A stretch of DNA of 64,000 bases from an uncultured Maribacter sp. (GTDB lineage Bacteria > Bacteroidota > Bacteroidia > Flavobacteriales > Flavobacteriaceae), in assembly GCA_947498505.1 (NCBI GenBank), contig CANMKG010000002.1, positions 248,001-312,000 of the forward strand, given 5' to 3'. Shown here piece after piece: positions 1-64,000 of this stretch. Within the stretch, counting starts at the first letter, position 1. Each line of letters begins with the position of its first letter. Both the position numbers and the translations under genes were made by a program. Below the pieces are notes generated by a model. It had not been told where the DNA came from. It ran no database searches and was given only the letters and a program-made list of their open reading frames with translations.

Positions 1-1587
1 TTAACCTTGATTAAAGGACCGTTAGAGTATTTACAAGGCAAGTATAAAGAGCTTGATGATAATGTTATATCAGAGCAGTTTAATTTAATGCATAAGAATA
101 GTGATTATTTATTGCGATTGGTAAATCAATTACTTGATTTTCGGAAGGTTGGCAAAGGTAAAATGAAACTTGTGGTACGCCAGGGAGACATTGTTCAGTT
201 TATTAAAGAAATAGGAGAACCTTTTCAATTTTTAAGCATGAAAAGGAAAATTGATTTTAAGGTTGAGGAATCTGATACGTTAAATAAGGCATGGTTTGAT
301 AGCGATGCCATTGAAAAAATAATTAATAACCTTTTATCTAATGCATTTAAATTTACTCCTGAAAATGGAAAAATTTCGATACACATTAACAAGGGAGATG
401 CATATTTAAAAACAAAGGGATACAAACGAGGAGGTAATTTAAAAGATTTTGTAGTAATTCAGGTGAATGACTCGGGTACTGGTATTCCAGAAGATAAATT
501 GCCTTTTATTTTTGAACGTTTTTATGTAGAAAAAAATAGGGTTAAAAGGAATTCAGAAGGAATTGGGATTGGACTTTCGTTTACAAAGAATTTAATAGAA
601 TTACATCAGGGACAAATTGAAGTTATTAGTGAACAGGGGAAGGGGACTAGTTTTATTGTAAAACTACCCATTCATAAAAATGCGTATGAAAATAAGCCTA
701 ATATTAGTTGTGTTGATTCTTCTGAAAAAGATGAATTTATCCATAATGGAATTATAGACGCTTTAATTTATAAGGGAGATGATGAGTTGGTAGAACGTAA
801 TATTTACCATTCAAGGTCTAAATTACCCGTTTTACTGGTTGTTGATGATAACTCCGATATTAGAAGTTTTATTAAAAGGGCAATGGGTGAAAAATACGAG
901 GTATATGAAGCGGAAAACGGAAAAGAAGGGGTTGAAATTGCGGTGAAAATAATTCCTAATATTATTCTTGCAGATGTAATGATGCCTGTAATGGATGGTT
1001 TTGAATTTTGTTCAAAAATTAAAAACACTCAGGAAACCAGTCATATACCAGTAGTGATGCTTACCGCCAAGTCTTCACAAGAAAGTGAAATGGAAGGCCT
1101 TACCGTTGGAGCTGATGATTATTTACGAAAGCCTTTTGATATTGAAGTTTTAAAATTAAAGTTAAACAACATTATAAATCATAGAAAAGAGCTTCGAAAG
1201 CGCTTTAATAGAGAGGTTTCCTTGCAGCCAAAAGAGGTTACAGTTACTTCTGCTGATGAACAGTTTTTACAACAAGCAATTGCAATTGTAGAAAAGCATA
1301 TGATGGATACAAGTTTTAATGTAGAGGTGTTACTTAAAGAAATGGGTTTTAGTCGTACAAATATGTATTTAAAATTTAAAGAATTAACCGATCTTTCATC
1401 AAGTGAATTTATTCGAAACATAAGACTTAAAAGAGCAATGCAGCTGCTTGAAAACAGTGACATGTCGGTAAAAGAAATAATGTATCAAACTGGGTTTAAT
1501 ACAGCTTCATATTTTGCAAAATGTTTTAAAAAACAATTTGGAGTTTTACCTAGTGAATACGTTCGTCAAATACATCAGAACCGTTAA
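1..1587 (+). CDS. Hybrid two-component system sensor/AraC regulator (HTCS), C-terminal part
   Basis: The 5' end lies outside the window. The frame opens with LTLIKGPLE, which in this family directly follows the phospho-accepting His box, so the His lies only a few codons upstream. Visible in order (residues counted from base 7): end of the HisKA helix (LVNQLLDFRKV), an HATPase domain with an N-box (NNLLSNAFKFTP) and G-boxes (NDSGTGIP, GIGIGLSF) at about 30-220, a receiver domain at about 275-395 with phospho-acceptor D323 in ILADVMMP, and a C-terminal AraC HTH at about 420-525. In Bacteroidota, HTCS proteins bind an oligosaccharide in the periplasm and switch on the adjacent utilisation locus. 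This gene converges on the PUL operon that ends 12 bases away, so it is the likely regulator of that locus. The periplasmic Reg_prop/Y_Y_Y sensor half cannot be seen. Confidence 0.9.
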   Translation, partial: LTLIKGPLEYLQGKYKELDDNVISEQFNLMHKNSDYLLRLVNQLLDFRKVGKGKMKLVVRQGDIVQFIKEIGEPFQFLSMKRKIDFKVEESDTLNKAWFDSDAIEKIINNLLSNAFKFTPENGKISIHINKGDAYLKTKGYKRGGNLKDFVVIQVNDSGTGIPEDKLPFIFERFYVEKNRVKRNSEGIGIGLSFTKNLIELHQGQIEVISEQGKGTSFIVKLPIHKNAYENKPNISCVDSSEKDEFIHNGIIDALIYKGDDELVERNIYHSRSKLPVLLVVDDNSDIRSFIKRAMGEKYEVYEAENGKEGVEIAVKIIPNIILADVMMPVMDGFEFCSKIKNTQETSHIPVVMLTAKSSQESEMEGLTVGADDYLRKPFDIEVLKLKLNNIINHRKELRKRFNREVSLQPKEVTVTSADEQFLQQAIAIVEKHMMDTSFNVEVLLKEMGFSRTNMYLKFKELTDLSSSEFIRNIRLKRAMQLLENSDMSVKEIMYQTGFNTASYFAKCFKKQFGVLPSEYVRQIHQNR

Positions 1588-1598
1588 ATACTTATGAT

Positions 1599-3149
1599 TT
1601 AGTTCGTGTAAAAATCCCAAAAATCATATTTTTCACCTTCAACATTTTCTTTAGCATCTCCGAGCTCAATTGCCATATTTCTCATTTCCTTTTGCATTTG
1701 CAAAATAAGCTCCTTATGTTGGGGGAAAAATGATAAATCATGGATTTCCCAAGGGTCTTTTTTTATGTTAAAAAGTTGAGTTACTCTTGAACCTCTAATT
1801 TCTTCACCTCTTTTCCAATCATTGTCATTGGCTCGTACATATTCTATTAGTTTGTAATCTCCTTTTCTATAGGCTCTTTGAAATTGCTTATAGGCATGAT
1901 AAGTTGAAGTACGCACTTGAGTCGTCTCATTTTCAATAACAGGTAACAGGCTTTTTCCATTTACGGAAGGGGGAATATCTATATTAGTGAGGTTGCAAAC
2001 TGTTGGAAAAATATCATGGATATAGCTTAGCGCATCAATTTTTACTCCATGCTTTTTCACAGCTCCCCCTGATAAAATAAAAGGAACATGTATCCCGTCT
2101 TCGTCATAAATATTTTGTTTTCCGATTAAACCGTGATTTCCTACAGCTAAGCCACTGTCTCCAGCAAAAACAATAAGCGTGTTATCATATGTGCCATTTT
2201 CCTTTAAAGCAGCTATGATTCTTCCAATTTGTGCATCTAAGTGGGTGATTATGGCATAATAGTCGGCTAAATGATGCTTAGCTACTTCAGGCGTTCGAGG
2301 CCAAGGTGCGAGTTCCTCATCTCTTAAAAACATATGCCCGTTATCAAAAGGGTGTTGCGGCATATATGAAGGTGGTAAAATAATATCATTAGCATTATAC
2401 ATATTTCGATATTCTTTTGGAGCTTGTCGAGGATCATGTGGTGCGTGAAAAGCGACATACATAAAAAAAGGTTTTTTCTTTTTTCTTTTAGCAATGAATC
2501 TGGCAGCGTTTTTAGCAAAAATCTCTGAGGTATGTGGTCCATCAAATTCTGTTCCTGTTGGGCCTCTTTTGTCGTCTTGTGTAATGGCTCTACGTACTAT
2601 TTTGCCCTCTTCGTTATAGACCAATAAATAGGCATCGTCCTTTTTAAACTCTCCTTTTTTATCCCAGTCCCAAAAAGGCATTCTAAAATGATCAACTAAA
2701 TATACACCTCTACCCATGATTTTATCTCCAGAATCAAAAGAGCGGGCAAGAGAGCCGTTATCATTGTGCCATTTACCAACAATGTGTGTATCGTATCCCG
2801 CTTTTTGAAAAGTTTCCCCAAGCGTTACATGTGTTTCCGGAATTTGTCTTCCATCTCCCTTTAGTTTAAAAAGATTTCTTCCGGTATGTAACATAGCTCT
2901 ACTTGGAATACAAGTAGCGCCTGAAAAAGAACCCATTAAATACGTATTGGTAAACGTAATTCCATTTTCTGAAAGGTTATCAATGTTGGGTGTTTTTACA
3001 GCAGCTCCACTTAAAGAATGGACTCCTGAAAATCTATGGTCATCTGTATAAATGACAATTACATTTGGTTTTTTTTCTTTTTGGGAAAATACTTGAAAAG
3101 AAAAAAAAGTTAGTACTATTAGGATGTAATGTTTATGAACTGAAATCAA
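1599..3149 (-). CDS. Secreted S1-family sulfatase
   Basis: Formylglycine-dependent arylsulfatase, expected to remove sulfate esters from algal oligosaccharides in the periplasm or outside the cell. A Sec signal peptide ends near FSQ (about residue 23). The metal-binding start NVIVIYTDDHR is followed by the C-x-P-S-R signature CIPSR, with C80 the residue converted to formylglycine. Further sulfatase motifs are GKWHN and HAPHDPR. At 516 residues it is normal for the family. The start is a TTG, because no in-frame ATG precedes the signal peptide and an in-frame stop lies five codons upstream. The start sits one base after the stop of the GH117 gene, so the two are translationally close. It is the last gene of the minus-strand operon. 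The S1 subfamily and the sulfate position attacked cannot be told by eye. Confidence 0.92.
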   Translation of the reverse strand: MISVHKHYILIVLTFFSFQVFSQKEKKPNVIVIYTDDHRFSGVHSLSGAAVKTPNIDNLSENGITFTNTYLMGSFSGATCIPSRAMLHTGRNLFKLKGDGRQIPETHVTLGETFQKAGYDTHIVGKWHNDNGSLARSFDSGDKIMGRGVYLVDHFRMPFWDWDKKGEFKKDDAYLLVYNEEGKIVRRAITQDDKRGPTGTEFDGPHTSEIFAKNAARFIAKRKKKKPFFMYVAFHAPHDPRQAPKEYRNMYNANDIILPPSYMPQHPFDNGHMFLRDEELAPWPRTPEVAKHHLADYYAIITHLDAQIGRIIAALKENGTYDNTLIVFAGDSGLAVGNHGLIGKQNIYDEDGIHVPFILSGGAVKKHGVKIDALSYIHDIFPTVCNLTNIDIPPSVNGKSLLPVIENETTQVRTSTYHAYKQFQRAYRKGDYKLIEYVRANDNDWKRGEEIRGSRVTQLFNIKKDPWEIHDLSFFPQHKELILQMQKEMRNMAIELGDAKENVEGEKYDFWDFYTN

Positions 3150-3150
3150 T

Positions 3151-4404
3151 TTATTCTTTTTTTAATTTACGAGTTTCTTCTTTGATTCTTTTTCTTTGGT
3201 CCGCATTTAACCCTTGACTAAAGTACACTTCAGGTTTGTAAGGGACTTGATGCCTTTTCATAATTGGATCATGTATGTCTTGACTTAAATCACAATCAAA
3301 TCGCAATAAAATGGAATGATTCTGTGACCAATTGGTATAGTTGGTTAGGTGAGATATTCCCCAGGTTATTCCTCGACCATCTTTAGTATTTTCAAAGACG
3401 TCAGGAATAAAAGGTCCTCCCGCTTTAGGCATGAGTTCAGTAATAGCAGCTATTTTAAAATTAACCCCGTCTTCAGCAAATTGAATAGTGTTATGTTCAT
3501 TACCATCTTTAATAACCAATGCTGCAATACCGCTTTTATATGGGAATAAAGTGGTCTCATGTCCAGACGTAATAACTGGATTAAGAGGATGTTTTTTAAA
3601 TGGACCTAAAGGATTATCAGCAATTGCTAAGCCTTGCATTCTTACTAATCTTGGGTCACCGTCAAAATCTGATTTATAATATAAATATATTTTGTCTTTG
3701 TACACTATAGGGTAAGGATCGTGAATGGAGTATTGATCCCATGCACCCTTTTCTCCATTGGGAATAACTATTTTATTTGCCGGCGTCCAAGGACCATCAG
3801 GAGAATCTGAATATGATACGGCTACTGGACAGTCATCTCCTCTTTTTCCGCTAGCTTCCATAAACCCTTGGTAATACAGGTAGTATTTGTTTTTCCATTT
3901 TAAAATGTCAGTCGTAGAAACTGATCGCCAACCAACATTTGGTTTTGGAGGTCTTGGAACTGCAACCCCTTCTTCTTTCCATGTGAATCCATCTTTAGAA
4001 GTTGCATACCATATTTCAGATAAATCCCAGTCAGAAGAGGGAATCGTGCTACTGCTTTTGGCAGCGCCCTGGGGAGGAGTTGGAGTATGCCTTTTAGTAT
4101 ACCAGATATAGTACTTCCCATTTTCAAAAATCACTTTGGAAGGGTCTCTTCTGCTAATGGTGCCATCATGATTGTTATAATCAAAGCCTTTAAGCATTGT
4201 GTATTTAAACTGGGAAAACAGTTCATTATCTTCAGGCCTTGGAGCAATATAGCTATAATTACGTTCCATAGATGCACTCAATGGCATATTTGGTTTTTCT
4301 TTTGGAAGAACAAAAGGGAACGATTCTGTATTTTGCGCGGTGCTGTTGTTCATTCCAGAAAGAACAAGGCATAATGTAGCATAAATAAATAGTTGTTTTT
4401 TCAT
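3151..4404 (-). CDS. GH117-like alpha-1,3-(3,6-anhydro)-L-galactosidase
   Basis: Five-bladed beta-propeller glycosidase, assigned to GH117 from the pattern HDGTISRRDPSKVI, the WDLSEIWYATSKDGF and PPKPNVGWRSVS blocks, and a short N-terminal helical segment (LSASMERNYSYI) that resembles the domain-swapped helix-turn-helix of the family. Likely catalytic or metal residues by position are D87 (SRRDPSK), D229 (SIHDPYP) and H282 (SGHETT), matching the D-D-H set known for Zobellia Zg4663. Known GH117 enzymes split the terminal 3,6-anhydro-L-galactose from agar-type oligosaccharides. A signal peptide ends near TAQ (residue 24). It lies 12 bases after the GH2 gene and one base before the sulfatase gene, in the same operon. 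This is the most substrate-informative gene of the locus. A related GH43-clan activity is the alternative. Confidence 0.72.
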   Translation of the reverse strand: MKKQLFIYATLCLVLSGMNNSTAQNTESFPFVLPKEKPNMPLSASMERNYSYIAPRPEDNELFSQFKYTMLKGFDYNNHDGTISRRDPSKVIFENGKYYIWYTKRHTPTPPQGAAKSSSTIPSSDWDLSEIWYATSKDGFTWKEEGVAVPRPPKPNVGWRSVSTTDILKWKNKYYLYYQGFMEASGKRGDDCPVAVSYSDSPDGPWTPANKIVIPNGEKGAWDQYSIHDPYPIVYKDKIYLYYKSDFDGDPRLVRMQGLAIADNPLGPFKKHPLNPVITSGHETTLFPYKSGIAALVIKDGNEHNTIQFAEDGVNFKIAAITELMPKAGGPFIPDVFENTKDGRGITWGISHLTNYTNWSQNHSILLRFDCDLSQDIHDPIMKRHQVPYKPEVYFSQGLNADQRKRIKEETRKLKKE

Positions 4405-4416
4405 CTTACGTGTAGT

Positions 4417-6870
4417 TTATTCTGAGTTAAGTATAATTTCATTATCGGATAAGCCTTCACTGGTAATTTTTAAGGTTATTTTTCCAGTTTGCCTTGTGGA
4501 TTTTAAAATTACTAAACATTTTCCATTAAAAGCTTTTCTGTTATTAGCTTGAAAAGATTCATGGCTCATGTTATTTCCATTGCCAACACCAGCAATTGTT
4601 GCAGGGCCTTCAACATCAAACTTTAAAAGGTTGTCAGCCGTTGGAACAATGTTTCCATTTTTGTCGGTAATACTTAGTTCAACATAAATAAGGCTTTGTC
4701 CATTTGCTTGCATGCTATTTTTTCTCGAAGAAATAGCAATACCACTTGCATTACCTGTTGTTGTAACTATTTTTTCAGCAAAATGGTTTCCACTTTTATA
4801 AGATATGGCTTTTAATTCTCCTGGCTGATATATTACTTCCCAAGATTGATATTCTACACCATTAATATCGTTTTTTTGTTTACCAAGGGATTTTCCATCT
4901 TGAAACAATTCTACCTCATCTCCATTGGTAAAAGCGTATACCGTAACCTTTTTGCCTTCTTGTCCTTTTAAATTCCAATGTGGAAATATGTGAACCATAG
5001 GTTTGTTTGACCATTGTGACTGATAAAAATAGAAACCATCTTTTGGAAATCCGCATAAATCTATCGGAGCAAAAGAGGAAGAACGTGCAGGCCATCCAAA
5101 GGGGATTACTTCGCCAAGATAATCAAAACCTGTCCATATAAACTGTCCCATAATATTGGAGCGTTTTTTTACAGCTTTCCAGGCTTCAATACCACGAACA
5201 CTTCTAATATCTCTTCTTTCTGCCCATTCAAAAGCGTCTTTTTCAGAATAGTTTAAATTGTTCCACCAATCTTCTTTTTGTTGTCCATATAGATATGTAT
5301 TTCTAGGATAAAATGACTGTGCTGAAGCACATTCAGTAACAATAGCTTTTGCATTGGGGTATAGCTCTTGCTCTTTATCAAAACCTTCATCTAAAATATA
5401 ATTATACCCTTTGATATCGCTATACGATACAGCTTCTTCATTGGGCCAACGATTCCAGCCGTAACCATAAACTCCATTGGTAACAGGACGATAATCCAAA
5501 TCATGAACAATTTTGGATAGCCGTTCTGCAATTGGAGCTCCATCAGGATGCATCATTTGATTAATTTCATTGCCAATACTCCACATAATTACTGAAGGGT
5601 GATTTCTGTCTCGCATAACAAAATCAGTTAAATCTATATCTGCCCATTCTTTAAATTCTTTGGCATAAAAATCTACTGAAATTTTTGTTTTTTTTCCATT
5701 TTGAGTGGTCATTGGGTTTTTGGGATTCTCCCACTCATCAAACATTTCATTCATAACCAGAAACCCCATTTCGTCGCAAACATCTAAAAATTCCTCTGAG
5801 AATGGATTATGAGCTGTACGCACGGCATTGCATCCCATTTCTTTTAAAATTTCTAGTTGGCGTTCTATAGTTCTTTTGTATACAGCCGCTCCTAAAGGAC
5901 CTCCGTCATGATGTAAACAAACACCTTTTAGTTTTATATTTTTCCCATTGAGATTAAACCCATCTTCCGCATTAAATTCAATACTACGTATTCCTGTTTT
6001 GTTTTTTTCAGAATAAAGAATGCGGTTATCTACTAATAGTTCAGTTTTTATAGTATAGAGATTAGGAGATTCTATATCCCACAATTTGGGTTTGGAAATT
6101 TCGATTTCTGAACTTTCTATTTTTGATGTATACGCTTTCAAGTTGCTATTGATGTTAAGCGTATCTATAGCTTTGTTATTTGGGTTAATTACGACATGCC
6201 TAATGGTAAATTTTTTAGTAGCGTCATAATCGTTTTGAATTTTAGTTTCAATTTGTAAAGTTGCTTTTTCACTAGAGCACTTATTACTTTTTATATAATT
6301 TCCCCAGATAGGAATATATAATTTATCACTCTTAATCAAGTATACATGTCTGTAAATTCCTGTTCCAGTATACCATCTGGAACCAGGTTGGCTGGAGTTA
6401 TCTAGTTTTACGGTGATAATGTTTTGTTCTCCAAACCTGATATGTTTAGTAAGGTCGTAATGAAAGGCAATATATCCAAGAGGTCTTTTTCCTAAGAAGT
6501 GATTATTAATCCATACTTGGGCATTTCTGTATGCACCGTCAAAATAAATTGCGATTCGTTTATTTTTATCCTGCCTATTAATCTTAAAACTTTTTCTATA
6601 GGTACATTTTCCAGTGGGGAGCCAACCACCTCGTGAAAATGAAGTGTTTTCTTGACTAAAGGGTCCTTCAATACTCCAGTCATGAGGTAAGTTTACGTTT
6701 TTCCATTTAGTGTCGTCAAAATCGAGAATTTCTGAGTTTTCAATAGCACCTTTGCTAAATTTCCAATCAAAATCAAAAAGGATTTTTTCAGATGCTGGGG
6801 GTTCTTGTTCGTTTTTGGAACAAGAAACAAAAGAAGAAGCAATTAAAATGTAAAAGATCAATTTAACCAT
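4417..6870 (-). CDS. GH2 beta-galactosidase-like lipoprotein
   Basis: Glycoside hydrolase family 2 exo-enzyme with the usual domain order: sugar-binding jelly roll (about 30-190), immunoglobulin-like domain (190-295), TIM barrel (300-600), then a DUF4982 domain (about 620-690) and a C-terminal Ig-like domain. The acid/base is E435 in SIGNE, and the candidate nucleophile is E513 in VTECAS. The signal peptide has the lipobox FVSC (C17), so it is probably anchored in a membrane by lipid. At 817 residues it is typical for GH2 with DUF4982. The gene follows the GH28 gene by 8 bases and precedes GH117 by 12. In red-algal galactan loci such enzymes remove non-reducing beta-D-galactose. Beta-glucuronidase or mannosidase activity cannot be excluded. 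It is paralogous to the GH2 at 13006-15501. Confidence 0.88.
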   Translation of the reverse strand: MVKLIFYILIASSFVSCSKNEQEPPASEKILFDFDWKFSKGAIENSEILDFDDTKWKNVNLPHDWSIEGPFSQENTSFSRGGWLPTGKCTYRKSFKINRQDKNKRIAIYFDGAYRNAQVWINNHFLGKRPLGYIAFHYDLTKHIRFGEQNIITVKLDNSSQPGSRWYTGTGIYRHVYLIKSDKLYIPIWGNYIKSNKCSSEKATLQIETKIQNDYDATKKFTIRHVVINPNNKAIDTLNINSNLKAYTSKIESSEIEISKPKLWDIESPNLYTIKTELLVDNRILYSEKNKTGIRSIEFNAEDGFNLNGKNIKLKGVCLHHDGGPLGAAVYKRTIERQLEILKEMGCNAVRTAHNPFSEEFLDVCDEMGFLVMNEMFDEWENPKNPMTTQNGKKTKISVDFYAKEFKEWADIDLTDFVMRDRNHPSVIMWSIGNEINQMMHPDGAPIAERLSKIVHDLDYRPVTNGVYGYGWNRWPNEEAVSYSDIKGYNYILDEGFDKEQELYPNAKAIVTECASAQSFYPRNTYLYGQQKEDWWNNLNYSEKDAFEWAERRDIRSVRGIEAWKAVKKRSNIMGQFIWTGFDYLGEVIPFGWPARSSSFAPIDLCGFPKDGFYFYQSQWSNKPMVHIFPHWNLKGQEGKKVTVYAFTNGDEVELFQDGKSLGKQKNDINGVEYQSWEVIYQPGELKAISYKSGNHFAEKIVTTTGNASGIAISSRKNSMQANGQSLIYVELSITDKNGNIVPTADNLLKFDVEGPATIAGVGNGNNMSHESFQANNRKAFNGKCLVILKSTRQTGKITLKITSEGLSDNEIILNSE

Positions 6871-6878
6871 GCCAATTA

Positions 6879-8291
6879 TTACCGCTGATTTATTTTGTTA
6901 ACATCTTCAAAAACAACATCTTTTCTGATTTCTGGGTTAGTCGAGTTAAATTTTAAATTCTGCAATTGGATGCTGTCTATATGACGGGCATACAAACCAT
7001 AAGCGGGTAAGGTTTTAAAAAAACTGAATTCAGGATAGGCAGTTTCGTTTTCGGCAACTGGCTTAAGCTGTAAATCTTTTTCACTTCCAGGTAGGGTAAT
7101 ATTAATGTTTTCTAATGAAATGGAGCCTATTTTATGGTTTGGTGTTCCCGTAATAAAAATACCTGACGGAGAAGAGACTCTGGAGTTTTGCAAATTTTGC
7201 GTTGTAGCTGTTATGTTTTTTATACTAACGTTTTTAATTGATCCAACCTCTTGTTTTTCTGCATCACGGTAAGTTCTTAGTCGTTCTCCTAAACGAATAA
7301 AAATTGGCATGTCTACCGTGTTCATACTTATATTATCAATATCAATATCATGGATATTAGCTCCATCAACACTTAAGATTTTTATTCCACCACCTTTGGT
7401 ATTATGTATTTCGCAATCTTTAATAGATATATTGTAAAAATCACCCATTGATTCTGTTCCGAATTTTATAGCCCCCCAATCACTTTTCAGCTTACAATTA
7501 CTAACGTTTACGTTATGAGTGGGTATGGGAGAGGTAGATTTTATACATATGGCATCATCGCCAGCATCAATGTTAGTATTGGTAATTATTACGTTATGAC
7601 TGGAGTCTAAATCTATACCGTCGTTGTTATGATGAGCATGACTGTATATAGAAATGCTATCTACTTTAATATTGTTTGATTGATAAAAATGACATGTCCA
7701 CGCAGCTGGTTGCCTTAAATTTATATTTTTTAGCCGGATAGAATTTGACCTAACAAACCTTAGTAGAAATGGGCGGTTGGCTCCAAAACCTTTTTTTTCA
7801 TTTTGACTAAGTCCAAGCTCTTCTATTTTTTGTTTAATGTTCTCACTAAGAAAAGCTTTTCCATTCCCATCAATTACCCCTTTTCCAATAACTCCAATAT
7901 TTGTAGCATCTGTAGCCCCAATTAAGCAATTTCCGCGTTCCTGTCCTGTAGCATCAACAAAAGTGTCAATGCTTGTATAATCTTGTGGGTTAGCACTTCC
8001 AATTAGTTTTGCGTTTTCGGATATTTTGAGCGTAACATTGTCTTTTAGTAGAATAGTTCCACTAATATAAATCCCGTTTTCAATTAAAACAGTACCACCT
8101 CCGTTTAGAGTACATTCGTTAATTGCTTTTTGTATTTGACTAGTGTTTATATTTATGCTGTCTCCTATAGCCCCGTACTCCAGAACGTTATAAATATTTT
8201 TTTTCTCGGAAGAGCAAAAGGTGTTTAAATGCAGTACAAATACAATTAGTACTATCTTTATTAAGTTATTGATTGATAAATATTGCTTCAT
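6879..8291 (-). CDS. GH28-like parallel beta-helix glycosidase
   Basis: Right-handed beta-helix protein of the polygalacturonase (GH28) type. The N-terminus carries the family start NVLEYGAIGDS and the GGGTVLIENG block. The catalytic region shows NNDGIDLDSS followed by DAGDDAICIKS, matching the family NxD and DD acid residues. The usual GHG histidine motif is replaced by SDWGAIKFGTES. The start is placed at the ATG of MKQYLSIN, because the longer frame adds 21 residues before the hydrophobic segment. This start overlaps the end of the preceding GH28 gene by 26 bases. The signal sequence ends near NTFCSS and may be a lipoprotein signal, although Phe at -1 is unusual. The substrate is unknown: galacturonic acid linkages are known for GH28, but the surrounding genes suggest a galactan. 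Confidence 0.82.
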   Translation of the reverse strand: MKQYLSINNLIKIVLIVFVLHLNTFCSSEKKNIYNVLEYGAIGDSININTSQIQKAINECTLNGGGTVLIENGIYISGTILLKDNVTLKISENAKLIGSANPQDYTSIDTFVDATGQERGNCLIGATDATNIGVIGKGVIDGNGKAFLSENIKQKIEELGLSQNEKKGFGANRPFLLRFVRSNSIRLKNINLRQPAAWTCHFYQSNNIKVDSISIYSHAHHNNDGIDLDSSHNVIITNTNIDAGDDAICIKSTSPIPTHNVNVSNCKLKSDWGAIKFGTESMGDFYNISIKDCEIHNTKGGGIKILSVDGANIHDIDIDNISMNTVDMPIFIRLGERLRTYRDAEKQEVGSIKNVSIKNITATTQNLQNSRVSSPSGIFITGTPNHKIGSISLENINITLPGSEKDLQLKPVAENETAYPEFSFFKTLPAYGLYARHIDSIQLQNLKFNSTNPEIRKDVVFEDVNKINQR

Positions 8292-9654
8292 TGATTTCTT
8301 GATTATTAGCTTTGGTATTTTTAATAGTTCCCTGCAATACGTCATCAAAAACAATTGGGGGTCTATAATCCTTATTTACTGTTTTTATTTGAATATTGTT
8401 AACCGAAAGTTGCTTCACATGTCTTGCAAATATTCCGTGTGCAGGAAGTGTTCCTAACAAATGGAATTCAGGCCACCATCCATCTAAAACGTCTAGAGTG
8501 TATTCTTTAAAATGGGTTTTTTTAGTATCTTCCTTTGTTCCACCGCCAGAAACGATCATTTGCACATTGTTGAGTTGAACATCGGTAATATAATTACCTG
8601 GCATACCCGTGATAAAAATGGCTGAATTTTTGTCTAATTTACTATTGTCAGCAATGATGTCAGTAAAAATAAAATGATGCATAGCCTTCATAGGATACAT
8701 TTCTTCAGGAGCGTCAACACATGCTTTTTGTTGCGCAAAAGTCATAAAAATAGGTCTGGGAACATTGTTCATTATTAAATTGGAGAAGGTCATGTTTTTC
8801 ATTTCTCCTCCTTCGTTAAGTTGAATTTTTAAACCAGAATCGTCAATGTCGTTAAACGTACAGTTTGTAACGCTCACGGATTCAATATCTCCTCTGGATA
8901 ATAACCCAATACGCATTCCAGCCCACTTGCTTGTAAAGGTACAGTTCGTCACTACAATATTTTTGCTTGGTTTATTTGGAAGCGAGGCTTGAATACAGAT
9001 AGAATCGTCGCTAGTATCAAATGAACTATTGGCTACTCTAACATTCGTGCAACCATCAAAATCTAAACCATCACCATTGTTATTTGCTCTACTTACAATT
9101 TTAATTCCATCAACAACAATTTCATTACAGTATAGCCAAGCTGAGGTCCATGCTGCTGGATTTTTTATAGTAACATCTTTTAGATGAATGTCGTTACTAT
9201 TCAAAAAACGCATGAGCATTGGTCTTCCAGTTTCTCTTGTAAAATTTTTGAAGTAACCATTTCCGTCAATTGTACCATAACCTTCAATAGCAAAAGATTT
9301 TGCCTCTTGCGCAAAAATTAAACAACGATCCATATGAGGTTCGTTTTTGTACATGTTTTTATGCGTGTCGGTAGCATAATTTTTAATATTTGAACTTCCC
9401 AATAACGTAGCCCCGTTTTCGATATGTAAAGTGACATAACTTTTCATATAAATGGTTCCAATAAGAACGGTTTTCCCAGAAGGAATTAATACTCTACCTC
9501 CTCCGTTTTTTGTACAGGTATCTATGGCTTTTTGGACCGCTTTTGTGTCTAACGTAATGCCATCCGCTTTTGCACCAAAATCTATAACATTATAGTCTTT
9601 GGAATACAAGTATGTTGTAAATAATAGAACTAGAACAGGAAGAATTTTTCTCAT
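8266..9654 (-). CDS. Secreted GH28-like parallel beta-helix glycosidase
   Basis: Second beta-helix enzyme of GH28 type, 462 residues. A Sec signal peptide ends at about LYS (residue 19). It opens with NVIDFGAKADG and GGGRVLIPSG, and has the catalytic-region blocks NNGDGLDFDGC and DTSDDSICIQ with the paired aspartates. As in its neighbour, the canonical GHG motif is absent; SKWAGMRIG stands in its place. The two genes are clearly paralogous (same length, same block order), overlap by 26 bases and are read together. A gap of 116 bases separates this gene from the upstream sulfatase, so an internal promoter is possible, although none was recognised. The expected role is exo- or endo-cleavage of a uronic-acid- or galactose-containing linkage; the true substrate is not visible from sequence. 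Confidence 0.83.
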   Translation of the reverse strand: MRKILPVLVLLFTTYLYSKDYNVIDFGAKADGITLDTKAVQKAIDTCTKNGGGRVLIPSGKTVLIGTIYMKSYVTLHIENGATLLGSSNIKNYATDTHKNMYKNEPHMDRCLIFAQEAKSFAIEGYGTIDGNGYFKNFTRETGRPMLMRFLNSNDIHLKDVTIKNPAAWTSAWLYCNEIVVDGIKIVSRANNNGDGLDFDGCTNVRVANSSFDTSDDSICIQASLPNKPSKNIVVTNCTFTSKWAGMRIGLLSRGDIESVSVTNCTFNDIDDSGLKIQLNEGGEMKNMTFSNLIMNNVPRPIFMTFAQQKACVDAPEEMYPMKAMHHFIFTDIIADNSKLDKNSAIFITGMPGNYITDVQLNNVQMIVSGGGTKEDTKKTHFKEYTLDVLDGWWPEFHLLGTLPAHGIFARHVKQLSVNNIQIKTVNKDYRPPIVFDDVLQGTIKNTKANNQEINEAIFINQ

Positions 9655-9770
9655 TTTATTAAGAACTAATTAGTTTTAAGTTTGACGTATGCTCTATTTT
9701 TATTGTCATAGTATTGGTTCCTTTTACATTATATAGACTAAAATAAAGAACAATATTATCACTTCTTTTT

Positions 9771-11429
9771 TCATTCAAGATGGACCTTTTTGGTAGATTC
9801 TAATTGACTGTCCATAGTATATCTTCTCACTTTTGGTATTCCATCGCCTCTTGCAAATTCTATTTTATTTTTCCAGACTGATTTTAGATTTTGGAGGATA
9901 TTCTTATGTTGTTTTTCATGAATGAGATTGTTTAGTTCGTCTGGATCATTTTTTAAATTATAAAGTTCTTCATATACGGGCTGTTCTCCATTTAGTGGAG
10001 ACTCAATAAAATCTCTATAAACAGGGATATCAGCATCATGAACAGCATATAACATTTGTTTTTCTTTAATACCTAATTGTTTTGCTACGCTAATTTTTTG
10101 GCTTGCCGAAAAGGTATTGTTTTTGTAATATCTAATGTATTTCCACTCTTTGTTTTGAACAGCCTCACAACGAGGATTGCCAAATTGAGTAGACCACAAA
10201 TTTTCAGTAAATAAATGAGTTCTTGGTTCATTATTACCACCATTAACAAGGTTCATAATATCTTTTCCTTGAAATTCTATAGGGATTGAAACGTTTCCTG
10301 AGGCAAGTATAGTTGGAGCTATATCTGTGCTTTGAACCAATGCATTACTCTTAATACCTTTGTTTTTTTTCTTCGCCTCTGGGTTCATAATTATCAGGGG
10401 TACATGTGTTACTTTCTCATAACAAAAAGCCTTGCCACCTAAGCCTTGTTCTCCCATAAATAAACCATGATCCGAGGTAAAAATGATAATTGTTTTTTTG
10501 TCTAATTTTAGTTCTTTAAGCTTTTTTATCAGATTTCCAACCATGCGATCAATACCGGTCATTGCCTGAAGTTGTCTAATATATCTTTCTTTAACATCTT
10601 GTGGAGTATCTACATAACTATATCCTTTTTGACGGTCATAGGTTCGAAGTAAATCTTTTGGAAGTTTAGGGGTTTTTATATTGGCTTTTGCAATATAATT
10701 ACTTGGTAAAGGAATGTTTTTATCACGGTAAAGTGATTTGTATATGGCATCATCTTCAGGTTTCAGGAGCATTGTACTGGTACTTGCTCCATGAGGTAGA
10801 TTAAAGTTAATAGACAATAGAAAAGGTCTGTTTTTTGGTCGATTTTCTAAAAACTTAATGGCTCCCTTTAACCTTCTTTCATTACCATCTAGAAAATAAT
10901 TTGCCCCTTCTGAAATAATTTCTGGTTGCGTATGTGCTACGGCATCATTGAATATGGAATGTCTTTCTTTGGGATAAAAGCTTAGGTGGCCGTGACCTGC
11001 GTACCAATAATCAAAACTTTGTTCCATTAAACTACTTTGATAACCGCCATCGCCAATTGGGGCGTGGTTTTTACCAATCCATCCCGTATAATAGCCTGCT
11101 TTTCTCATAAGCATAGGATATGATTTTTTCCATGCTTCGGGTGAGACACTGGTTCCAGAATTAAAATTTACACTATGTTTTCGTTCAAACTGACTTAATA
11201 AAATAGATATTCTGCTTGGTGTGCAAATTGCGCTTGTAACATGAGCGTTTGTAAATAGTGTTCCTTCATTAGCTAAGTTGTCAATATTAGGAGTTTGCAC
11301 AATAGTATTACCTGTACAACCCATCATACCATAAGATTGGTCATCGGTTAAAACAAACACAATATTTGGTTGATTTTGAGCCAAGATAAACTTGACCCCT
11401 AATAGCAACAATAAAGCTATTTTTTTCAT
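9771..11429 (-). CDS. Secreted S1-family sulfatase
   Basis: Second formylglycine sulfatase, 552 residues. The start is set at MKKIALLLL, which directly opens a Sec signal peptide ending near LAQ (about residue 17); the longer frame only adds 14 non-signal residues. This ATG lies four bases after the stop of the GH29 gene. Motifs are NIVFVLTDDQS (metal aspartates), CTPSR with C69 as the formylglycine site, KNHAPIGDGG, LPHGAS and TSDHGLFMGEQGLGGK (metal Asp-His pair). It differs in length and motifs from the sulfatase at 1599-3149, so the two probably act on different sulfate positions or linkages. It is likely periplasmic. Conversion of the Cys needs an anaerobic or aerobic maturase that is not in this window. 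Confidence 0.92.
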   Translation of the reverse strand: MKKIALLLLLGVKFILAQNQPNIVFVLTDDQSYGMMGCTGNTIVQTPNIDNLANEGTLFTNAHVTSAICTPSRISILLSQFERKHSVNFNSGTSVSPEAWKKSYPMLMRKAGYYTGWIGKNHAPIGDGGYQSSLMEQSFDYWYAGHGHLSFYPKERHSIFNDAVAHTQPEIISEGANYFLDGNERRLKGAIKFLENRPKNRPFLLSINFNLPHGASTSTMLLKPEDDAIYKSLYRDKNIPLPSNYIAKANIKTPKLPKDLLRTYDRQKGYSYVDTPQDVKERYIRQLQAMTGIDRMVGNLIKKLKELKLDKKTIIIFTSDHGLFMGEQGLGGKAFCYEKVTHVPLIIMNPEAKKKNKGIKSNALVQSTDIAPTILASGNVSIPIEFQGKDIMNLVNGGNNEPRTHLFTENLWSTQFGNPRCEAVQNKEWKYIRYYKNNTFSASQKISVAKQLGIKEKQMLYAVHDADIPVYRDFIESPLNGEQPVYEELYNLKNDPDELNNLIHEKQHKNILQNLKSVWKNKIEFARGDGIPKVRRYTMDSQLESTKKVHLE

Positions 11430-11433
11430 GCTT

Positions 11434-13002
11434 TTAATCTTTGTGAGCGTCAATTGCTCCACCAATATCATTTTCTTTATATCCTTCTAAAACAATTTTA
11501 AAGGAATGTGCGTACTGTGTGGGGTAACTTTTTGGCGCATCAATAACAAGACCTTCATCGGTTCTTTTCCATTTAATCTTTTCTGCACTACCTAAAAGTA
11601 CAATTTCTTCAATTTTTGAATTTAAAACTCCTATTTGAGTACTTAAAGATTTAATTACAATTTGATTTTTGGGAGTGTCTAGAACTATAGCGTAAAACTC
11701 TTTTTCTGACTTTTTAGTAAATCTGATATCAGTGTTAGTATACTCAATTTTATGCTTTTCAACTTTATGTCCTCCTTCGGGTAATCTTGTTGGACCTTCA
11801 CCAAAAATAGTCCAGGGTCTGGTATTATAAATAGCATCTCCGTTAATGGCCAGCCAGGCTCCAATGTCAATCAACAAATTTTCCATAACAGGCGGAATAG
11901 TACCATCTGGGTTTGGAGGAACATTTAATAACATCAGACCATTTTTTGAAACAATATCGGCCAATATATCTATAAGTTCATTTGGAGATTTAAATTGAGC
12001 TCCGGGTCTATAAAACCATGCTCCGGGAGAAGTATCTGTTAACCAAGCTGGATTTTTAGGCTGATTTGGTCTTCCTCTTTCATAGTCTTTTACCGCCGTG
12101 GTAATTGGAAAAGTAGTTTCCTTATAGGCAACAGCAACTTCTTTGTTCCATTCTATACCTTTGTTATAGTAATAGGCTAGAAATTCTTGACGACATTCTT
12201 CTGTCATGTTTTCTAACCACCAATCAAACCAAATTAGGTCTGGTTGATAAACATCTATATATTCCTTTAATTTTGCCCACCATTCCTTGTAGAAACGTTC
12301 GTCTGGAGTATCAGATTCTAATGAATGTGGGCTTGTATATAAATCATAATCTTTTGGGTTAATATTACCATGAGCATGAGCTGGAGCAAAGTATTTCCAC
12401 GTAAAAGCATGATGAAATGAAGCCATAAATCGCATTCCTTTAGCCTCAATTGCAGCCTTTAATTCAGCAGACGGGTCGATGCCACCATAGTTCATAATGT
12501 TCCATCGTGTAGCTTTACTATTCCACATTGCAAAGTTATCGTGATGCATAGCAACTGGTCCAGCAAATTTAGCTCCCGATTTTTGAAATAAATCGGCCCA
12601 TTTTTTAGCATCAAAACCAGAAGGGTTGAATTGCTCAATTAAATACTTATAACCATATTTAGATGGTTTTCCGTATTTCTTCTTATGATGGCTGTAATTG
12701 GAACTGGGCTTACCATCTTTGGTAGGTACTTTTTTACCGTCTAAATACATTAACATACCATGCCAACCTCCATAATGTTTATTTGGATCGGCGCCTTCAA
12801 ATGCTGAAGATACGGGACCCCAATGTGTGTATATACCAAATTTTGCGTCTTGAAACCAGTCTGGTACTTGGTTTACTTTAGACAAGGATTCCCAATTTTT
12901 TTCAAACTTTTCTGGATTATTGTTTAAATGATTTTGAGCATTTGCTGTGTTTAACGAAACAATAGCTAGTATTAAAAACACATATGGCTTTAGTGTATTC
13001 AT
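11434..13002 (-). CDS. GH29 alpha-L-fucosidase/alpha-L-galactosidase-like enzyme
   Basis: Family 29 retaining glycosidase with signal peptide (cut near ANAQ, residue 23). The TIM-barrel blocks are FGIYTHWGP, GAKFAGPVAMHHDNFAMW and QPDLIWFDWWLE, with nucleophile D260. The C-terminal beta-sandwich follows from about residue 400. GH29 enzymes cleave alpha-L-fucose, and some act on the related sugar alpha-L-galactose found in porphyran. Given the GH117, GH2 and sulfatase neighbours, alpha-L-galactosidase action is a reasonable inference but unproven. The gene starts four bases after the GH2 stop and ends four bases before the sulfatase ATG: tight operon packing. It is paralogous to the GH29 at 16854-18401, which is a lipoprotein on the other strand. 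Confidence 0.87.
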   Translation of the reverse strand: MNTLKPYVFLILAIVSLNTANAQNHLNNNPEKFEKNWESLSKVNQVPDWFQDAKFGIYTHWGPVSSAFEGADPNKHYGGWHGMLMYLDGKKVPTKDGKPSSNYSHHKKKYGKPSKYGYKYLIEQFNPSGFDAKKWADLFQKSGAKFAGPVAMHHDNFAMWNSKATRWNIMNYGGIDPSAELKAAIEAKGMRFMASFHHAFTWKYFAPAHAHGNINPKDYDLYTSPHSLESDTPDERFYKEWWAKLKEYIDVYQPDLIWFDWWLENMTEECRQEFLAYYYNKGIEWNKEVAVAYKETTFPITTAVKDYERGRPNQPKNPAWLTDTSPGAWFYRPGAQFKSPNELIDILADIVSKNGLMLLNVPPNPDGTIPPVMENLLIDIGAWLAINGDAIYNTRPWTIFGEGPTRLPEGGHKVEKHKIEYTNTDIRFTKKSEKEFYAIVLDTPKNQIVIKSLSTQIGVLNSKIEEIVLLGSAEKIKWKRTDEGLVIDAPKSYPTQYAHSFKIVLEGYKENDIGGAIDAHKD

Positions 13003-13005
13003 TTT

Positions 13006-15501
13006 TTAGTTTTTAGAATGCGTTTTAATTTTAATAGCTTCTGATTTTAAGTCTGTTGAGTTAGCGGATACTGTTATTGTTCCCGCATCTTCAGTTGATA
13101 TTACAACCAGTAAACACATTCCATTAAACGCATTTATGGTGTTAGATTGAAAAGAGTTTAATGAAGTTTGGTCACCATTACCAACGGCAGCTAAAGCACC
13201 TTGCCCTTCAATATTAAATGTTATTGAGTTATTCGCAAGTGGACAAGGATTACCATCTTTATCCTCGATTTGCACAGTTATAAACGACAAATCAGTACCA
13301 TTAGCATCAATTTCTGCTCTATCGGCTAAAAGTTTAACTGTAGCTGGTTTTCCTGCAGTTTTAACTTCATCTTGAGCAACTTCTTCCCCATTTTTATAGG
13401 CAACAACTTTTAATGTTCCTTTTTGATAAGGGATATTCCATGAAAGTCTATATTTTGATTTGTACATGCCTTTTTCAAAGCCGTGATATTGTGCGGGAAT
13501 TTCGGTGATGTCTTTTCCTTTTACTTTTTTACCATAAGATTTTCCGTTTACAAATAGTTCAACCTCGTCTGCATTGGTATAAGCAAAAACGGGTATTTTT
13601 TTGCCTTCCATATCCTTCCAATTCCAATGAGGAAGAACATGTACCATTGGCTTTTTGGTCCATTGACTTTGATACAAATAATAGCGGTCTTTTGGAAATC
13701 CGCATAAGTCTACTGGAGCAAAATAAGATGCATGAGAAGGCCAGTCAGCATTCCAATAACCATTTGTAGAATTGTCTCTCCCTCCGTATGGTGTAGGTTC
13801 TCCTAAATAGTCAAACCCTGTCCAAATAAATTCTCCTAAAGATTTAGGGGCTTTCGCCTGCGCATCAAATTCCGCATCTGGTAAATATGCCCAAGCTGGA
13901 CCAACTATAGCATCATAACTTGTTACATGGTTGGTTTCATGTTTTTGTATGTATTCTATTGGTAAGTGATACACACCACGACTACTTGTCATTGATGAGG
14001 TTTCAGAACCATAAATAATCATATCAGGATTTTCTTCCAATATTCCAGAATAGGTTTCTGGCCAGTAGTTCATTCCAACAATATCTATTTGATAGGCTAG
14101 CTTATTTGTAAATGGAGCAGGGAAAAAATTAAATCCTGCAGTTGTGGGCCTCGTAATATCCTCATCATGGCATATATCATTTAAATGTTTAGCTAGTTTC
14201 CATCCGTCTTTTTGTCCCTGTTCCAGAATTTCATTTCCTATGCTCCACATAATTACAGAGGGATGATTTCTATCTCTTTTAATCATATCACGAAGGTCTT
14301 TTTCATGCCATTGGTCAAAAACTTTGCTATATCCGTTAGGTACTTTTCCCATTTTCCATTCATCAAAGGCTTCGACTATAACTACGATTCCTAATTCATC
14401 GCAAACTTGTAATATTTCTGGAGAAGGTGGATTGTGACTCGTTCTCAGTGCATTAACCCCCATGCTTTGCATAATTTGCATTTGTCGTTGCTTAGCTCGA
14501 TAATTGATTGCAGCACCTAAGGGACCTTGATCATGATGCATACACACACCATTAAGTTCTACTGCAACACCATTTAACAAAAACCCTTGCTCTTTGTCAA
14601 AAGCAATAGTTCTTATTCCAAATTTAGTTTCATATTTATCAATGATAATACCTTCTTCAACTATTGTTGTAATAGCCGTATATAAAGTTGGAGAATGGAT
14701 GTTCCAAAGTTCAGGATTAGAAACACTTAAGTTTACATGCTCTTTAATTTCTGAATTTTCTGCGAGCGAGAGTGATTTTTCAATTTTTGAAACAATGGTT
14801 CCTTTGGTGTTTTTTATTACAGTATTTAGAGTAACGGAGGTTTCTTTTGAGGTGTTTTTTATAGTTGTTTCAATATTTACTTCAGCTTTGTCTTTGGAAA
14901 CTTCAGGAGTTGTAATGTAAGTTCCATATTGTGGAACATGTATGGGGTTGTTTATCTTTAACCTAACGTTTCTATAGATTCCGGCACCTGAATACCAACG
15001 AGCGGCTAAATCCTCTGGAGTAAGTTGTACGGATATTACATTTTCTTGTCCAAATTTAATATGTTTAGTTATGTCAAATTCAAAACCAATATAACCATAA
15101 GGCCTTTCGCCAACATAGTTTCCATTTATCCAAACTTTAGAGTTGTTCATCGCACCGTCAAACTCAATAGAAATTTGTTTGTCTTTAAGGGTTTTGTCTA
15201 CTGAAAAGTGTTTTCTGTACCACCCTTCACCATGAACGGGTAATCCGCCAGTTCTTGCATTGTATTTATTGTCAAAAGGGCCTTCTATTGCCCAATCATG
15301 AGGCAAATTAAGTTTACGCCAATTGGTATCATCAAACTGTATAGTTTCTGCTCCTTTCATTGTTCCTTTGGAAAACAACCAATCCTTATTAAAATTAAGG
15401 TCAGCGATAGCTTCTTTTTGCTGTTGCTTTTTATTGCATGATGATGCTAAAAGCATAAATATTGCTGCTGTTAAAAGGTAAGCCAGTTTGGTGATTTTCA
15501 T
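13006..15501 (-). CDS. GH2 beta-galactosidase-like lipoprotein
   Basis: First gene of the minus-strand PUL operon. Family 2 enzyme of 831 residues with jelly roll, Ig-like domain, TIM barrel, DUF4982 and C-terminal Ig-like domain. Acid/base E424 lies in SIGNEI, and the candidate nucleophile E500 in IYGSETSS. The lipobox ASSC (C22) follows a hydrophobic signal, so it is a lipoprotein. Compared with the GH2 at 4417-6870 the order of domains is identical but sequence around the nucleophile differs (YGSETSS against VTECASA), which suggests different substrates or subfamilies. It probably removes terminal beta-linked galactose after desulfation or removal of the alpha-linked sugar. The four-base gap to the GH29 gene supports co-translation. 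Related beta-glucuronidase activity remains possible. Confidence 0.88.
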   Translation of the reverse strand: MKITKLAYLLTAAIFMLLASSCNKKQQQKEAIADLNFNKDWLFSKGTMKGAETIQFDDTNWRKLNLPHDWAIEGPFDNKYNARTGGLPVHGEGWYRKHFSVDKTLKDKQISIEFDGAMNNSKVWINGNYVGERPYGYIGFEFDITKHIKFGQENVISVQLTPEDLAARWYSGAGIYRNVRLKINNPIHVPQYGTYITTPEVSKDKAEVNIETTIKNTSKETSVTLNTVIKNTKGTIVSKIEKSLSLAENSEIKEHVNLSVSNPELWNIHSPTLYTAITTIVEEGIIIDKYETKFGIRTIAFDKEQGFLLNGVAVELNGVCMHHDQGPLGAAINYRAKQRQMQIMQSMGVNALRTSHNPPSPEILQVCDELGIVVIVEAFDEWKMGKVPNGYSKVFDQWHEKDLRDMIKRDRNHPSVIMWSIGNEILEQGQKDGWKLAKHLNDICHDEDITRPTTAGFNFFPAPFTNKLAYQIDIVGMNYWPETYSGILEENPDMIIYGSETSSMTSSRGVYHLPIEYIQKHETNHVTSYDAIVGPAWAYLPDAEFDAQAKAPKSLGEFIWTGFDYLGEPTPYGGRDNSTNGYWNADWPSHASYFAPVDLCGFPKDRYYLYQSQWTKKPMVHVLPHWNWKDMEGKKIPVFAYTNADEVELFVNGKSYGKKVKGKDITEIPAQYHGFEKGMYKSKYRLSWNIPYQKGTLKVVAYKNGEEVAQDEVKTAGKPATVKLLADRAEIDANGTDLSFITVQIEDKDGNPCPLANNSITFNIEGQGALAAVGNGDQTSLNSFQSNTINAFNGMCLLVVISTEDAGTITVSANSTDLKSEAIKIKTHSKN

Positions 15502-15842
15502 TCTAATGTTATTAGTTATTTTATTGAGTATACCTACTTGTTCAAAGGCAAGTCTTACAAAGTAAAACTAGCATCTTGTTGAAGATAATCCATTATAACG
15601 CTTTAATAAAATGAGAAAGCTTAAAATACCCTGAAAAGTACATTTGTGATACAAAAAAGAACAATTATTGTATAGAGTGTATTAGGATGCTCAATTTTTG
15701 GACAAGTGTAATTTTACGGCAAATAGTGTTTTAGGGATAAACTTACGATATAAAGACATTTGTGATAGTTTTCTAGATGTTTGATATTCTTTAAAAGATT
15801 TAGGTACTTTAGTTTTATGACTTAATCTAAGTACATATAACA
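15502..15842. promoter_or_regulatory. Divergent promoter region of the PUL
   Basis: A 341-base gap without a gene, between the first gene of the minus-strand operon (GH2) and the plus-strand GH16. It must carry promoters for both directions. Weak -7-like words are CAAAGTAA at 15558-15565 (minus strand TTACTTTG) and TAGTTTTA at 15810-15817 (plus strand). The word CATTTGTGAT occurs twice (15641-15650 and 15757-15766). An inverted repeat ACTTG-N8-CAAGT lies at 15536-15553. The binding site of the HTCS regulator is expected here but I could not identify it. Confidence 0.55.
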
Positions 15843-16709
15843 ATGAAAATCAAAATCTTTTTGTTTTGCATTTTGCTACAGTCCTTTTTTGCTTATTCAC
15901 AAGATCTTACTGTTCCTCCAAAAAATTATATTGACACTGTAGAAACACAAAATGTTCCCAAAAGAATTTCTAATAAATATCCGTTATCTGATCAAGCAAA
16001 TATTAAAAGATGGAAGTTGCTTAGGAAATACTCAGACGAATTTGATAGCGAAAAATTGGATGAGGTTAAATGGTACCCTAATAATCCAAAATGGAAAGGT
16101 AGACCTCCCACGTATTTTCATGGCTCAAATGTTAGTTTAGAAGAAGGTGAGCTTGTAATTAGAGTGAATAAACATGGTGATGAAATATTACCAGAAAAGT
16201 TTACGCACACCACGGGTTTTATAAAAAGTAAAAATAAATTTTTGTATGGTTATTTTGAAGCAGAACTTAAACTTATGGATGCACCTTGGGTTTCTGGTTT
16301 TTGGATGACCAATGTTGGGAAAGATTGGTGGACCGAAATTGATATTTGCGAAAACGCTCCGGGTTTAGATTATAACAGGAATGATTTAAATTCTAACATT
16401 CATGTTTTTAAAGCGCCAAAAAATAAAGGAAATGTTAAAAAGCATTTTTCGAGAACTAAAAAGTACTATTTTCCGAAAGAATTGCAACAAGATTATCATG
16501 TTTGGGGTTTAGAGTGGACTCCAGAATATATTAGATTTTATATTGACGGAATTTTGTTCAGAGAAGCTAAAAACACGCATTGGCATCAACCTTTGGAGGT
16601 TAATTTTAATTGTGAATCTAATAAATGGTTTGGAGCTTTACCAGATGATAATCGTTTGGATGGCGAATACCATGTAAAATATTTTAGAGCTTGGCAATCG
16701 AAAAAGTAA
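15843..16709 (+). CDS. Secreted GH16 endo-galactanase-like enzyme
   Basis: Family 16 beta-jelly-roll endo-hydrolase of 288 residues. A Sec signal peptide (about 1-19, ending FAYS) is followed by the catalytic domain. The signature WWTEIDICENAPG contains the E-x-D-x-x-E triad: nucleophile E165, D167 and acid/base E170. The C-terminal blocks WFGALPDD and YHVKYFRAWQ look like the agarase/porphyranase/carrageenase side of GH16. It has no carbohydrate-binding module and no type IX secretion tail. In this setting it would cut the internal beta-linkages of a galactan chain and supply oligosaccharides for GH117, GH29, GH2 and the sulfatases. It is divergent from the large operon across 341 bases and 144 bases upstream of the GH29 gene on the same strand. 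The exact substrate (agar, porphyran, carrageenan or beta-glucan) is not settled by the motif. Confidence 0.85.
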   Translation: MKIKIFLFCILLQSFFAYSQDLTVPPKNYIDTVETQNVPKRISNKYPLSDQANIKRWKLLRKYSDEFDSEKLDEVKWYPNNPKWKGRPPTYFHGSNVSLEEGELVIRVNKHGDEILPEKFTHTTGFIKSKNKFLYGYFEAELKLMDAPWVSGFWMTNVGKDWWTEIDICENAPGLDYNRNDLNSNIHVFKAPKNKGNVKKHFSRTKKYYFPKELQQDYHVWGLEWTPEYIRFYIDGILFREAKNTHWHQPLEVNFNCESNKWFGALPDDNRLDGEYHVKYFRAWQSKK

Positions 16710-16770
16710 AAGTGCTTACAAAACGTATAAAATTTAATCAATATTGGGTGTAGAAGGCACAAATAACCAT

Positions 16771-16791
16771 TTGTTCTATTTATTTGAACAA
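16771..16791. repeat. Inverted repeat TTGTTC-N9-GAACAA upstream of GH29
   Basis: Perfect six-base arms separated by nine bases, inside the 144-base gap between GH16 and GH29. It could be an operator for a PUL regulator. TTGTTC also occurs at 15538-15543 before the divergent operon, but without its partner arm, so the link is weak. Confidence 0.3.
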
Positions 16792-16853
16792 TTGTTGTTT
16801 GGCATTATTTATAAATGATTCAATTTAGCAAAAGATAAACTTATCAATAAAAC

Positions 16854-18401
16854 ATGACATTAAAACAAATACTAATTCCTATTACGGTTTTATGCTTATT
16901 AGGATCTTGTAAATCTGAAAAGAAAAATGAACAGCTTGCAGATGCTATTACGGATTCTATTCCTAAATATGAAGCTAATTGGGAATCGATTAAAAAAAAC
17001 TATAAAGATCCGGAGTGGTTTAATCAACAAAAATTTGGAATTTTTGTTCACTGGGGGGTTTATTCGGTTCCTGCATACGTTTCGGAATGGTACCCAAGAC
17101 AAATGTACATGGATACAGCAACGTTTACTGCGCAATTGAATTTAGAAAAAACAGGACCAAATAAAACTTATTTACATCATAAAGAAAAATGGGGTAATCA
17201 AAAAACATTCGGGTATAAAGATTTTGTTCCCATGTTTAAAGCTGAAAAGTTTAATCCCAAAAATTGGATTAACTTGTTTAAAAAGTCTGGGGCTAAATAC
17301 GTTATTCCTGTTGCTGATCATCATGATGGTTTTGCGATGTATAAATCAAATACTACCAGATGGAATTCTGTAGATATGGGACCTAAAAGAGATGTTCTTG
17401 GAGAACTTTTTAAAGAAGGTCGTGAGCAGGGATTAATTATGGGGGCTTCTTCGCATTATGCTTTTAACTGGGCATTTTATAATAAAAAAGAGCATTTTGA
17501 TACGATGGATCCAGAGTATGCCGATTTGTATTCTGCTAAAGGAAAAGGTTTAGCAGAGCCTGTTTCCGATGAGTTTAAACAAAAATGGTGGGACAGAACG
17601 GTTGATTTAATTGATAACTATCAGCCAGATATATTGTGGTTTGACTTTTTCTTAGATATCCCCGATTATAAAGAGATGAGACCTAAGATAGCTGCTTATT
17701 ATTATAATAAGGGAATTGAGTGGGGCAAAGAAGTTGTTATTAACGATAAAAATTATGATCACGAAGCATTTCCTGAAGGAACTGTAATCTATGATTTAGA
17801 GCGTGGAAAATTACCAGGAATAAGAAAATTACCTTGGCAAACAGATACCTCAGTTGGTAAAAAGTCTTGGTGTCATGTTACAAATTGGGAATCAAAAACA
17901 GCAAATCAGTTAATTGATGATTTGGTAGATATTGTTTCAAAAAATGGAAACTTATTACTAAATGTTGGGCCTAAAGCAGATGGAACTATTCCAGATGATC
18001 AAAAAGAAATACTATTACAAATAGGAGATTGGCTTTCTGTTAACGGAGAGGCAATTTATAATACAAAATATTGGAACACTTTTGGAGAAGGTCCTACTGA
18101 GGTTAAAAAAGGACACCATTCTGAGGCTCAGAATAAAGAGTTTACAGGGCAGGATATTCGATTTACTCAAAAAGATGGAAAGCTTTATGCGATTATGATG
18201 GCATGGCCAAAAAATGGAGAGGTTGCTATTGAATCGTTAGGAAGTAAAAGTGAATACGCTAAAGGTTTAAAAATAAAATCAGTTAAGCTTTTAGGAAGCG
18301 ATGTAGATGTAAAATTTGAACAAAAAGATGAGGCGTTGTCTGTTAAAGGTCTTGGCAGTAAGTCCGGTGATTTTGCCCATGTTTTAGAAATAAAGATTTA
18401 A
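16854..18401 (+). CDS. GH29 alpha-L-fucosidase/alpha-L-galactosidase-like lipoprotein
   Basis: Second family 29 enzyme, 515 residues. The signal peptide has the lipobox LGSC (C19), which makes it a lipoprotein, unlike the soluble paralogue at 11434-13002. Barrel motifs are FGIFVHWGVYSVPA, GAKYVIPVADHHDGFAMY and QPDILWFDFFLD with nucleophile D264. LLLNVGPKADGTIP is the typical end of the GH29 barrel, followed by a beta-sandwich. It has the usual length. It follows GH16 on the plus strand, so these two form the second arm of the locus. The two GH29 copies differ in localisation and around the active site, which points to different linkages or to sequential action. Alpha-L-fucosidase and alpha-L-galactosidase cannot be told apart by eye. 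Confidence 0.88.
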   Translation: MTLKQILIPITVLCLLGSCKSEKKNEQLADAITDSIPKYEANWESIKKNYKDPEWFNQQKFGIFVHWGVYSVPAYVSEWYPRQMYMDTATFTAQLNLEKTGPNKTYLHHKEKWGNQKTFGYKDFVPMFKAEKFNPKNWINLFKKSGAKYVIPVADHHDGFAMYKSNTTRWNSVDMGPKRDVLGELFKEGREQGLIMGASSHYAFNWAFYNKKEHFDTMDPEYADLYSAKGKGLAEPVSDEFKQKWWDRTVDLIDNYQPDILWFDFFLDIPDYKEMRPKIAAYYYNKGIEWGKEVVINDKNYDHEAFPEGTVIYDLERGKLPGIRKLPWQTDTSVGKKSWCHVTNWESKTANQLIDDLVDIVSKNGNLLLNVGPKADGTIPDDQKEILLQIGDWLSVNGEAIYNTKYWNTFGEGPTEVKKGHHSEAQNKEFTGQDIRFTQKDGKLYAIMMAWPKNGEVAIESLGSKSEYAKGLKIKSVKLLGSDVDVKFEQKDEALSVKGLGSKSGDFAHVLEIKI

Positions 18402-18519
18402 GAGTAGTTGTTTTTTAGCCCATTGTACTTTGGTGTAAAGTGCTTACTATATAGTGGTAGATAATTATGGTAAGCCTATAATAAAATCCAATGGACTTTG
18501 AGTTAGTTTTTTTAGTTTG

Positions 18520-18552
18520 AAAAAGCGCACTGGGTAGAGTGCGTTTTTTTTT
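18520..18552. terminator. Bidirectional Rho-independent terminator
   Basis: The hairpin AAAAAGCGCAC - TGGGTAGA - GTGCGTTTTTTTTT sits between two converging genes (GH29 and the kinase). The stem ends in a long T run on the plus strand and an A/T-rich flank on the minus strand, so it can serve both. Confidence 0.75.
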
Positions 18553-18559
18553 GTTTTAG

Positions 18560-19624
18560 CTACCCTTGTAGTTCTTTTTTTATAATACCATTCATGTAAG
18601 ACACATTTTCTTTTGTAAGCTCAGCTGATTTAAATAAACTTTTGCACCGGTCTAAATTTTGATTCTCATAGCTTACCTGATAATATATATTATTATTTAA
18701 ATAGTCTGTTAATGCTCTTAATCCATGGATAAATGGCATATAAACTGCACCATATTGAAGCGATTCTATTTCTGGTTTTGTAATTTTTATGCCACTTACT
18801 TTTATACCTTTTATAAACTGCTCGAACATTGCAGTGTTAAAGGAAATTTTTTCTAAATCCTTTTCATCTTCCATAACGCCATTAACAAGTGTTCGCAAAG
18901 CATCACCAAAGTCATAATAAAAAAAACCTGGCATTACCGTATCTAAATCTATTAAACATAATGCTTTATTGGAATTTTTGGAAAACAGCATATTGTTTAA
19001 TTTGGTATCGTTATGACATATTCTTTTTGGTAAGATGGAATGGTTTAGTTGTTTTAAGAAGGGTAATGTTTCATGAATAAAATCAACTTCGTCTTTTGTC
19101 GAATTAATTTTATTCAAAGAGGCATTTTTATAGGCGTGTTCAAATTGGTTCAACCTCAATTGTAAATCGTGAAATTTTGGTATGGTTTCGATATAGTTAT
19201 TTGGATTTTCATTTTGCAGAAGAGCATGAAAATTTCCGATTAACTTACCAGCTTCAAAAGCTATTTTTCCTTCTGATGTGGTGTTGTAGTTTATGCTATT
19301 TTTTACAAAGCTTATTAAGCGCCAGCAATTATTATTTAAAGTGTAAAAACTTTTATTCTCATGCGTATTATATATTTTAAACCTAGAACTAGAGTTGCTG
19401 TTAAGTAATTTAGCGACATTGTTATAATTATGCATTAAACCCTCTACATTTTTGAAAACATCTGTATTAATTTTTTGGAGGATGTATTTAGGTTCATTCA
19501 GCTCCAAAACAATATAAGTACAATTGATTAGCCCAACATTAACAGGGTCAAAATTGTATACCTTTTGCAGAATAGAAAAGTTTTGTAAAACTGAATTTAG
19601 ATTGCTTATATTAGAGTTATCCAT
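18560..19624 (-). CDS. NahK-like N-acetylhexosamine 1-kinase (APH-fold phosphotransferase)
   Basis: Aminoglycoside-phosphotransferase-fold kinase of 354 residues without signal peptide, hence cytoplasmic. The catalytic loop is RICHNDTKLNNMLF, and the metal site is CLIDLDTVMPG followed by FFYYDFGDALR. These blocks match the N-acetylhexosamine 1-kinase (NahK) type rather than drug-modifying APH enzymes, and the length also fits NahK. Expected reaction: ATP-dependent phosphorylation of GlcNAc or GalNAc at C1. The gene starts 3 bases after the stop of a nucleotidyltransferase gene, which would turn the sugar-1-phosphate into a nucleotide sugar, and a GH109-type enzyme is divergent upstream. The context therefore suggests HexNAc salvage. 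A different sugar released by the neighbouring PUL is the alternative substrate. Confidence 0.75.
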   Translation of the reverse strand: MDNSNISNLNSVLQNFSILQKVYNFDPVNVGLINCTYIVLELNEPKYILQKINTDVFKNVEGLMHNYNNVAKLLNSNSSSRFKIYNTHENKSFYTLNNNCWRLISFVKNSINYNTTSEGKIAFEAGKLIGNFHALLQNENPNNYIETIPKFHDLQLRLNQFEHAYKNASLNKINSTKDEVDFIHETLPFLKQLNHSILPKRICHNDTKLNNMLFSKNSNKALCLIDLDTVMPGFFYYDFGDALRTLVNGVMEDEKDLEKISFNTAMFEQFIKGIKVSGIKITKPEIESLQYGAVYMPFIHGLRALTDYLNNNIYYQVSYENQNLDRCKSLFKSAELTKENVSYMNGIIKKELQG

Positions 19625-19627
19625 AGG

Positions 19628-20521
19628 TTACATTTGTTCCCATAATGGAGATGGATATTGTCCTTGATTGAATTTTTCTTTTAGTTTACGCATGGCTAAC
19701 AACCTATCTTCTGCATGTGTAACACCAAACCATTTAGATTTAGTTTGAATAACTTGGGTAGACGCTTTTTCGTCTAATATAAGAGAATGAACAATTTTTG
19801 GGAGATAAATCTCTCCATTAATAATATTGTCATACAAACTTAAAAAGGCTTTGAAATAAGACTCAATTTCATCAAAAATAGATTGGTGACATATCCAAAA
19901 ATTCATACTAATAAGTTCATCACCTGTATAGAATTCACCTGAATCTTCATCTACGATACGATTATTATCTATTTTTATTTTTAACCGTTCATGAATAGAT
20001 TTTAGCTGGTAATTTTCATCCATTTTACAAATACCTCTAGATACACTTCCGTGGGCGGATAACGTATCTTTTAATGTATATGCAATTAATGCATAATTGG
20101 ATATTTTTTGTTTTTCAGAAATAAAATCACTAGCTAATTTAAAAGCCATTTCTCCATAGTAATCATCAGCATTTATTACCGCAAAGCTACTTTCTATATA
20201 GCTCCGAGTTGCCCAAACGGCATGAGCAGTTCCCCATGGTTTTTCTCTAACTGATATGTCAAAATTTCCATCTGGAACATCGGTTAAATTTTGACTTACT
20301 ACATCAAGCTTTATAAATTTGGGAAGGCGAGTTTTAAAATGACTCTGTATAAAATTAAGATGCTCCTTTTGAGAGATTATTACAATATGCTTAAACCCAT
20401 TTTTTATAGCATTATAAATACTAAATTCCATTAAGAATTCACCATTAGGGCCTATAGGGTCAAACTGTTTAAGTTTTCCATATCTACTGCCCCTTCCTGC
20501 TGCCATTATTACAAGTGTCAT
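19628..20521 (-). CDS. NTP-sugar nucleotidyltransferase
   Basis: GT-A-fold nucleotidyltransferase, 297 residues, cytoplasmic. The N-terminal signature LVIMAAGRGSRYG with KQFDPIGPNGE binds the nucleotide. VINADDYYG holds the metal-binding aspartates. The start is placed at ATG 20521 (MTLVIMAAG), five residues inside a longer frame that begins with TTG, because this puts the nucleotide-binding strand at the usual place. Expected reaction: sugar-1-phosphate plus NTP gives NDP-sugar plus pyrophosphate. It is followed after 6 bases by the NahK-like kinase, whose product would be its substrate. The sugar specificity cannot be read. It is divergent from the GH109-type gene across about 150 bases, which should hold both promoters. 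Confidence 0.82.
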   Translation of the reverse strand: MTLVIMAAGRGSRYGKLKQFDPIGPNGEFLMEFSIYNAIKNGFKHIVIISQKEHLNFIQSHFKTRLPKFIKLDVVSQNLTDVPDGNFDISVREKPWGTAHAVWATRSYIESSFAVINADDYYGEMAFKLASDFISEKQKISNYALIAYTLKDTLSAHGSVSRGICKMDENYQLKSIHERLKIKIDNNRIVDEDSGEFYTGDELISMNFWICHQSIFDEIESYFKAFLSLYDNIINGEIYLPKIVHSLILDEKASTQVIQTKSKWFGVTHAEDRLLAMRKLKEKFNQGQYPSPLWEQM

Positions 20522-20668
20522 ATTTAAAAATCTCAAAATTTATGATTATATAAATGTATTTTATTTTTTTTAGAAGAGGTATGAGCTTTGGTTAAATATT
20601 AGGTTATGTTTTGTATTTTTAAAAGAGCGCGACGATAAAGTTGGTTCTTTAATCTAAAATCTCCATAT

Positions 20669-22018
20669 ATGGCAACTAGAAGAAAATTTATTAAGCAATC
20701 TACTTTAGGAGCAGGAGCAATATTTGTTTCAAGCTTTTCTTTTGGAGCAACATCGGCAAATGATAAACTAAATATTGGACTAATAGGCGTAGGATTACGA
20801 GGAACCAATCATCTTGGCAATTTGTTGGCTCGTAAGGATGTTAATATTACTGCTATTTGCGATATTGATGAAAGTAGAATTGCTATTGCTATTGAAATGA
20901 TAAAAAAAGCAGGTCAAAAGCAACCCAAAATTTTTGGGGATTCGCAATTGGATTATCTCAATTTATTAGAGTTAAAAGATGTTGATGTAGTAATTATTTC
21001 AACGCCTTGGCTTTGGCATACAAGGATGACGGTAGATGCTATGAAAGCTGGAAAATTTGCAGGAGTAGAAGTCTCCGCCTCAAATACTATTGAAGAGTGT
21101 TGGGATTTAGTTAATACTCATGAAACTACAGGTGTACAAATGATGATTTTAGAAAATGTAAATTATCGTAGAGACGTTCTTGCTGTTTTAAATATGGTAA
21201 AACAAAATGTTTTTGGTGAATTGGTTCATTTTAGATGTGGCTATCAGCATGATTTAAGACATGTAAAATTCAATGATGGAAAACAACCTTATGGTGGTGG
21301 AGTGGAATTTGGCGAAAAAGGTATTTCTGAAGCAAAATGGAGAACACAACATTCCGTGAAAAGAAATGCAGATGTATATCCAACACACGGATTGGGACCA
21401 ATTGCGGTTATGGCTGATGTTAACAGGGGGAATAGATTTGTTTCAATGACATCTAATGCAAGTAAATCTATTGGATTGCATAACTACATTGTTAAAAACG
21501 GAGGGCAAAATCATCCAAATGCTAAAGTCAAATTCAAACAGGGAGATGTTATAACTTCAACAATTGAAACAGCAAATGGAGAAACCATAATAGTTACACA
21601 TGATTGTAATCTACCAAGACCATATTCATTAGGGTTTAGGGTACAAGGTTCAAATGGTTTATGGGAGGTAGATGGAAATAGAATGTATATTGAAGGGCAA
21701 TCCAAGCCTCATAAATGGGATAGCGCAGACGAATGGTTAGCAAAATATGATCACCCCTTGTGGAAAAAGTATGGTGAATACGCACAAGGTGCTGGTCATG
21801 GTGGAATGGACTTTTTTGTATTAAACGCTTTCGTAGAATCTGCTAAGTCAAATATTGCGCCTCCATTAGATGCTTACGACGCTGCCGCGTGGAGTGCTGT
21901 AACTCCACTTTCCGAGGTTTCTATAGAAAATAACGGAGAACCACAAAATTTTCCGGATTTCACAAGAGGTAAATGGATTAATCGCAAACCATATAACTGG
22001 ATAAAAAATTCGTATTAG
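20669..22018 (+). CDS. GH109-type NAD-dependent glycosidase (Gfo/Idh/MocA family)
   Basis: Gfo/Idh/MocA-fold protein of 449 residues with an N-terminal twin-arginine signal (TRRKFIKQS, then a hydrophobic stretch), which implies folded export with NAD bound. The dinucleotide-binding loop is GLIGVGLRGTNHL. Blocks that mark family GH109 are MMILENVNYRRD, FGELVHFRCGYQHDLR and the catalytic-region histidine in YPTHGLGPIA. Characterised GH109 enzymes are alpha-N-acetylgalactosaminidases that use NAD as a catalytic cofactor through a transient oxidation. Their Tat export and this gene order fit removal of HexNAc outside the cytoplasm, with the divergent NahK-like kinase and nucleotidyltransferase handling the sugar inside. 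The family also contains uncharacterised branches and simple oxidoreductases, so the substrate is inferred. Confidence 0.78.
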   Translation: MATRRKFIKQSTLGAGAIFVSSFSFGATSANDKLNIGLIGVGLRGTNHLGNLLARKDVNITAICDIDESRIAIAIEMIKKAGQKQPKIFGDSQLDYLNLLELKDVDVVIISTPWLWHTRMTVDAMKAGKFAGVEVSASNTIEECWDLVNTHETTGVQMMILENVNYRRDVLAVLNMVKQNVFGELVHFRCGYQHDLRHVKFNDGKQPYGGGVEFGEKGISEAKWRTQHSVKRNADVYPTHGLGPIAVMADVNRGNRFVSMTSNASKSIGLHNYIVKNGGQNHPNAKVKFKQGDVITSTIETANGETIIVTHDCNLPRPYSLGFRVQGSNGLWEVDGNRMYIEGQSKPHKWDSADEWLAKYDHPLWKKYGEYAQGAGHGGMDFFVLNAFVESAKSNIAPPLDAYDAAAWSAVTPLSEVSIENNGEPQNFPDFTRGKWINRKPYNWIKNSY

Positions 22019-22069
22019 CTTTAAACTGGATTGCCTAATTATTTGATTTGTAGACAATACTGAGGTTTC

Positions 22070-22113
22070 ATGATAATTGTCATGTTTCCTGTTACTTACT
22101 AGATGTAATTTTG
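22070..22113 (+). promoter_or_regulatory. Fnr-type site plus -7 element of the hemN promoter
   Basis: Palindrome ATGATAATTGTCAT at 22070-22083 (TGA-N6-TCA core), and a perfect Bacteroidota -7 element TAATTTTG at 22106-22113. The centre of the palindrome is 29.5 bases from the -7 element, which places it near -41.5 from the expected transcription start: the position of a class II activator site. The same spacing occurs at five other promoters here. Confidence 0.75.
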
Positions 22114-22135
22114 ATAGTAGTCAAAATTATAATTA

Positions 22136-23497
22136 ATGTGTACACTCGTTCAAAAGTATAATATTCCTGGTCCTCGATATACAAGTTATCCTACTGTCCC
22201 ATATTGGAATGTTAATGATTTTTCTGGTGTTGCTTGGGAAAAAACCATTCAAAAAAGTTTTGCTGAAAGCAATAATTCTGAAGGTATAAGTTTATATATA
22301 CATTTACCATTTTGTGAAAGCTTATGCACTTTTTGTGGTTGTCATAAGCGAATTACTAAAAGGCATGATGTTGAGTCTCCTTATATAAAAACACTTTTAA
22401 AAGAATGGAGACTTTATACCGACTTATTTTCAGGAAAACCAATAATTAAAGAATTACATTTAGGAGGAGGAACTCCAACCTTTTTTTCTCCAGAAAACCT
22501 TAAAATGCTCATTAATGGTATTTTTGAAAACGCCACAAAAGCTGAGGAACACGAGTTTAGTTTTGAAGGGCATCCAAATAATACTACAAGAGAACATCTT
22601 CAAGCTTTATATGATGTTGGTTTTAGACGCGTAAGTTATGGCGTTCAAGATTATAACAAAACAGTACAAAAAGCTATTCATAGGGTTCAGCCATTTAGTA
22701 ATGTAAAAAAGGTGACAGAACTAGCAAGAGAAATTGGTTTTACATCCGTAGGACATGATATCATTTTTGGGTTACCACATCAAACTTTAGAACATGTAGA
22801 GCAAACTATTTTAAAAACCAAGGAATTACGTCCAGATCGTTTGGCTTTTTATAGCTATGCGCATGTACCTTGGATTAAAGGTAATGGACAACGTGGATTT
22901 AATGATTCAGATTTACCCTCTCCCGAAGAAAAACGTATTCAGTACGAAAAAGGAAAACAATTGTTGACCAAAGTTGGGTATGAAGAAATAGGGATGGACC
23001 ATTTTGCACTAATAGGTGATTCGCTCTACAAGTCTATGAAAGCAAAAAGTCTTCATCGAAATTTTATGGGATATACAGCCTCAAAAACGCAGCTTATGAT
23101 TGGTTTAGGAGCTTCAAGTATAGGTGATAGCTGGTATAGTTTTGCGCAAAATGTAAAGGGATTGGAAGAGTATCAGCAATTGGTTGAAAACAATATTTTA
23201 CCAATTTATAGAGGACATATTTTAACCGAAGAGGACCAAATAATTCGAAAACACATTTTAAACCTAATGTGCAAGTTTGAAACTTCTTGGGGGTATGATG
23301 ATGAATATTTTGATGACTTACCGCTAGTCTTGGAAAAGTTAAATGAAATGCATAGAGACAACTTGGTTGAGGTTAATGAAAATAGTATTAGAGTTTTAGA
23401 AAAAGGACAACCCTTTATTAGAAATATATGTATGGCTTTTGATCTTTTATTACATCGAAAAACGCCTGAAGCTAGGCTGTTTTCAATGACTATTTAA
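22136..23497 (+). CDS. hemN: Oxygen-independent coproporphyrinogen III dehydrogenase HemN
   Basis: Radical SAM enzyme of 453 residues that oxidatively decarboxylates coproporphyrinogen III to protoporphyrinogen IX without oxygen, in the cytoplasm. The N-terminus has PGPRYTSYPTVPYW, typical of true HemN, then the iron-sulfur motif YIHLPFCESLCTFCGC (C-x3-C-x2-C plus the extra Cys of HemN) and LHLGGGTPT. The HemN C-terminal domain is complete. Full length and the PRYTSYPT start separate it from HemW, present at 51902-53035. It is followed after 25 bases by a universal stress protein gene, so the two are likely co-transcribed. The Fnr-type site upstream suggests induction at low oxygen, which fits its role in haem supply for the cbb3 oxidase. 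Confidence 0.95.
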   Translation: MCTLVQKYNIPGPRYTSYPTVPYWNVNDFSGVAWEKTIQKSFAESNNSEGISLYIHLPFCESLCTFCGCHKRITKRHDVESPYIKTLLKEWRLYTDLFSGKPIIKELHLGGGTPTFFSPENLKMLINGIFENATKAEEHEFSFEGHPNNTTREHLQALYDVGFRRVSYGVQDYNKTVQKAIHRVQPFSNVKKVTELAREIGFTSVGHDIIFGLPHQTLEHVEQTILKTKELRPDRLAFYSYAHVPWIKGNGQRGFNDSDLPSPEEKRIQYEKGKQLLTKVGYEEIGMDHFALIGDSLYKSMKAKSLHRNFMGYTASKTQLMIGLGASSIGDSWYSFAQNVKGLEEYQQLVENNILPIYRGHILTEEDQIIRKHILNLMCKFETSWGYDDEYFDDLPLVLEKLNEMHRDNLVEVNENSIRVLEKGQPFIRNICMAFDLLLHRKTPEARLFSMTI

Positions 23498-23522
23498 TGA
23501 ATAACGAGTTAAAAAATTACCT

Positions 23523-24344
23523 ATGGAAAAAATTATTGTACCTATAGATTTTTCAGAACAATCGGAATACGCTTTACAAGTAGCGGCCTCCCTAGCAAAA
23601 GAATATAATGCTGAGATTTTGGCTTTGCATATGCTTGAATTGAATGAAGCTATTATATCGTCTTCTGAAGGTTTTCATCCAGAACAAACTGTTTTTTTGC
23701 TAAAATTTGCAGAGAAGAAGTTTGAGAAATTTCTAAATCAACCGTACTTAAAGGGCGTTAAAGTAGTGCCTGTGATTAAACACTTTAAGGTGTTTAGCGA
23801 AGTAAACGAAATTGCCAAAAATAATAACGCCAGCTTAATTGTTATGGGCTCACATGGCATTGATGGTTTAAAGGAGATATTTATAGGTTCTAACGCTGAA
23901 AAAGTAGTTAGAAATGCTGAGATACCTGTTCTTGTAATTAAAAAACGACATGAGAACTTTAAGGTAGACAGGTTTGTATTTGCATGTGATTTTGCAGAGG
24001 AAAACTTGGAGGCTTTTAAAAAGGCAATTGAATTTGCCAATTTGTTGGAGGCCAAACTAGATTTAGTATTTATTAATACACCAGGAGACGATTTTTTAAG
24101 TACATCCGATGCCTACTCCCGTATTTCGAATTTCTTAGCAAAAAGTGGACATGGAAAAGAAGTTACTATCCACAATGACTATAGCGTAGAAAAAGGAATT
24201 TTAAATTATAGCGAAATTAATGGGGCTGATATTATTGGCATTCCTACCCATGGACGTAAGGGGCTATCTCACTTTTTTATGGGAAGTATTGGTGAAGATA
24301 TTGCCAACCATTCAAATGTACCTGTGGTGACATTTAAGATATAG
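23523..24344 (+). CDS. Tandem-domain universal stress protein
   Basis: Two UspA domains in 273 residues: residues about 1-145 (IIVPIDFSEQSEYAL; MGSHGIDGLKEIFIGSN) and 148-273 (VFACDFAEENLEA; THGRKGLSHFFMGSIGED). Both carry the ATP-binding G-x2-G-x9-G-S/N type loop, although the first has Asn at the last position, and both end in a beta-strand (VPVVTFKI in the second). Such proteins are cytoplasmic and linked to survival under starvation or low oxygen in other bacteria. It lies 25 bases after hemN and before a strong terminator, so it should share the Fnr-type promoter. A second tandem Usp gene at 36796-37698 has its own Fnr-type site. Confidence 0.88.
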   Translation: MEKIIVPIDFSEQSEYALQVAASLAKEYNAEILALHMLELNEAIISSSEGFHPEQTVFLLKFAEKKFEKFLNQPYLKGVKVVPVIKHFKVFSEVNEIAKNNNASLIVMGSHGIDGLKEIFIGSNAEKVVRNAEIPVLVIKKRHENFKVDRFVFACDFAEENLEAFKKAIEFANLLEAKLDLVFINTPGDDFLSTSDAYSRISNFLAKSGHGKEVTIHNDYSVEKGILNYSEINGADIIGIPTHGRKGLSHFFMGSIGEDIANHSNVPVVTFKI

Positions 24345-24373
24345 TGTTTTTTTAGTTTATTATTTAGTTGATA

Positions 24374-24415
24374 GAAAAAGAGAAATTGTAGTTGGTTTCT
24401 CTTTTTCGCTTTTTA
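24374..24415. terminator. Bidirectional Rho-independent terminator
   Basis: Perfect 12-bp stem GAAAAAGAGAAA / TTTCTCTTTTTC with a ten-base loop, flanked by T-rich sequence on the plus strand and A-rich on the minus strand reading. It lies between the converging usp gene and the 600-residue protein gene. Confidence 0.8.
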
Positions 24416-24419
24416 TATA

Positions 24420-26222
24420 CTAAATAAAGGTTTTAATTTTTAGAATCATTTTATTCAATGAATTAAATCCATGTTGAAATTCTTCTAAAAGCTGATTTTC
24501 ACTGTTTTTAAAGATGTTTTTTTGTTTCTCTAATAGGGTAATGTAATAGTTAATTCCTTCCTTTAAATTAGTAGCAAAAGTATCTAGATATTTTTTTTGT
24601 TTTCGGTTAATTGGCAATTCAATTTCCGAGATTTTTTCTTCTAGATATTTTAAATAAATACCTAGCTCTTTAACAAACATATGAGGGCGATCTTTTCTTT
24701 CAATAACATTAGCTCTTCCATAAATATGATCTACCAATTCTGAAAGGTGCATTTTTTTAGAAAAATAAGCCATGTTTGGCCCTGGACAGATTGAAACTCC
24801 TTCACCTTCTATCTTAGTATCCAAATTGTATTTAAGTAAAGCAGAAGTGCCTAAACCTACACAGGTACACGATTTTTCTACTATCGCATTATATAGCTGT
24901 GTATATTCTTGTTTAGATAAGTTTCCTTGTTTATCTAATGCTTCTAATTTTAGATGTTGATACTGTCTTGAAGCCGTGCAAATACCTTTATCTGTCATTT
25001 CTTTATTTAATGCAACGAATTTTTTTGGACAGGAACTCCCTGGTCTTCCTTTTGCTATAAGAGCTGTTTTTTCAACATCTTTAGTGTTCGATTTTAAGCT
25101 GTGAAAAGGTATTCCTAAAGGAGAAATGTTACTTAAATACAAATCGTTTTCTTTAGCATGCACTAACTTTTCAACAGTTTTTTTATCTACAGTTGTAGCT
25201 TCGGGAACTAAGAGAAATGGAGAACCCCAACCAACAGAGTCAACATTATAATAGTTTAAAATAAAATCGTGTTCTTCTGAGGTTCCTACACCACCTTGTG
25301 CAGTAATTTTTATGGATAAAGGAGTGTCTGGGATATTTTTTGCCTTTTGAGATAATGCATTTGCAAAAACCTGATGAATGTCACTAATTAAATTTTCTTT
25401 TTCGTCTTTAAATTGTTGCAAAATAGGACCCATTAAGTAACCATCTGTAGCAAATGCATGCCCTCCACAATTAAGCCCAGATTCAATTCTATATTCAGAA
25501 ACCCATAGTCCTTTTTTAGCTAAAAACTTCCCTTGAATTAAAGCGGAACGATAGTCGCTTACTTTTAAAACAATTTTCTTTTTTATGAATCCATTTTTAT
25601 TTGGGTAAAAATCTTCAAATTGTTCTAAATAACTATAGAGTCTAGGATTCATACCAGCACTTAGAATTAAAGAAGAGCTTAAATTACTCATAGCATAGCC
25701 TCGTAATGCCGCGTGTGCATCATTAAACTCTACGGGCAACTGCTCTTTATTACGGTAATTGTCTTTGTCAACTTTGGTCATGATGTTTACATCAATGCTG
25801 CCCATAGTTAAATGACTTTTTACCCAATCCTTTATTTCACTAACATTAAAGTAGTCTTTAGTAAGCTTGTTAAATTCTTGTTTTAAGTTGGATGAATCTG
25901 GTAAAATGGAAAAGTACTTTTTTATTTCATGACTAGATTCTTGAGTTACGTTTTTAAGCTCGTTGAACTTTTTTTCAGCTAGTTTTTGAATTAAGTCAAG
26001 GTATGATGTTATACGTTTTGCTCTAAAATCTTCCATTTTATCAGTTATCTCAGCATACGGAATTTGAGATAGCTCACAATACATTTTTCGTAATTTTTCT
26101 AGAAGAATATCATCAACTAACGATATTACTGAATCTATTCCAAGAGGGGCTACTTTTAAAGGAGAATCTATAGTGAAACCAATTCCCATAACTGGTATAT
26201 GGAAAGAATGTGCTTTAGTCAT
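24420..26222 (-). CDS. Conserved-looking Cys-containing protein of unknown function, FMN/TIM-barrel-like features
   Basis: A 600-residue soluble protein that I cannot assign to a named family. The start is ATG 26222 (MTKAHSF); the longer frame begins with TTG. It opens with FHIPVMGIGFTIDSPLKVAPLGI, has GLNCGGHAFATDG in the middle and then TAQGGVGTSEEHDFIL with VDSVGWGSPFLL, which resembles phosphate/FMN-binding turns of flavin TIM barrels. Later Cys residues occur in GRPGSSCPKKF, KGICTAS, EKSCTCVGLG and SICPGPN, enough to bind an iron-sulfur cluster. The C-terminal 120 residues are helical and charged, without Cys. The gene has its own Fnr-type site and -7 element upstream. It stands alone, next to the globin and cbb3 genes, so a redox role at low oxygen is plausible but unproven. 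Confidence 0.55.
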   Translation of the reverse strand: MTKAHSFHIPVMGIGFTIDSPLKVAPLGIDSVISLVDDILLEKLRKMYCELSQIPYAEITDKMEDFRAKRITSYLDLIQKLAEKKFNELKNVTQESSHEIKKYFSILPDSSNLKQEFNKLTKDYFNVSEIKDWVKSHLTMGSIDVNIMTKVDKDNYRNKEQLPVEFNDAHAALRGYAMSNLSSSLILSAGMNPRLYSYLEQFEDFYPNKNGFIKKKIVLKVSDYRSALIQGKFLAKKGLWVSEYRIESGLNCGGHAFATDGYLMGPILQQFKDEKENLISDIHQVFANALSQKAKNIPDTPLSIKITAQGGVGTSEEHDFILNYYNVDSVGWGSPFLLVPEATTVDKKTVEKLVHAKENDLYLSNISPLGIPFHSLKSNTKDVEKTALIAKGRPGSSCPKKFVALNKEMTDKGICTASRQYQHLKLEALDKQGNLSKQEYTQLYNAIVEKSCTCVGLGTSALLKYNLDTKIEGEGVSICPGPNMAYFSKKMHLSELVDHIYGRANVIERKDRPHMFVKELGIYLKYLEEKISEIELPINRKQKKYLDTFATNLKEGINYYITLLEKQKNIFKNSENQLLEEFQHGFNSLNKMILKIKTFI

Positions 26223-26253
26223 AATCAAATTTTGTTATGGTTTTTACCAAAGA

Positions 26254-26297
26254 CAAATTTTTGATTTAATAAATCTAAAAAACATGATATTTGTCAG
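26254..26297 (-). promoter_or_regulatory. Fnr-type site plus -7 element of the unknown-protein gene
   Basis: Palindrome ATGATATTTGTCAG at 26284-26297, and the minus-strand -7 word AAAATTTG at 26254-26261 (one mismatch to TAnnTTTG). The 29.5-base distance between centre and -7 word equals that at the other five promoters. The expected transcription start is near 26249, about 27 bases before the ATG. Confidence 0.65.
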
Positions 26298-26334
26298 GTT
26301 CACTTTTAAAGGTTTGTCAAGTGAATCTGAAGGC

Positions 26335-26727
26335 TTATTTTTTTTGTCGGTGCTGATACATATGCATAAATAGCATAGTTGACATTTTTTGAGCACGATT
26401 TTTGGCAATCCATGAAACCTCGCCACTGAATAGTTCGTCAATCGTTTCAAACCATGTATTTAACCATAATCCAAAATGTTCAGAGGTAATTGTATGGTTG
26501 GTTTTGTCATCAACTTCCTGATGAGCAGTAACAGGATTTCCAGTATATTTTCGTTTTAAAAAAAGTTGAGTCTCCCAAAAGTCAGTTAGAAGTACCAAGT
26601 GAGCATCCCAATCAGTAATAATATCATTAAAAAAAGGACCGAGAGTTTTATGCACACGTATTTTTGTGTAAAACGTTTCTACGAGTTTTTTTACATCGGC
26701 TCTATTATTAATATCCTGTTTTTCCAT
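26335..26727 (-). CDS. Group III truncated haemoglobin
   Basis: Globin-like protein of 130 residues, cytoplasmic. Helical blocks LVETFYTKIRVHKTLGPFF, WDAHLVLLTDFWETQLF and SEHFGLWLNTWFETIDELF match group III (trHbP) globins, with the haem-ligand His in the SEHF block and the HQEV segment ahead of it. Group III globins bind oxygen and nitric oxide, and are often found next to cbb3 oxidase or nitrosative-stress genes. Here it is the last gene of the long minus-strand cco run, 10 bases after the sulfite-exporter-type gene, so it is probably expressed together with the oxidase at low oxygen. A role in NO detoxification or in oxygen delivery to the oxidase is inference. Confidence 0.87.
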   Translation of the reverse strand: MEKQDINNRADVKKLVETFYTKIRVHKTLGPFFNDIITDWDAHLVLLTDFWETQLFLKRKYTGNPVTAHQEVDDKTNHTITSEHFGLWLNTWFETIDELFSGEVSWIAKNRAQKMSTMLFMHMYQHRQKK

Positions 26728-26737
26728 GTTTTGTGTT

Positions 26738-27436
26738 TTAATGGCATTTTATTTCTGCTGAAACTTGAGCTGCAGGTTCGGGAGAAACATAAGGTATGCC
26801 AAGACCTAAACCTCTTAGAATAAATAAGACACCAAAGAAAACAACGAAAATAGGAATCAATTTTTGAATTCGTCTTTTTACAGGGTTTTTTAAAAAACTA
26901 CTGAAGTAGATTACGGTAGTCATTAGTGGTATGGTGCCCAAACCAAATAACAGCATATATAAAGCTCCTGCCCATGGAGTTCCTGTTGCTATTGCCGCAA
27001 ATATTGCAATATATACAAGGCCACATGGAAGAAAACCGTTTAAAAAACCAATGGTTAAAAAAGTATCTGGAGTTTTCTTTTTTAATTCTTGACCAAGTTT
27101 GTTTTTGACTTTTGAAATGATTTTATACAATGGTTTGGAAACTCCAAACTTGTTAAAAACCTTTTGAGGAATTAATACTATAACAATCATAACTATACCG
27201 ATTGTTATTGATAATTTTTGTTGTATTCCAAACAAGTAAAGTCCTTTCCCTAAAAGTCCAAATAACAACCCAATAATGCTATAAGCAGATAATCTCCCAA
27301 AATGATATATAAAAATTTGAGAAAACTTCTTGAGATTACTATTTCTATCAACAGGAAGCATAAAGGCAATAGGGCCACACATACCAACGCAATGTAGACT
27401 GCCCATTAAACCTAATATGAGTGCTGAAACTAGCAT
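26738..27436 (-). CDS. SafE/TauE-type membrane protein with CxxxC metal motif
   Basis: Polytopic inner-membrane protein of 232 residues with six or so hydrophobic segments. The N-terminal motif SLHCVGMCGPIAF is the hallmark of the COG2836-type (sulfite exporter TauE/SafE-like) family that accompanies cbb3 oxidases, and a second segment has FLPCGLVYIA. Family members are linked to copper or thiol handling for oxidase assembly, although the transported species is not settled. The gene lies 2 bases after ccoH and 10 before the globin gene. The paired conserved Cys and Pro residues in TM1 and TM4 suggest a metal-passing or thiol-relay role. Its position in the cco operon supports assembly of the binuclear centre. 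Confidence 0.82.
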   Translation of the reverse strand: MLVSALILGLMGSLHCVGMCGPIAFMLPVDRNSNLKKFSQIFIYHFGRLSAYSIIGLLFGLLGKGLYLFGIQQKLSITIGIVMIVIVLIPQKVFNKFGVSKPLYKIISKVKNKLGQELKKKTPDTFLTIGFLNGFLPCGLVYIAIFAAIATGTPWAGALYMLLFGLGTIPLMTTVIYFSSFLKNPVKRRIQKLIPIFVVFFGVLFILRGLGLGIPYVSPEPAAQVSAEIKCH

Positions 27437-27438
27437 TT

Positions 27439-27879
27439 TTAATAGTTTATATTGTGTTTGTATAAATAGTCTTTATCTAGGTAGGTAAAGTTTATTTTAA
27501 TATCCCAGCGACCATCCAACAAGCGTTTGTCAGGTATGAGCAAATGTGTTTTGGAAAGACTTATCGGCAAGTCAAAATCCAAGTGCTTATTAGATGGTCT
27601 GTATAGGGATATTGTTCCTTTGATTTTATCTTTTTGAATATCTTCGGGAAATTCAACAATAATACCTTTATTAGTTTTGTTGAATTTTACCGCCATATTT
27701 TTGGCATTGTTAGCGTCATCGATTTCTTTTTGAAAGGCTAACTCCTGCTTATAATACTCTTCAGTTACTAAATCATGATTTGCTTTATTATCGGTGCTCA
27801 TTTTAACCACAAAAAATAATATGAAAGCTATAAACGCTACAAATGATAACACAATTGATGTTCCCCAGTTTAATTTCAT
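27439..27879 (-). CDS. ccoH: cbb3 oxidase assembly protein CcoH/FixH
   Basis: Protein of 146 residues with one N-terminal membrane anchor (about 7-25) and a periplasmic beta-rich domain. It has the FixH-type juxtamembrane block LVTEEYYKQELAFQKEIDD. CcoH is needed for stable assembly of cbb3 oxidase in other bacteria. It lies 18 bases after ccoG and 2 bases before the SafE-type gene. The assignment rests on topology, the juxtamembrane block and gene order rather than on catalytic residues, which the family lacks. Confidence 0.85.
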   Translation of the reverse strand: MKLNWGTSIVLSFVAFIAFILFFVVKMSTDNKANHDLVTEEYYKQELAFQKEIDDANNAKNMAVKFNKTNKGIIVEFPEDIQKDKIKGTISLYRPSNKHLDFDLPISLSKTHLLIPDKRLLDGRWDIKINFTYLDKDYLYKHNINY

Positions 27880-27897
27880 TTTTTGCTTTTTTAGATG

Positions 27898-29316
27898 TTA
27901 CCTAAAACTCACAGGTCCCAGAAAGGTTGTGGTTGTGGTTTCGATTAGTTTGTTATTACTGTATACTCCAATTTTGAGTTTGTCCTTGTCACTTTCCAAA
28001 GCAGCTTTGTTAATTTCAATAAATAAAGTTCCTTCAGCTAATTTTTGAGCTTCAACTTTAAATTTAAGATGGCTTACTAGTTCTATCTTACCATCATGTG
28101 ACATTAACTTAAAGCTTATATTTTCAATATCTTTTGAAGTTTTGTTTACCAACTTATAGGTGTATACATTACTAATAATATTGTTTTCTTTTTGTTGAAA
28201 TAATTGTCCGGGAAGCCTAAGAATGTTGGCTTCAACATCATTTCTTAAAAAGAGCATACCAACTAATATTCCTGTTAGGATTATGAGAACAGCAGTATAA
28301 CCCTTAAGTCTTGGTGTAAACTTAAATTTGGCTTTCTTTTCAATATTATCTTCGCTTGCATAGCGAATTAATCCTTTCGGGAGGTTTACTTTTTCCATTA
28401 TAGCATCGCACTCATCAATACATGCTGTACAATTAACGCATTCTAATTGTGTGCCATTTCTAATGTCAATACCAGTTGGGCAAACGTTAACACATTGGTG
28501 ACAGTCAATACAATCACCATTTCCTAAGGCTTTGCGATCTTCATTTTTTCTAAACTTTTTTCTCCCATTTTCAGCTTCTCCGCGTTTGTGGTCGTATGCA
28601 ACAATTACAGATTTGTTATCCAACAACACACCTTGCATTCTACCGTACGGACAGGCAATAATACATACTTGCTCTCTAAACCATGCAAAAATAAAATAGA
28701 ATACAGCTGTAAATATGAGTAGTGAAACAATTGTACTTATGTGTGCTAAAGGACCATCAATAACATATTGAAAAAGCCTATCGCTGCCAATTAAATACGC
28801 TAGAAATACGTTGGCGATGAGAAAGGATATTATAAAAAAAACAAACCATTTTAAGATTCTCTTTCTGATTTTTTCAGCATTCCAAGGTTGTTTGTCTAAG
28901 CGAATTTGCGCTCCTCGGTCGCCATCAATCCAATACTCAATTCGTCTGAAAACCATTTCCATAAAAATGGTTTGCGGACACATCCAGCCGCAAAAAATAC
29001 GTCCAAAGGCTACCGTAAATAAAGCAATGAATATTACACCAATAATCATTGAAACTACAAATAGGTGAAAATCTTGAGGCCAAAATGGGAACCCAAATAT
29101 GTTAAAGCGCCGTTCAAGCACATTAAACATTAAAAACTGATTTCCATTTATTTTAATAAAAGGAGATAGTATTAAAAAGGTCAAAAGAAAATAACTAACC
29201 AGTTTACGGTATTTATAAAACTTACCACTGGGTTTTTTTGGGTAAACCCATGCGCGTTTACCTTCCTGGTTAATTGTTCCTATGGAATCTCTAAAATTTT
29301 CTTGACCTTGTTCCAT
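27898..29316 (-). CDS. ccoG: cbb3 oxidase accessory ferredoxin CcoG/FixG
   Basis: Membrane ferredoxin of 472 residues. Several transmembrane helices (about 35-60, 85-110, 160-185, 195-215, 330-350) surround the cytoplasmic iron-sulfur region. Cys motifs are GRIFCGWMCPQ (NapH-type), VCIIACPYGRMQ, and a 2[4Fe-4S] ferredoxin part CIDCHQCVNVCPTGID and CVNCTACIDECD. The C-terminal IG-like periplasmic domain (about 365-472) is typical of CcoG. Family members are proposed to reduce Cu(II) for insertion into cbb3 oxidase. It follows ccoP by 50 bases and precedes ccoH by 18. All expected cysteines are present. Confidence 0.95.
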   Translation of the reverse strand: MEQGQENFRDSIGTINQEGKRAWVYPKKPSGKFYKYRKLVSYFLLTFLILSPFIKINGNQFLMFNVLERRFNIFGFPFWPQDFHLFVVSMIIGVIFIALFTVAFGRIFCGWMCPQTIFMEMVFRRIEYWIDGDRGAQIRLDKQPWNAEKIRKRILKWFVFFIISFLIANVFLAYLIGSDRLFQYVIDGPLAHISTIVSLLIFTAVFYFIFAWFREQVCIIACPYGRMQGVLLDNKSVIVAYDHKRGEAENGRKKFRKNEDRKALGNGDCIDCHQCVNVCPTGIDIRNGTQLECVNCTACIDECDAIMEKVNLPKGLIRYASEDNIEKKAKFKFTPRLKGYTAVLIILTGILVGMLFLRNDVEANILRLPGQLFQQKENNIISNVYTYKLVNKTSKDIENISFKLMSHDGKIELVSHLKFKVEAQKLAEGTLFIEINKAALESDKDKLKIGVYSNNKLIETTTTTFLGPVSFR

Positions 29317-29366
29317 ACACAGAATCTTTAGCTACCTTTTAAATAGGTTTCTTGTTTTGGGTTTCT

Positions 29367-30248
29367 TTATTCAGAATCTTCAGTCCATATGTCACCTTCT
29401 GGTGCTTTAGGGTTTGCTGGTGTAGTGCCCTGTAGCGAAAGAATGTAACTAGAAACTTGAGCTATTTGTGCTGGTTTAAGCGTTTGTTTCCAGGCAATCA
29501 TTCCCTTACCATCTCTACCACCATTAGATACTGTGGAGAAAACGTTTTTAATACCACCACCTAAGATCCAATTTTTGTCAGTAAGGTTTGGACCTATGCT
29601 ACCGCCACCGTCTATAAGGTGACAAGGAGTGCAATTAGCTTCGTAAACGGATTTACCAGCGTTTAGGTCAGAAGCATCTGTAAGTAATTCCACAGTACTT
29701 GCATCAACTAAATCTTTAGCAGTTTTTTTATATTCTTCTATAGCAATTTGTGCTGCGACAACTTCTTGCTCGTATTCCAATGCTTGGTCATAATCATTAT
29801 ACATATGAAAACGTACCAAATAAACAACGCCAAATACAATGGTAGCATAGAACATATATACCCACCAAGGAGGGAGATTATTGTCTAATTCTTTGATGCC
29901 ATCGTAGTTATGGTCTAAAATAATTTCGCCTTCTTCCTCAATAGGTTTGTTGCCAGAAAGTTTAGCGATGAGGTTTTTAGCCCAAGTCCATTCATACTGC
30001 TTTGATTTAGAAGTTAGGTATCGTTCTTTTGCCTCCTCAGAAAGTGTTTGAAACATTACATTTTCAATAGTGTGTAATACTAATTCTATGGCAATAAGAA
30101 TAAGTAAAACCATTAGCAAAAAAAACTGAGTAATAGGATATTCAATAATGGCAGGTTTATCGCCAGATTCTATGAAGTATTCCATTAATCCGAAGATTAG
30201 GAAAAAAAATACAGGGATTCTAATCCACCAAAGTGATATATTTTTCAT
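29367..30248 (-). CDS. ccoP: cbb3 oxidase dihaem-position subunit CcoP, mono-haem form
   Basis: Membrane-anchored cytochrome c subunit of cbb3 oxidase, 293 residues, which passes electrons to the CcoN-CcoO core. The start is ATG 30248 (MKNISLWW), four bases after ccoQ; a longer frame begins with TTG inside ccoQ. Two N-terminal hydrophobic segments (about 5-25 and 35-55) and a third near 130-150 (PPWWVYMFYATIVFG) are followed by a periplasmic domain with one haem motif CTPCH and the partner GPNLTDKNW, with Met in GMIAWK. Proteobacterial CcoP carries two haems; here only one CxxCH is present, as is common in Bacteroidota. Confidence 0.9.
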   Translation of the reverse strand: MKNISLWWIRIPVFFFLIFGLMEYFIESGDKPAIIEYPITQFFLLMVLLILIAIELVLHTIENVMFQTLSEEAKERYLTSKSKQYEWTWAKNLIAKLSGNKPIEEEGEIILDHNYDGIKELDNNLPPWWVYMFYATIVFGVVYLVRFHMYNDYDQALEYEQEVVAAQIAIEEYKKTAKDLVDASTVELLTDASDLNAGKSVYEANCTPCHLIDGGGSIGPNLTDKNWILGGGIKNVFSTVSNGGRDGKGMIAWKQTLKPAQIAQVSSYILSLQGTTPANPKAPEGDIWTEDSE

Positions 30249-30252
30249 GTTG

Positions 30253-30438
30253 TTATAGTTTTGATTGGTTATTTTCTTCAAGAGGTAACTCGCTTACTTC
30301 TTTAATGTATGCTTTACTTGCCGTAAATACCCACCAAAAAAGAAGGGCAAAAAAGACGAAGAAAATTAGTAACGAAATCATGGGGTAGGTAGCTACTCCA
30401 TCAATACTTTCCATATAACCTTTTACAAATTTTAGCAT
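30253..30438 (-). CDS. ccoQ: Small cbb3 oxidase subunit CcoQ
   Basis: Protein of 61 residues with a single central transmembrane helix (ISLLIFFVFFALLFWWVF) and a short charged tail, as in CcoQ/FixQ. Positioned between ccoNO and ccoP, with 17 and 4 bases of gap. CcoQ stabilises the oxidase and contains no cofactor. Identification rests on topology and gene order. Confidence 0.85.
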   Translation of the reverse strand: MLKFVKGYMESIDGVATYPMISLLIFFVFFALLFWWVFTASKAYIKEVSELPLEENNQSKL

Positions 30439-30455
30439 GATTTTAAAGATTTATA

Positions 30456-32639
30456 TTAGTCGTTAGTTTCTTTTATTTTAATATCGGTTCCTAAACGTTG
30501 CAGATAGGCTATCATGGCAACAATTTCTCTATCCTTCATAGGAATAAATTCTTCTCCTGCTTCTGCAGCGTATTTTTTATCCGCGTTATAACTTCTAACA
30601 AATTCAGGGTCACTATGCAGGTTTTTCTCAATTCTAGAGGCTTGAGCTTCCATATTATTGTGGGCATCAGCAATATCTTCGGGAGTATACGGTACTCCCA
30701 AGCTTACCATAGCTTTCATTTTTGAAGTAATATCACTTCTGTCATGCTTGTTTCTAACTAACCAAGAATACGAAGGCATTATGGAACCAGGAGATGTTTT
30801 TTGTGGATCGTACATATGGTTTAAGTGCCAGTTGTCATTGTATTTTCCGCCAACTCTTAATAAATCAGGTCCAGTACGCTTACTTCCCCATAAGAATGGA
30901 TGGTCGTATACAAATTCACCTGCTTTTGCATATTCACCGTATCGTTCTACCTCACTTCTAAATGGTCTAATCATTTGTGAGTGACAGCCAACGCACCCCT
31001 CTCTGATGTATAAATCTCTACCTTCTAATTCTAAAGGAGTATAAGGTTTTACACTGGTTATCGTAGGGATATTAGATTTCACCAATATTGTTGGAACAAT
31101 TTGTACGATACCACCAATAAGAATCGCAATGGTTGCCAGTATTGTAAGTTGAATTGGTTTGCGCTCTAACCAAGTGTGGAAGGTTTCGCCAATTGTTCTT
31201 TTACTAGAAACTCTAGTTAAAGCAGCAGCTTCAGCAAGTTCATCCTCTACTTTAGTACCAGATTTTACAGTTATAACAACATTGTATAGCATAACAATAA
31301 AACCAATAATGTATAAACTACCGCCAATTGCTCTCATCCAGTACATTGGAATAATTTCAGTAATGGTTTCCAAGAAATTACCATATACTAGTGTGCCATC
31401 TGGGTTAAATTCTTTCCACATCAGTGCCTGTGTAAACCCTGCAACATACATTGGAAGAGCGTAAAGAATTATACCTAAAGTTCCTAACCAAAAGTGAAGG
31501 TTTGCTAGTGGGGTGGAATGTAATCTTGTTTTAAACATTTTGGGTATTAACCAATACACCATCCCAAAAGTCATAAAGCCATTCCAGGCTAAGGCTCCAA
31601 CGTGAACATGCGCTATAATCCAATCACTAAAGTGCGCAATAGCATTTACATTTTTTAATGATAACATAGGGCCTTCAAAGGTCGCCATACCATATCCAGT
31701 AATTGCCACGACCATAAATTTTAGCGTTGGGTCGGTGCGTACTTTATCCCAAGCACCTCTAAGTGTTAATAGTCCATTTATCATACCTCCCCATGAAGGA
31801 GCAATAAGCATTATAGAAAATGCTACACCTAAATTTTGAGCCCAGTCAGGTAACGAAGAATATAATAAATGGTGAGGCCCAGCCCATATGTATATAAATA
31901 TTAGCGACCAAAAGTGCACTATAGATAATCTATACGAGTAAACAGGTCTGTTCGCTGCTTTAGGAACAAAGTAATACATGAGTCCTAAAAATGGTGTTGT
32001 TAAGAAAAACGCAACTGCATTATGACCATACCACCATTGTACCAAGGCATCTTGAACACCTGCATATACCGAGTAACTTTTTAAAGCACTAACGGGTAAT
32101 TCTAAACTATTGAAAATATGAAGTACCGCAACTGTAACAAATGTGGCTAGGTAAAACCAAATAGCAACATATAAATGCCGCTGTCTTCTTTTAAACATTG
32201 TTCCAATAAGGTTCCAACCAAATGCTACCCAAACAAGTGCAATAGCTAAATCTATTGGCCATTCCAGTTCAGCATACTCTTTAGAAGTTGAATACCCCAG
32301 AGGTAAGGTAACAGCCGCTGCGGCAATAATAGCTTGCCATCCCCAAAAATTGAAGTTGCTTAGCACATCGCTAAACATTCTTGCCTTTAACAAACGTTGG
32401 GTAGAATAGTAAATACCTGCGAAAATGGCGTTCCCTACAAATGCAAAAATAACAGCATTGGTATGTAAAGGTCGCAAACGACCAAAACTTAACCATGAAA
32501 TACCATCGGTTACATTTGGAAACAAAAACATAAAGGCTAGTAATAGCCCTACCAACATTCCAATGATGCCCCAAAATAGGGTAGCATATAGAAACTTTTT
32601 TACGATTTTGTTATCGTAATAAAACTGTTGTACTTCCAT
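30456..32639 (-). CDS. ccoN: cbb3 oxidase fused subunit CcoN-CcoO
   Basis: Fusion of the catalytic subunit CcoN (residues about 1-480, 12 or more membrane helices) with the mono-haem cytochrome CcoO (about 500-727). The CcoN part has the early haem-ligand block RPLHTNAVIFAF, the active-site HNAVAFF block after WWYGHN, WAGPHHLLYSSLPDW with the Cu-ligand histidines, and HVHVGALAWNG with the haem ligands. The CcoO part has REGCVGCHSQM (CxxCH) and PSYSWL. The enzyme reduces oxygen with high affinity and pumps protons. Separate ccoN and ccoO genes are the rule in Proteobacteria, while this fusion is typical of Bacteroidota. It follows ccoS by 2 bases and is led by the Fnr-type promoter at 32873-32916. 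Confidence 0.96.
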   Translation of the reverse strand: MEVQQFYYDNKIVKKFLYATLFWGIIGMLVGLLLAFMFLFPNVTDGISWLSFGRLRPLHTNAVIFAFVGNAIFAGIYYSTQRLLKARMFSDVLSNFNFWGWQAIIAAAAVTLPLGYSTSKEYAELEWPIDLAIALVWVAFGWNLIGTMFKRRQRHLYVAIWFYLATFVTVAVLHIFNSLELPVSALKSYSVYAGVQDALVQWWYGHNAVAFFLTTPFLGLMYYFVPKAANRPVYSYRLSIVHFWSLIFIYIWAGPHHLLYSSLPDWAQNLGVAFSIMLIAPSWGGMINGLLTLRGAWDKVRTDPTLKFMVVAITGYGMATFEGPMLSLKNVNAIAHFSDWIIAHVHVGALAWNGFMTFGMVYWLIPKMFKTRLHSTPLANLHFWLGTLGIILYALPMYVAGFTQALMWKEFNPDGTLVYGNFLETITEIIPMYWMRAIGGSLYIIGFIVMLYNVVITVKSGTKVEDELAEAAALTRVSSKRTIGETFHTWLERKPIQLTILATIAILIGGIVQIVPTILVKSNIPTITSVKPYTPLELEGRDLYIREGCVGCHSQMIRPFRSEVERYGEYAKAGEFVYDHPFLWGSKRTGPDLLRVGGKYNDNWHLNHMYDPQKTSPGSIMPSYSWLVRNKHDRSDITSKMKAMVSLGVPYTPEDIADAHNNMEAQASRIEKNLHSDPEFVRSYNADKKYAAEAGEEFIPMKDREIVAMIAYLQRLGTDIKIKETND

Positions 32640-32641
32640 AA

Positions 32642-32851
32642 TTACTCTTTTAGCTTGGTTGATTTATTTGTATTAATATTTTTTTCTACGGAAGGAGATT
32701 TTTCGATAATGAGTTCATCTTCAAAAAGCATGCGAACTGATGGAGTATACGAGTCATCGTATTGTCCACTTTTAACCGAAATAATAAATGCAATGAAGAA
32801 AACCACAGCTACTATTATGCTTATGGTTAGCAGTACATAAATAACACTCAT
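32642..32851 (-). CDS. ccoS: cbb3 oxidase assembly protein CcoS
   Basis: Protein of 69 residues with one N-terminal transmembrane helix (about 3-25) followed by the CcoS block SGQYDDSYTPSVRMLFEDE. CcoS is required for cofactor insertion into the cbb3 core. It is the first gene of the cco operon, ending two bases before ccoNO. The ATG lies about 17 bases from the expected transcription start. Confidence 0.92.
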   Translation of the reverse strand: MSVIYVLLTISIIVAVVFFIAFIISVKSGQYDDSYTPSVRMLFEDELIIEKSPSVEKNINTNKSTKLKE

Positions 32852-32872
32852 ACCTACCTGAATTATTGAAGG

Positions 32873-32916
32873 TAAAAGTACATTGATGAAAAAGCCTATA
32901 AAATGACATTTGTCAT
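32873..32916 (-). promoter_or_regulatory. Fnr-type site plus -7 element of the cco operon
   Basis: Perfect palindrome ATGACATTTGTCAT at 32903-32916, the best copy of the motif in the window. The minus-strand -7 element is TACTTTTA at 32873-32880. Distance from centre to -7 element is 29.5 bases, as at the other promoters. It drives ccoS and, by gene packing, probably ccoNO-Q-P-G-H, the SafE-type gene and the globin gene. Confidence 0.8.
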
Positions 32917-33008
32917 ATTAGGATAGTAAATTATAGGATACTCGTGCACATTTCAGTGCGTTTGAAATAGAAAAGTAATGGGTGAAATAGCAAACGGAAA
33001 GTAGAAAC

Positions 33009-33416
33009 TTATGCTAGCTTTCTGTTTTTAAAAAGTGATAAAAGTGCAGCTGCAATGATTATGTTTTTACCAATATATTGCCCCAATAATGTTGGAATAA
33101 GCGGGGCAGTACTGAATGACATTTCTGGAAAAAAGAATAGTGGTAAAAAAGTTAAAGTAATATGGCATAGTGCTATTATTATAGCTTGCTTTGTAAATAT
33201 ATTTAAAAGAAATAATAACCCTATTGAAACCTCAAGTATTGCCAATAAAATTATGGAAATGTGGGTGGGGATAATGTCAAAAGTTAGTACTTGAATAGTG
33301 TTTTTTGCTAAATCTTCAGCAGGACTCCGGTACGGGAAAAATTTTAAAGCACCAAACCATAAATATACAATGCCAATAGAAATGGCTAAAAAGTTGTTGT
33401 TTTTTATGTTATTCAA
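33009..33416 (-). CDS. DoxX-like small membrane protein
   Basis: Protein of 135 residues with four predicted membrane helices and a motif of the DoxX/DoxD type (IVYLWFGALKFF near the N-terminus). The start must be TTG 33416: no in-frame ATG precedes the first helix and an in-frame stop occurs eight codons upstream. It follows ccoI by 19 bases and likely shares its transcript. DoxX-type proteins are associated with quinone oxidation or redox homeostasis in some organisms, but the role of this branch is unknown. Confidence 0.72.
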   Translation of the reverse strand: MNNIKNNNFLAISIGIVYLWFGALKFFPYRSPAEDLAKNTIQVLTFDIIPTHISIILLAILEVSIGLLFLLNIFTKQAIIIALCHITLTFLPLFFFPEMSFSTAPLIPTLLGQYIGKNIIIAAALLSLFKNRKLA

Positions 33417-33435
33417 AATACTGTGGTTTAGTGGC

Positions 33436-35826
33436 TTACTTTATTTTTCTGCTTATCACGTTGGTTGCTATCGTGGCAAAGGCAACAACGCTAATAGAAC
33501 TTAAAGGCATTAAAATAGCTGCAATAACGGGCTCTAGTTGCCCGGTCAGGGCAAAGTACAAGCCAATTATATTATACATTAATGACAATAAAAAGCTCAA
33601 TTTAATAATTTTTATTGCTTTTTTAGCGGTAAGAATGTACTGGTAGAGCATTTTAAATTTTGAGGCATCTAAAATACCATCACATGCTGGGGAAAATATG
33701 TTAATGTTTTCGGAGATAGCAATGCCAACATTACTTTTTGCTAAAGCTCCAGCGTCATTTAAGCCATCACCAACCATCATTACTTTTTTATTTTCCTTTT
33801 GTAATGCTGTTATAAATGCCAATTTATCATCAGGTTTTTGATTAAAATAAATTGGAGTTAACTTAGGGAGCAAAGTTTCAAGACGTTGTTTTTCGCCATC
33901 ATTGTCCCCTGATATAATGGCTAAGTCTAGGGTTTTATTCATTTGATTAAAAACCTCTGAAACTCCCTCTCGATATTGATTTTTGAAAATATAACACCCT
34001 TTGTATAAATCATTACTACTAATGTGTACCGCAGTATTGGTGTGTTTGTGCGGTATATCATTTCCAACAAAGTTTGCAGAACCAATTTTGATGCTATTAT
34101 TATCTCTTATGCCAAAAATACCTTTACCCAAATGTTCTTCATACTCATCTAAGGTTAGTATGTTTTGAGCTGAGAGCATGTTGTATAAAGATCTGCTTAG
34201 TGGGTGGTTGGAAGCCCGTAGCGTATTTTTGAGTAATGATTCCTCTTCAGAAGTTAATGGTAAACCTTGGTATGTAGCGGTGCTTTTTTTTGCAGTTGTG
34301 ATTGTACCAGTTTTATCAAAAATAGCGGTATCAATTTGTGCTAATTGTTCTATGGTTTGAGTGTCTTTAAGATAGAATTTTTTCTTTCCGAAAATTCGTA
34401 GCATATTACCAAGCGTAAATGGTGAAGCAAGGGCAATTGCACAAGGGCATGCAATAATTAAAACAGCTGTAAACACATTTAAAGCTTTACTACTATCTAT
34501 AAAAACCCAGAACAATGTAGCAATAAAAGCGATGGTTAAAACTGAGATTGTAAAACGTTTCCCAATACTATCTGTAAGTGTTTGAAATTTGCTAGAGGTG
34601 TCTGTTTTAAAAACAGCATTGCTCCATAATTGCGTAAGGTAACTTTGTGAGACAGATTTTGATACCTCCATTTCAATAGCCCCATTTAGCTGTTTTCCAC
34701 CTGCGAATATTTTATCACGGGATACTTTATCTACAGGTTCTGATTCACCAGTAACAAAACTATAATCTATTTGCGTATGACTACTTATTAAAATACCATC
34801 GGTAGGTATGATTTCTTCATTTCTGATTAAAAGATGGTCTCCTTTTTTGATATCATATATCTGAATAGTTTCTTCTTTTCCTGTCGAATTTATTTTAGTT
34901 ACCGCTATAGGAAAATAAGACTTATAGTCTCGCTCAAAGGATAAAAACGAATATGTTTTTTGTTGAAAAAATTTGCCTAGTAAAAGAAAAAATACAAGGC
35001 CAGTAAGGCTATCAAAAAAACCAGAGCCCGTATTAAAAATAATTTCAACGGTACTTCTTAAAAATAATACTAATATACCCAGAGCTATAGGAACATCAAT
35101 ATTTAGAATTTTTGAACGAAGACCTTTAAATGCTGAGATAAAATAATCTTGTGCTGCATAAAAAACAACGGGTAATGAAAAGGCAAACATTAACCACCTA
35201 AATAAATGTTGATATTGTTCTAACCAAAATTCACCTCCATTAGTTTTGCTAGAAGCTAAATCTAAATATTCAGGAAATGATAAAAACATTACATTGCCAA
35301 AAGCAAAGCCTGCAATACCTAGTTTATATATAATACTGCGATTAATTGTTTTTTTCTTTTTATCAAAATCTTCTAAAGAAATGTATGGCTCATAGCCAAT
35401 TCTAGCAAGCAGAGTGATGAGATTTTTTAGCGGTATATCATTGAAATTATATGATATTCTAACTGTTTTCTTTGGAAAATCTACTTGCGAACTACTAATA
35501 GATGAATGTAACTTGTTTAAGTTTTCTAATACCCAAATACAGGAACTACAATGTATATGTGGAATGTATAAACTAATAATTTGATGACTTCCATCATTAA
35601 ATTCTGTAAGTTTTTCAATAATTTCTTCTTTATCTAAGAAGTCAAATTTCCCCTCAATTTCATTGGGTGTAGCTCCAGCAGAAGATTCTAAATCGTAATA
35701 ATATGACAAATCATTACTCTGAAAAATATCATAAACTGTTTTGCATCCGTTACAGCAAAAATATTTTTCATCATAAATAATGGGTGTACTATCGCATTCA
35801 TCACCACAGTGGTAGCATTTTTCCAT
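33436..35826 (-). CDS. ccoI: Copper-translocating P1B-type ATPase CcoI/FixI
   Basis: Heavy-metal ATPase of 796 residues that supplies copper for the cbb3 centre. The N-terminus has a Cys-rich segment (CYHCGDECDS, FCCNGCKTVYD), then an HMA-like domain with HIHCSSCIWV. The membrane part contains the transport motif CPCAIALASP. The cytoplasmic part has TGESEPV (actuator), the phosphorylation site FDKTGTITT and MVGDGLNDAGAL. A C-terminal pair of helices is present. CcoI-type ATPases export Cu(I) to the periplasm for assembly rather than for resistance. It is divergent from the Crp/Fnr regulator gene and shares one Fnr-type site with it. Confidence 0.94.
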   Translation of the reverse strand: MEKCYHCGDECDSTPIIYDEKYFCCNGCKTVYDIFQSNDLSYYYDLESSAGATPNEIEGKFDFLDKEEIIEKLTEFNDGSHQIISLYIPHIHCSSCIWVLENLNKLHSSISSSQVDFPKKTVRISYNFNDIPLKNLITLLARIGYEPYISLEDFDKKKKTINRSIIYKLGIAGFAFGNVMFLSFPEYLDLASSKTNGGEFWLEQYQHLFRWLMFAFSLPVVFYAAQDYFISAFKGLRSKILNIDVPIALGILVLFLRSTVEIIFNTGSGFFDSLTGLVFFLLLGKFFQQKTYSFLSFERDYKSYFPIAVTKINSTGKEETIQIYDIKKGDHLLIRNEEIIPTDGILISSHTQIDYSFVTGESEPVDKVSRDKIFAGGKQLNGAIEMEVSKSVSQSYLTQLWSNAVFKTDTSSKFQTLTDSIGKRFTISVLTIAFIATLFWVFIDSSKALNVFTAVLIIACPCAIALASPFTLGNMLRIFGKKKFYLKDTQTIEQLAQIDTAIFDKTGTITTAKKSTATYQGLPLTSEEESLLKNTLRASNHPLSRSLYNMLSAQNILTLDEYEEHLGKGIFGIRDNNSIKIGSANFVGNDIPHKHTNTAVHISSNDLYKGCYIFKNQYREGVSEVFNQMNKTLDLAIISGDNDGEKQRLETLLPKLTPIYFNQKPDDKLAFITALQKENKKVMMVGDGLNDAGALAKSNVGIAISENINIFSPACDGILDASKFKMLYQYILTAKKAIKIIKLSFLLSLMYNIIGLYFALTGQLEPVIAAILMPLSSISVVAFATIATNVISRKIK

Positions 35827-35851
35827 ACGAACATTTGCTTTATACCTAACA

Positions 35852-35895
35852 CAAAGGTGTTTAAAACTCTAAAATCAACATATGACATTTATCAG
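35852..35895 (-). promoter_or_regulatory. Fnr-type site plus -7 element of the ccoI promoter
   Basis: Palindrome ATGACATTTATCAG at 35882-35895, and the minus-strand -7 element CACCTTTG at 35852-35859 (one mismatch to TAnnTTTG), with 29.5 bases between centre and element. The site is shared with the divergent promoter on the plus strand. Confidence 0.7.
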
Positions 35896-35925
35896 TTTTT
35901 GATTATTAGGTTAGTATTAGTTTTG
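35882..35925 (+). promoter_or_regulatory. Fnr-type site plus -7 element of the regulator's own promoter
   Basis: The same palindrome (35882-35895) also lies 29.5 bases from a perfect plus-strand -7 element TAGTTTTG at 35918-35925. One site thus stands at about -41.5 for both the ccoI and the regulator promoter, which implies autoregulation coupled to copper ATPase expression. Confidence 0.75.
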
Positions 35926-35948
35926 CTTAAGTTTAATTCGCTGAATAC

Positions 35949-36638
35949 ATGGAAAGTAGATGTGAAAATTGCATTATTCGACAGTTTAACGCTTTAAGAG
36001 CGGCAAGTACTGAAGAATTAAAAAAAGTGTCCGACTCTAAAGTAACAAAAAAGGTTAAGAGAGGAGAAGCTCTTTTTGAGGAAGGAGAAAAACTCAATGG
36101 TGTTTTTTGTGTTCGCGATGGCGTATCTAAACTTTCTAAGTTAAGCGCAAATGGGAAAAACCAAATCGTTAGGTTGGCTTCTAAAGGTGAAGTTATGGGA
36201 CAGCGTTCTGTAATTGTGGAAGAGCCAACTAACTTAAGTGCAATAGCTGTTAGTGATATGGAAGTATGCTATATTCCAAAAGAGTCTATCGTTAATACGT
36301 TACATAAAAACCCTGATTTTACCTTTGAAGCTTTACGTTTAATGTCTCATGATTTAAAGGAGGCGGATGATGTAATTGTAAATATGTCACAAAAAACGGT
36401 AAAGCAACGTGTAGCTGAGGCCTTTTTGTATTTGAAAAGTAATTTTGGAGTTGATAATGGTGGTTTTTTATTGGTTCGTTTATCAAGAGAAGATATTGCT
36501 AATGTAGTGGGCACTGCAACTGAATCAGCCATCAGAATTATATCAGAGTTTAAAAAACTAGGGTATATTAAAACTTCAGGAAAAAAAATAAGCATAATTA
36601 ACGAGCGGAAATTACAAGATCTAGTTCAGGGTTTTTAA
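35949..36638 (+). CDS. Crp/Fnr-family transcription regulator, candidate oxygen sensor
   Basis: Regulator of 229 residues: a cyclic-nucleotide-binding-type beta-barrel (about 30-115), dimer helix (about 120-150) and winged helix (about 165-225). Cys residues are C5 and C8 (CENC), C54 and C107. C5, C8 and C107 have exactly the spacing of C20, C23 and C122 of E. coli FNR; the equivalent of C29 is missing. The recognition helix reads TATESAIRIISEF, which keeps the Glu and Arg that contact the TGA half-site in FNR and CRP. It most likely binds the TGA-N6-TCA palindromes found before its own gene, ccoI, ccoS, hemN, the usp gene and the unknown-protein gene. Iron-sulfur-based oxygen sensing is inferred and needs an unusual ligand set. 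Confidence 0.88.
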   Translation: MESRCENCIIRQFNALRAASTEELKKVSDSKVTKKVKRGEALFEEGEKLNGVFCVRDGVSKLSKLSANGKNQIVRLASKGEVMGQRSVIVEEPTNLSAIAVSDMEVCYIPKESIVNTLHKNPDFTFEALRLMSHDLKEADDVIVNMSQKTVKQRVAEAFLYLKSNFGVDNGGFLLVRLSREDIANVVGTATESAIRIISEFKKLGYIKTSGKKISIINERKLQDLVQGF

Positions 36639-36729
36639 ACCGAACAAGGTGTAGTTAATTTCATTTTTCATAGCCTTACCTTATCCTTTTTACAAATCAT
36701 CAACCTGTGTTTTTTATCTAATTACAAAC

Positions 36730-36773
36730 CTGACAGATGTCATTGTTTTCATTTTAGTTAGAAAGTACATTTA
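36730..36773 (+). promoter_or_regulatory. Fnr-type site plus -7 element of the usp promoter
   Basis: Palindrome CTGACAGATGTCAT at 36730-36743 (TGACA-N2-TGTCA core) and -7 element TACATTTA at 36766-36773, 29.5 bases from the centre. The expected start of transcription is near 36778, which excludes the TTG at 36781 as a practical start codon and supports ATG 36796. Confidence 0.75.
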
Positions 36774-36795
36774 CCATAGTTTGAAAAGAAATAAT

Positions 36796-37698
36796 ATGAA
36801 AAATATTTTAGTGCCAAGCGATTTTTCTGAAAATGCTTGGAATGCCACCAGATATGCTATTGAACTTTTTAAGAGCCAGGATTGTGTTTTTCATATCGTA
36901 AACACATATACTCCAGCAATTGCAAATAGTCGTTTTATGGCTTCGAGCTTGGGCGGAAAAGTAGTGGCTGATGGCGAAAGAACTCGCTCCGAAAATGGAC
37001 TAGAACTGGTCTTGGAGCGCATAAAAAATACCTGTAACTATAGCAATCATTCTTTTAAAACATATTCTTCGTTTAGGCTTTTGGTGGATGAGGTAAAGGA
37101 GATTACCATTGAACAAAAGATTGATTTAATTGTAACGGGCACAAAAGGTGCTTCTGGTGTTGATGAGGTTTTTATGGGTAGTAATACGGTACGATTAATT
37201 AAGGCGGTAAAGAATTGTCCAATTTTAGCAATTCCTCAATTCTTTGGTTTTGAGAAACCAAAAGAAATTGCTTTTGCAACTGATTTTAATAGATTTTACA
37301 CGACCTCAGAATTAAAACCATTGATAGATTTAGCACGTGTTTTTAACGCAACCATTCGGATTGTTCACGTACAGTATGAAATAAAAGCACTAACAGAACT
37401 TCAGCAATTTAACCTTGGCATGTTACGTAAATATCTCCATAATATAGAACATTATGTACATACAGTTTCGGAGTTAAATTCGGTTTCTAAAACTTTGGAG
37501 GTGTTTAGTAAAGAATTAGATATTCATTTATTAGCAATGTTAAACTACCAACATAGTTATGTTGAAAAACTCACTCGAGAACCGGTGATTAAACGCATGG
37601 CATTCCATGCTAAAATACCATTGTTAATAATACCAGAGCTAGGTATGGCAACTCCATCAAACCAAAAAATAGTAAAAGAAAAATTAATTTTAGGCTGA
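36796..37698 (+). CDS. Tandem-domain universal stress protein
   Basis: Universal stress protein of 300 residues with two UspA-like domains. Domain one (1-148) has ILVPSDFSENAWNA and the ATP loop GTKGASGVDEVFMGSNT. Domain two (about 155-285) begins IAFATDFNRFY and lacks a clear second ATP loop, which suggests a degenerate, regulatory half. The start is ATG 36796, because the longer frame begins with TTG almost at the expected transcription start. It is monocistronic between the regulator gene and a converging lipoprotein gene. Its Fnr-type site indicates induction at low oxygen together with the cbb3 genes. Confidence 0.87.
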   Translation: MKNILVPSDFSENAWNATRYAIELFKSQDCVFHIVNTYTPAIANSRFMASSLGGKVVADGERTRSENGLELVLERIKNTCNYSNHSFKTYSSFRLLVDEVKEITIEQKIDLIVTGTKGASGVDEVFMGSNTVRLIKAVKNCPILAIPQFFGFEKPKEIAFATDFNRFYTTSELKPLIDLARVFNATIRIVHVQYEIKALTELQQFNLGMLRKYLHNIEHYVHTVSELNSVSKTLEVFSKELDIHLLAMLNYQHSYVEKLTREPVIKRMAFHAKIPLLIIPELGMATPSNQKIVKEKLILG

Positions 37699-37700
37699 TG

Positions 37701-38870
37701 CTATTTTTTCCAGAATTTGTCTTCTTCTGGAGTATTTTTATTCATTCCTAATGCTAAGGGGTTAAAACTGAGTTTTGCAAAAATATACCAAATAGATGAG
37801 GATATTGCGGGAGTTAAATCTGCATCATCCCATAACATTTGTACCCCATAACTGGAACCATGATTAGTTACGTATGGTAAACCATGTGCATTGGTATATG
37901 TAGTACTTTCAAGAATAGATTTTTCAATTTCTTTTAAAAGAGAATCACTCTGAGTTTTTAAAGAGGCTGAATTGTACGCAACGGCCATTTGTGCTGTACC
38001 TTCTAACCAAACAACGTCTTTATCTTCATCAAAAGCGTAACCCATAATAATTTCACCGTTCATTGTAGATGTTTGTGTAGTTATATATCTAGAAGCATTA
38101 TCAAGTGTTTGTGTTGGAAAATCTTCAAAAATGTTAAAACCTAAGGAATGTAAATCTAAGGCGTACTCGTAACTTGGGTTTTCTGGCCATGCAAGTAATG
38201 CTTTTTCAGTTCCATTCCAGCGTTCAGTCTTTAAGAAATATAAAATGTTTTTGTGAAAGTCGTCATAACCTGGTACAGCGTTAAACGCTGTAATAATGCC
38301 TTCGGTAACAATAGATATAGGAGTGCCGTCTTCATTATAACCACCAGCAATACTTCCGTTTTCCAGTTGTAAAGAGCGTATCCATTTTTCCAATTCAAAA
38401 GCTAAGGTGTTATATTTTGAAGAATTGGTTTTTGCTTGATAATGATTTAAGGCAATTAGCAACCAAGCATTATCACCCATCCAGGTTCTTTGTCCGTTAT
38501 TGCCTCCTAAATCTCTTAACTGAAAAAATCCTCCTTTATTTGCTAACAGTTCCTCGTTTATTTTGCTATTAAAAAAATCAAAAATTTGTTCTGCTTTTTC
38601 AAGTTTATCCAACTTTATAAAAGCTATAGCTGCTAAAGCATTATCATAAAGAGATACATAAGCAGTGTTTTCTGAACTTGGTAATAATCCGTTATAGTTT
38701 TGAATGTTAGTTACCCAGTTTATGGTGTTTTCTACATTAAAATTATACTCGACGGAAACAGGATTTTCTAATGAAGTTTCTAAAATGTTACTGTTTTCCG
38801 CTACGCTTTCTTTTACACATGAGTACATGGTAATTATAGAAAATGCTATGCAAAACAATTTTAATCGCAT
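37701..38870 (-). CDS. Lipoprotein with alpha/alpha-barrel (six-hairpin) look, function unknown
   Basis: Protein of 389 residues. A lipoprotein signal peptide ends at MYSC (C18). The body contains repeated helical hairpins with aromatic-rich turns (TWMGDNAWLLIALNHY, SLQLENGSIAGGYNEDG, WLEGTAQMAVAYN, VQMLWDDADLTPAISSSIWYIFA), as in six-hairpin glycosidase or terpenoid-cyclase-like folds. No family is recognised with certainty. It converges on the usp gene (2 bases between them) and has a good minus-strand -7 element at 38895-38902. Whether it acts on a glycan is unknown: the acidic residues in GYNEDG and WDDAD could be catalytic. Confidence 0.62.
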   Translation of the reverse strand: MRLKLFCIAFSIITMYSCVKESVAENSNILETSLENPVSVEYNFNVENTINWVTNIQNYNGLLPSSENTAYVSLYDNALAAIAFIKLDKLEKAEQIFDFFNSKINEELLANKGGFFQLRDLGGNNGQRTWMGDNAWLLIALNHYQAKTNSSKYNTLAFELEKWIRSLQLENGSIAGGYNEDGTPISIVTEGIITAFNAVPGYDDFHKNILYFLKTERWNGTEKALLAWPENPSYEYALDLHSLGFNIFEDFPTQTLDNASRYITTQTSTMNGEIIMGYAFDEDKDVVWLEGTAQMAVAYNSASLKTQSDSLLKEIEKSILESTTYTNAHGLPYVTNHGSSYGVQMLWDDADLTPAISSSIWYIFAKLSFNPLALGMNKNTPEEDKFWKK

Positions 38871-38894
38871 GAATTTTTGTAATTAAGTGAAGGT

Positions 38895-38902
38895 CAAAAG
38901 TA
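38895..38902 (-). promoter_or_regulatory. -7 promoter element of the lipoprotein gene
   Basis: The plus-strand word CAAAAGTA reads TACTTTTG on the minus strand, an exact TAnnTTTG match, about 25 bases before the lipoprotein ATG at 38870. A TTG at the usual -33 distance is not clear. Confidence 0.5.
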
Positions 38903-39058
38903 AAGGATAACAGGTTGGTTTTTAATGCAAAACGACAAAATGTAAGATTTTTCGCTGAAACTAAAAAGTTGAGAATTTTGTCCTTTTTTGTTGCTTTTAA
39001 TCCTAAAGACAATTCGAATTTAAATCTTTTAGAAGATATACATATAGAAATGCTTTAT

Positions 39059-39066
39059 TATATTTG
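39059..39066 (+). promoter_or_regulatory. -7 promoter element of a candidate small RNA
   Basis: TATATTTG is an exact match to the Bacteroidota -7 consensus on the plus strand, in a gap that contains no plus-strand gene. Transcription would begin near 39072. Confidence 0.5.
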
Positions 39067-39071
39067 CAGTG

Positions 39072-39184
39072 TTGTGTTGTGCTTCAATTTTTGATATTGA
39101 AGCAAGGTGTAATGTCTTAACAGACGTAAACCAATGAAAGGCTTTCCTTCTGATAAATATCGGAAATTTGGGAGGCTTTTTTTG
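39072..39184 (+). ncRNA. Candidate small structured RNA with own promoter and terminator
   Basis: Within the 325-base gap between the lipoprotein start and the hutG end. After an exact -7 element, the sequence folds into a perfect 8-bp hairpin GCTTCAAT / ATTGAAGC (39081-39103), a small GTCT-TAAC-AGAC hairpin (39114-39125), and a 3' hairpin built from CCAA, TTTCC and GATA pairing with TATC, GGAAA and TTGG (39131-39173), ending in a seven-T run at 39177-39183. No open reading frame of note occupies it. The arrangement promoter, hairpins, terminator in about 113 bases is that of an independent small RNA. I cannot match it by eye to a known Rfam family; flavobacterial families such as Flavo-1 or 6S-Flavo are candidates to test. 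Confidence 0.5.
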
Positions 39185-39195
39185 TTTGTAAAACC

Positions 39196-40155
39196 TCAAT
39201 CAAGATTACTTGTTATGAAGTGTATTATGGATGCAGCAAGTTTTGCCGTTTGATTATCAATATCATAAGTTGGATTAAATTCAGCCAAGTCCATTCCAAC
39301 AATTTTGTTTGATTTTATAATATGCTTTAAACATTTTAAAACGATGGTTGGAGAAAACCCCATTGACGATGCAGCGCTAACACCAGGAGCGTAGGCTGAT
39401 GAAAACCCGTCTAAGTCTATAGTTACATAAACCGCATCTAAAGTTCTAATAAAAGTATTAATACATTTTTTAATTTTTTTAAAGTTCTGAAGTATAAAAT
39501 CATCACTTTTAATATAGCCTACACCAAATTTCTTAGCTGTATTAAATAAAATTTTTGGATTAGCATCTTTTCGTATCCCTAAACATAAATAGTTAAATGG
39601 AGTCCCTAGATGTTCACATTCTTTTGCAATTTGATAAAATGGGGTGCCGGAGTTACTACCATTTTCGTTAGAACGTAGGTCAAAATGCGCATCAAAATTA
39701 ATAATACCTATTTTTTTGTCTTTTCCTAAAAAGGATTGTATTCCATTATAATGTCCATATGCAATATCATGCCCTCCTCCAAGAACAATGGGGAAGCATT
39801 TCTGTTTTAGAATTAGATGAACAGCTTGGGATAAACTATCTTGAGTTTCTTTGAGGTTGTTGTCTATATATTCAATATTTCCAAAATCATAGAATCTTTT
39901 TTTCGACGGTATATGATTGGGCATTGGTCCTAACATTTTTTTTATGTAGTCTGGCCCATGTTTTGCACCTATTCGACCGTTGTTTCTTTCTACACCTTCA
40001 TCACAGGCGTAACCTAATATCCCAAAGCTATTTGCAGCAGTTTTTTCAGCTTCATTAGGTATAGAAATAAATTCCACTTTTTCATGAAGATATTGTTGGC
40101 CTTTTGAAGTTCGTCCAGACCAATTTTCTTTGCGAGGAGAAGTATAGTTTTTCAT
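39196..40155 (-). CDS. hutG: Formimidoylglutamase HutG
   Basis: Arginase/ureohydrolase-fold enzyme of 319 residues, last step of the hut pathway: N-formimidoyl-L-glutamate to glutamate and formamide. Metal-binding motifs are VLGGGHDIAYGH, NFDAHFDLR and TIDLDGFSSAYAPGVS, all Mn ligands present. The start is the ATG at 40155; the codon before it is a TTG. The ATG overlaps the hutU stop by one base (TGATG), which indicates translational coupling. It is the last gene of the hut operon. Confidence 0.9.
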   Translation of the reverse strand: MKNYTSPRKENWSGRTSKGQQYLHEKVEFISIPNEAEKTAANSFGILGYACDEGVERNNGRIGAKHGPDYIKKMLGPMPNHIPSKKRFYDFGNIEYIDNNLKETQDSLSQAVHLILKQKCFPIVLGGGHDIAYGHYNGIQSFLGKDKKIGIINFDAHFDLRSNENGSNSGTPFYQIAKECEHLGTPFNYLCLGIRKDANPKILFNTAKKFGVGYIKSDDFILQNFKKIKKCINTFIRTLDAVYVTIDLDGFSSAYAPGVSAASSMGFSPTIVLKCLKHIIKSNKIVGMDLAEFNPTYDIDNQTAKLAASIIHFITSNLD

Positions 40156-42152
40156 CAAAAAAGGTTGTTTAAAAGTGCGTTTTCTACCATATTTGGGATG
40201 GTTACTTGTAATTCAGGAGTACGTTCCATTTCTCTTTTAATGGCAAAAATGGCTTCTTTATTCCGAGCCCAGTTTCTTCTAGAAATACCATTGTTTACAT
40301 CAAAAAATAACATATTTTTTAGCCGTTTTGAAGCTTCTTTAGAACCATCTAGAACCATGCCGAAGCCTCCATTGATTACTTCTCCCCAACCAACGCCACC
40401 ACCATTATGAATAGATACCCAAGTAGCCCCTCGGAAACTATCCCCTATGACATTGTGTATAGCCATGTCGGCTGTAAATTTACTGCCATCATAAATATTG
40501 CTTGTTTCTCTAAAAGGAGAATCCGTACCACTAACATCATGGTGGTCTCTTCCTAATACAATAGGGGCAGAAAGTTCTCCAGAATTTACTGCTTGGTTAA
40601 AAGCTTCCGCAATTTTGGCTCTCCCTTCCGCATCGGCATATAAAATACGTGCCTGAGAACCTACCACTAAATTATTTTTTTCGGCTTCTTTAATCCAAGT
40701 AATATTGTCCAGCATTTGTTGCTGAATTTCTATTGGAGCATCTTGTTTTATTTGTTCCATGATTTGGCATGCAAGTGCATCGGTTTTTTGTAAATCTTCT
40801 GGTTTTCCAGAAGTGCAAACCCATCTAAATGGACCAAAACCATAATCAAAACACATAGGTCCTAATATATCTTGCACATAGGAAGGATATTTAAAATCGA
40901 TATTATTTTTTGCCATAACATCACCACCTGCACGAGAAGCTTCTAACAAAAAGGCATTGCCGTAATCAAAGAAATACGTCCCTTTTGCAGTGTGTTTATT
41001 TATAGCATCGGAATGTCGCTTTAAGGTGTTTTGTACTTCAATTTTAAATTTTTCGGGTTGGCTTGTCATCATTTGATTGGCGTCATCAAAAGAAATATCA
41101 ACAGGATAATAACCACCAGCCCAAGGGTTATGCAAAGAAGTTTGATCAGAACCAAGGTGAATAAAAATTTCTTCTTCATAAAAACGTTCCCAGACAGTAA
41201 CAATGTTACCAATGTAGGCGATGGAAACGGTTTCTTTTTTTGTTTTAGCTTCTTTGGTTCTGAGCACTAAAGTGTCAATATCCGAAATAAGTTCATCAAC
41301 CCAACCTTGTTGATGCCTTTTTATAGCGGCTGATTTATTTACTTCTGCACAAATGGTAATGCAACCTACAATATTACCTGCTTTGGGTTGTGCTCCACTC
41401 ATACCGCCTAAACCAGCTGTTAGGAATATTTTTCCATTTGGGTTTTCATCTTTCTGCAATACTTTTCTAAAAGCATTCATCACAGTAATTGTTGTACCGT
41501 GAACAATACCTTGAGGGCCTATATACATATAAGAGCCAGCAGTCATTTGACCGTATTGAGTTACACCAAGTGCGTTGTATTTTTCCCAATCATTGGGTTT
41601 GGAATAATTTGGAATCATCATGCCATTAGTAACTACAACTCTTGGGGCTTCTTTGGTTGAAGGAAATAAACCTAACGGATGCCCAGAATATATGTGCAAA
41701 GTCTGTTCATTATTCATTGTCGCTAGGTATTTCATGGTGAGTAAGTATTGCGCCCAATTTTGAAATACCGAACCATTACCCCCATAAGTTATTAGTTCAT
41801 TTGGGTGTTGAGCAACAGCTGGGTCAAGGTTGTTTTGAATCATTAACATAATACTCGCTGCTTGTTGACTTTGAGCGGGGTATTCCGAAATTGGTCGTGC
41901 GTACATATCATATTCTGGTTTAAACCTATACATGTATATGCGACCATAATCTTTTAATTCTGTAGCAAATTCAGTGGCTAGTTCTTTATGCCAGTTGGAA
42001 GGAAAGTACCGTAACGCATTACGAATTGCCAGTTTTTTTTCTTCAGGAGAGAGAATATCTTTTCGTTTTGGTGCTCTGCTGACAGATGTTAAGACATTTT
42101 TTTTTGGTAACTCTTCAGGTATACCTTGTAAAATACTGGCTTTAAAATTCAT
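40155..42152 (-). CDS. hutU: Urocanate hydratase HutU
   Basis: Urocanase of about 665 residues that hydrates urocanate to imidazolonepropionate using tightly bound NAD as electrophile. Typical blocks are YGGNGSVFQNWAQYL, HIYSGHPLGLFPS, GMMIPNYS, TAGLGGMSGAQPKA, GRDHHDVSGTDSPFRET and HNGGGVGWGEVINGG. The start is set at MNFKASILQG (ATG 42152), five bases after the hutI stop; a longer frame would overlap hutI. At about 665 residues it belongs to the longer type of urocanase common in Bacteroidota, compared with about 560 in Pseudomonas. Confidence 0.95.
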   Translation of the reverse strand: MNFKASILQGIPEELPKKNVLTSVSRAPKRKDILSPEEKKLAIRNALRYFPSNWHKELATEFATELKDYGRIYMYRFKPEYDMYARPISEYPAQSQQAASIMLMIQNNLDPAVAQHPNELITYGGNGSVFQNWAQYLLTMKYLATMNNEQTLHIYSGHPLGLFPSTKEAPRVVVTNGMMIPNYSKPNDWEKYNALGVTQYGQMTAGSYMYIGPQGIVHGTTITVMNAFRKVLQKDENPNGKIFLTAGLGGMSGAQPKAGNIVGCITICAEVNKSAAIKRHQQGWVDELISDIDTLVLRTKEAKTKKETVSIAYIGNIVTVWERFYEEEIFIHLGSDQTSLHNPWAGGYYPVDISFDDANQMMTSQPEKFKIEVQNTLKRHSDAINKHTAKGTYFFDYGNAFLLEASRAGGDVMAKNNIDFKYPSYVQDILGPMCFDYGFGPFRWVCTSGKPEDLQKTDALACQIMEQIKQDAPIEIQQQMLDNITWIKEAEKNNLVVGSQARILYADAEGRAKIAEAFNQAVNSGELSAPIVLGRDHHDVSGTDSPFRETSNIYDGSKFTADMAIHNVIGDSFRGATWVSIHNGGGVGWGEVINGGFGMVLDGSKEASKRLKNMLFFDVNNGISRRNWARNKEAIFAIKREMERTPELQVTIPNMVENALLNNLF

Positions 42153-42156
42153 TGCG

Positions 42157-43407
42157 TTAACTTTTATGCTTATCAAAAGCAAGTTTTCCATTTTTCCATA
42201 CCATACAAGGTTTTAAATTGCCCTGATTGTATAAAATTTCGTTGTAATTATTGGTGTGAAATACACTTAAGTCGGCTAACATTCCTTTAGCCAAAACCCC
42301 ACGGTCTTTTAGATTTAGAGCCGTAGCAGCTCTATATGTAATACCAGCCAAAACTTCTACGTTACTTAATTTTTCAAAAGCTCCTAAAATAGAGGCTTGT
42401 GTTAACAAATCTCCCATGGGAGCAGATCCAGGGTTATGGTCGCTCGCAATTGCCAAAGCGCCTCCTGCGTCCAATATTTTTCTTGCTGGTGTAAAGTTGC
42501 ATCCTAATCCAAGTGAAGCACCGGGTAACGCTATAGCAATTGTATTACTTTTTGCTAAGGATTCAATTTCTGTTTGAGTGCTAACTTCTAAATGGTCTGC
42601 ACTAATTGCGTTGTTATGAATAGCGACCATGCTTCCTCCAGTAGAAAATTGGTCGGCATGAACGGTAATGTCAAAACCAATTTTTTTGGCTTCTTTAAAA
42701 TATGGTTGAATTTGTTCTGGTGAAAAAGCACTTTTCTCAATAAACGCGTCAATGCGGTTTGTGAGTTTTTCTTCTTTTAACTTTGGAAAAAGGTTAGCAT
42801 ATATTTCATTTAAATATTCCTCATTAGAACCATCAAAATCATTAGGTTTTGTATGTGCAGCCAAACAGGTTGGAATTAAATCGGATAAACAGGTTTTGTT
42901 AGCATCGTTAATAGCATAAAGCATTTTCAATTCTTCTTTTACAGATAATCCATATCCACTTTTAACTTCAATTGTGGTTACTCCGTTTTTGAAATGTCGA
43001 TTTGCCCTTTTAATAGTATTTTTAACAAGGTCTTCTTTAGATGCTTTTCGTGTGTGCTCAACAGTATCCCAGATTCCACCACCAGCTTGAGCGATTTCTA
43101 GATATGTTTTTCCCGAATTTCGCATAGCATAATCTTCTGCTCTTGTGCCTCCATAACAAATATGAGTATGCGCATCAATTAACCCGGGAAGACACACATG
43201 TTTCCCTTTAAGTTCCATGACATTCGCCCCATTATATTGTTGCTGCAGATCCGAAAATTTACCAATGGCTTCAATCTTTTCATTATGGATTAAAATTCCC
43301 GCTTCAGTAATTATTTGAAGTTCACTATCAGATAGCGCTCCTTTTAATGGAAGATTTGCCATTGTTACTGCTTGAGAAAAAGGCCCTATAAGTGTGTACG
43401 ATTTCAT
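42157..43407 (-). CDS. hutI: Imidazolonepropionase HutI
   Basis: Amidohydrolase of 416 residues that opens the imidazolone ring to give formimidoylglutamate. Metal-site motif GLIDAHTHICYGGTRAEDYA, the substrate block SGYGLSVKEELKML, the metal His in TVHADQFS and the Asp in IASDHNPGSAP are present. Situated between hutH (27 bases upstream) and hutU (4-base gap downstream). Cytoplasmic, no signal peptide. Confidence 0.94.
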   Translation of the reverse strand: MKSYTLIGPFSQAVTMANLPLKGALSDSELQIITEAGILIHNEKIEAIGKFSDLQQQYNGANVMELKGKHVCLPGLIDAHTHICYGGTRAEDYAMRNSGKTYLEIAQAGGGIWDTVEHTRKASKEDLVKNTIKRANRHFKNGVTTIEVKSGYGLSVKEELKMLYAINDANKTCLSDLIPTCLAAHTKPNDFDGSNEEYLNEIYANLFPKLKEEKLTNRIDAFIEKSAFSPEQIQPYFKEAKKIGFDITVHADQFSTGGSMVAIHNNAISADHLEVSTQTEIESLAKSNTIAIALPGASLGLGCNFTPARKILDAGGALAIASDHNPGSAPMGDLLTQASILGAFEKLSNVEVLAGITYRAATALNLKDRGVLAKGMLADLSVFHTNNYNEILYNQGNLKPCMVWKNGKLAFDKHKS

Positions 43408-43434
43408 TGTATTGTATTTCTAAATTTTATAGGA

Positions 43435-45003
43435 TTAAAATACTTCAAATTCCTTTGAATATGGGGTTTTAAGAGATAAGTTTTTTTGTTTGCGTATTTC
43501 CTCAATTACTTTAATTATCGTTTTGTTTTTAATAATGTTAATACCCATTTCTATATCATCAGCAAAAACACGGTCCTTTTTGGCAAATGGAACTTTTGTT
43601 CTCAGGTATTTATGAATTTCATCTAATAAAATACCTGATTTCATTGGCTTTCTAAATTCAAAAGCTTGAGCAGCGGTTAGCAGTTCTATGGCTAGAATTT
43701 TTTCAACATTTTTAATTACTTGTAGTGCTTTTCTACCACCAATAGACCCCATACTAACATGGTCTTCTTGGCCCAATGAGGTTGGAATGCTATCGGCACT
43801 GGAAGGGAAACAAAGACCTTTATTTTCACTGGCTAAAGCGGCTGTGGTATATTGTAAAATCATATAACCAGAATTAATGCCAGTATCGTGCATTAATAAT
43901 TTTGGAACACCAGGACTGTTCCCTTCGAGTGCAAGGTAAATACGACGGTCTGAAATATTACCTATTTCGGAAGCAGATAAGCAGGCATAGTCTAAAGCCA
44001 TTGCTAATGGTTGCCCGTGAAAATTTCCACCACTTATGGTTAAGTCTTCATTAATAATTACTGGATTATCGGTAACTGAATTTAGTTCAACCTCTAATAA
44101 TTCTTTTAGATGTAACCAAGCATTTCTAGATGCCCCGTGAACCTGAGGAATGCAACGTAATGAGTAAGGGTCTTGTACACGTTCACAATCTATATGGTCT
44201 TCCATAATTTCGGAACCCTGTAGCAACATATTTATTCTGGATGCAACATGTATATTTCCTTTAAAAGGACGCAGCTCATGCAATGTTTTGTGGAAAGGTT
44301 TAATAGAGCCTTGTAGTCCTTCAATCATCATTGCTCCAATAATATCGGCCTGCGATAAACAGCTATGTAATTCTTCAACAACTTTTACTGCATGAGCGGC
44401 TATGAATTGCGTACCATTTATGAGTGCTAAACCTTCTTTTGGACCAAGAACTAAGGGTTTAATATTTTGACTTTTATAAAGTTCGGAGGTAGTAATAATT
44501 TGATCTTTGTACGTTACTTTTCCTAAACCAATAAGTGGTAAGAATAAATGGGATAAAGGGGCTAAATCACCAGAAGCGCCAACGGAACCCTGCTCGGGAA
44601 CTATAGGGGTAACATTGTTTTCTATGAACCATAAGATGCGATCTAGTGTTGATTCGGCTATTCCCGAATAGCCTTTAGCCAAGGAATGTACTTTTAAAAT
44701 TAGCATTAGTTTGACCGTTTCTTTATGAATAGGTTTTCCAACGCCAACGCTATGACTTTTAAGGATGTTTGTTTGTAAAATTTGAGTTTCTTCTTTGGAA
44801 ATTTTGGTTGTACATAAAGGTCCAAATCCAGTATTAATACCATATACCGCCTCACCTTTAGCAACAATTTTTTCAATAGTTTTGGCGCTTTCTTTTATTT
44901 GCAACCTACTATCCTTATCAATTACTGCATGTAATTTGCCTCTGGCTATTGCAAGAGCTTTTCCTGCGGTTAAATATTCTTTTCCATATAAGAAGGTTGA
45001 CAT
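43435..45003 (-). CDS. hutH: Histidine ammonia-lyase HutH
   Basis: First step of histidine degradation: L-histidine to urocanate and ammonia. The 522 residues contain the A143-S144-G145 tripeptide (GSVGASGDLAPLSH) that cyclises to the MIO prosthetic group, NTGFGPLCT near the N-terminus and NGTQFIAAHAV. Family features at the C-terminus (SADSIPTSLGQEDHVSMG) are present. It is the first gene of the minus-strand hut operon and is divergent from a LysR gene 78 bases away, which is the likely regulator. Confidence 0.95.
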   Translation of the reverse strand: MSTFLYGKEYLTAGKALAIARGKLHAVIDKDSRLQIKESAKTIEKIVAKGEAVYGINTGFGPLCTTKISKEETQILQTNILKSHSVGVGKPIHKETVKLMLILKVHSLAKGYSGIAESTLDRILWFIENNVTPIVPEQGSVGASGDLAPLSHLFLPLIGLGKVTYKDQIITTSELYKSQNIKPLVLGPKEGLALINGTQFIAAHAVKVVEELHSCLSQADIIGAMMIEGLQGSIKPFHKTLHELRPFKGNIHVASRINMLLQGSEIMEDHIDCERVQDPYSLRCIPQVHGASRNAWLHLKELLEVELNSVTDNPVIINEDLTISGGNFHGQPLAMALDYACLSASEIGNISDRRIYLALEGNSPGVPKLLMHDTGINSGYMILQYTTAALASENKGLCFPSSADSIPTSLGQEDHVSMGSIGGRKALQVIKNVEKILAIELLTAAQAFEFRKPMKSGILLDEIHKYLRTKVPFAKKDRVFADDIEMGINIIKNKTIIKVIEEIRKQKNLSLKTPYSKEFEVF

Positions 45004-45081
45004 ATTATCTTTTTTAGGTATTCAAAATTATTGATTATTTTTAATAACTATAAATACCAATATTGTCATTAATTAATAACT
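45004..45081. promoter_or_regulatory. Divergent hutH/LysR promoter region
   Basis: A 78-base gap. A minus-strand -7 element TAATTTTG (plus-strand CAAAATTA, 45023-45030) is an exact consensus match for hutH. The 11-base word TTAATAACTAT occurs at 45041-45051 and again at 45073-45083, 32 bases apart (about three helical turns), as expected for paired LysR half-sites, although no classic T-N11-A palindrome was seen with confidence. Confidence 0.5.
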
Positions 45082-45972
45082 ATGAGTTATCAATTAGAAC
45101 TTCGTCATTTCAAATATTTTTTAGCGGTAGCGGAAGAATTACATTACCGAAAAGCTGCTGAACGACTATTTATTTCGCAACCTGGTTTGAGCAGGCAAAT
45201 AAAACAGATGGAAGAAATTCTGGAAGTGTCTTTGTTTACTAGAACAAAAAAAAAGGTAGAACTAACGCAAGCAGGTAGTTATTTAAAAGGCGAAATAGAG
45301 TTTTTACTAAATCACTTAACATTAACTCAAAAACAATTAAAGTTAATTGACCAAGGCAATTTTGGTGAAGTACGAATAGGTTTTTTAGGGTCAGCAATGC
45401 AAAATGTTATTCCAGATTTGTTGTTGAAGCTAAAAGTAACTCGACCAGATTTAAAAACTAGTTTAGATGAAATGCCAAATAAAACTCAAGTGGATGCTAT
45501 TTTAAAAGATAAACTAGATTTGGGTTTTGTGCGTTTGGCAAGAGTTCCTAAAGGTTTGAAAATTCAATCCGTTTTTGAAGATACCTTTTCGTTAGTATTA
45601 CCTAAAAATCATGATGTAAGTAGTGAGAATTTTAAAAGTATTGCAATGTTGGCTAAGGAAGAATTTATTCTTTTTTCAGCAGAATATAGCCCTTTGTATT
45701 ACGATACTGTAATGAGCATTTGTGAAGATGGAGGTTTTTCGCCGGTGATATCTCATAAATCTGTTCATGCGCAGACCATTTTTAAATTGGTTGAAAATCA
45801 TTTGGGTATTGCCATTGTACCAACAGCCCTACAATATGGTTTTCAGATGAATGTAAAATTTATTGAGCTTAAAAAAATTCCGCAACGTGCTGTTCTTTCT
45901 GTGATTTGGAAAGAAGATAATAGGAATCCCGCTTTAGAATACTGTAAAAATTTGCTGTTGAATCCAAGTTGA
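45082..45972 (+). CDS. LysR-family transcription regulator, likely hut regulator
   Basis: LysR regulator of 296 residues. The N-terminal winged helix (about 5-65) has ELRHFKYFLAVAEELHYRKAAERLFISQPGLSRQIKQME. The effector-binding domain follows from about 90 to 290, with GEVRIGFLGSA and LGFVRLARVP. The gene is divergent from hutH and separated from it by 78 bases, so regulation of hut, probably with urocanate or a related compound as the effector, is a reasonable inference. In most characterised bacteria hut is controlled by HutC (GntR) or HutP, so this would be a different solution. Function in an unrelated pathway cannot be excluded. Confidence 0.88.
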   Translation: MSYQLELRHFKYFLAVAEELHYRKAAERLFISQPGLSRQIKQMEEILEVSLFTRTKKKVELTQAGSYLKGEIEFLLNHLTLTQKQLKLIDQGNFGEVRIGFLGSAMQNVIPDLLLKLKVTRPDLKTSLDEMPNKTQVDAILKDKLDLGFVRLARVPKGLKIQSVFEDTFSLVLPKNHDVSSENFKSIAMLAKEEFILFSAEYSPLYYDTVMSICEDGGFSPVISHKSVHAQTIFKLVENHLGIAIVPTALQYGFQMNVKFIELKKIPQRAVLSVIWKEDNRNPALEYCKNLLLNPS

Positions 45973-45980
45973 TTTAATAG

Positions 45981-45988
45981 TACATTTG
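45981..45988 (+). promoter_or_regulatory. -7 promoter element of the nitroreductase gene
   Basis: TACATTTG matches TAnnTTTG exactly, with a TTG at 45958-45960 twenty bases upstream as the -33 element. The expected transcription start is near 45994, so the downstream ATG at 46007 is favoured over the TTG at 45986. Confidence 0.55.
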
Positions 45989-46006
45989 AAAATAAACAAG
46001 CGGACT

Positions 46007-46558
46007 ATGATTTTTGATTTAATAAAAAACCGGCGTTCAGTTTTTCCTGCGCAGTATATTGATAAGCCTATAGCAAAGGAAGACATCTTAAAAGTATTGG
46101 AAGCAGCAAACTGGGCACCTACGCATAAAAAGACAGAACCTTGGAGGTTTAAAGTATTACAAGGGTCTTCACAAGAAAAATTAGGAACTTTTTTAAGCAA
46201 AAAATATGTTGAGGTTACCGAAAAACCAAAACAAATAAAAATTAAAAAACTTCAAACAAATCCTATAGTGGCAGGCGCTGTAATTGCGATATGTATGCAG
46301 AGAGATTCTAAAGAAAGCATACCAGAGTGGGAAGAGGTTGCCGCCGTAGCAATGGCAGTACAAAATATGTGGTTATGTTGTACTGCACTTAATATTGGGT
46401 GTTATTGGAGTTCACCTGGACTCATAAAACATATGGGCGATTTTTTTAATTTAAATGAAGGTGAACGTTGTCTTGGTTTTTTTTATATGGGATATTATGA
46501 GGGTGATTTACCAGAGGTGAATAGAAACCCAATTGAAGATAAAATTGTTTGGCTCTAA
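46007..46558 (+). CDS. Nitroreductase-family FMN oxidoreductase
   Basis: FMN-dependent NAD(P)H oxidoreductase of 183 residues. The N-terminal FMN-binding block KNRRSVFPAQYIDKPI and ANWAPTHKKTEPWRFKVL, and the mid-protein AVQNMWLCCTALNIGCYW with a C-terminal LGFFYMGYYEG, match the nitroreductase fold (YdjA-like small type). The ATG at 46007 is chosen; the longer frame starts with TTG overlapping the promoter. Physiological substrate unknown. It converges on the serine hydrolase gene with 2 bases between. Confidence 0.85.
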   Translation: MIFDLIKNRRSVFPAQYIDKPIAKEDILKVLEAANWAPTHKKTEPWRFKVLQGSSQEKLGTFLSKKYVEVTEKPKQIKIKKLQTNPIVAGAVIAICMQRDSKESIPEWEEVAAVAMAVQNMWLCCTALNIGCYWSSPGLIKHMGDFFNLNEGERCLGFFYMGYYEGDLPEVNRNPIEDKIVWL

Positions 46559-46560
46559 AA

Positions 46561-47880
46561 TTATTCTTCTTTAGTATATGCATAAGTTGCACCGCCTTGT
46601 TTTAGAATCATTTGGTTTTTATCTGGAGTAAATTCTAGATGAATTCCAGAATTCGAATATTCAAAAATGTGGGTATCTGTGGCAGTTAAGATAAGCGAAC
46701 TTTGCCCTGTAGCCTGAGCAATAAGTTCAGTGTCTTTTTTAGAAATAGTAATGTTCAGCGGCAACTGCGTGCTTTTGTAAACTCCCAAGTATTTGTCTAA
46801 ATCACTTGAACTGAGTTGAATGGTTTTAAAAGAAGGAATTACAAATTCCTTATTGTAATAGGAATTGAATAAAGCATCTAAAACTAGCTTGAGTGGATAA
46901 TTACCTCCATTTGAAGTTGTGGATATCGCTAATTTGTCCTCTAAAAAATAATGAGCTAAGGACGTAAAATTGTCTATTCGACCATCATGACCATAACCTT
47001 CTTTAGAATTGTACGGTGATTTAAATATACCTAGTCCAAGTCCGTCTGTAATTGTTGTCATTTTACTTAGACTTCTTGGTGATATAATTTTATGATTAAA
47101 AAGTGCTGAGAAAAATGTATTCAAATCTTCCGGAGTTGAAATTATGAAGCCTGCACCCTGTGGAATGGACATGTGTGATTCTTTACTAGGGTACCACTTA
47201 TTCATATACGTATAGGAATGGCACTCATTGCTCGTTGAATTTATTTTACCTCCAACATGAGTATTTTTTAAACCAATAGGATCAGTAATATTCTCTTTCA
47301 AAAGTGTATCATAGGAAGTATTATAAATGTCTTCTAAGATAAAAGTTAGGAGTACGTAATTAGAGTTACTATAGGAGGTTTTGGTGTTTGCCTCAAAAAC
47401 TACATCTTTTTCAGTAATAATTTTTAAGAGCTCTTTTCTACTTTTAGGAAGGTGATTATAAAAACCAAATTTGGGGTCATTAGTAAAATTGTAAATACCA
47501 CTTCTGTGATTTAATAAATTTTCAATCGTAATATTTTCAGAATTATTTACTTCGGGAAAATAGGTTTCAAGAGGAGTTGATAGTTTTAATTTTCCTTCTT
47601 CAATGGCTTTTAAAATTAACGTAGCTGTAAAGGTTTTGGATATTGACCCTATACGATACTTTGTTAAGGTATTGGACTTTATTTTGTTTTCTACATCAGC
47701 GTAGCCTACAGCTCTAGAATAAAGTACTTTGCCGTTTTCAGAAATTGAAACACTACCGATAAATTTATTTTTCTCTTCTAAAATGGTAAATAAACTATCA
47801 AGTTTTTGAGTATTAAGTTGTTGTCCAAAAGTAATTGTAGATAGTAATATGAAGGCGTAAAGTGTAAGTTGTTTTTTCAT
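46561..47880 (-). CDS. Serine hydrolase of the class C beta-lactamase/DD-peptidase type
   Basis: Secreted protein of 439 residues with a Sec signal peptide (ending about FGQ, residue 20). The catalytic motifs are S-x-x-K in RIGSISKTFTAT and Y-x-N in SYSNSNYVLL; the third motif appears as GYGHDG, replacing K-T-G with H-x-G as often in this family. A C-terminal domain of about 90 residues (from about 345) follows. Such proteins include esterases, D-aminopeptidases and penicillin-binding-like enzymes, so beta-lactam resistance should not be assumed. It precedes the DUF456 gene's start by converging layout on the same strand (8-base gap), so both may be in one transcript. Confidence 0.85.
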   Translation of the reverse strand: MKKQLTLYAFILLSTITFGQQLNTQKLDSLFTILEEKNKFIGSVSISENGKVLYSRAVGYADVENKIKSNTLTKYRIGSISKTFTATLILKAIEEGKLKLSTPLETYFPEVNNSENITIENLLNHRSGIYNFTNDPKFGFYNHLPKSRKELLKIITEKDVVFEANTKTSYSNSNYVLLTFILEDIYNTSYDTLLKENITDPIGLKNTHVGGKINSTSNECHSYTYMNKWYPSKESHMSIPQGAGFIISTPEDLNTFFSALFNHKIISPRSLSKMTTITDGLGLGIFKSPYNSKEGYGHDGRIDNFTSLAHYFLEDKLAISTTSNGGNYPLKLVLDALFNSYYNKEFVIPSFKTIQLSSSDLDKYLGVYKSTQLPLNITISKKDTELIAQATGQSSLILTATDTHIFEYSNSGIHLEFTPDKNQMILKQGGATYAYTKEE

Positions 47881-47888
47881 GAATGCGT

Positions 47889-48404
47889 TTAATTAAAATA
47901 TGGAAAGAGTTCGCTTTTAAACTCCCACGCTTTGGAAATAAATAACCCTATAAAAATTATGGTTACCAGAAATTTTAAAAAAGTACCTGTTAAAAAACCG
48001 AGAAATGATCCAAAAGCAGCTTTTAAGGCCGTTTTTTGGTCCGCTTTATTAATTAATTCACCAACCAATGCACCAATAAAAGGCCAAATTATAATTCCGA
48101 AAATTCCTAGAACAGGAAAAAAAATGGCAACTAATAAACCAGCAGTAGTTCCAAGCATTCCTGCTTTACTTCCTCCAAACTTTTTGGTTCCCATGACCGG
48201 AATAATATAATCTAAGGCAAAAACAAGAAGCGCAACACCCAAAGTAACTCCTAAAAATATCCAATCATTTGGGATTGCTTTGGTAAGGTATAGTAGAAGT
48301 AGACCTAACCAACTCATCATTGGGCCAGGAAGTACAGGAATAAAACTACCTAAAATACCAATAAGCATTAAAATAAAGCCAAAAAGCACTAAAGCAATAT
48401 CCAT
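47889..48404 (-). CDS. DUF456 membrane protein
   Basis: Inner-membrane protein of 171 residues with about four to five hydrophobic segments. The N-terminal GILGSFIPVLPGPMMSWLG and internal ALDYIIPVMGTKKFGGSKAG and FGIIIWPFIGALVGELI are typical of DUF456. No catalytic motif; function of the family unknown. It lies divergent from the blaI-type gene across 136 bases that hold the operator array at 48477-48536. Confidence 0.85.
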   Translation of the reverse strand: MDIALVLFGFILMLIGILGSFIPVLPGPMMSWLGLLLLYLTKAIPNDWIFLGVTLGVALLVFALDYIIPVMGTKKFGGSKAGMLGTTAGLLVAIFFPVLGIFGIIIWPFIGALVGELINKADQKTALKAAFGSFLGFLTGTFLKFLVTIIFIGLFISKAWEFKSELFPYFN

Positions 48405-48476
48405 TTGTAATATAGTTTTCTTGTAGGTCGCTGGGGATAAATATTTGTTACAAAAAACATTGAAATTTGATTTACT

Positions 48477-48536
48477 AACTAAAAAATTAGTTCAAACTAA
48501 ATTTTTAGTTATATTTGTTAAACTAAAACTTTAGTT
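48477..48536 (+). promoter_or_regulatory. Three perfect AACTAA-N4-TTAGTT operators and promoter of the blaI-type operon
   Basis: Identical palindromes at 48477-48492, 48495-48510 and 48521-48536, with centres 18 and 26 bases apart. A perfect -7 element TATATTTG at 48510-48517 lies between operators two and three, and operator three ends 4 bases before the ATG. Bound repressor would cover promoter and start. The blaI-type product is the expected ligand, by autoregulation. Confidence 0.85.
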
Positions 48537-48540
48537 GATT

Positions 48541-48903
48541 ATGAAACAACTCACAAAAGCAGAAGAAGAGGTAATGCAAATTTTATGGCAATTAGAACGT
48601 GGTAACGTTGCCTCTATAATAAATGAATTACCCGAACCCAAACCTGCGTACAATACAGTATCTACCATTGTTAGAATTTTGGAAAGTAAAGGATTTGTTG
48701 ACCACGAGCAAAAAGGAAAAGGGTATGTTTATTTTCCAGTGGTAACAAAATCAGAATACAGTAATCAATCTATTAACAAGTTAGTAAATGGATATTTTCA
48801 AGGCTCCTTTAAAAGTATGGTGTCATTTTTTATGAAGAAAAATGATATGAATCTTTCTGAACTGGAAGCCATTTTAAAAGATATTAAAACGGAAGAAGAA
48901 TGA
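48541..48903 (+). CDS. BlaI/MecI-family repressor
   Basis: Winged-helix repressor of 120 residues: LTKAEEEVMQILWQLE, then PAYNTVSTIVRILESKGFV as the recognition part, and a C-terminal dimerisation region. The start is ATG 48541; the longer frame begins with TTG inside operator three. Its stop overlaps the next start (ATGA), so it is translationally coupled to the M56 gene. In the BlaI/BlaR1 system the repressor is inactivated by the membrane partner on sensing a signal; here no beta-lactam sensor domain accompanies it, so the signal is different. Confidence 0.92.
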   Translation: MKQLTKAEEEVMQILWQLERGNVASIINELPEPKPAYNTVSTIVRILESKGFVDHEQKGKGYVYFPVVTKSEYSNQSINKLVNGYFQGSFKSMVSFFMKKNDMNLSELEAILKDIKTEEE

Positions 48904-50708
48904 TACAGTATATTATAGAGAGTATTGCTTTTCAGTTTGTGTTTATTGTAACCTACGATGTTTTTTTACGAAGGGAGACTTTTTTTCAATGGAATAGAGT
49001 TTATCTTATTGGGTCTTATATTATTTCGTTAGTGCTGCCTGCAATAAAAATAGGAGCATTCAGCACCGCATTACCAGATGATTTTATAGCTTATCCGGAG
49101 TATTTGTGGCACAGTAATATGCCAGAAATTTTAGTAGCAAATTCACAACCCAATTGGTTTGCGACAATACCTTTAGAACAAAAAGTACTCTATGGTGGTA
49201 TACTTGTAACGTTTGTTATTTTCATGTACAAACTAAACCAAATTAGAACATTGAGAAAAAAGGGAGAAGTGCATTACTTTGAAAAATATACAAGAGTAAT
49301 TATATCTAAAAGTGCAACTGCTTTTTCGTTTTTTAAAACCATTTTTTTGGGTGACCAAATACGTGAAGAGCATCATGAAAGTATCATAAAGCATGAATTG
49401 GTACATATTACTCAAAAACACACTTACGATTTACTTTTTTTTGAGTTAATGCGGATAATAAATTGGTTTAATCCGTTGGTGTATGTATATCAAAAAAGAA
49501 TATCAGAATTGCATGAGTTTATAGCCGATTCAAAGGTGGAGCAAACTCATAAAAAAGAGCAATATCAGTTATTGCTATCACAAGTATTTCAGACTGAGAA
49601 TATTTCATTCATAAATCATTTTTTTAAATCATCAATAATCAAAAAACGAATAGTCATGTTACAAAAACAAAAATCAAAGCAGCGTTATCGTCTAAAGTAT
49701 TTAGTATTAATTCCGCTAATTGTTTCAATGTTGTTTTATACATCTTCAGCAAAAAGTGAAGAAGCAAAAACTAACTATGAATCTAGTAATCCAGAGGATA
49801 AAGTTTTAATTGCTAAGATTAACAAAGAAATTGACAAAGATGTGATTAGGTTAGGTTCTCTAGAAAAAGTTTTTGAAGGTCTTTCAGATAAATTAAACAA
49901 AGAAAAGGATACTTATATCAGTTCTAAAAACGAATATTTTAAGATAAGGTTAGTTCAGAACAGAATGTTCAAAAACCAAAATGTTAAGTATAGAGATTAT
50001 TTAACGTCAAATCATTCAGCAAGGGATCAGGTATTACCTAGTAACGAGGAATATGAAAATTACTTGAATAGAAAAAAGACTTCTCATGTTTTTGATGAAA
50101 GTAAACTCCAACAAAAGAAACCCACTGTGCCCTTTGGAATGGTAGATAAGGTTCCTGTTTTTCCCGGTTGTGAAAATGAGGAAAATAGAAGGGCTTGTTT
50201 TAATAAAATGATGCAAAAACATATTCGCAAAAACTTCAGATATCCTCTAAAAGCTCAAGAGTTAGGCATTCAGGGAAGAGTTAATTTAATTTTTACCATT
50301 TTAGAAAACGGAAAAATTGCTGATTTAAGAATGCGAGGACCTCATAAGTTACTGGAAGATGAGGCAGAACGTATTATATCTAAATTGCCTAAAATGAAAC
50401 CAGGAATGCATAAGGGAGAAAATGTAAATGTACCTTTTTCAATACCAATTACTTTTAAGTTGGGCTCAGATGATGTAGCAAACCAAGAACCTAAAGGGAT
50501 TAGCATTTCTAACAATACATTAAATCTAAAAATAGAAGATTACCCTTTAATTATGTTAGAAGGCAAAGAAATTTCTAAAGAAGAAATGGAAGAAGTTGAT
50601 ACTTCTAAAATAGAATCAATAAATGTATTGAAAAATGAAAAGGCTACTGAAAAGTATGGTGCTAAAGGGAAGAAAGGTGTTATTCAAATTACATTGAAAA
50701 AAGAGTAA
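48900..50708 (+). CDS. BlaR1-like M56 metallopeptidase with TonB C-terminal and plug-like tail
   Basis: Membrane protein of 602 residues. The N-terminal part has several transmembrane helices and the zinc protease site KHELVHITQKHTYD (H165-E166-x-x-H169). A fourth or fifth helix (about 265-282) is followed by a coiled region, then a TonB C-terminal type domain (about 440-525: LGIQGRVNLIFTILENGKI, PITFKL). The tail (about 555-602: DTSKIESINVLKNEKATEKYGAKGKKGVIQITL) is like the plug domain of TonB-dependent receptors. M56 proteins cleave repressors of BlaI type after sensing; this architecture is a Bacteroidota variation without a penicillin-binding sensor. The signal is unknown. Confidence 0.87.
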   Translation: MIQYIIESIAFQFVFIVTYDVFLRRETFFQWNRVYLIGSYIISLVLPAIKIGAFSTALPDDFIAYPEYLWHSNMPEILVANSQPNWFATIPLEQKVLYGGILVTFVIFMYKLNQIRTLRKKGEVHYFEKYTRVIISKSATAFSFFKTIFLGDQIREEHHESIIKHELVHITQKHTYDLLFFELMRIINWFNPLVYVYQKRISELHEFIADSKVEQTHKKEQYQLLLSQVFQTENISFINHFFKSSIIKKRIVMLQKQKSKQRYRLKYLVLIPLIVSMLFYTSSAKSEEAKTNYESSNPEDKVLIAKINKEIDKDVIRLGSLEKVFEGLSDKLNKEKDTYISSKNEYFKIRLVQNRMFKNQNVKYRDYLTSNHSARDQVLPSNEEYENYLNRKKTSHVFDESKLQQKKPTVPFGMVDKVPVFPGCENEENRRACFNKMMQKHIRKNFRYPLKAQELGIQGRVNLIFTILENGKIADLRMRGPHKLLEDEAERIISKLPKMKPGMHKGENVNVPFSIPITFKLGSDDVANQEPKGISISNNTLNLKIEDYPLIMLEGKEISKEEMEEVDTSKIESINVLKNEKATEKYGAKGKKGVIQITLKKE

Positions 50709-50732
50709 TAAAATAGTTGTTAATATCTTTAT

Positions 50733-50770
50733 AAAGTCCGAAGTAACATTTTGCTTCGGACTTTGTTTTT
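50733..50770 (+). terminator. Rho-independent terminator
   Basis: Perfect 11-bp stem AAAGTCCGAAG / CTTCGGACTTT with a ten-base loop followed by GTTTTTG, 25 bases after the M56 stop codon. Confidence 0.85.
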
Positions 50771-50866
50771 GCATTCTTTCTATATTACCTTAAATAGGAT
50801 AGTAAAATTATTTTATCCAAAACTAAAGTCCCTAAAATATTGTAATTTTCCCCAAAGAACAATAGA

Positions 50867-51343
50867 ATGAAAAAACTTTGGATACTTATAGTTGCTAGCG
50901 TTATGGCTTCTTGCAACCTCTTTGTTTCCAAAGAAAAAAAAACGGAGCAACTAGTTAATCAAGAATTACAGCACATAGATTGGGAGACAGTTGATGAATA
51001 CCCTTTATTTTACTCCTGTGACGAAACGGCTTCTAAAAGCGATCAAAAATCGTGTTTTGAAAACGAACTAATACATCATTTAACAGCTACTTTAAAGCAG
51101 TTTGAATATACGGTTAATCCAGATATTGACTCCAAAATATATGTGGTCTTCTTAATTGATAAGAAGGGAAAAATAACGGTAATTGATATTGAGAAGGATA
51201 AAAGTATTGGAGATCAAATGCCAGAATTTGATGGTATTATTCGGCAAAGTTTAAAAAATCTTCCTGAAATTGCACCTGCATTAAAAAGAGGTATTCCTGT
51301 TGATGCTAAATTTGGAATACCAATAGTATTAAATACAAAGTAA
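50867..51343 (+). CDS. Small lipoprotein with TonB C-terminal-like region
   Basis: Protein of 158 residues. A lipoprotein signal (MASC, C16) is followed by a helical stretch and a domain (about 55-158) with VNPDIDSKIYVVFLIDKKGKITV and PVDAKFGIPIVL, similar to the TonB_C-like segment of the preceding M56 protein. Downstream of a terminator, so it is a separate transcript. A near -7 word TAATTTTC sits at 50843-50850. Function unknown; the shared domain suggests an ancient duplication with the M56 tail. Confidence 0.65.
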   Translation: MKKLWILIVASVMASCNLFVSKEKKTEQLVNQELQHIDWETVDEYPLFYSCDETASKSDQKSCFENELIHHLTATLKQFEYTVNPDIDSKIYVVFLIDKKGKITVIDIEKDKSIGDQMPEFDGIIRQSLKNLPEIAPALKRGIPVDAKFGIPIVLNTK

Positions 51344-51347
51344 TAAT

Positions 51348-51905
51348 TTGGCTGCTGAAAAAATAATTTTAGGAATAGACCCTGGTACCACTATAATGGG
51401 ATTTGGCATTATTAAGGTGGTGAACAAAAAAATGGAGTTTGTTCAAATGAACGAACTTTTGCTCCAAAAATACAACGACCCTTACACCAAACTAAAATTG
51501 ATTTTTGAACGAACCATTGAGTTGATAGACACTTATCATCCAGACGAAATTGCTATTGAAGCTCCCTTTTTTGGAAAAAATGTTCAGTCTATGTTAAAGC
51601 TTGGAAGAGCACAAGGTGTTGCTATGGCAGCGGGATTGTCGCGTCAAATTCCGATTACGGAGTATTTACCAAAAAAAATTAAAATGGCAATTACTGGTAA
51701 TGGTAATGCCAGTAAAGAACAGGTAGCAAAAATGCTACAAGGAGTTTTAGGGATAAAAACACTACCTAAAAATTTAGATAGTACAGATGGTCTGGCAGCA
51801 GCAGTATGTCATTTTTATAATGAGGGTAGAATAGATGTTGGTAAAAGTTACTCGGGGTGGGCTTCTTTTATAAAACAAAACCCAGATAAGCTCAATAAAA
51901 AATGA
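51348..51905 (+). CDS. ruvC: Holliday junction resolvase RuvC
   Basis: RNase-H-fold nuclease of 185 residues. ILGIDPGTTIMGFG contains catalytic D11, IAIEAPFFGKNVQ contains E71, and LDSTDGLAAAVCHF holds the C-terminal aspartates. The start is TTG 51348; no in-frame ATG occurs before the active-site aspartate, and this placement gives the usual N-terminus. Four bases after the lipoprotein stop, and overlapping hemW by ATGA. Resolves Holliday junctions as a dimer with RuvAB. Confidence 0.93.
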   Translation: MAAEKIILGIDPGTTIMGFGIIKVVNKKMEFVQMNELLLQKYNDPYTKLKLIFERTIELIDTYHPDEIAIEAPFFGKNVQSMLKLGRAQGVAMAAGLSRQIPITEYLPKKIKMAITGNGNASKEQVAKMLQGVLGIKTLPKNLDSTDGLAAAVCHFYNEGRIDVGKSYSGWASFIKQNPDKLNKK

Positions 51906-53035
51906 GCGGTATTTATATTCATATTCCTTTTTGTAAACAAGCTTGCCATTACTGCGATTTTCATTTCTCAACAAGCATGGGAAAAAAAGCCAGTATGATT
52001 ACGGCTTTACGCAAAGAACTCCTGTTAAGAAAAAACGAGTTTGTTAATGAGCAGGTAGAAACCATATATTTTGGCGGAGGAACGCCATCGGTTTTGGATA
52101 CAGAAGAAATAGACCATATACTTGATGCGGTTTACGATAATTATAGTGTTGTAGAGTATCCTGAAATTACCCTTGAGGCAAATCCGGATGACCTAAGTGA
52201 AAAGAAAATAGATGCTCTTGCAGCATCTCCAATTAATAGATTAAGCATAGGAATACAGTCTTTTTTTGATGAAGATTTAAAGCTAATGAATAGGGCACAT
52301 TCTGCGAAGCAAGCGGAGTCTTCTTTGGCATATGCTACAAAGTATTTTAACAATATTTCTATTGACTTAATTTATGGCGTTCCTGGTTTAACCAATGAAA
52401 ATTGGAAGACCAACATCAAAAAAGCCTTGTCGTTTAATGTTCCTCATATTTCTAGCTATGCTTTAACCGTAGAGCCACAGACAGCTTTAGATAATTTTAT
52501 AAAGAAAGGAAAAGTAGCTCCACTTGATGATGATTTGGCACAACAACATTTTGAACTATTAACACAAATGTTAGACGCTTTTGGTTTTGTTAACTATGAA
52601 ACATCAAACTTTGGAAAGCCAGAGTATTTTTCTAAAAACAATACGGCATATTGGCTAGGCAAAAAGTATTTGGGTATAGGGCCGTCTGCACATTCTTTTG
52701 ATGGAGAAAAGCGAAGTTGGAATATTAGTAATAATCCAAAGTATATAAAAGGCATTACGGAAGGAGAATTACCAAAAACAGATGAAGTTTTAACCATTCA
52801 AGACAGATATAATGAGTATGTTATGACAGGGCTCCGAACCATTTGGGGGGTGTCGTTGCGGAAGGTTAAAGAAGAGTTTGGGGAAGTATACTTTAACTAT
52901 ATAAAACAACAAACAAAAAAACATATAGCTTCAGATTTTTTGACGATTAATGATGGTAAATTATGTACCACAAAAAAGGGAAAATTTCTAGTAGATGGTT
53001 TGGCAGCTGATTTATTTATGGTTAATATCGTTTAA
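51902..53035 (+). CDS. hemW: Haem chaperone HemW (radical SAM)
   Basis: Radical SAM protein of 377 residues. YIHIPFCKQACHYCDFHF carries C-x3-C-x2-C but lacks the fourth Cys of true HemN (found at 22136-23497). The usual YFGGGTPS, NPDDL, RLSIGIQSF and ISSYALTVEP blocks are present, with a short C-terminal HemN-like domain. It corresponds to HemW, which binds and transfers haem rather than making protoporphyrinogen. Overlaps ruvC by four bases (ATGA) and the next gene by one base. Confidence 0.9.
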   Translation: MSGIYIHIPFCKQACHYCDFHFSTSMGKKASMITALRKELLLRKNEFVNEQVETIYFGGGTPSVLDTEEIDHILDAVYDNYSVVEYPEITLEANPDDLSEKKIDALAASPINRLSIGIQSFFDEDLKLMNRAHSAKQAESSLAYATKYFNNISIDLIYGVPGLTNENWKTNIKKALSFNVPHISSYALTVEPQTALDNFIKKGKVAPLDDDLAQQHFELLTQMLDAFGFVNYETSNFGKPEYFSKNNTAYWLGKKYLGIGPSAHSFDGEKRSWNISNNPKYIKGITEGELPKTDEVLTIQDRYNEYVMTGLRTIWGVSLRKVKEEFGEVYFNYIKQQTKKHIASDFLTINDGKLCTTKKGKFLVDGLAADLFMVNIV

Positions 53036-53772
53036 TGATTGCAAAAATTAAGAACCATACCATTGATTTATCTCAACCCTTAGATATTTCCATTCCTTTA
53101 AATGGAAACACTAAAGATGTAAATGCTTGGTACATTAATCATTCCATAATTGAGCCTCATAAAGATGGTGACTTTGTAGGTAAAGTATCCGAAGGAAGCG
53201 CAGTAAACTTTAATACAATTACGTTTAATCCACACGCCCATACAACACATACCGAGTGTGTAGGACATATTACCACAGCGTTTTATTCGGTTAACGAAAA
53301 TTTAAAACAATTTTTCTTTTTAGCAGAGTTGGTAACCGTTGCTCCAGAGAAGCTAGGAGACGATTTTGTGATTTCAAAAAAACAACTTCAATATGCCTTG
53401 GGTAACAAAAAAAGAAAGGCAATTGTAATACGAACGTTACCAAATTTAAACGATAAGTTATCCAAACAGTATTCAAATACTAATCCTCCATATATGACCC
53501 AAGAAGCTGCGCAGTTTTTGGCAAATAAAGATGTGGATCATTTATTAATAGACTTACCTTCTGTAGATAAAGAAAAGGATAATGGTGCGCTTTTAGCACA
53601 TAAGGCATTTTGGAATTTTGAAGGAGATTTAAGGTTGCATGCAACAATTACAGAATTCATTTTTGTAAATAATAATATTAAGGACGGAACATATTATTTA
53701 AATTTACAAGTAGCACCTTTTAATAATGATGCATCACCTAGTAGACCAGTATTGTATAAAATAATTCAGTAA
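53035..53772 (+). CDS. Cyclase-family (kynurenine-formamidase-like) metal hydrolase
   Basis: Protein of 245 residues of the cyclase family. The metal-binding region reads NPHAHTTHTECVGHI, which corresponds to the HxGTHxDxPxH motif with two substitutions. IDLPSVDKEKDNGALLAHKAFW is the second conserved block. Family members include formamidases and isatin hydrolases. No signal peptide. Substrate unknown; the overlap with hemW by one base indicates co-translation, so it probably belongs to the housekeeping transcript. Confidence 0.82.
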   Translation: MIAKIKNHTIDLSQPLDISIPLNGNTKDVNAWYINHSIIEPHKDGDFVGKVSEGSAVNFNTITFNPHAHTTHTECVGHITTAFYSVNENLKQFFFLAELVTVAPEKLGDDFVISKKQLQYALGNKKRKAIVIRTLPNLNDKLSKQYSNTNPPYMTQEAAQFLANKDVDHLLIDLPSVDKEKDNGALLAHKAFWNFEGDLRLHATITEFIFVNNNIKDGTYYLNLQVAPFNNDASPSRPVLYKIIQ

Positions 53773-53777
53773 AGAAA

Positions 53778-54398
53778 ATGGACAATTTTTTAGAAGTTTT
53801 TCTTGGCTTGGTTTTAGGAGCTATTTTAATGTATTGGTTTAGACAACAAAAAAATAAAGAGCTCACAAAGCATCAATCTACGGTGCTTTTAGAGAAAATT
53901 AAAAGCGTTTGTAAACTCATTTCTGTTCAAGGTGATTTTTCAGAAATATATCATTATGAGAATACCAAGGCACGGTTTTTGTCTTTAGTAAATAGTAAAA
54001 AAAAGGCATTAATAGTTATAAAGGCAAAAGCACAAATAGGTTATGACTTAAAGAAAGTAAAAATTGAAGCTAATAACAATTCAAAAACTATTGTGTTAAC
54101 CAATTTTCCAGCTCCTGAGGTGTTATCCGTTGAACAAGATTTACAATTTTATGATATTAAAAACGGATTGTTTAATTCTTTTACGCCAGAAGATTTAACA
54201 GCACTAAATCAAGAAGCAAAAGAATATATTAAAGAAAAAATACCAGAAAGTGGTTTAATGGACACAGCCAATAAAGAAGCTTTAGAAGCTATTTTGTTGG
54301 TTCAAAAAATAGTTGAAACTATTGGCTGGAAGTTAGATTTTACTGCTTTGGAAATACAAAACACCAATAAAGAAGTTAAACAAATAGACATCACTTAA
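53778..54398 (+). CDS. DUF4230 membrane-anchored protein
   Basis: Protein of 206 residues with an N-terminal transmembrane helix (about 5-20) and a large soluble domain. SVQGDFSEIYHYEN and KALIVIKAKAQIGYDLKKV match the DUF4230 pattern. Function unknown. Follows the cyclase gene by 5 bases. Confidence 0.75.
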   Translation: MDNFLEVFLGLVLGAILMYWFRQQKNKELTKHQSTVLLEKIKSVCKLISVQGDFSEIYHYENTKARFLSLVNSKKKALIVIKAKAQIGYDLKKVKIEANNNSKTIVLTNFPAPEVLSVEQDLQFYDIKNGLFNSFTPEDLTALNQEAKEYIKEKIPESGLMDTANKEALEAILLVQKIVETIGWKLDFTALEIQNTNKEVKQIDIT

Positions 54399-54417
54399 TT
54401 TATTTTAAATTTTTATC

Positions 54418-54813
54418 ATGAGAAATACAATTTGTACCTTACTCTTTTTAACATTGACCGCTACCAGTTTTGGTCAAGAAAAAACAGAAATGAAAAATTT
54501 TGATTCTAATTTTGCGCATGTAGTATATTTTTGGTTAGAGAACCCAGATAGTAAAGAAGACCGTAATGCTTTTGAAAAATCACTTAAAAAGTTCTTAGAC
54601 AATTCGTTGTATGCAAAAACAAATTTTATTGGAACGCCCCCAAAAGCAAGTAGAGATGTTGTGGATGGGTCGTTTACCTATTCGTTAATTGTAACTTTTG
54701 AGTCTGCTGATGCTCAACAAAAATATCAAGAAGAAAAAGCACATTTATTATTCATAGAAGAGTCTAATAAACTTTGGACAAAAGTTATTGTATACGACTC
54801 CACAAGTATTTAA
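54418..54813 (+). CDS. Secreted Dabb-family protein
   Basis: Protein of 131 residues: signal peptide (ending near SFGQ, residue 20) and a dimeric alpha-beta barrel (Dabb) domain beginning FAHVVYFWLENPDSKEDR and containing YSLIVTFESADAQQKYQ. Dabb proteins are ferredoxin-like folds with varied or unknown catalytic roles. It lies 19 bases after the DUF4230 gene. Confidence 0.78.
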   Translation: MRNTICTLLFLTLTATSFGQEKTEMKNFDSNFAHVVYFWLENPDSKEDRNAFEKSLKKFLDNSLYAKTNFIGTPPKASRDVVDGSFTYSLIVTFESADAQQKYQEEKAHLLFIEESNKLWTKVIVYDSTSI

Positions 54814-54822
54814 TTTTCTACA

Positions 54823-55182
54823 ATGCATTTTGAAGAATTAAGAGAGTACTGTATTGCAAAAAAAGGCGTGACAGAGGAGTTTCCTTTTGACGAACATACG
54901 TTGGTTTTTAAGGTAATGGGAAAGATGTTTGCATTAGTTCCTTTGGAACGTATTCCGCCGCAAGCTAATTTAAAATGTAATCCTGAGAGAGCAATTGAAC
55001 TCAGAGAAGAACATGACGGAACCATTACACCTGGCTATCATATGAGTAAGGTACATTGGAATACCCTTTTTATTGAGCAGCTTCCTCCCAAATTAATAGT
55101 AGAGTTAATTGACCATTCTTATGATTTAGTAGTTTCTAAGTTTACTAAAAAGCTAAAGGCAGAGTTAGATGCACTTTTGTAA
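54823..55182 (+). CDS. MmcQ/YjbR-family protein
   Basis: Protein of 119 residues: LREYCIAKKGVTEEFPFDEHTLVFKVMGKMFALV, LKCNPERAIELREEH and MSKVHWNTL are the family blocks. The fold resembles a double-stranded-DNA-binding domain, although function is not established. Nine bases after the Dabb gene. Confidence 0.85.
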   Translation: MHFEELREYCIAKKGVTEEFPFDEHTLVFKVMGKMFALVPLERIPPQANLKCNPERAIELREEHDGTITPGYHMSKVHWNTLFIEQLPPKLIVELIDHSYDLVVSKFTKKLKAELDALL

Positions 55183-55227
55183 AAAGGTATTAATTATCTT
55201 TACTTGTTCATAAAACGAACAGCTTAC

Positions 55228-57000
55228 ATGCAAGAACTTTCGGCCTTCTATTCTAGTGAAGTAGTTAAATATCAGACCCAGCTATCTCAAGTAAAAAAAA
55301 TGCTTTTGGGGTCAAGTATGTTGCGACTAGCTGTTTTTGTTTTAACAGCATTTGGAATTTATTTTGCCTTTGGAAACGTTAAGCTTGTTTTAGCAATATT
55401 ATTAGGCGCTATTGTTGTGTTTTTATTTTTGGTATCTCGACATACCGATTTGGTTTACAAAAAAAACAAGCTACTTGCTTTGATACAAATAAATCAATGT
55501 GAAATTAATGTTTTACAAGGTGATTTTCATGACCTTCCAAAAGGAGATGTTTATAGAAATCCTGAACATTATTTTAGTCAAGATATTGATTTGTTCGGTA
55601 AAGGTTCCTTTTACCAATACATAAATAGAACGGCCTTACCGCAAGGAAGCGATTTGTTGGCTAACATATTTACCTCGAATGATATTGCTGACATTGAAGT
55701 AAAGCAAAGTGCAATAAAGGAAATTGCTAAGCAAACAAGTTGGCGACAGGAGTTTTCTGCAATAGCTTCTCTGGTGAAAACGGAAACACCATATCGCACA
55801 ATCATAGGATGGTTGTCTAACTATAAAGTTTTTGTTCCGAAAGTAATGAGAGTGCTTCCAATGGTATATAGCATAGTATCGTTAGTGGCAATAGTTGGAT
55901 ATTTTTTGGGATATATCTCGGGTTGGGTTTCAGGAGGGTTGTTTCTTGGCGGCTGGTTAATTACAGGAAGGTTTGCAAAACCTATTGGGAAAATAGCAAT
56001 GGATGTCAGTAAAGTTCAAACCACTTTTCAGCAATACCAAAAGTTGATTCTCGAAATTGAAAAAATTGAGTTTACGTCAGAACTACTAAAAGAAAAGAGG
56101 GCATTAATAATAAACGACAAAATAAAAACATCTTTAATTTTAAAAGAGTTTGCTAGATATTTAAGTGCATTAGATCAGCGAAATAATTTCATTTTTAGTA
56201 TTGTAGGTAATGCCTTTTTATTATGGGATTTACAACAATGTTATAAAATTGAAAGATGGATTGAAAGTCATTCTACGGATGTAGAAAAATGGTTTGGATG
56301 CATTGCCTTTTTTGATGCATATAATAGTTTGGGGAATTTTACATTTAATCATCCAAACTTTACTTTTCCTGAAATTGTGGAGAGAGAGGTGCAAATACAA
56401 TCATTTGAAGGAGGACACCCATTATTACGTTCAGAAAAAAGTGTTTTAAACGATTTTGAAATTTTAAAGGAACAGTTTTTTATAATTACAGGAGCCAATA
56501 TGGCAGGTAAAAGTACTTTTCTTAGAACGGTCTCATTGCACATTGTAATGTCAAATATAGGTCTGCCTGTTTGTAGTAAAAAAGTTAAATATAATCCTGT
56601 AAAGTTAATTACCAGTATGCGTACTTCTGATTCGTTAACGGATGATGAATCGTATTTTTTTTCTGAATTAAAACGATTAAAGTTTATAGTTGACGAAATT
56701 CAGACGGATAAGTATTTTATTGTTTTAGACGAAATATTGAAGGGTACAAACAGTACGGACAAGGCTAAAGGTTCTCGTAAATTTATTGAAAAGCTTATTG
56801 CCTCAAAATCAACCGGAATTATTGCAACCCATGATTTGAGTCTGTGTGAAACCGCGGATAATTTAAATCAGGTTAAAAACTATTATTTTGATGCAGAGAT
56901 AATAGATAACGAGCTTCATTTTGATTATAAATTTAAAAAAGGAATCTGTCAGAATATGAACGCATCTTTTCTACTTAAAAAGATGGAAATTATAAATTAG
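55228..57000 (+). CDS. MutS-like ATPase with membrane segments
   Basis: Protein of 590 residues. The C-terminal domain (about 405-590) is a MutS domain V ATPase: Walker A in ITGANMAGKSTFLRT (from G422), SMRTSDSLTDDESYFFSELKRL, Walker B FIVLDEILKGTNS (D501-E502) and the IATHDL switch. The mismatch-recognition domain is absent. The N-terminal half contains four hydrophobic segments (two at about 30-75, two at about 205-245) of membrane type, unlike classical MutS. The start is ATG 55228 (MQELSAFY); a longer frame begins with TTG. This membrane-associated MutS-like family is seen in Bacteroidota but its role is unknown; mismatch repair should not be assumed. Confidence 0.82.
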   Translation: MQELSAFYSSEVVKYQTQLSQVKKMLLGSSMLRLAVFVLTAFGIYFAFGNVKLVLAILLGAIVVFLFLVSRHTDLVYKKNKLLALIQINQCEINVLQGDFHDLPKGDVYRNPEHYFSQDIDLFGKGSFYQYINRTALPQGSDLLANIFTSNDIADIEVKQSAIKEIAKQTSWRQEFSAIASLVKTETPYRTIIGWLSNYKVFVPKVMRVLPMVYSIVSLVAIVGYFLGYISGWVSGGLFLGGWLITGRFAKPIGKIAMDVSKVQTTFQQYQKLILEIEKIEFTSELLKEKRALIINDKIKTSLILKEFARYLSALDQRNNFIFSIVGNAFLLWDLQQCYKIERWIESHSTDVEKWFGCIAFFDAYNSLGNFTFNHPNFTFPEIVEREVQIQSFEGGHPLLRSEKSVLNDFEILKEQFFIITGANMAGKSTFLRTVSLHIVMSNIGLPVCSKKVKYNPVKLITSMRTSDSLTDDESYFFSELKRLKFIVDEIQTDKYFIVLDEILKGTNSTDKAKGSRKFIEKLIASKSTGIIATHDLSLCETADNLNQVKNYYFDAEIIDNELHFDYKFKKGICQNMNASFLLKKMEIIN

Positions 57001-57007
57001 CCATACA

Positions 57008-58009
57008 ATGGATTCACTTACCCAAATAGTTTTAGGCGCTGCGGTTGGAGAAGCGGTATTAGGAAAAAAAGTTGGTAACAAGGCAATGCTTTATGGTGCA
57101 ATTGCAGGGACAATTCCAGATTTAGATATTTTTGCAAGTTATTTTACCGACACCGTAACGGCGATTGAGATGCATAGAGGGTTTAGCCACTCCATTGTGT
57201 TTAGTATTCTTATGGCGCCAATTCTGGGTTGGATAGTTCATAAAATGCATAAAAGGGAAGAAGCAACATTTAGAGATTGGAGTTGGCTCTTTTTTTGGGG
57301 ATTATTTACCCATCCAATTCTGGATGCATTTACTACTTGGGGGACGCAACTTTTTTGGCCTTCGGAAGTGCGTTTGGCCTTCAGAAATATCTTTGTAATT
57401 GATCCACTTTATACACTTCCTTTTTTAGTGTTTTTAGTATTGGCAATGCGTCAAAAAAAAACAGCTCCTAAACGTTCAAAGTATAATACTTGGGGATTGT
57501 ATGCGAGCACTTCTTATTTAATTATTACTTTAATATTAAAGGGAGTTACCTATAAAAAGTTTAAAGACAATCTGCATCTTCAAGGAATCTCGTATAGTAA
57601 TATTTCAACGAGAACGGCACCTTTTAATACGTTGCTATGGAGTGCAAATGTGGATACTAAAGACGCGTATTTAATAGGAACTTACTCATTGTTTGATTCT
57701 AAACCAATCAGTTTTGTAAAGTACCCTAAAAACCATGAAGTTTTAGATGGGTTAAGAAAATACGATAAAGTAAAACGATTAATTAAAATTACAGAAGGGT
57801 GGTACACCGTTACTCAAAAAAACAACGAGCTATATTTAAATGATTTGCGGTTTGGACTTATGAGCTTAGATCCAAATGAAAAACAATTTGCCTTTAGTTA
57901 CAGGTTAATTGAAAAGTCTCAAGATGTGGTTGTTGAGGAAACTCCTAAAGTTAGTGGTGATGTAAAAAGGCTTTTTAAAGCCCTTTGGCAGCGTATGTGG
58001 GGAAATTAA
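57008..58009 (+). CDS. DUF457/YdjM-type membrane metal hydrolase
   Basis: Membrane protein of 333 residues. MDSLTQIVLGAAVGEAVLG, GTIPDLDIFASYF, HRGFSHSIVFS and THPILDAFTTWGTQLFWP hold the conserved His/Asp of the YdjM-like family. Four or five transmembrane helices occupy the N-terminal 180 residues; the C-terminal 150 are soluble. Function in this family is unclear, perhaps phospholipid-related. It follows the MutS-like gene by 7 bases. Confidence 0.83.
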   Translation: MDSLTQIVLGAAVGEAVLGKKVGNKAMLYGAIAGTIPDLDIFASYFTDTVTAIEMHRGFSHSIVFSILMAPILGWIVHKMHKREEATFRDWSWLFFWGLFTHPILDAFTTWGTQLFWPSEVRLAFRNIFVIDPLYTLPFLVFLVLAMRQKKTAPKRSKYNTWGLYASTSYLIITLILKGVTYKKFKDNLHLQGISYSNISTRTAPFNTLLWSANVDTKDAYLIGTYSLFDSKPISFVKYPKNHEVLDGLRKYDKVKRLIKITEGWYTVTQKNNELYLNDLRFGLMSLDPNEKQFAFSYRLIEKSQDVVVEETPKVSGDVKRLFKALWQRMWGN

Positions 58010-58058
58010 AGGAGTGTGATAAAGGTTTAGGCTATTAAACTTTTCCATTCGTCTACAG

Positions 58059-58074
58059 TAAAATGCATTTTACC
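58059..58074. repeat. 16-bp perfect palindrome GTAAAATGCATTTTAC
   Basis: Perfect palindrome in the 121-base gap between the DUF457 gene and the receiver gene. It lacks a T run, so it is not a clear terminator, and it may be an operator for the signalling genes downstream. Confidence 0.35.
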
Positions 58075-58130
58075 GAAGATTGATAATTTTTTTATGTATT
58101 TTAACTGAAATTTGTAGTAAAATTACCACT

Positions 58131-58535
58131 ATGTTAAATATTTTATTTATTGAAGATGATGCAATCGAAACCATGAAATTGCATCGTACCCTAGCAAAGC
58201 TACAATTTAATCATAAAATTGTTGAGGCTAAAAATGGCGAGGAAGCACTCGCGCATTTAAATTCGGACGAGGTACTACCCGATGTTATTCTTTTAGATTT
58301 AAACATGCCTAAAATGAGCGGGATAGAGTTTTTGAAAATACTTAAGGATGATGCTATAATGAAATATCTTCCTACAGTTGTATTGACAACATCTGAAAAT
58401 CGAGCAGATTTATTAGAATGTTATAAAATTGGAATTGCAGGATATGTGATAAAACCATTAAAATATGAGGATTACGAGACTAAATTAGCCAGCGTGTTTA
58501 AATATTGGGAAAATAATGAGTTAGTTAAAGCCTAA
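58131..58535 (+). CDS. Stand-alone response regulator receiver
   Basis: Single CheY-like domain of 134 residues, with acidic pair IEDD (about 8-10), phospho-acceptor D56 in ILLDLNMPKMSG, the TTSEN switch and the KPLKYED lysine. The start is ATG 58131; the longer frame starts with TTG. The pattern is of Rcp1 type, with no output domain. It lies 88 bases before the H-NOX operon on the same strand but precedes a separate promoter. It may receive phosphate from one of the two kinases downstream. Confidence 0.88.
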   Translation: MLNILFIEDDAIETMKLHRTLAKLQFNHKIVEAKNGEEALAHLNSDEVLPDVILLDLNMPKMSGIEFLKILKDDAIMKYLPTVVLTTSENRADLLECYKIGIAGYVIKPLKYEDYETKLASVFKYWENNELVKA

Positions 58536-58562
58536 CATAATTAAGCATTTCACAACAAAATT

Positions 58563-58594
58563 TTGATTATAATGAAGTAAAATTCCTACATTTA
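58563..58594 (+). promoter_or_regulatory. Promoter of the H-NOX/FIST signalling operon
   Basis: TTG at 58563-58565 (-33) and TACATTTA at 58587-58594 (-7) are separated by 21 bases. TACATTTA is the same variant found before the usp gene. No Fnr-type palindrome lies upstream. The expected start is near 58600, 24 bases before the H-NOX ATG. Confidence 0.55.
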
Positions 58595-58623
58595 TTTAAG
58601 AAATTATACCTAATTTTTTAATA

Positions 58624-59169
58624 ATGAAAGGAATTATATTTACGGAATTCTTAGAAATGGTAGAGTCAAAATTTGGCTTAGAAGTTGTTGATACTATCAT
58701 TGAGGACTCCAATCTCCCCTCAGAAGGCATCTACACATCTGTAGGTACTTACGAATTTGCAGAAATGATTAGTTTAATTACTAATCTTAGCAATAATGTT
58801 AAAGTTCCCCAGGGAGACCTTATCTATGCATTTGGTCTTTATTTGTTTACAAGTTTAGTAAAAGCTCACCCCGATGTGGTGGATAGGTATAAATCTCCTA
58901 TTGTGCTTTTGGCATCTATAGAAGATCATATACATGTTCATGTAAAAAAGTTGTACCCAGAATCAGAACTTCCAACATTTAAAATATTAGAGAAAACAGA
59001 AGATTCTATTTCTTTAATTTATTGTTCCACTCGTGGTCTATATAGACTAGCCCACGGTTTAATAGAAAAATCCTTTCAGCATTTTAACAAAACGGCTTCA
59101 GTTAAATATAGTTTAATGAAGGACGATGGTACTGAGGTTAAATTTGATATTAAACAAAATGGAGAATAA
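58624..59169 (+). CDS. H-NOX haem domain sensor protein (NO sensor)
   Basis: Stand-alone H-NOX protein of 181 residues. The proximal haem ligand is H104 in the H-x-x-V-x-K-L-Y-P block (DHIHVHVKKLYP), and the Y-x-S-x-R haem-carboxylate motif is Y133-C-S135-T-R137, both two positions later than H102, Y131, S133 and R135 of the Thermoanaerobacter protein. The residue at the position of the oxygen-stabilising distal Tyr140 is Leu142, so an NO-selective rather than O2-binding pocket is expected. The kinase gene downstream starts 11 bases inside this gene. Known bacterial H-NOX proteins inhibit a partner histidine kinase when NO is bound. Confidence 0.93.
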   Translation: MKGIIFTEFLEMVESKFGLEVVDTIIEDSNLPSEGIYTSVGTYEFAEMISLITNLSNNVKVPQGDLIYAFGLYLFTSLVKAHPDVVDRYKSPIVLLASIEDHIHVHVKKLYPESELPTFKILEKTEDSISLIYCSTRGLYRLAHGLIEKSFQHFNKTASVKYSLMKDDGTEVKFDIKQNGE

Positions 59170-60754
59170 AGAGACTACCCTGCTTAAAAAGGCCATTGAA
59201 AGACAAAAAAAAGCTAGACAACAAGCAGAAAGAATACTGGAAGAAAGGTCAAAAGAACTTTATGATACTGCAGAGCATTTAAGACAGACCAATAAGATTC
59301 TTGAAAACCTTTTAGCGCAAAAAACAACGCAGTTAGACAATGTTTTTGTTAATATTATTGATCCCTATGTTGTAATGGATTTAAAAGGGAAAATAATAAA
59401 AATGAATTCTGCAGCAGAAGAGTTTTTAGGGTATACTGTTAAAGATAATGTCTCTTTGGCAAGTTTAGTGCATCCGGACTATAAGGAGTATACAAAAGCT
59501 TCATTTAAATCTCTTTACGCAACAGGATTAATAAAAAAGTATAGCCCAAGAATAAATACTAAAAACAAAGGTTTTAGATATGTTGAAGTAAACGGTAGTT
59601 TAATTAAGGATAAAACAGGAACGCCAGTTGCTGCGCAGGGTATTTTAAGAGATATTACCCATGAAATAGAGATAAAATCGCTTTTAGATTTACAAAAGCA
59701 GAGACTAGATATCATTGTTGAAAATTCGCCTTTAGGTATTTGGTTAACCTCCAACGATAAATTGGTTAAAGCCAATAAAGCTATTGAAAAAATGTTGGGT
59801 TATACTGAGGAGGAATTAAAATCTATGAATGCGATGGATATTACCTCGGTTGATAGTTTGCAGACTTCACAAGATTATAGAAAACAATTATTTGCAGGTG
59901 AAATAGATGATTTTACCATGGTGAAAAAGTATCTACGGAAAAATGGTTCTTATTTTTCTGCAAAAACTACAGTTACCGCTGTTAGAAACCTTATCGGGGA
60001 GTTAAAATATGAGGTAGCTTTAATCGAAGATATTACTCATGAATTAGAGTTAGAGGAAGAAAAAAAGCAGTTGGTAAAAGATTTAGAAACCAGTAACCAA
60101 GGCTTACAAGAATATGCGCATATTGTTTCACATGATTTAAAATCTCCTCTTAGAAGTATAAGTGCTCTTACAACTTGGATGTACGAAGATTATAAAGACA
60201 AGTTAGATGATAATGGCGTTTATAATCTAAAAATGATGCAGGAAAAAGTCGAATCTATGGATAAGTTAATAGACGGAATTTTAAAGTATTCTACTATTAA
60301 GAGTGACCATTTAGACAATTCTTTGGTAAATGTAAATGAGGTAGTAAAGGAAATTGTGGATGTTATTTACATTCCAGATCATGTAGAGGTAAAATGCGTT
60401 AACGAGCTACCTACAATTTATGCGGATAGAACAAAAGTTCACCAACTAATTCAAAACTTTTTAAGCAACGCTGTTGTTCATATTGAAAGAGAAAAAGGGT
60501 TAGTTGAGGTTGGATGTGTGGAGCGCAAGAAATATTGGGAATTTAGCGTTAAAGATAATGGAGTAGGAATACCAAAAGAGTATCACGAAAAAATATTCAA
60601 AATTTTTCAATCTATTGGTAATAAAGAAAGGTCAACCGGAATAGGGTTATCTATTGTGAAAAAAATAATTGACCTATATGAAGGTAAGGTATGGTTAGAA
60701 AGTGAAATAGGAGTAGGAACTACCTTTTTCTTCACCCTAAAAAAACAAAAATGA
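59159..60754 (+). CDS. PAS histidine kinase, likely H-NOX partner
   Basis: Cytoplasmic kinase of 531 residues without transmembrane segments. An N-terminal coiled coil (about 5-55) is followed by two PAS domains (about 60-175 and 180-300), a second short coiled coil, HisKA with H325 in AHIVSHDLKSPLRS, and an HATPase domain with NFLSNAVVH, KDNGVGIP and GIGLSIVKK. The start ATG 59159 overlaps the H-NOX stop by 11 bases, meaning tight co-translation, as in known H-NOX/kinase pairs. Its product overlaps the FIST gene by four bases (ATGA). NO-dependent control of autophosphorylation by the H-NOX protein is inference from family behaviour. Confidence 0.92.
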   Translation: MENKETTLLKKAIERQKKARQQAERILEERSKELYDTAEHLRQTNKILENLLAQKTTQLDNVFVNIIDPYVVMDLKGKIIKMNSAAEEFLGYTVKDNVSLASLVHPDYKEYTKASFKSLYATGLIKKYSPRINTKNKGFRYVEVNGSLIKDKTGTPVAAQGILRDITHEIEIKSLLDLQKQRLDIIVENSPLGIWLTSNDKLVKANKAIEKMLGYTEEELKSMNAMDITSVDSLQTSQDYRKQLFAGEIDDFTMVKKYLRKNGSYFSAKTTVTAVRNLIGELKYEVALIEDITHELELEEEKKQLVKDLETSNQGLQEYAHIVSHDLKSPLRSISALTTWMYEDYKDKLDDNGVYNLKMMQEKVESMDKLIDGILKYSTIKSDHLDNSLVNVNEVVKEIVDVIYIPDHVEVKCVNELPTIYADRTKVHQLIQNFLSNAVVHIEREKGLVEVGCVERKKYWEFSVKDNGVGIPKEYHEKIFKIFQSIGNKERSTGIGLSIVKKIIDLYEGKVWLESEIGVGTTFFFTLKKQK

Positions 60755-61884
60755 AAGTTCAGCAGGCAGTTAAAAAAGAGGGAGAAGCATGGGAGTTTTT
60801 TCCAGAAAGTAAAAATTTAAACAAACCTTTAGTACTGGTTTTCGGAAACCGATATTTATTGGAAGATAAAAATTTGTACCAAGAGGTAAGAAACTATTAT
60901 CCCGAAGGTGAAATTGTTTTTGGGTCAACATCAGGTGAAATTATTCATGATAAAGTACTAGACAACAGTATTTGCTTAACTGCCGTTGAGTTCGAAAAAA
61001 GTTCGTTTATAGTAAAAAGTGCTAACGTTACTGATACTTCTGGTGACATAGAGCAATTAGGAGTTAACTTGTTTAAAAATCTTCCCAAAGAAAACCTTAA
61101 ACACATATTTGTTATATCTGAGGGGAGCACTGTTAACGGCAGTACTTTAATTGCTGGTTTAGAAAAGCATTTAAATGATGGTGTGAATATTTCTGGCGGA
61201 TTATGTGGAGATGGACCTAGATTTGAAAGAACTTTAGCTTCTTATAACACCAATCCAAGTGATGGAGAAGTTGTTGTAGTTGGCTTTTATGGAGATAGTC
61301 TTGAAGTGAGTTGTGCAAATCATGGCGGTTGGACAAGCTTTGGGCCAGAACGGTCAATTACAAAATCTGATAATAACGTTTTGTATGAATTGGATAATCA
61401 ACCAGCTCTTGATTTATACAAATTATATCTTGGAGAAAAGGCTAAAGAATTGCCAGAAGCTGCATTGTTATATCCATTAAATTTAAAAATACAGGGAGAA
61501 TCAGAAACCTTGGTGAGAACTATTTTAAACATTAATGAGAAGGATAATAGTATGATTTTAGCTGGAGATGTTCCAGAAGGAGCTACAGTGCAGCTAATGA
61601 TGTCTACTGTTGATGATATTGCTGAGGCCGCTTCAACAGCCGCTACTTTTGCAATGCGTGACAGAAAAAATAAACCTCAATTAGGATTATTAGTTAGTTG
61701 TGTAGGAAGAAAATTAGTAATGGATCAACGTACAGAAGAAGAGGTAGAAGAGGTAATAGATGTAATTGGTGATCAGGCTGTGGTAGCAGGGTTTTATTCT
61801 TACGGAGAAATGGCTCCGTTTGCTGGGCAAGACAAATGCAAATTACACAATCAGACAATGACGCTAACACTTATAAGTGAATAA
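60751..61884 (+). CDS. FIST-domain protein of NosP type
   Basis: Protein of 377 residues, cytoplasmic: FIST_N (about 25-215: FGSTSGEIIH, GSTVNGSTL, ISGGLCGDGPRFE) and FIST_C (about 220-360: DNQPALDLYKLYLGE, LLVSCVGRK, VAGFYSYGEMAP). FIST proteins of the NosP group are NO-binding haem sensors that control a neighbouring kinase. The candidate haem ligand is H191 in the NHGGWTSFGPE turn, which is the region assigned to the haem His in NosP. The gene overlaps both kinase genes (ATGA in front, TAATG behind), so kinase-FIST-kinase are one translated block. Haem binding needs test: not all FIST proteins bind haem. Confidence 0.88.
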   Translation: MKVQQAVKKEGEAWEFFPESKNLNKPLVLVFGNRYLLEDKNLYQEVRNYYPEGEIVFGSTSGEIIHDKVLDNSICLTAVEFEKSSFIVKSANVTDTSGDIEQLGVNLFKNLPKENLKHIFVISEGSTVNGSTLIAGLEKHLNDGVNISGGLCGDGPRFERTLASYNTNPSDGEVVVVGFYGDSLEVSCANHGGWTSFGPERSITKSDNNVLYELDNQPALDLYKLYLGEKAKELPEAALLYPLNLKIQGESETLVRTILNINEKDNSMILAGDVPEGATVQLMMSTVDDIAEAASTAATFAMRDRKNKPQLGLLVSCVGRKLVMDQRTEEEVEEVIDVIGDQAVVAGFYSYGEMAPFAGQDKCKLHNQTMTLTLISE

Positions 61885-62945
61885 TGCATCCATTATTAAA
61901 AAGACAAATACGAAAATTTTTGCCTGCTGAAATTGCAGATATGCCTCAATTACAGGATTTCTTGAAGGCGATAGGGAGGTCGTATCAGAATAACGACGAT
62001 AAATTGGAAATGATTCAAAGGTCAACTACAATTAGTTCTAAAGAGCTTTCATATGTTAACGCACAGTTACGCAAGAAAATAGAAAATCAAAAAAAGGTAT
62101 TTGTAACATTAAGTAAAGTGGTTAGTGTTATGGATAATTCAGAAGACGAGGGAGAAGTAAATCAAAATCATAATGAAGTAGATCCTATAAAATTGGCAAC
62201 TAAAATTGAGGAACAAACCAATAAAATTTTACAACTTACTGAAGAACGAAAAAATCTTTTAAAAGATTTAGAAGAGCAAAATGAGTCATTGAATAATTAT
62301 GCACATATGGTTTCTCACGATTTAAAGTCGCCTATAAGAAACATGCACACTTTAATGAGTTGGATTATTGAAAAGGAGCATAATAAGTTTTCTGATGAAA
62401 GTAAATTTAATTGCGACTTGGTAAATCAAAATTTGGTTAAAGTAGATAACCTTATTGAAGGTATTTTGCGCCATGCAACACTAGAGGATTATGAAGAAGA
62501 AAAAACAAATATATCATTGGCTGATTTAATTGATGAAATTAAAAACACCATATACATACCAGATAACATTGAAATAATAATAGACGGGGAACTTCCTGTT
62601 TTACATAAAGATAAATACAAGTTAGAACATTTGTTCAAAAATTTATTTACCAATTCAATAACTGCAACAGAGGGTGTAGAAAACGGACAAATTATAGTTA
62701 AGGCTTCTGATAAAGATGATTATTGGGAGTTTAAGGTAAGAGATAATGGCAAAGGAATCGCTAAAAAATATCAGAATAATATTTTTGATATGTTCACGAA
62801 ACTTGAGAATAACGCAAAAGCAACCGGAATTGGGTTGGCTTTGGTAAAAAAAATTGTAAATATATATGAAGGAAATATTTGTTTGGAGTCTGAATTGGAT
62901 AAAGGAACAGAAGTGTCCTTCACGATTAAAAAAGAAGTAGTATGA
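61884..62945 (+). CDS. Histidine kinase, likely NosP/FIST partner
   Basis: Cytoplasmic kinase of 353 residues. The N-terminus MHPLLKRQIRKFL is of the type found in kinases encoded next to FIST/NosP genes. Coiled coils (about 30-75 and 95-135) lead to HisKA with H145 in HMVSHDLKSPIRN and an HATPase domain with NLFTNSITAT, RDNGKGIA and GIGLALVKK. No PAS domain or receiver. It is paralogous to the kinase at 59159-60754 from the H box onward (both have an YIPD block and the same HATPase ending). Starts at the last base of the FIST stop and ends in a four-base overlap with the Hpt gene. Confidence 0.9.
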   Translation: MHPLLKRQIRKFLPAEIADMPQLQDFLKAIGRSYQNNDDKLEMIQRSTTISSKELSYVNAQLRKKIENQKKVFVTLSKVVSVMDNSEDEGEVNQNHNEVDPIKLATKIEEQTNKILQLTEERKNLLKDLEEQNESLNNYAHMVSHDLKSPIRNMHTLMSWIIEKEHNKFSDESKFNCDLVNQNLVKVDNLIEGILRHATLEDYEEEKTNISLADLIDEIKNTIYIPDNIEIIIDGELPVLHKDKYKLEHLFKNLFTNSITATEGVENGQIIVKASDKDDYWEFKVRDNGKGIAKKYQNNIFDMFTKLENNAKATGIGLALVKKIVNIYEGNICLESELDKGTEVSFTIKKEVV

Positions 62946-63265
62946 CGACTGAGAAACCAAATTTGAACTATATAAAAGAATTAGCTGGAGGTGATAGCTC
63001 ATTTGAACAAAAGTTTTTGGACATTGTTAAAAATGAATTTCCGGTTGAAAAAAAGGAATATCTAGACTGTTTAAATAGAAGGGATAATAATGCAACGGCC
63101 GAGATTGTGCACAAACTAAAACACAAATTAAATATTCTAGGATTACAAGATGGGTACCGCTTGGCTGTTGGGTATGAGGAGGAACTTAAATGCGGAGATT
63201 ACAAGCTTAAAGATGATTTTTTAAGTGTTCTTAACGTAATAGATAATTATATTTTAACCATTTAA
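62942..63265 (+). CDS. Histidine phosphotransfer (Hpt) protein
   Basis: Protein of 107 residues. The four-helix Hpt pattern has AEIVHKLKHKLNILGL with phospho-acceptor H57. The overlap with the kinase gene (ATGA) and the 2-base gap before the LytTR gene indicate that it bridges the two kinases and the response regulator, giving a four-step His-Asp-His-Asp type relay if the lone receiver at 58131-58535 takes part, or direct His-His-Asp transfer otherwise. Confidence 0.87.
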   Translation: MTTEKPNLNYIKELAGGDSSFEQKFLDIVKNEFPVEKKEYLDCLNRRDNNATAEIVHKLKHKLNILGLQDGYRLAVGYEEELKCGDYKLKDDFLSVLNVIDNYILTI

Positions 63266-63267
63266 TT

Positions 63268-63981
63268 ATGAACTGCATAATTGTAGATGACGAAGCTACA
63301 GCCAGGGCAATAGTAAGCAAAATGTGTTCTGATACTCAAAACATGAATGTTCTTGAGGAGTTTTCTAGTGCCATTGATGCCATAAAATTTTTAAACAAAC
63401 AATCTGTAGACGTTGTTTTCTTGGATATCCATATGCCAACGTTTACAGGATTTGATTTTGTTGAAACCTTAAAAGAATCGCCTAAAATTGTATTGGTTAC
63501 TTCTGATAAAGAATTGGCTACTCAGGCATTTGAATATGAAAATATTGTAGACTATTTGGTTAAGCCAATTACGCAAGAACGTTTTAATAAATCTGTGTCT
63601 AAAATTACCACAGCATTAAATAACCAAATAATACTTAATTCAGCGGAGAACAAGCCTGTAAAGCAAAATAATGAGCTATTTATAAATATAGACCACCGAT
63701 TAATAAAGTTGAAATTTGATGAAATTTTGCTTATTAAAGCTTTAGGTGACTATATTAATATTAAGACGGAAAAGGAAGATTATAAAGTACACACTACTTT
63801 AAAAAAGATTAAAGAAAAACTTCCGCAAAATACTTTTGTGCAAACGCACCGTTCGTATATAATAAACTTCACTAAAATTATTGATATTGAAGATAATAGT
63901 GTGTTAATAGCTAAAAATGTAGTGCCTATTAGTAGGTCAAGTAGACCTGAATTAATGCAACATTTAAATTTATTAAAATAA
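63268..63981 (+). CDS. LytTR-family response regulator
   Basis: Regulator of 237 residues: receiver domain (1-120) with DDEA acidic pair, phospho-acceptor D53 in VVFLDIHMP and the KPI lysine, and a C-terminal LytTR DNA-binding domain (about 140-237: LIKLKFDEILLIKALGDYINI, THRSYIINF, VPISRSSRPEL). It is the only DNA-binding output of the operon and the likely end point of the relay. The target genes are unknown; LytTR sites are usually direct repeats with about 9- to 10-base words. The window ends 19 bases after its stop. Confidence 0.92.
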   Translation: MNCIIVDDEATARAIVSKMCSDTQNMNVLEEFSSAIDAIKFLNKQSVDVVFLDIHMPTFTGFDFVETLKESPKIVLVTSDKELATQAFEYENIVDYLVKPITQERFNKSVSKITTALNNQIILNSAENKPVKQNNELFINIDHRLIKLKFDEILLIKALGDYINIKTEKEDYKVHTTLKKIKEKLPQNTFVQTHRSYIINFTKIIDIEDNSVLIAKNVVPISRSSRPELMQHLNLLK

Positions 63982-64000
63982 CCTTATTTAATATTTCTAT

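Follow-up and report, generated by a model that had tools for sequence, protein, structure and literature searches.

In Spo0-type relays, phosphate passes from a kinase to Spo0F, from there to Spo0B and finally to Spo0A. A study of NosP reportedly found that this sensor modulates the H-NOX/HnoK/HnoB network of Shewanella. As described in the accessible text of two publications, c-di-GMP or quorum sensing is the end point of most bacterial H-NOX and NosP routes (PMC8738867, PMC8846402), and in the quorum relays of Vibrio, phosphate is passed from kinases to the Hpt protein LuxU and on to LuxO (PMC6769237, accessible text). According to the accessible parts of PMC7108781 and PMC8738867, FIST occurs near hnox in ‘group 1’ bacteria, including Cellulophaga and Runella, and FIST goes unmentioned in the main text of PMC7108781. 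The original prediction knew of no described operon holding both families. FIST near hnox is in print, and no account of the present relay, its exchangeable slot or its regulon was found in the literature searched.

Here we analyse such an operon in a window of 64,000 nucleotides (the whole stretch of DNA studied). It would encode a four-step phosphorelay that is split over separate proteins and can exchange its second input, and whose LytTR output would act as an activator on a defined DNA box, a reading that we favour with reasonable confidence.

Operon layout and conservation

The operon had been described as six genes running from H-NOX to a LytTR regulator. Although the coordinates of all six ORFs, which lie on one strand, were confirmed, one gene had been missed at the front; it encodes a single-domain receiver and ends 88 nt ahead of H-NOX. 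Overlaps or 2-nt spacings had been claimed for five of six junctions; six genes have only five junctions, and all five are of this kind. The genes are as follows.

58131..58535, + strand: REC, stand-alone receiver (PF00072, 3e-21)
58624..59169, + strand: H-NOX haem NO sensor (PF07700, 4e-36)
59159..60754, + strand: HK1, soluble PAS-PAS histidine kinase (PAS, HisKA and HATPase_c matches)
60751..61884, + strand: FIST protein, putative sensor (PF08495, 4e-42; PF10442, 3e-36)
61884..62945, + strand: HK2, soluble histidine kinase with N-terminal LLKRQxRK domain (HATPase_c)
62942..63265, + strand: Hpt phosphotransfer protein with His57 (PF01627 matches of orthologues; H57 in 75/75)
63268..63981, + strand: REC-LytTR response regulator, proposed relay output (PF00072 and PF04397)

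The REC start is the sole in-frame ATG found between 58080 and 58140; a longer ORF of 151 codons is possible from a TTG at 58080, and the HK1 ORF has an alternative start at 59126.

Among the matches listed for 397 genomes of the Flavobacteriaceae, H-NOX occurs in 146, FIST in 116 and both in 93, more often together than expected by chance (Fisher 8.5e-31). The neighbourhood check suggested with the original prediction found the two genes close together on the same strand in 75 genomes, with FIST 1.3-2.8 kb downstream of H-NOX in 74 and upstream in one (G253). REC, Hpt and LytTR are all present at 125 of the 140 family H-NOX loci examined (10 of the 150 matches were left out), and these 125 consist of 68 with FIST-HK2, 53 without and four in which this slot is occupied by a divergent FIST. 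REC precedes H-NOX at 136 of the 140 loci, and in all 68 complete family operons HK1 lies directly 3' of H-NOX with a gap within 30 nt. The operon is carried by many marine Flavobacteriaceae, named carriers including Zobellia, Maribacter and Cellulophaga, and a second, exchangeable sensor is present in about half of them. A complete operon with a 28.3-bit box also occurs in a genome of another family (G544). The idea that the operon is unique to the window's genome was rejected, as its gene order is conserved in many relatives.

The genome collections overlap, so that some genomes are counted twice (e.g., L155 and L271). Identical rows were kept in the 140-locus counts, the kinase tree, the count of N-terminal domains, the 19-bit reversed control and the exopolysaccharide boxes of relatives, and were removed from the motif searches, operon box scores, -7 distances, the 311-site set and the residue-142 count.

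Sensors and residues of the proposed relay

H-NOX scores 124.7 bits against PF07700 (cut-off 25.5) and is assigned to the HNOB fold, with 6bde/6bdd as nearest solved chains. Its haem motifs are intact, as had been predicted: H104, Y133 and S135 are each found in 81/81 aligned copies and R137 in 80/81. Residue 142 is F in 29, L in 10 and M in one of 40 aligned copies, and the distal-pocket Tyr, which we take to be Tyr140 of the O2-binding H-NOX type, is absent. By this missing Tyr the protein fits the NO-selective subgroup, with NO as its presumed ligand.

The second sensor is a clear FIST protein (PF08495, 144.6 bits, cut-off 23.2; PF10442, 124.9 bits, cut-off 28.5), and no convincing solved relative was found by sequence. 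It had been taken for a NosP with its own haem, in which case H-NOX and FIST would both sense NO and the circuit would compare two NO ranges or need both sensors. FIST proteins of the NosP kind do bind haem and NO and control kinases, as the accessible text of PMC12570481 and PMC8738867 states, and the NosP model (an NCBIfam equivalog) gives a weak but significant match (5e-17). However, its score of 61.9 bits is far under the cut-off of 450, and the His named in the prediction, H191, is present in the window's protein, yet only 19 of the 64 aligned copies share it (27 have Y and 7 have F), so that the identification as NosP is not supported. In addition, 53 of the 140 family loci lack FIST-HK2 and the same box is kept all the same, in 84% of operons with FIST and 88% of those without. 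A pair of NO sensors is therefore unlikely, although it is the best surviving of the alternatives weighed here.

The favoured split phosphorelay requires four phosphorylatable residues, and kinase His, receiver Asp, Hpt His and regulator Asp are all encoded. An H-box was found in all kinases of the 122 complete operons; the phospho-acceptor Asp of REC (D73 in the 151-codon ORF) is conserved in 78/78 copies, H57 of Hpt is invariant in all 75 aligned operon copies, and D53 of the LytTR regulator, whose PF04397 domain scores 71.7 bits, is present in 72/72. The window's Hpt protein (107 aa) has no Pfam match; two of three orthologues scanned (L105, L183) pass the PF01627 cut-off and the third falls 2 bits short, and profile matches to solved Hpt domains are weak (E 0.04-0.1). 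A Pfam scan found no receiver domain in either HK1 or HK2. In known His-Asp-His-Asp relays, phosphate does not go straight from the His of a kinase to that of an Hpt, and as both kinases are receiver-less, REC would be the missing relay step.

Receiver-less kinases commonly act directly on a response regulator, and one might expect HK1 and HK2 to do so on LytTR, leaving REC outside the relay and Hpt or REC as phosphate sinks; the 88 nt between REC and H-NOX in the window would agree with this. In contrast, REC, Hpt and LytTR are kept together at the 125 loci mentioned above, the distance from REC to H-NOX stays within 30 nt in 44 of the 68 complete family operons, and a dedicated Hpt would have little purpose if no receiver preceded it, which renders direct action on LytTR quite improbable.

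The upstream box and its probable targets

Upstream of REC, the window contains a candidate promoter with two features.

58045..58059, + strand: proposed LytTR box CCATTCGTCTACAGT, one mismatch to the consensus (29.3 bits, weight matrix)
58107..58114, + strand: putative -7 element GAAATTTG, one mismatch to TAnnTTTG

A weaker half-site, CATTTTACCG, follows the box at about 21 bp. TAnnTTTG is the -7 element of Bacteroidota, and the window's candidate lies 63 bp from the box start, close to the distance of 62 bp at which this element peaks in promoters of genes for DUF6923 surface proteins, clearly there (27/44) and weakly in operon promoters (13/160).

The box consensus was derived from operon upstream regions without prior knowledge. 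As operon sites served to train the weight matrix, its 173 sites before REC are circular. Motif searches run separately on 191 operon upstreams and 59 upstreams of DUF6923 genes returned the same word, far above shuffled controls. A stricter pattern yields 161 sites as compared to five with the reversed pattern, and 311 unique sites of at least 19 bits, one of them within an ORF, compare to none in the reversed control. In 60 cases the half-sites repeat directly at 21 bp, and direct repeats of this spacing fit the LytTR type of site. Scores of at least 15 bits were obtained for 149 of 174 operons with LytTR, the other 25 lying below, and for none of five loci without LytTR, which represent few lineages and cannot be counted as independent. 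The box is thus probably the LytTR site, with LytTR as its likely binder.

By chance, another regulator might share the same promoters and own the box, and the stricter pattern does occur, once each, in 15 of 249 genomes without H-NOX. This is slightly less probable still than direct action of the kinases on LytTR, since box and LytTR are lost together, the 21-bp direct repeats fit a LytTR site, and the box tracks H-NOX genomes (80/146).

In relatives, the box also precedes DUF6923 surface-protein and exopolysaccharide genes, and the DNA-binding end of the proposed relay probably controls its own operon together with these genes. The exopolysaccharide cluster adjoining the window's operon has no box (best score -16 bits) and is not supported as a target in this genome, although it is boxed in relatives. 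The window's genome contains no match to the stricter pattern, and a looser one gave seven matches versus five in the control, so that a pattern search of this genome alone was rejected as proof of a regulon. L042 has a 16.5-bit site that is not soon followed by the start of a + strand ORF longer than 90 aa.

Kinase kinship, proposed mechanism and known systems

Among the kinases of its own genome, the HK2 core is closest to HK1 (186 bits, the next at 64), which supports convergence of both kinases. In a tree of 86 cores, 57 relay kinases lie on one side of a branch and 29 others on the opposite side (support 85, unstarred), and HK2 together with the kinases of divergent-FIST operons forms one starred group inside the relay kinases. 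The tree took 18 of the 122 complete operons, 10 FIST-less operons, chosen on purpose so that their share is not a frequency, and five operons with a divergent FIST, and further included 11 of the 19 loci with own-genome kinases (the others were dropped because they lacked the required length or H-box pattern) as well as one of the two unlinked HK2 genes; its row L225_67, labelled a stand-alone FIST kinase, is another kinase of that locus. The N-terminal domain of HK2 is common to 17 stand-alone FIST kinases and found in none of 218 HK1, and is a candidate dock for FIST.

Of 75 places listed with FIST away from H-NOX, 20 regions were examined, one spanning parts of two places; a kinase follows FIST in 19, and no FIST ORF was found in the other (L233). 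Such stand-alone pairs would agree with FIST-HK2 being a passenger pair that signals to another regulator while H-NOX/HK1 alone feeds the relay. This is the least probable alternative of all, as the kinases of 17 of the 19 stand-alone pairs have cores that lie apart from the relay group whereas HK2 nests with HK1, FIST-HK2 is flanked by HK1 and Hpt at distances within 30 nt in 67 of 68 operons, and both unlinked FIST-HK2 pairs (L106, L119) occur in genomes that also hold REC-H-NOX-HK1, in L106 with no Hpt or LytTR seen beside it.

That both sensor-kinase pairs converge on a single Hpt and a single LytTR output, as predicted, is well supported by the conserved operon, the kinship of the kinase cores and the single box. 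Gene order, conserved catalytic residues, the relatedness of the cores and the box with the genes that follow it are read from the sequence, and the split relay that they suggest may work as follows. H-NOX would set the activity of HK1, and FIST that of HK2, probably via the N-terminal domain. Both kinases, having related cores, would phosphorylate the same stand-alone REC, from which phosphate may pass to His57 of Hpt and on to LytTR. The latter would bind direct repeats with a spacing of 21 bp (CCATTCGTCKACACT), which lie upstream of the -7 element at a distance of about 60 bp, and would most likely activate rather than repress transcription. Likely targets are its own promoter and genes whose surface-protein products are exported by the type IX route, joined in many relatives by exopolysaccharide genes, so that NO would tune surface and matrix genes by transcription.

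More tentatively, and with somewhat less than even confidence, the REC-Hpt-LytTR core may be a plug-in bus whose first input is NO via H-NOX, and on which a second sensor was repeatedly gained, lost or exchanged, the kinase core being kept while sensor gene and docking domain were swapped together. FIST would then sense a signal other than NO and, if so, transcription for attachment and exopolysaccharide would depend on NO and a second signal. The repeated exchange of FIST modules on a kept kinase core would provide a natural experiment in kinase rewiring without loss of the target. As the likely output of this widespread system of marine Flavobacteriaceae can be read from DNA as a defined box, the combining of two soluble sensors is directly testable by reporter.

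The ‘group 1’ hnox neighbourhood shows the same gene pairing as the present operon, as a Pfam neighbour statistic, and the accessible parts of the reports (PMC7108781, PMC8738867) contain no relay, slot, box or regulon. The Spo0 relay likewise has several kinases as input and keeps its receiver, its phosphotransferase and its final regulator on separate proteins; in the present operon, the sensors are different, the phosphotransferase is a true Hpt and all genes form one operon. H-NOX/HqsK and NosP/VpsS of Vibrio similarly combine a soluble kinase, a separate NO sensor, an Hpt and a DNA-binding regulator. However, each of the Vibrio kinases is a hybrid that carries a receiver itself, and their Hpt is shared with quorum sensors, whereas here the receiver is a separate protein and two sensor kinases share one operon with a LytTR output. 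In Shewanella, both NO sensor families act on one H-NOX/HnoK/HnoB network whose output, in the accessible text of PMC8846402, is c-di-GMP turnover with no LytTR output described, whereas in the Flavobacteriaceae the output would be LytTR.

Composition of the putative relay operon

ORF reading and domain search of the window bear out the six open reading frames of the original prediction, and the operon possesses a seventh gene at its front coding for a stand-alone receiver, REC (in-frame ATG at 58131, end at 58535). The genome measures 4.08 Mb and, judged by its H-NOX, has its nearest named relatives in Maribacter and further Flavobacteriaceae; profile searches find in it a single H-NOX and a single FIST match. 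In hybrid kinases, the kinase's own receiver passes phosphate to Hpt, according to PMC6769237; domain search of the window proteins detects no receiver domain in either histidine kinase, HK1 (after H-NOX) or HK2 (after FIST). REC, which would supply the missing receiver, precedes H-NOX in 136 of 140 family loci, and its Asp is invariant (78/78 aligned copies). Among the 68 complete operons, the gap between REC and H-NOX has a median of 2 nt and is no wider than 30 nt in 44; in the window it measures 88 nt. The small protein encoded before LytTR is a putative Hpt, an assignment based on PF01627, which two of three orthologues scanned pass, on an invariant His57 (75/75 aligned copies), and on profile matches to solved Hpt domains, which are weak (E 0.04-0.1) and lie amid unrelated matches equally strong.

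The predicted haem motifs of H-NOX are retained throughout the aligned copies, with proximal His and YxS in 81/81 and Arg in 80/81. The distal position, Tyr in O2-binding H-NOX proteins, is occupied by F, L or M in 40/40 aligned sequences, and NO is therefore the likely ligand. The nearest solved chains are 6bde and 6bdd, and 6BDD is used as the Kordia algicida H-NOX in PMC7356049. That the second sensor, FIST, belongs to the NosP family of haem NO sensors could not be sustained, as the NosP model gives 61.9 bits (5e-17) against a cut-off of 450. Of 64 aligned FIST copies, which take in three divergent FISTs (only distantly similar, in the same operon slot) and one fragment, 19 have H, 27 Y and 7 F at the position of H191, proposed as the NosP His. 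The His of a C-terminal HNQT stretch, H366, is retained in 60 of these 64 copies and invariant in a set of 37.

Distribution of the operon and probable exchange of its second sensor

H-NOX occurs in 146 of 397 Flavobacteriaceae genomes and, among the matches listed, FIST in 116 and both together in 93 (Fisher 8.5e-31). The predicted pairing recurs in 75 family genomes, with both genes close by on the same strand. Gene order was read at 140 of 150 family H-NOX matches.

Gene order at 140 family H-NOX loci
REC-HNOX-HK1-FIST-HK2-Hpt-LytTR: 68
Identical order minus FIST-HK2: 53
Divergent FIST (21-28% identity to that of the window) and own kinase in the FIST-HK2 slot: 4
FIST and Hpt, no adjoining LytTR: 5
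Other or cut arrangements: 10

A named collection (80 loci kept of at least 514) contains 44 complete operons and 26 lacking FIST-HK2. In a phylum-level set of 395 genomes, H-NOX is found in 27 and FIST in 89; place lists compared by eye put FIST next to H-NOX in 11 of the 27, among them G544, from a different family of the same class, with a complete operon and a 28.3-bit box, the proposed LytTR site.

Individual loci vary further. At L043 (genome G253), FIST lies directly upstream of a distinct H-NOX (9441-9983, minus strand; 20% identity to that of the window), followed by a 1156-aa kinase. L115 (G049) holds an operon copy in decay, with TAG in the H-NOX frame and a FIST fragment of 140 aa. 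A second LytTR-like gene directly follows the first in three FIST-less operons (L109, L111, L116; domains checked in L109). In L243 (G320) and L244 (G002), FIST-HK2 stands apart from the H-NOX operon, and these genomes hold a FIST-less REC-H-NOX-HK1 locus. Tandem runs of three or four FIST genes, among the matches listed, occur in G225, G101, G069, G261, G368 and G078; they belong to a weaker-scoring FIST group and their genomes have no H-NOX match.

The HK2 catalytic core scores 186 bits against HK1 and at most 64 bits against the remaining kinases encoded in the genome, which favours convergence of the two kinases on one relay. The tree built from 86 kinase cores has one branch (support 85, not starred) that splits all 57 relay kinases from 29 others, and inside the former a starred group of 24 unites HK2, the divergent-FIST kinases and one unlinked HK2. 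The kinases at L118 and L121 have cores that cluster with HK2 from nearby operons, whereas their N-termini and the FISTs differ, and we therefore read these loci as a putative sensor exchange on a retained kinase core. An N-terminal domain with the motif LLKRQxRK is present in 124/124 HK2 (122 being the training set), in two unlinked HK2 and in 17 kinases that accompany a stand-alone FIST, and is found in 0/218 HK1 and 0/5 divergent-FIST kinases; the domain is a promising candidate dock for FIST. On a tree of 131 rows built from REC, H-NOX, Hpt and LytTR, FIST presence switches at least 20 times, gain not being distinguishable from loss, and 10 of the switches are forced by starred branches.

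The upstream box and the genes behind it

Box in the window
58045-58059: motif match

A motif search of 191 operon upstreams employing no prior model yields ACCATTCGTCgACACT (width 24, log-likelihood 2267; shuffled control 80). Among 201 loci with LytTR, 64 have LytTR followed, in the same orientation, by a DUF6923 / Por_Secre_tail gene (the domains were identified in two members), and a separate search of 59 upstreams of such genes yields ACCATTCgTCTACACT (width 24, log-likelihood 619; shuffled control 79). The repeats are spaced 21 bp (60 cases). Measured from the box start, a promoter element TAnnTTTG stands at 62 bp in 21/44 DUF6923 promoters and at 55-75 bp in only 13/160 operon promoters; the window carries it, with one mismatch, at 63 bp.

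With a weight matrix trained on 154 operon sites, operon-bearing loci contain 311 unique sites of at least 19 bits, and the reversed control gives none. Of these sites, 173 precede REC, a circular count given the training set, 38 precede DUF6923 genes, 68 other genes, 31 have no gene within 330 nt and one is inside an ORF.

Families of other boxed genes, grouped before duplicates were removed (smaller families besides)
19 members: one checked, STAS
14 members: one checked, group-1 glycosyltransferase
10 members: related to the flippase-like gene in the cluster beside the window's operon
8 members: those checked without Pfam match over cut-off
4 members: one checked, CAP
2 members: one checked, UDP-glucose/GDP-mannose dehydrogenase

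Of 126 loci with enough sequence downstream of the relay, 63 have at least one of the STAS, flippase and glycosyltransferase genes there; a box of at least 15 bits stands before the genes in 29/63, vs 0/189 for shuffled stretches. Just past the window (L041, G000:C2, 10462-13257), genes for a 100-aa STAS-like protein, a flippase-like protein and a glycosyltransferase stand downstream of LytTR, beyond a TPR gene; this exopolysaccharide cluster has no box, though it is boxed in relatives. The genes at L329 (235-1416, minus) and L342 (238-1419, minus) encode a receiver fused to a family-2 glycosyltransferase (393 aa); they have a box roughly 100 nt ahead of them, the relay lying some 23 kb upstream.

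A box of at least 15 bits accompanies 149/174 operons with LytTR vs 0/5 without, and is equally common in FIST-bearing (84%) and FIST-less (88%) operons. A stricter pattern, searched with up to one mismatch, has 161 sites in the family set (vs 5 for the reversed pattern), spread over 95 of its 395 genomes, namely 80/146 with H-NOX vs 15/249 others (Fisher 7e-28), and has no match in the window's genome or its two genus mates. In that genome, a looser pattern gives 7 matches vs 5 in the control. Its best non-operon match (19.2 bits) lies on another contig, 118 nt before a DUF6923 gene of the same family as the gene adjoining the relay elsewhere, and a PorP/SprF gene is preceded by three weaker repeats (10-13 bits).

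Relation to published systems

FIST near hnox is already in print as a neighbourhood statistic in PMC8738867, and group 1 members of this neighbourhood appear in PMC7108781. Our literature search, which reached few subscription papers, found no published account of the relay, its box or its regulon. The parts are known; what the present operon would add to the searchable literature is their assembly into a split relay with an exchangeable second sensor and a transcriptional output.
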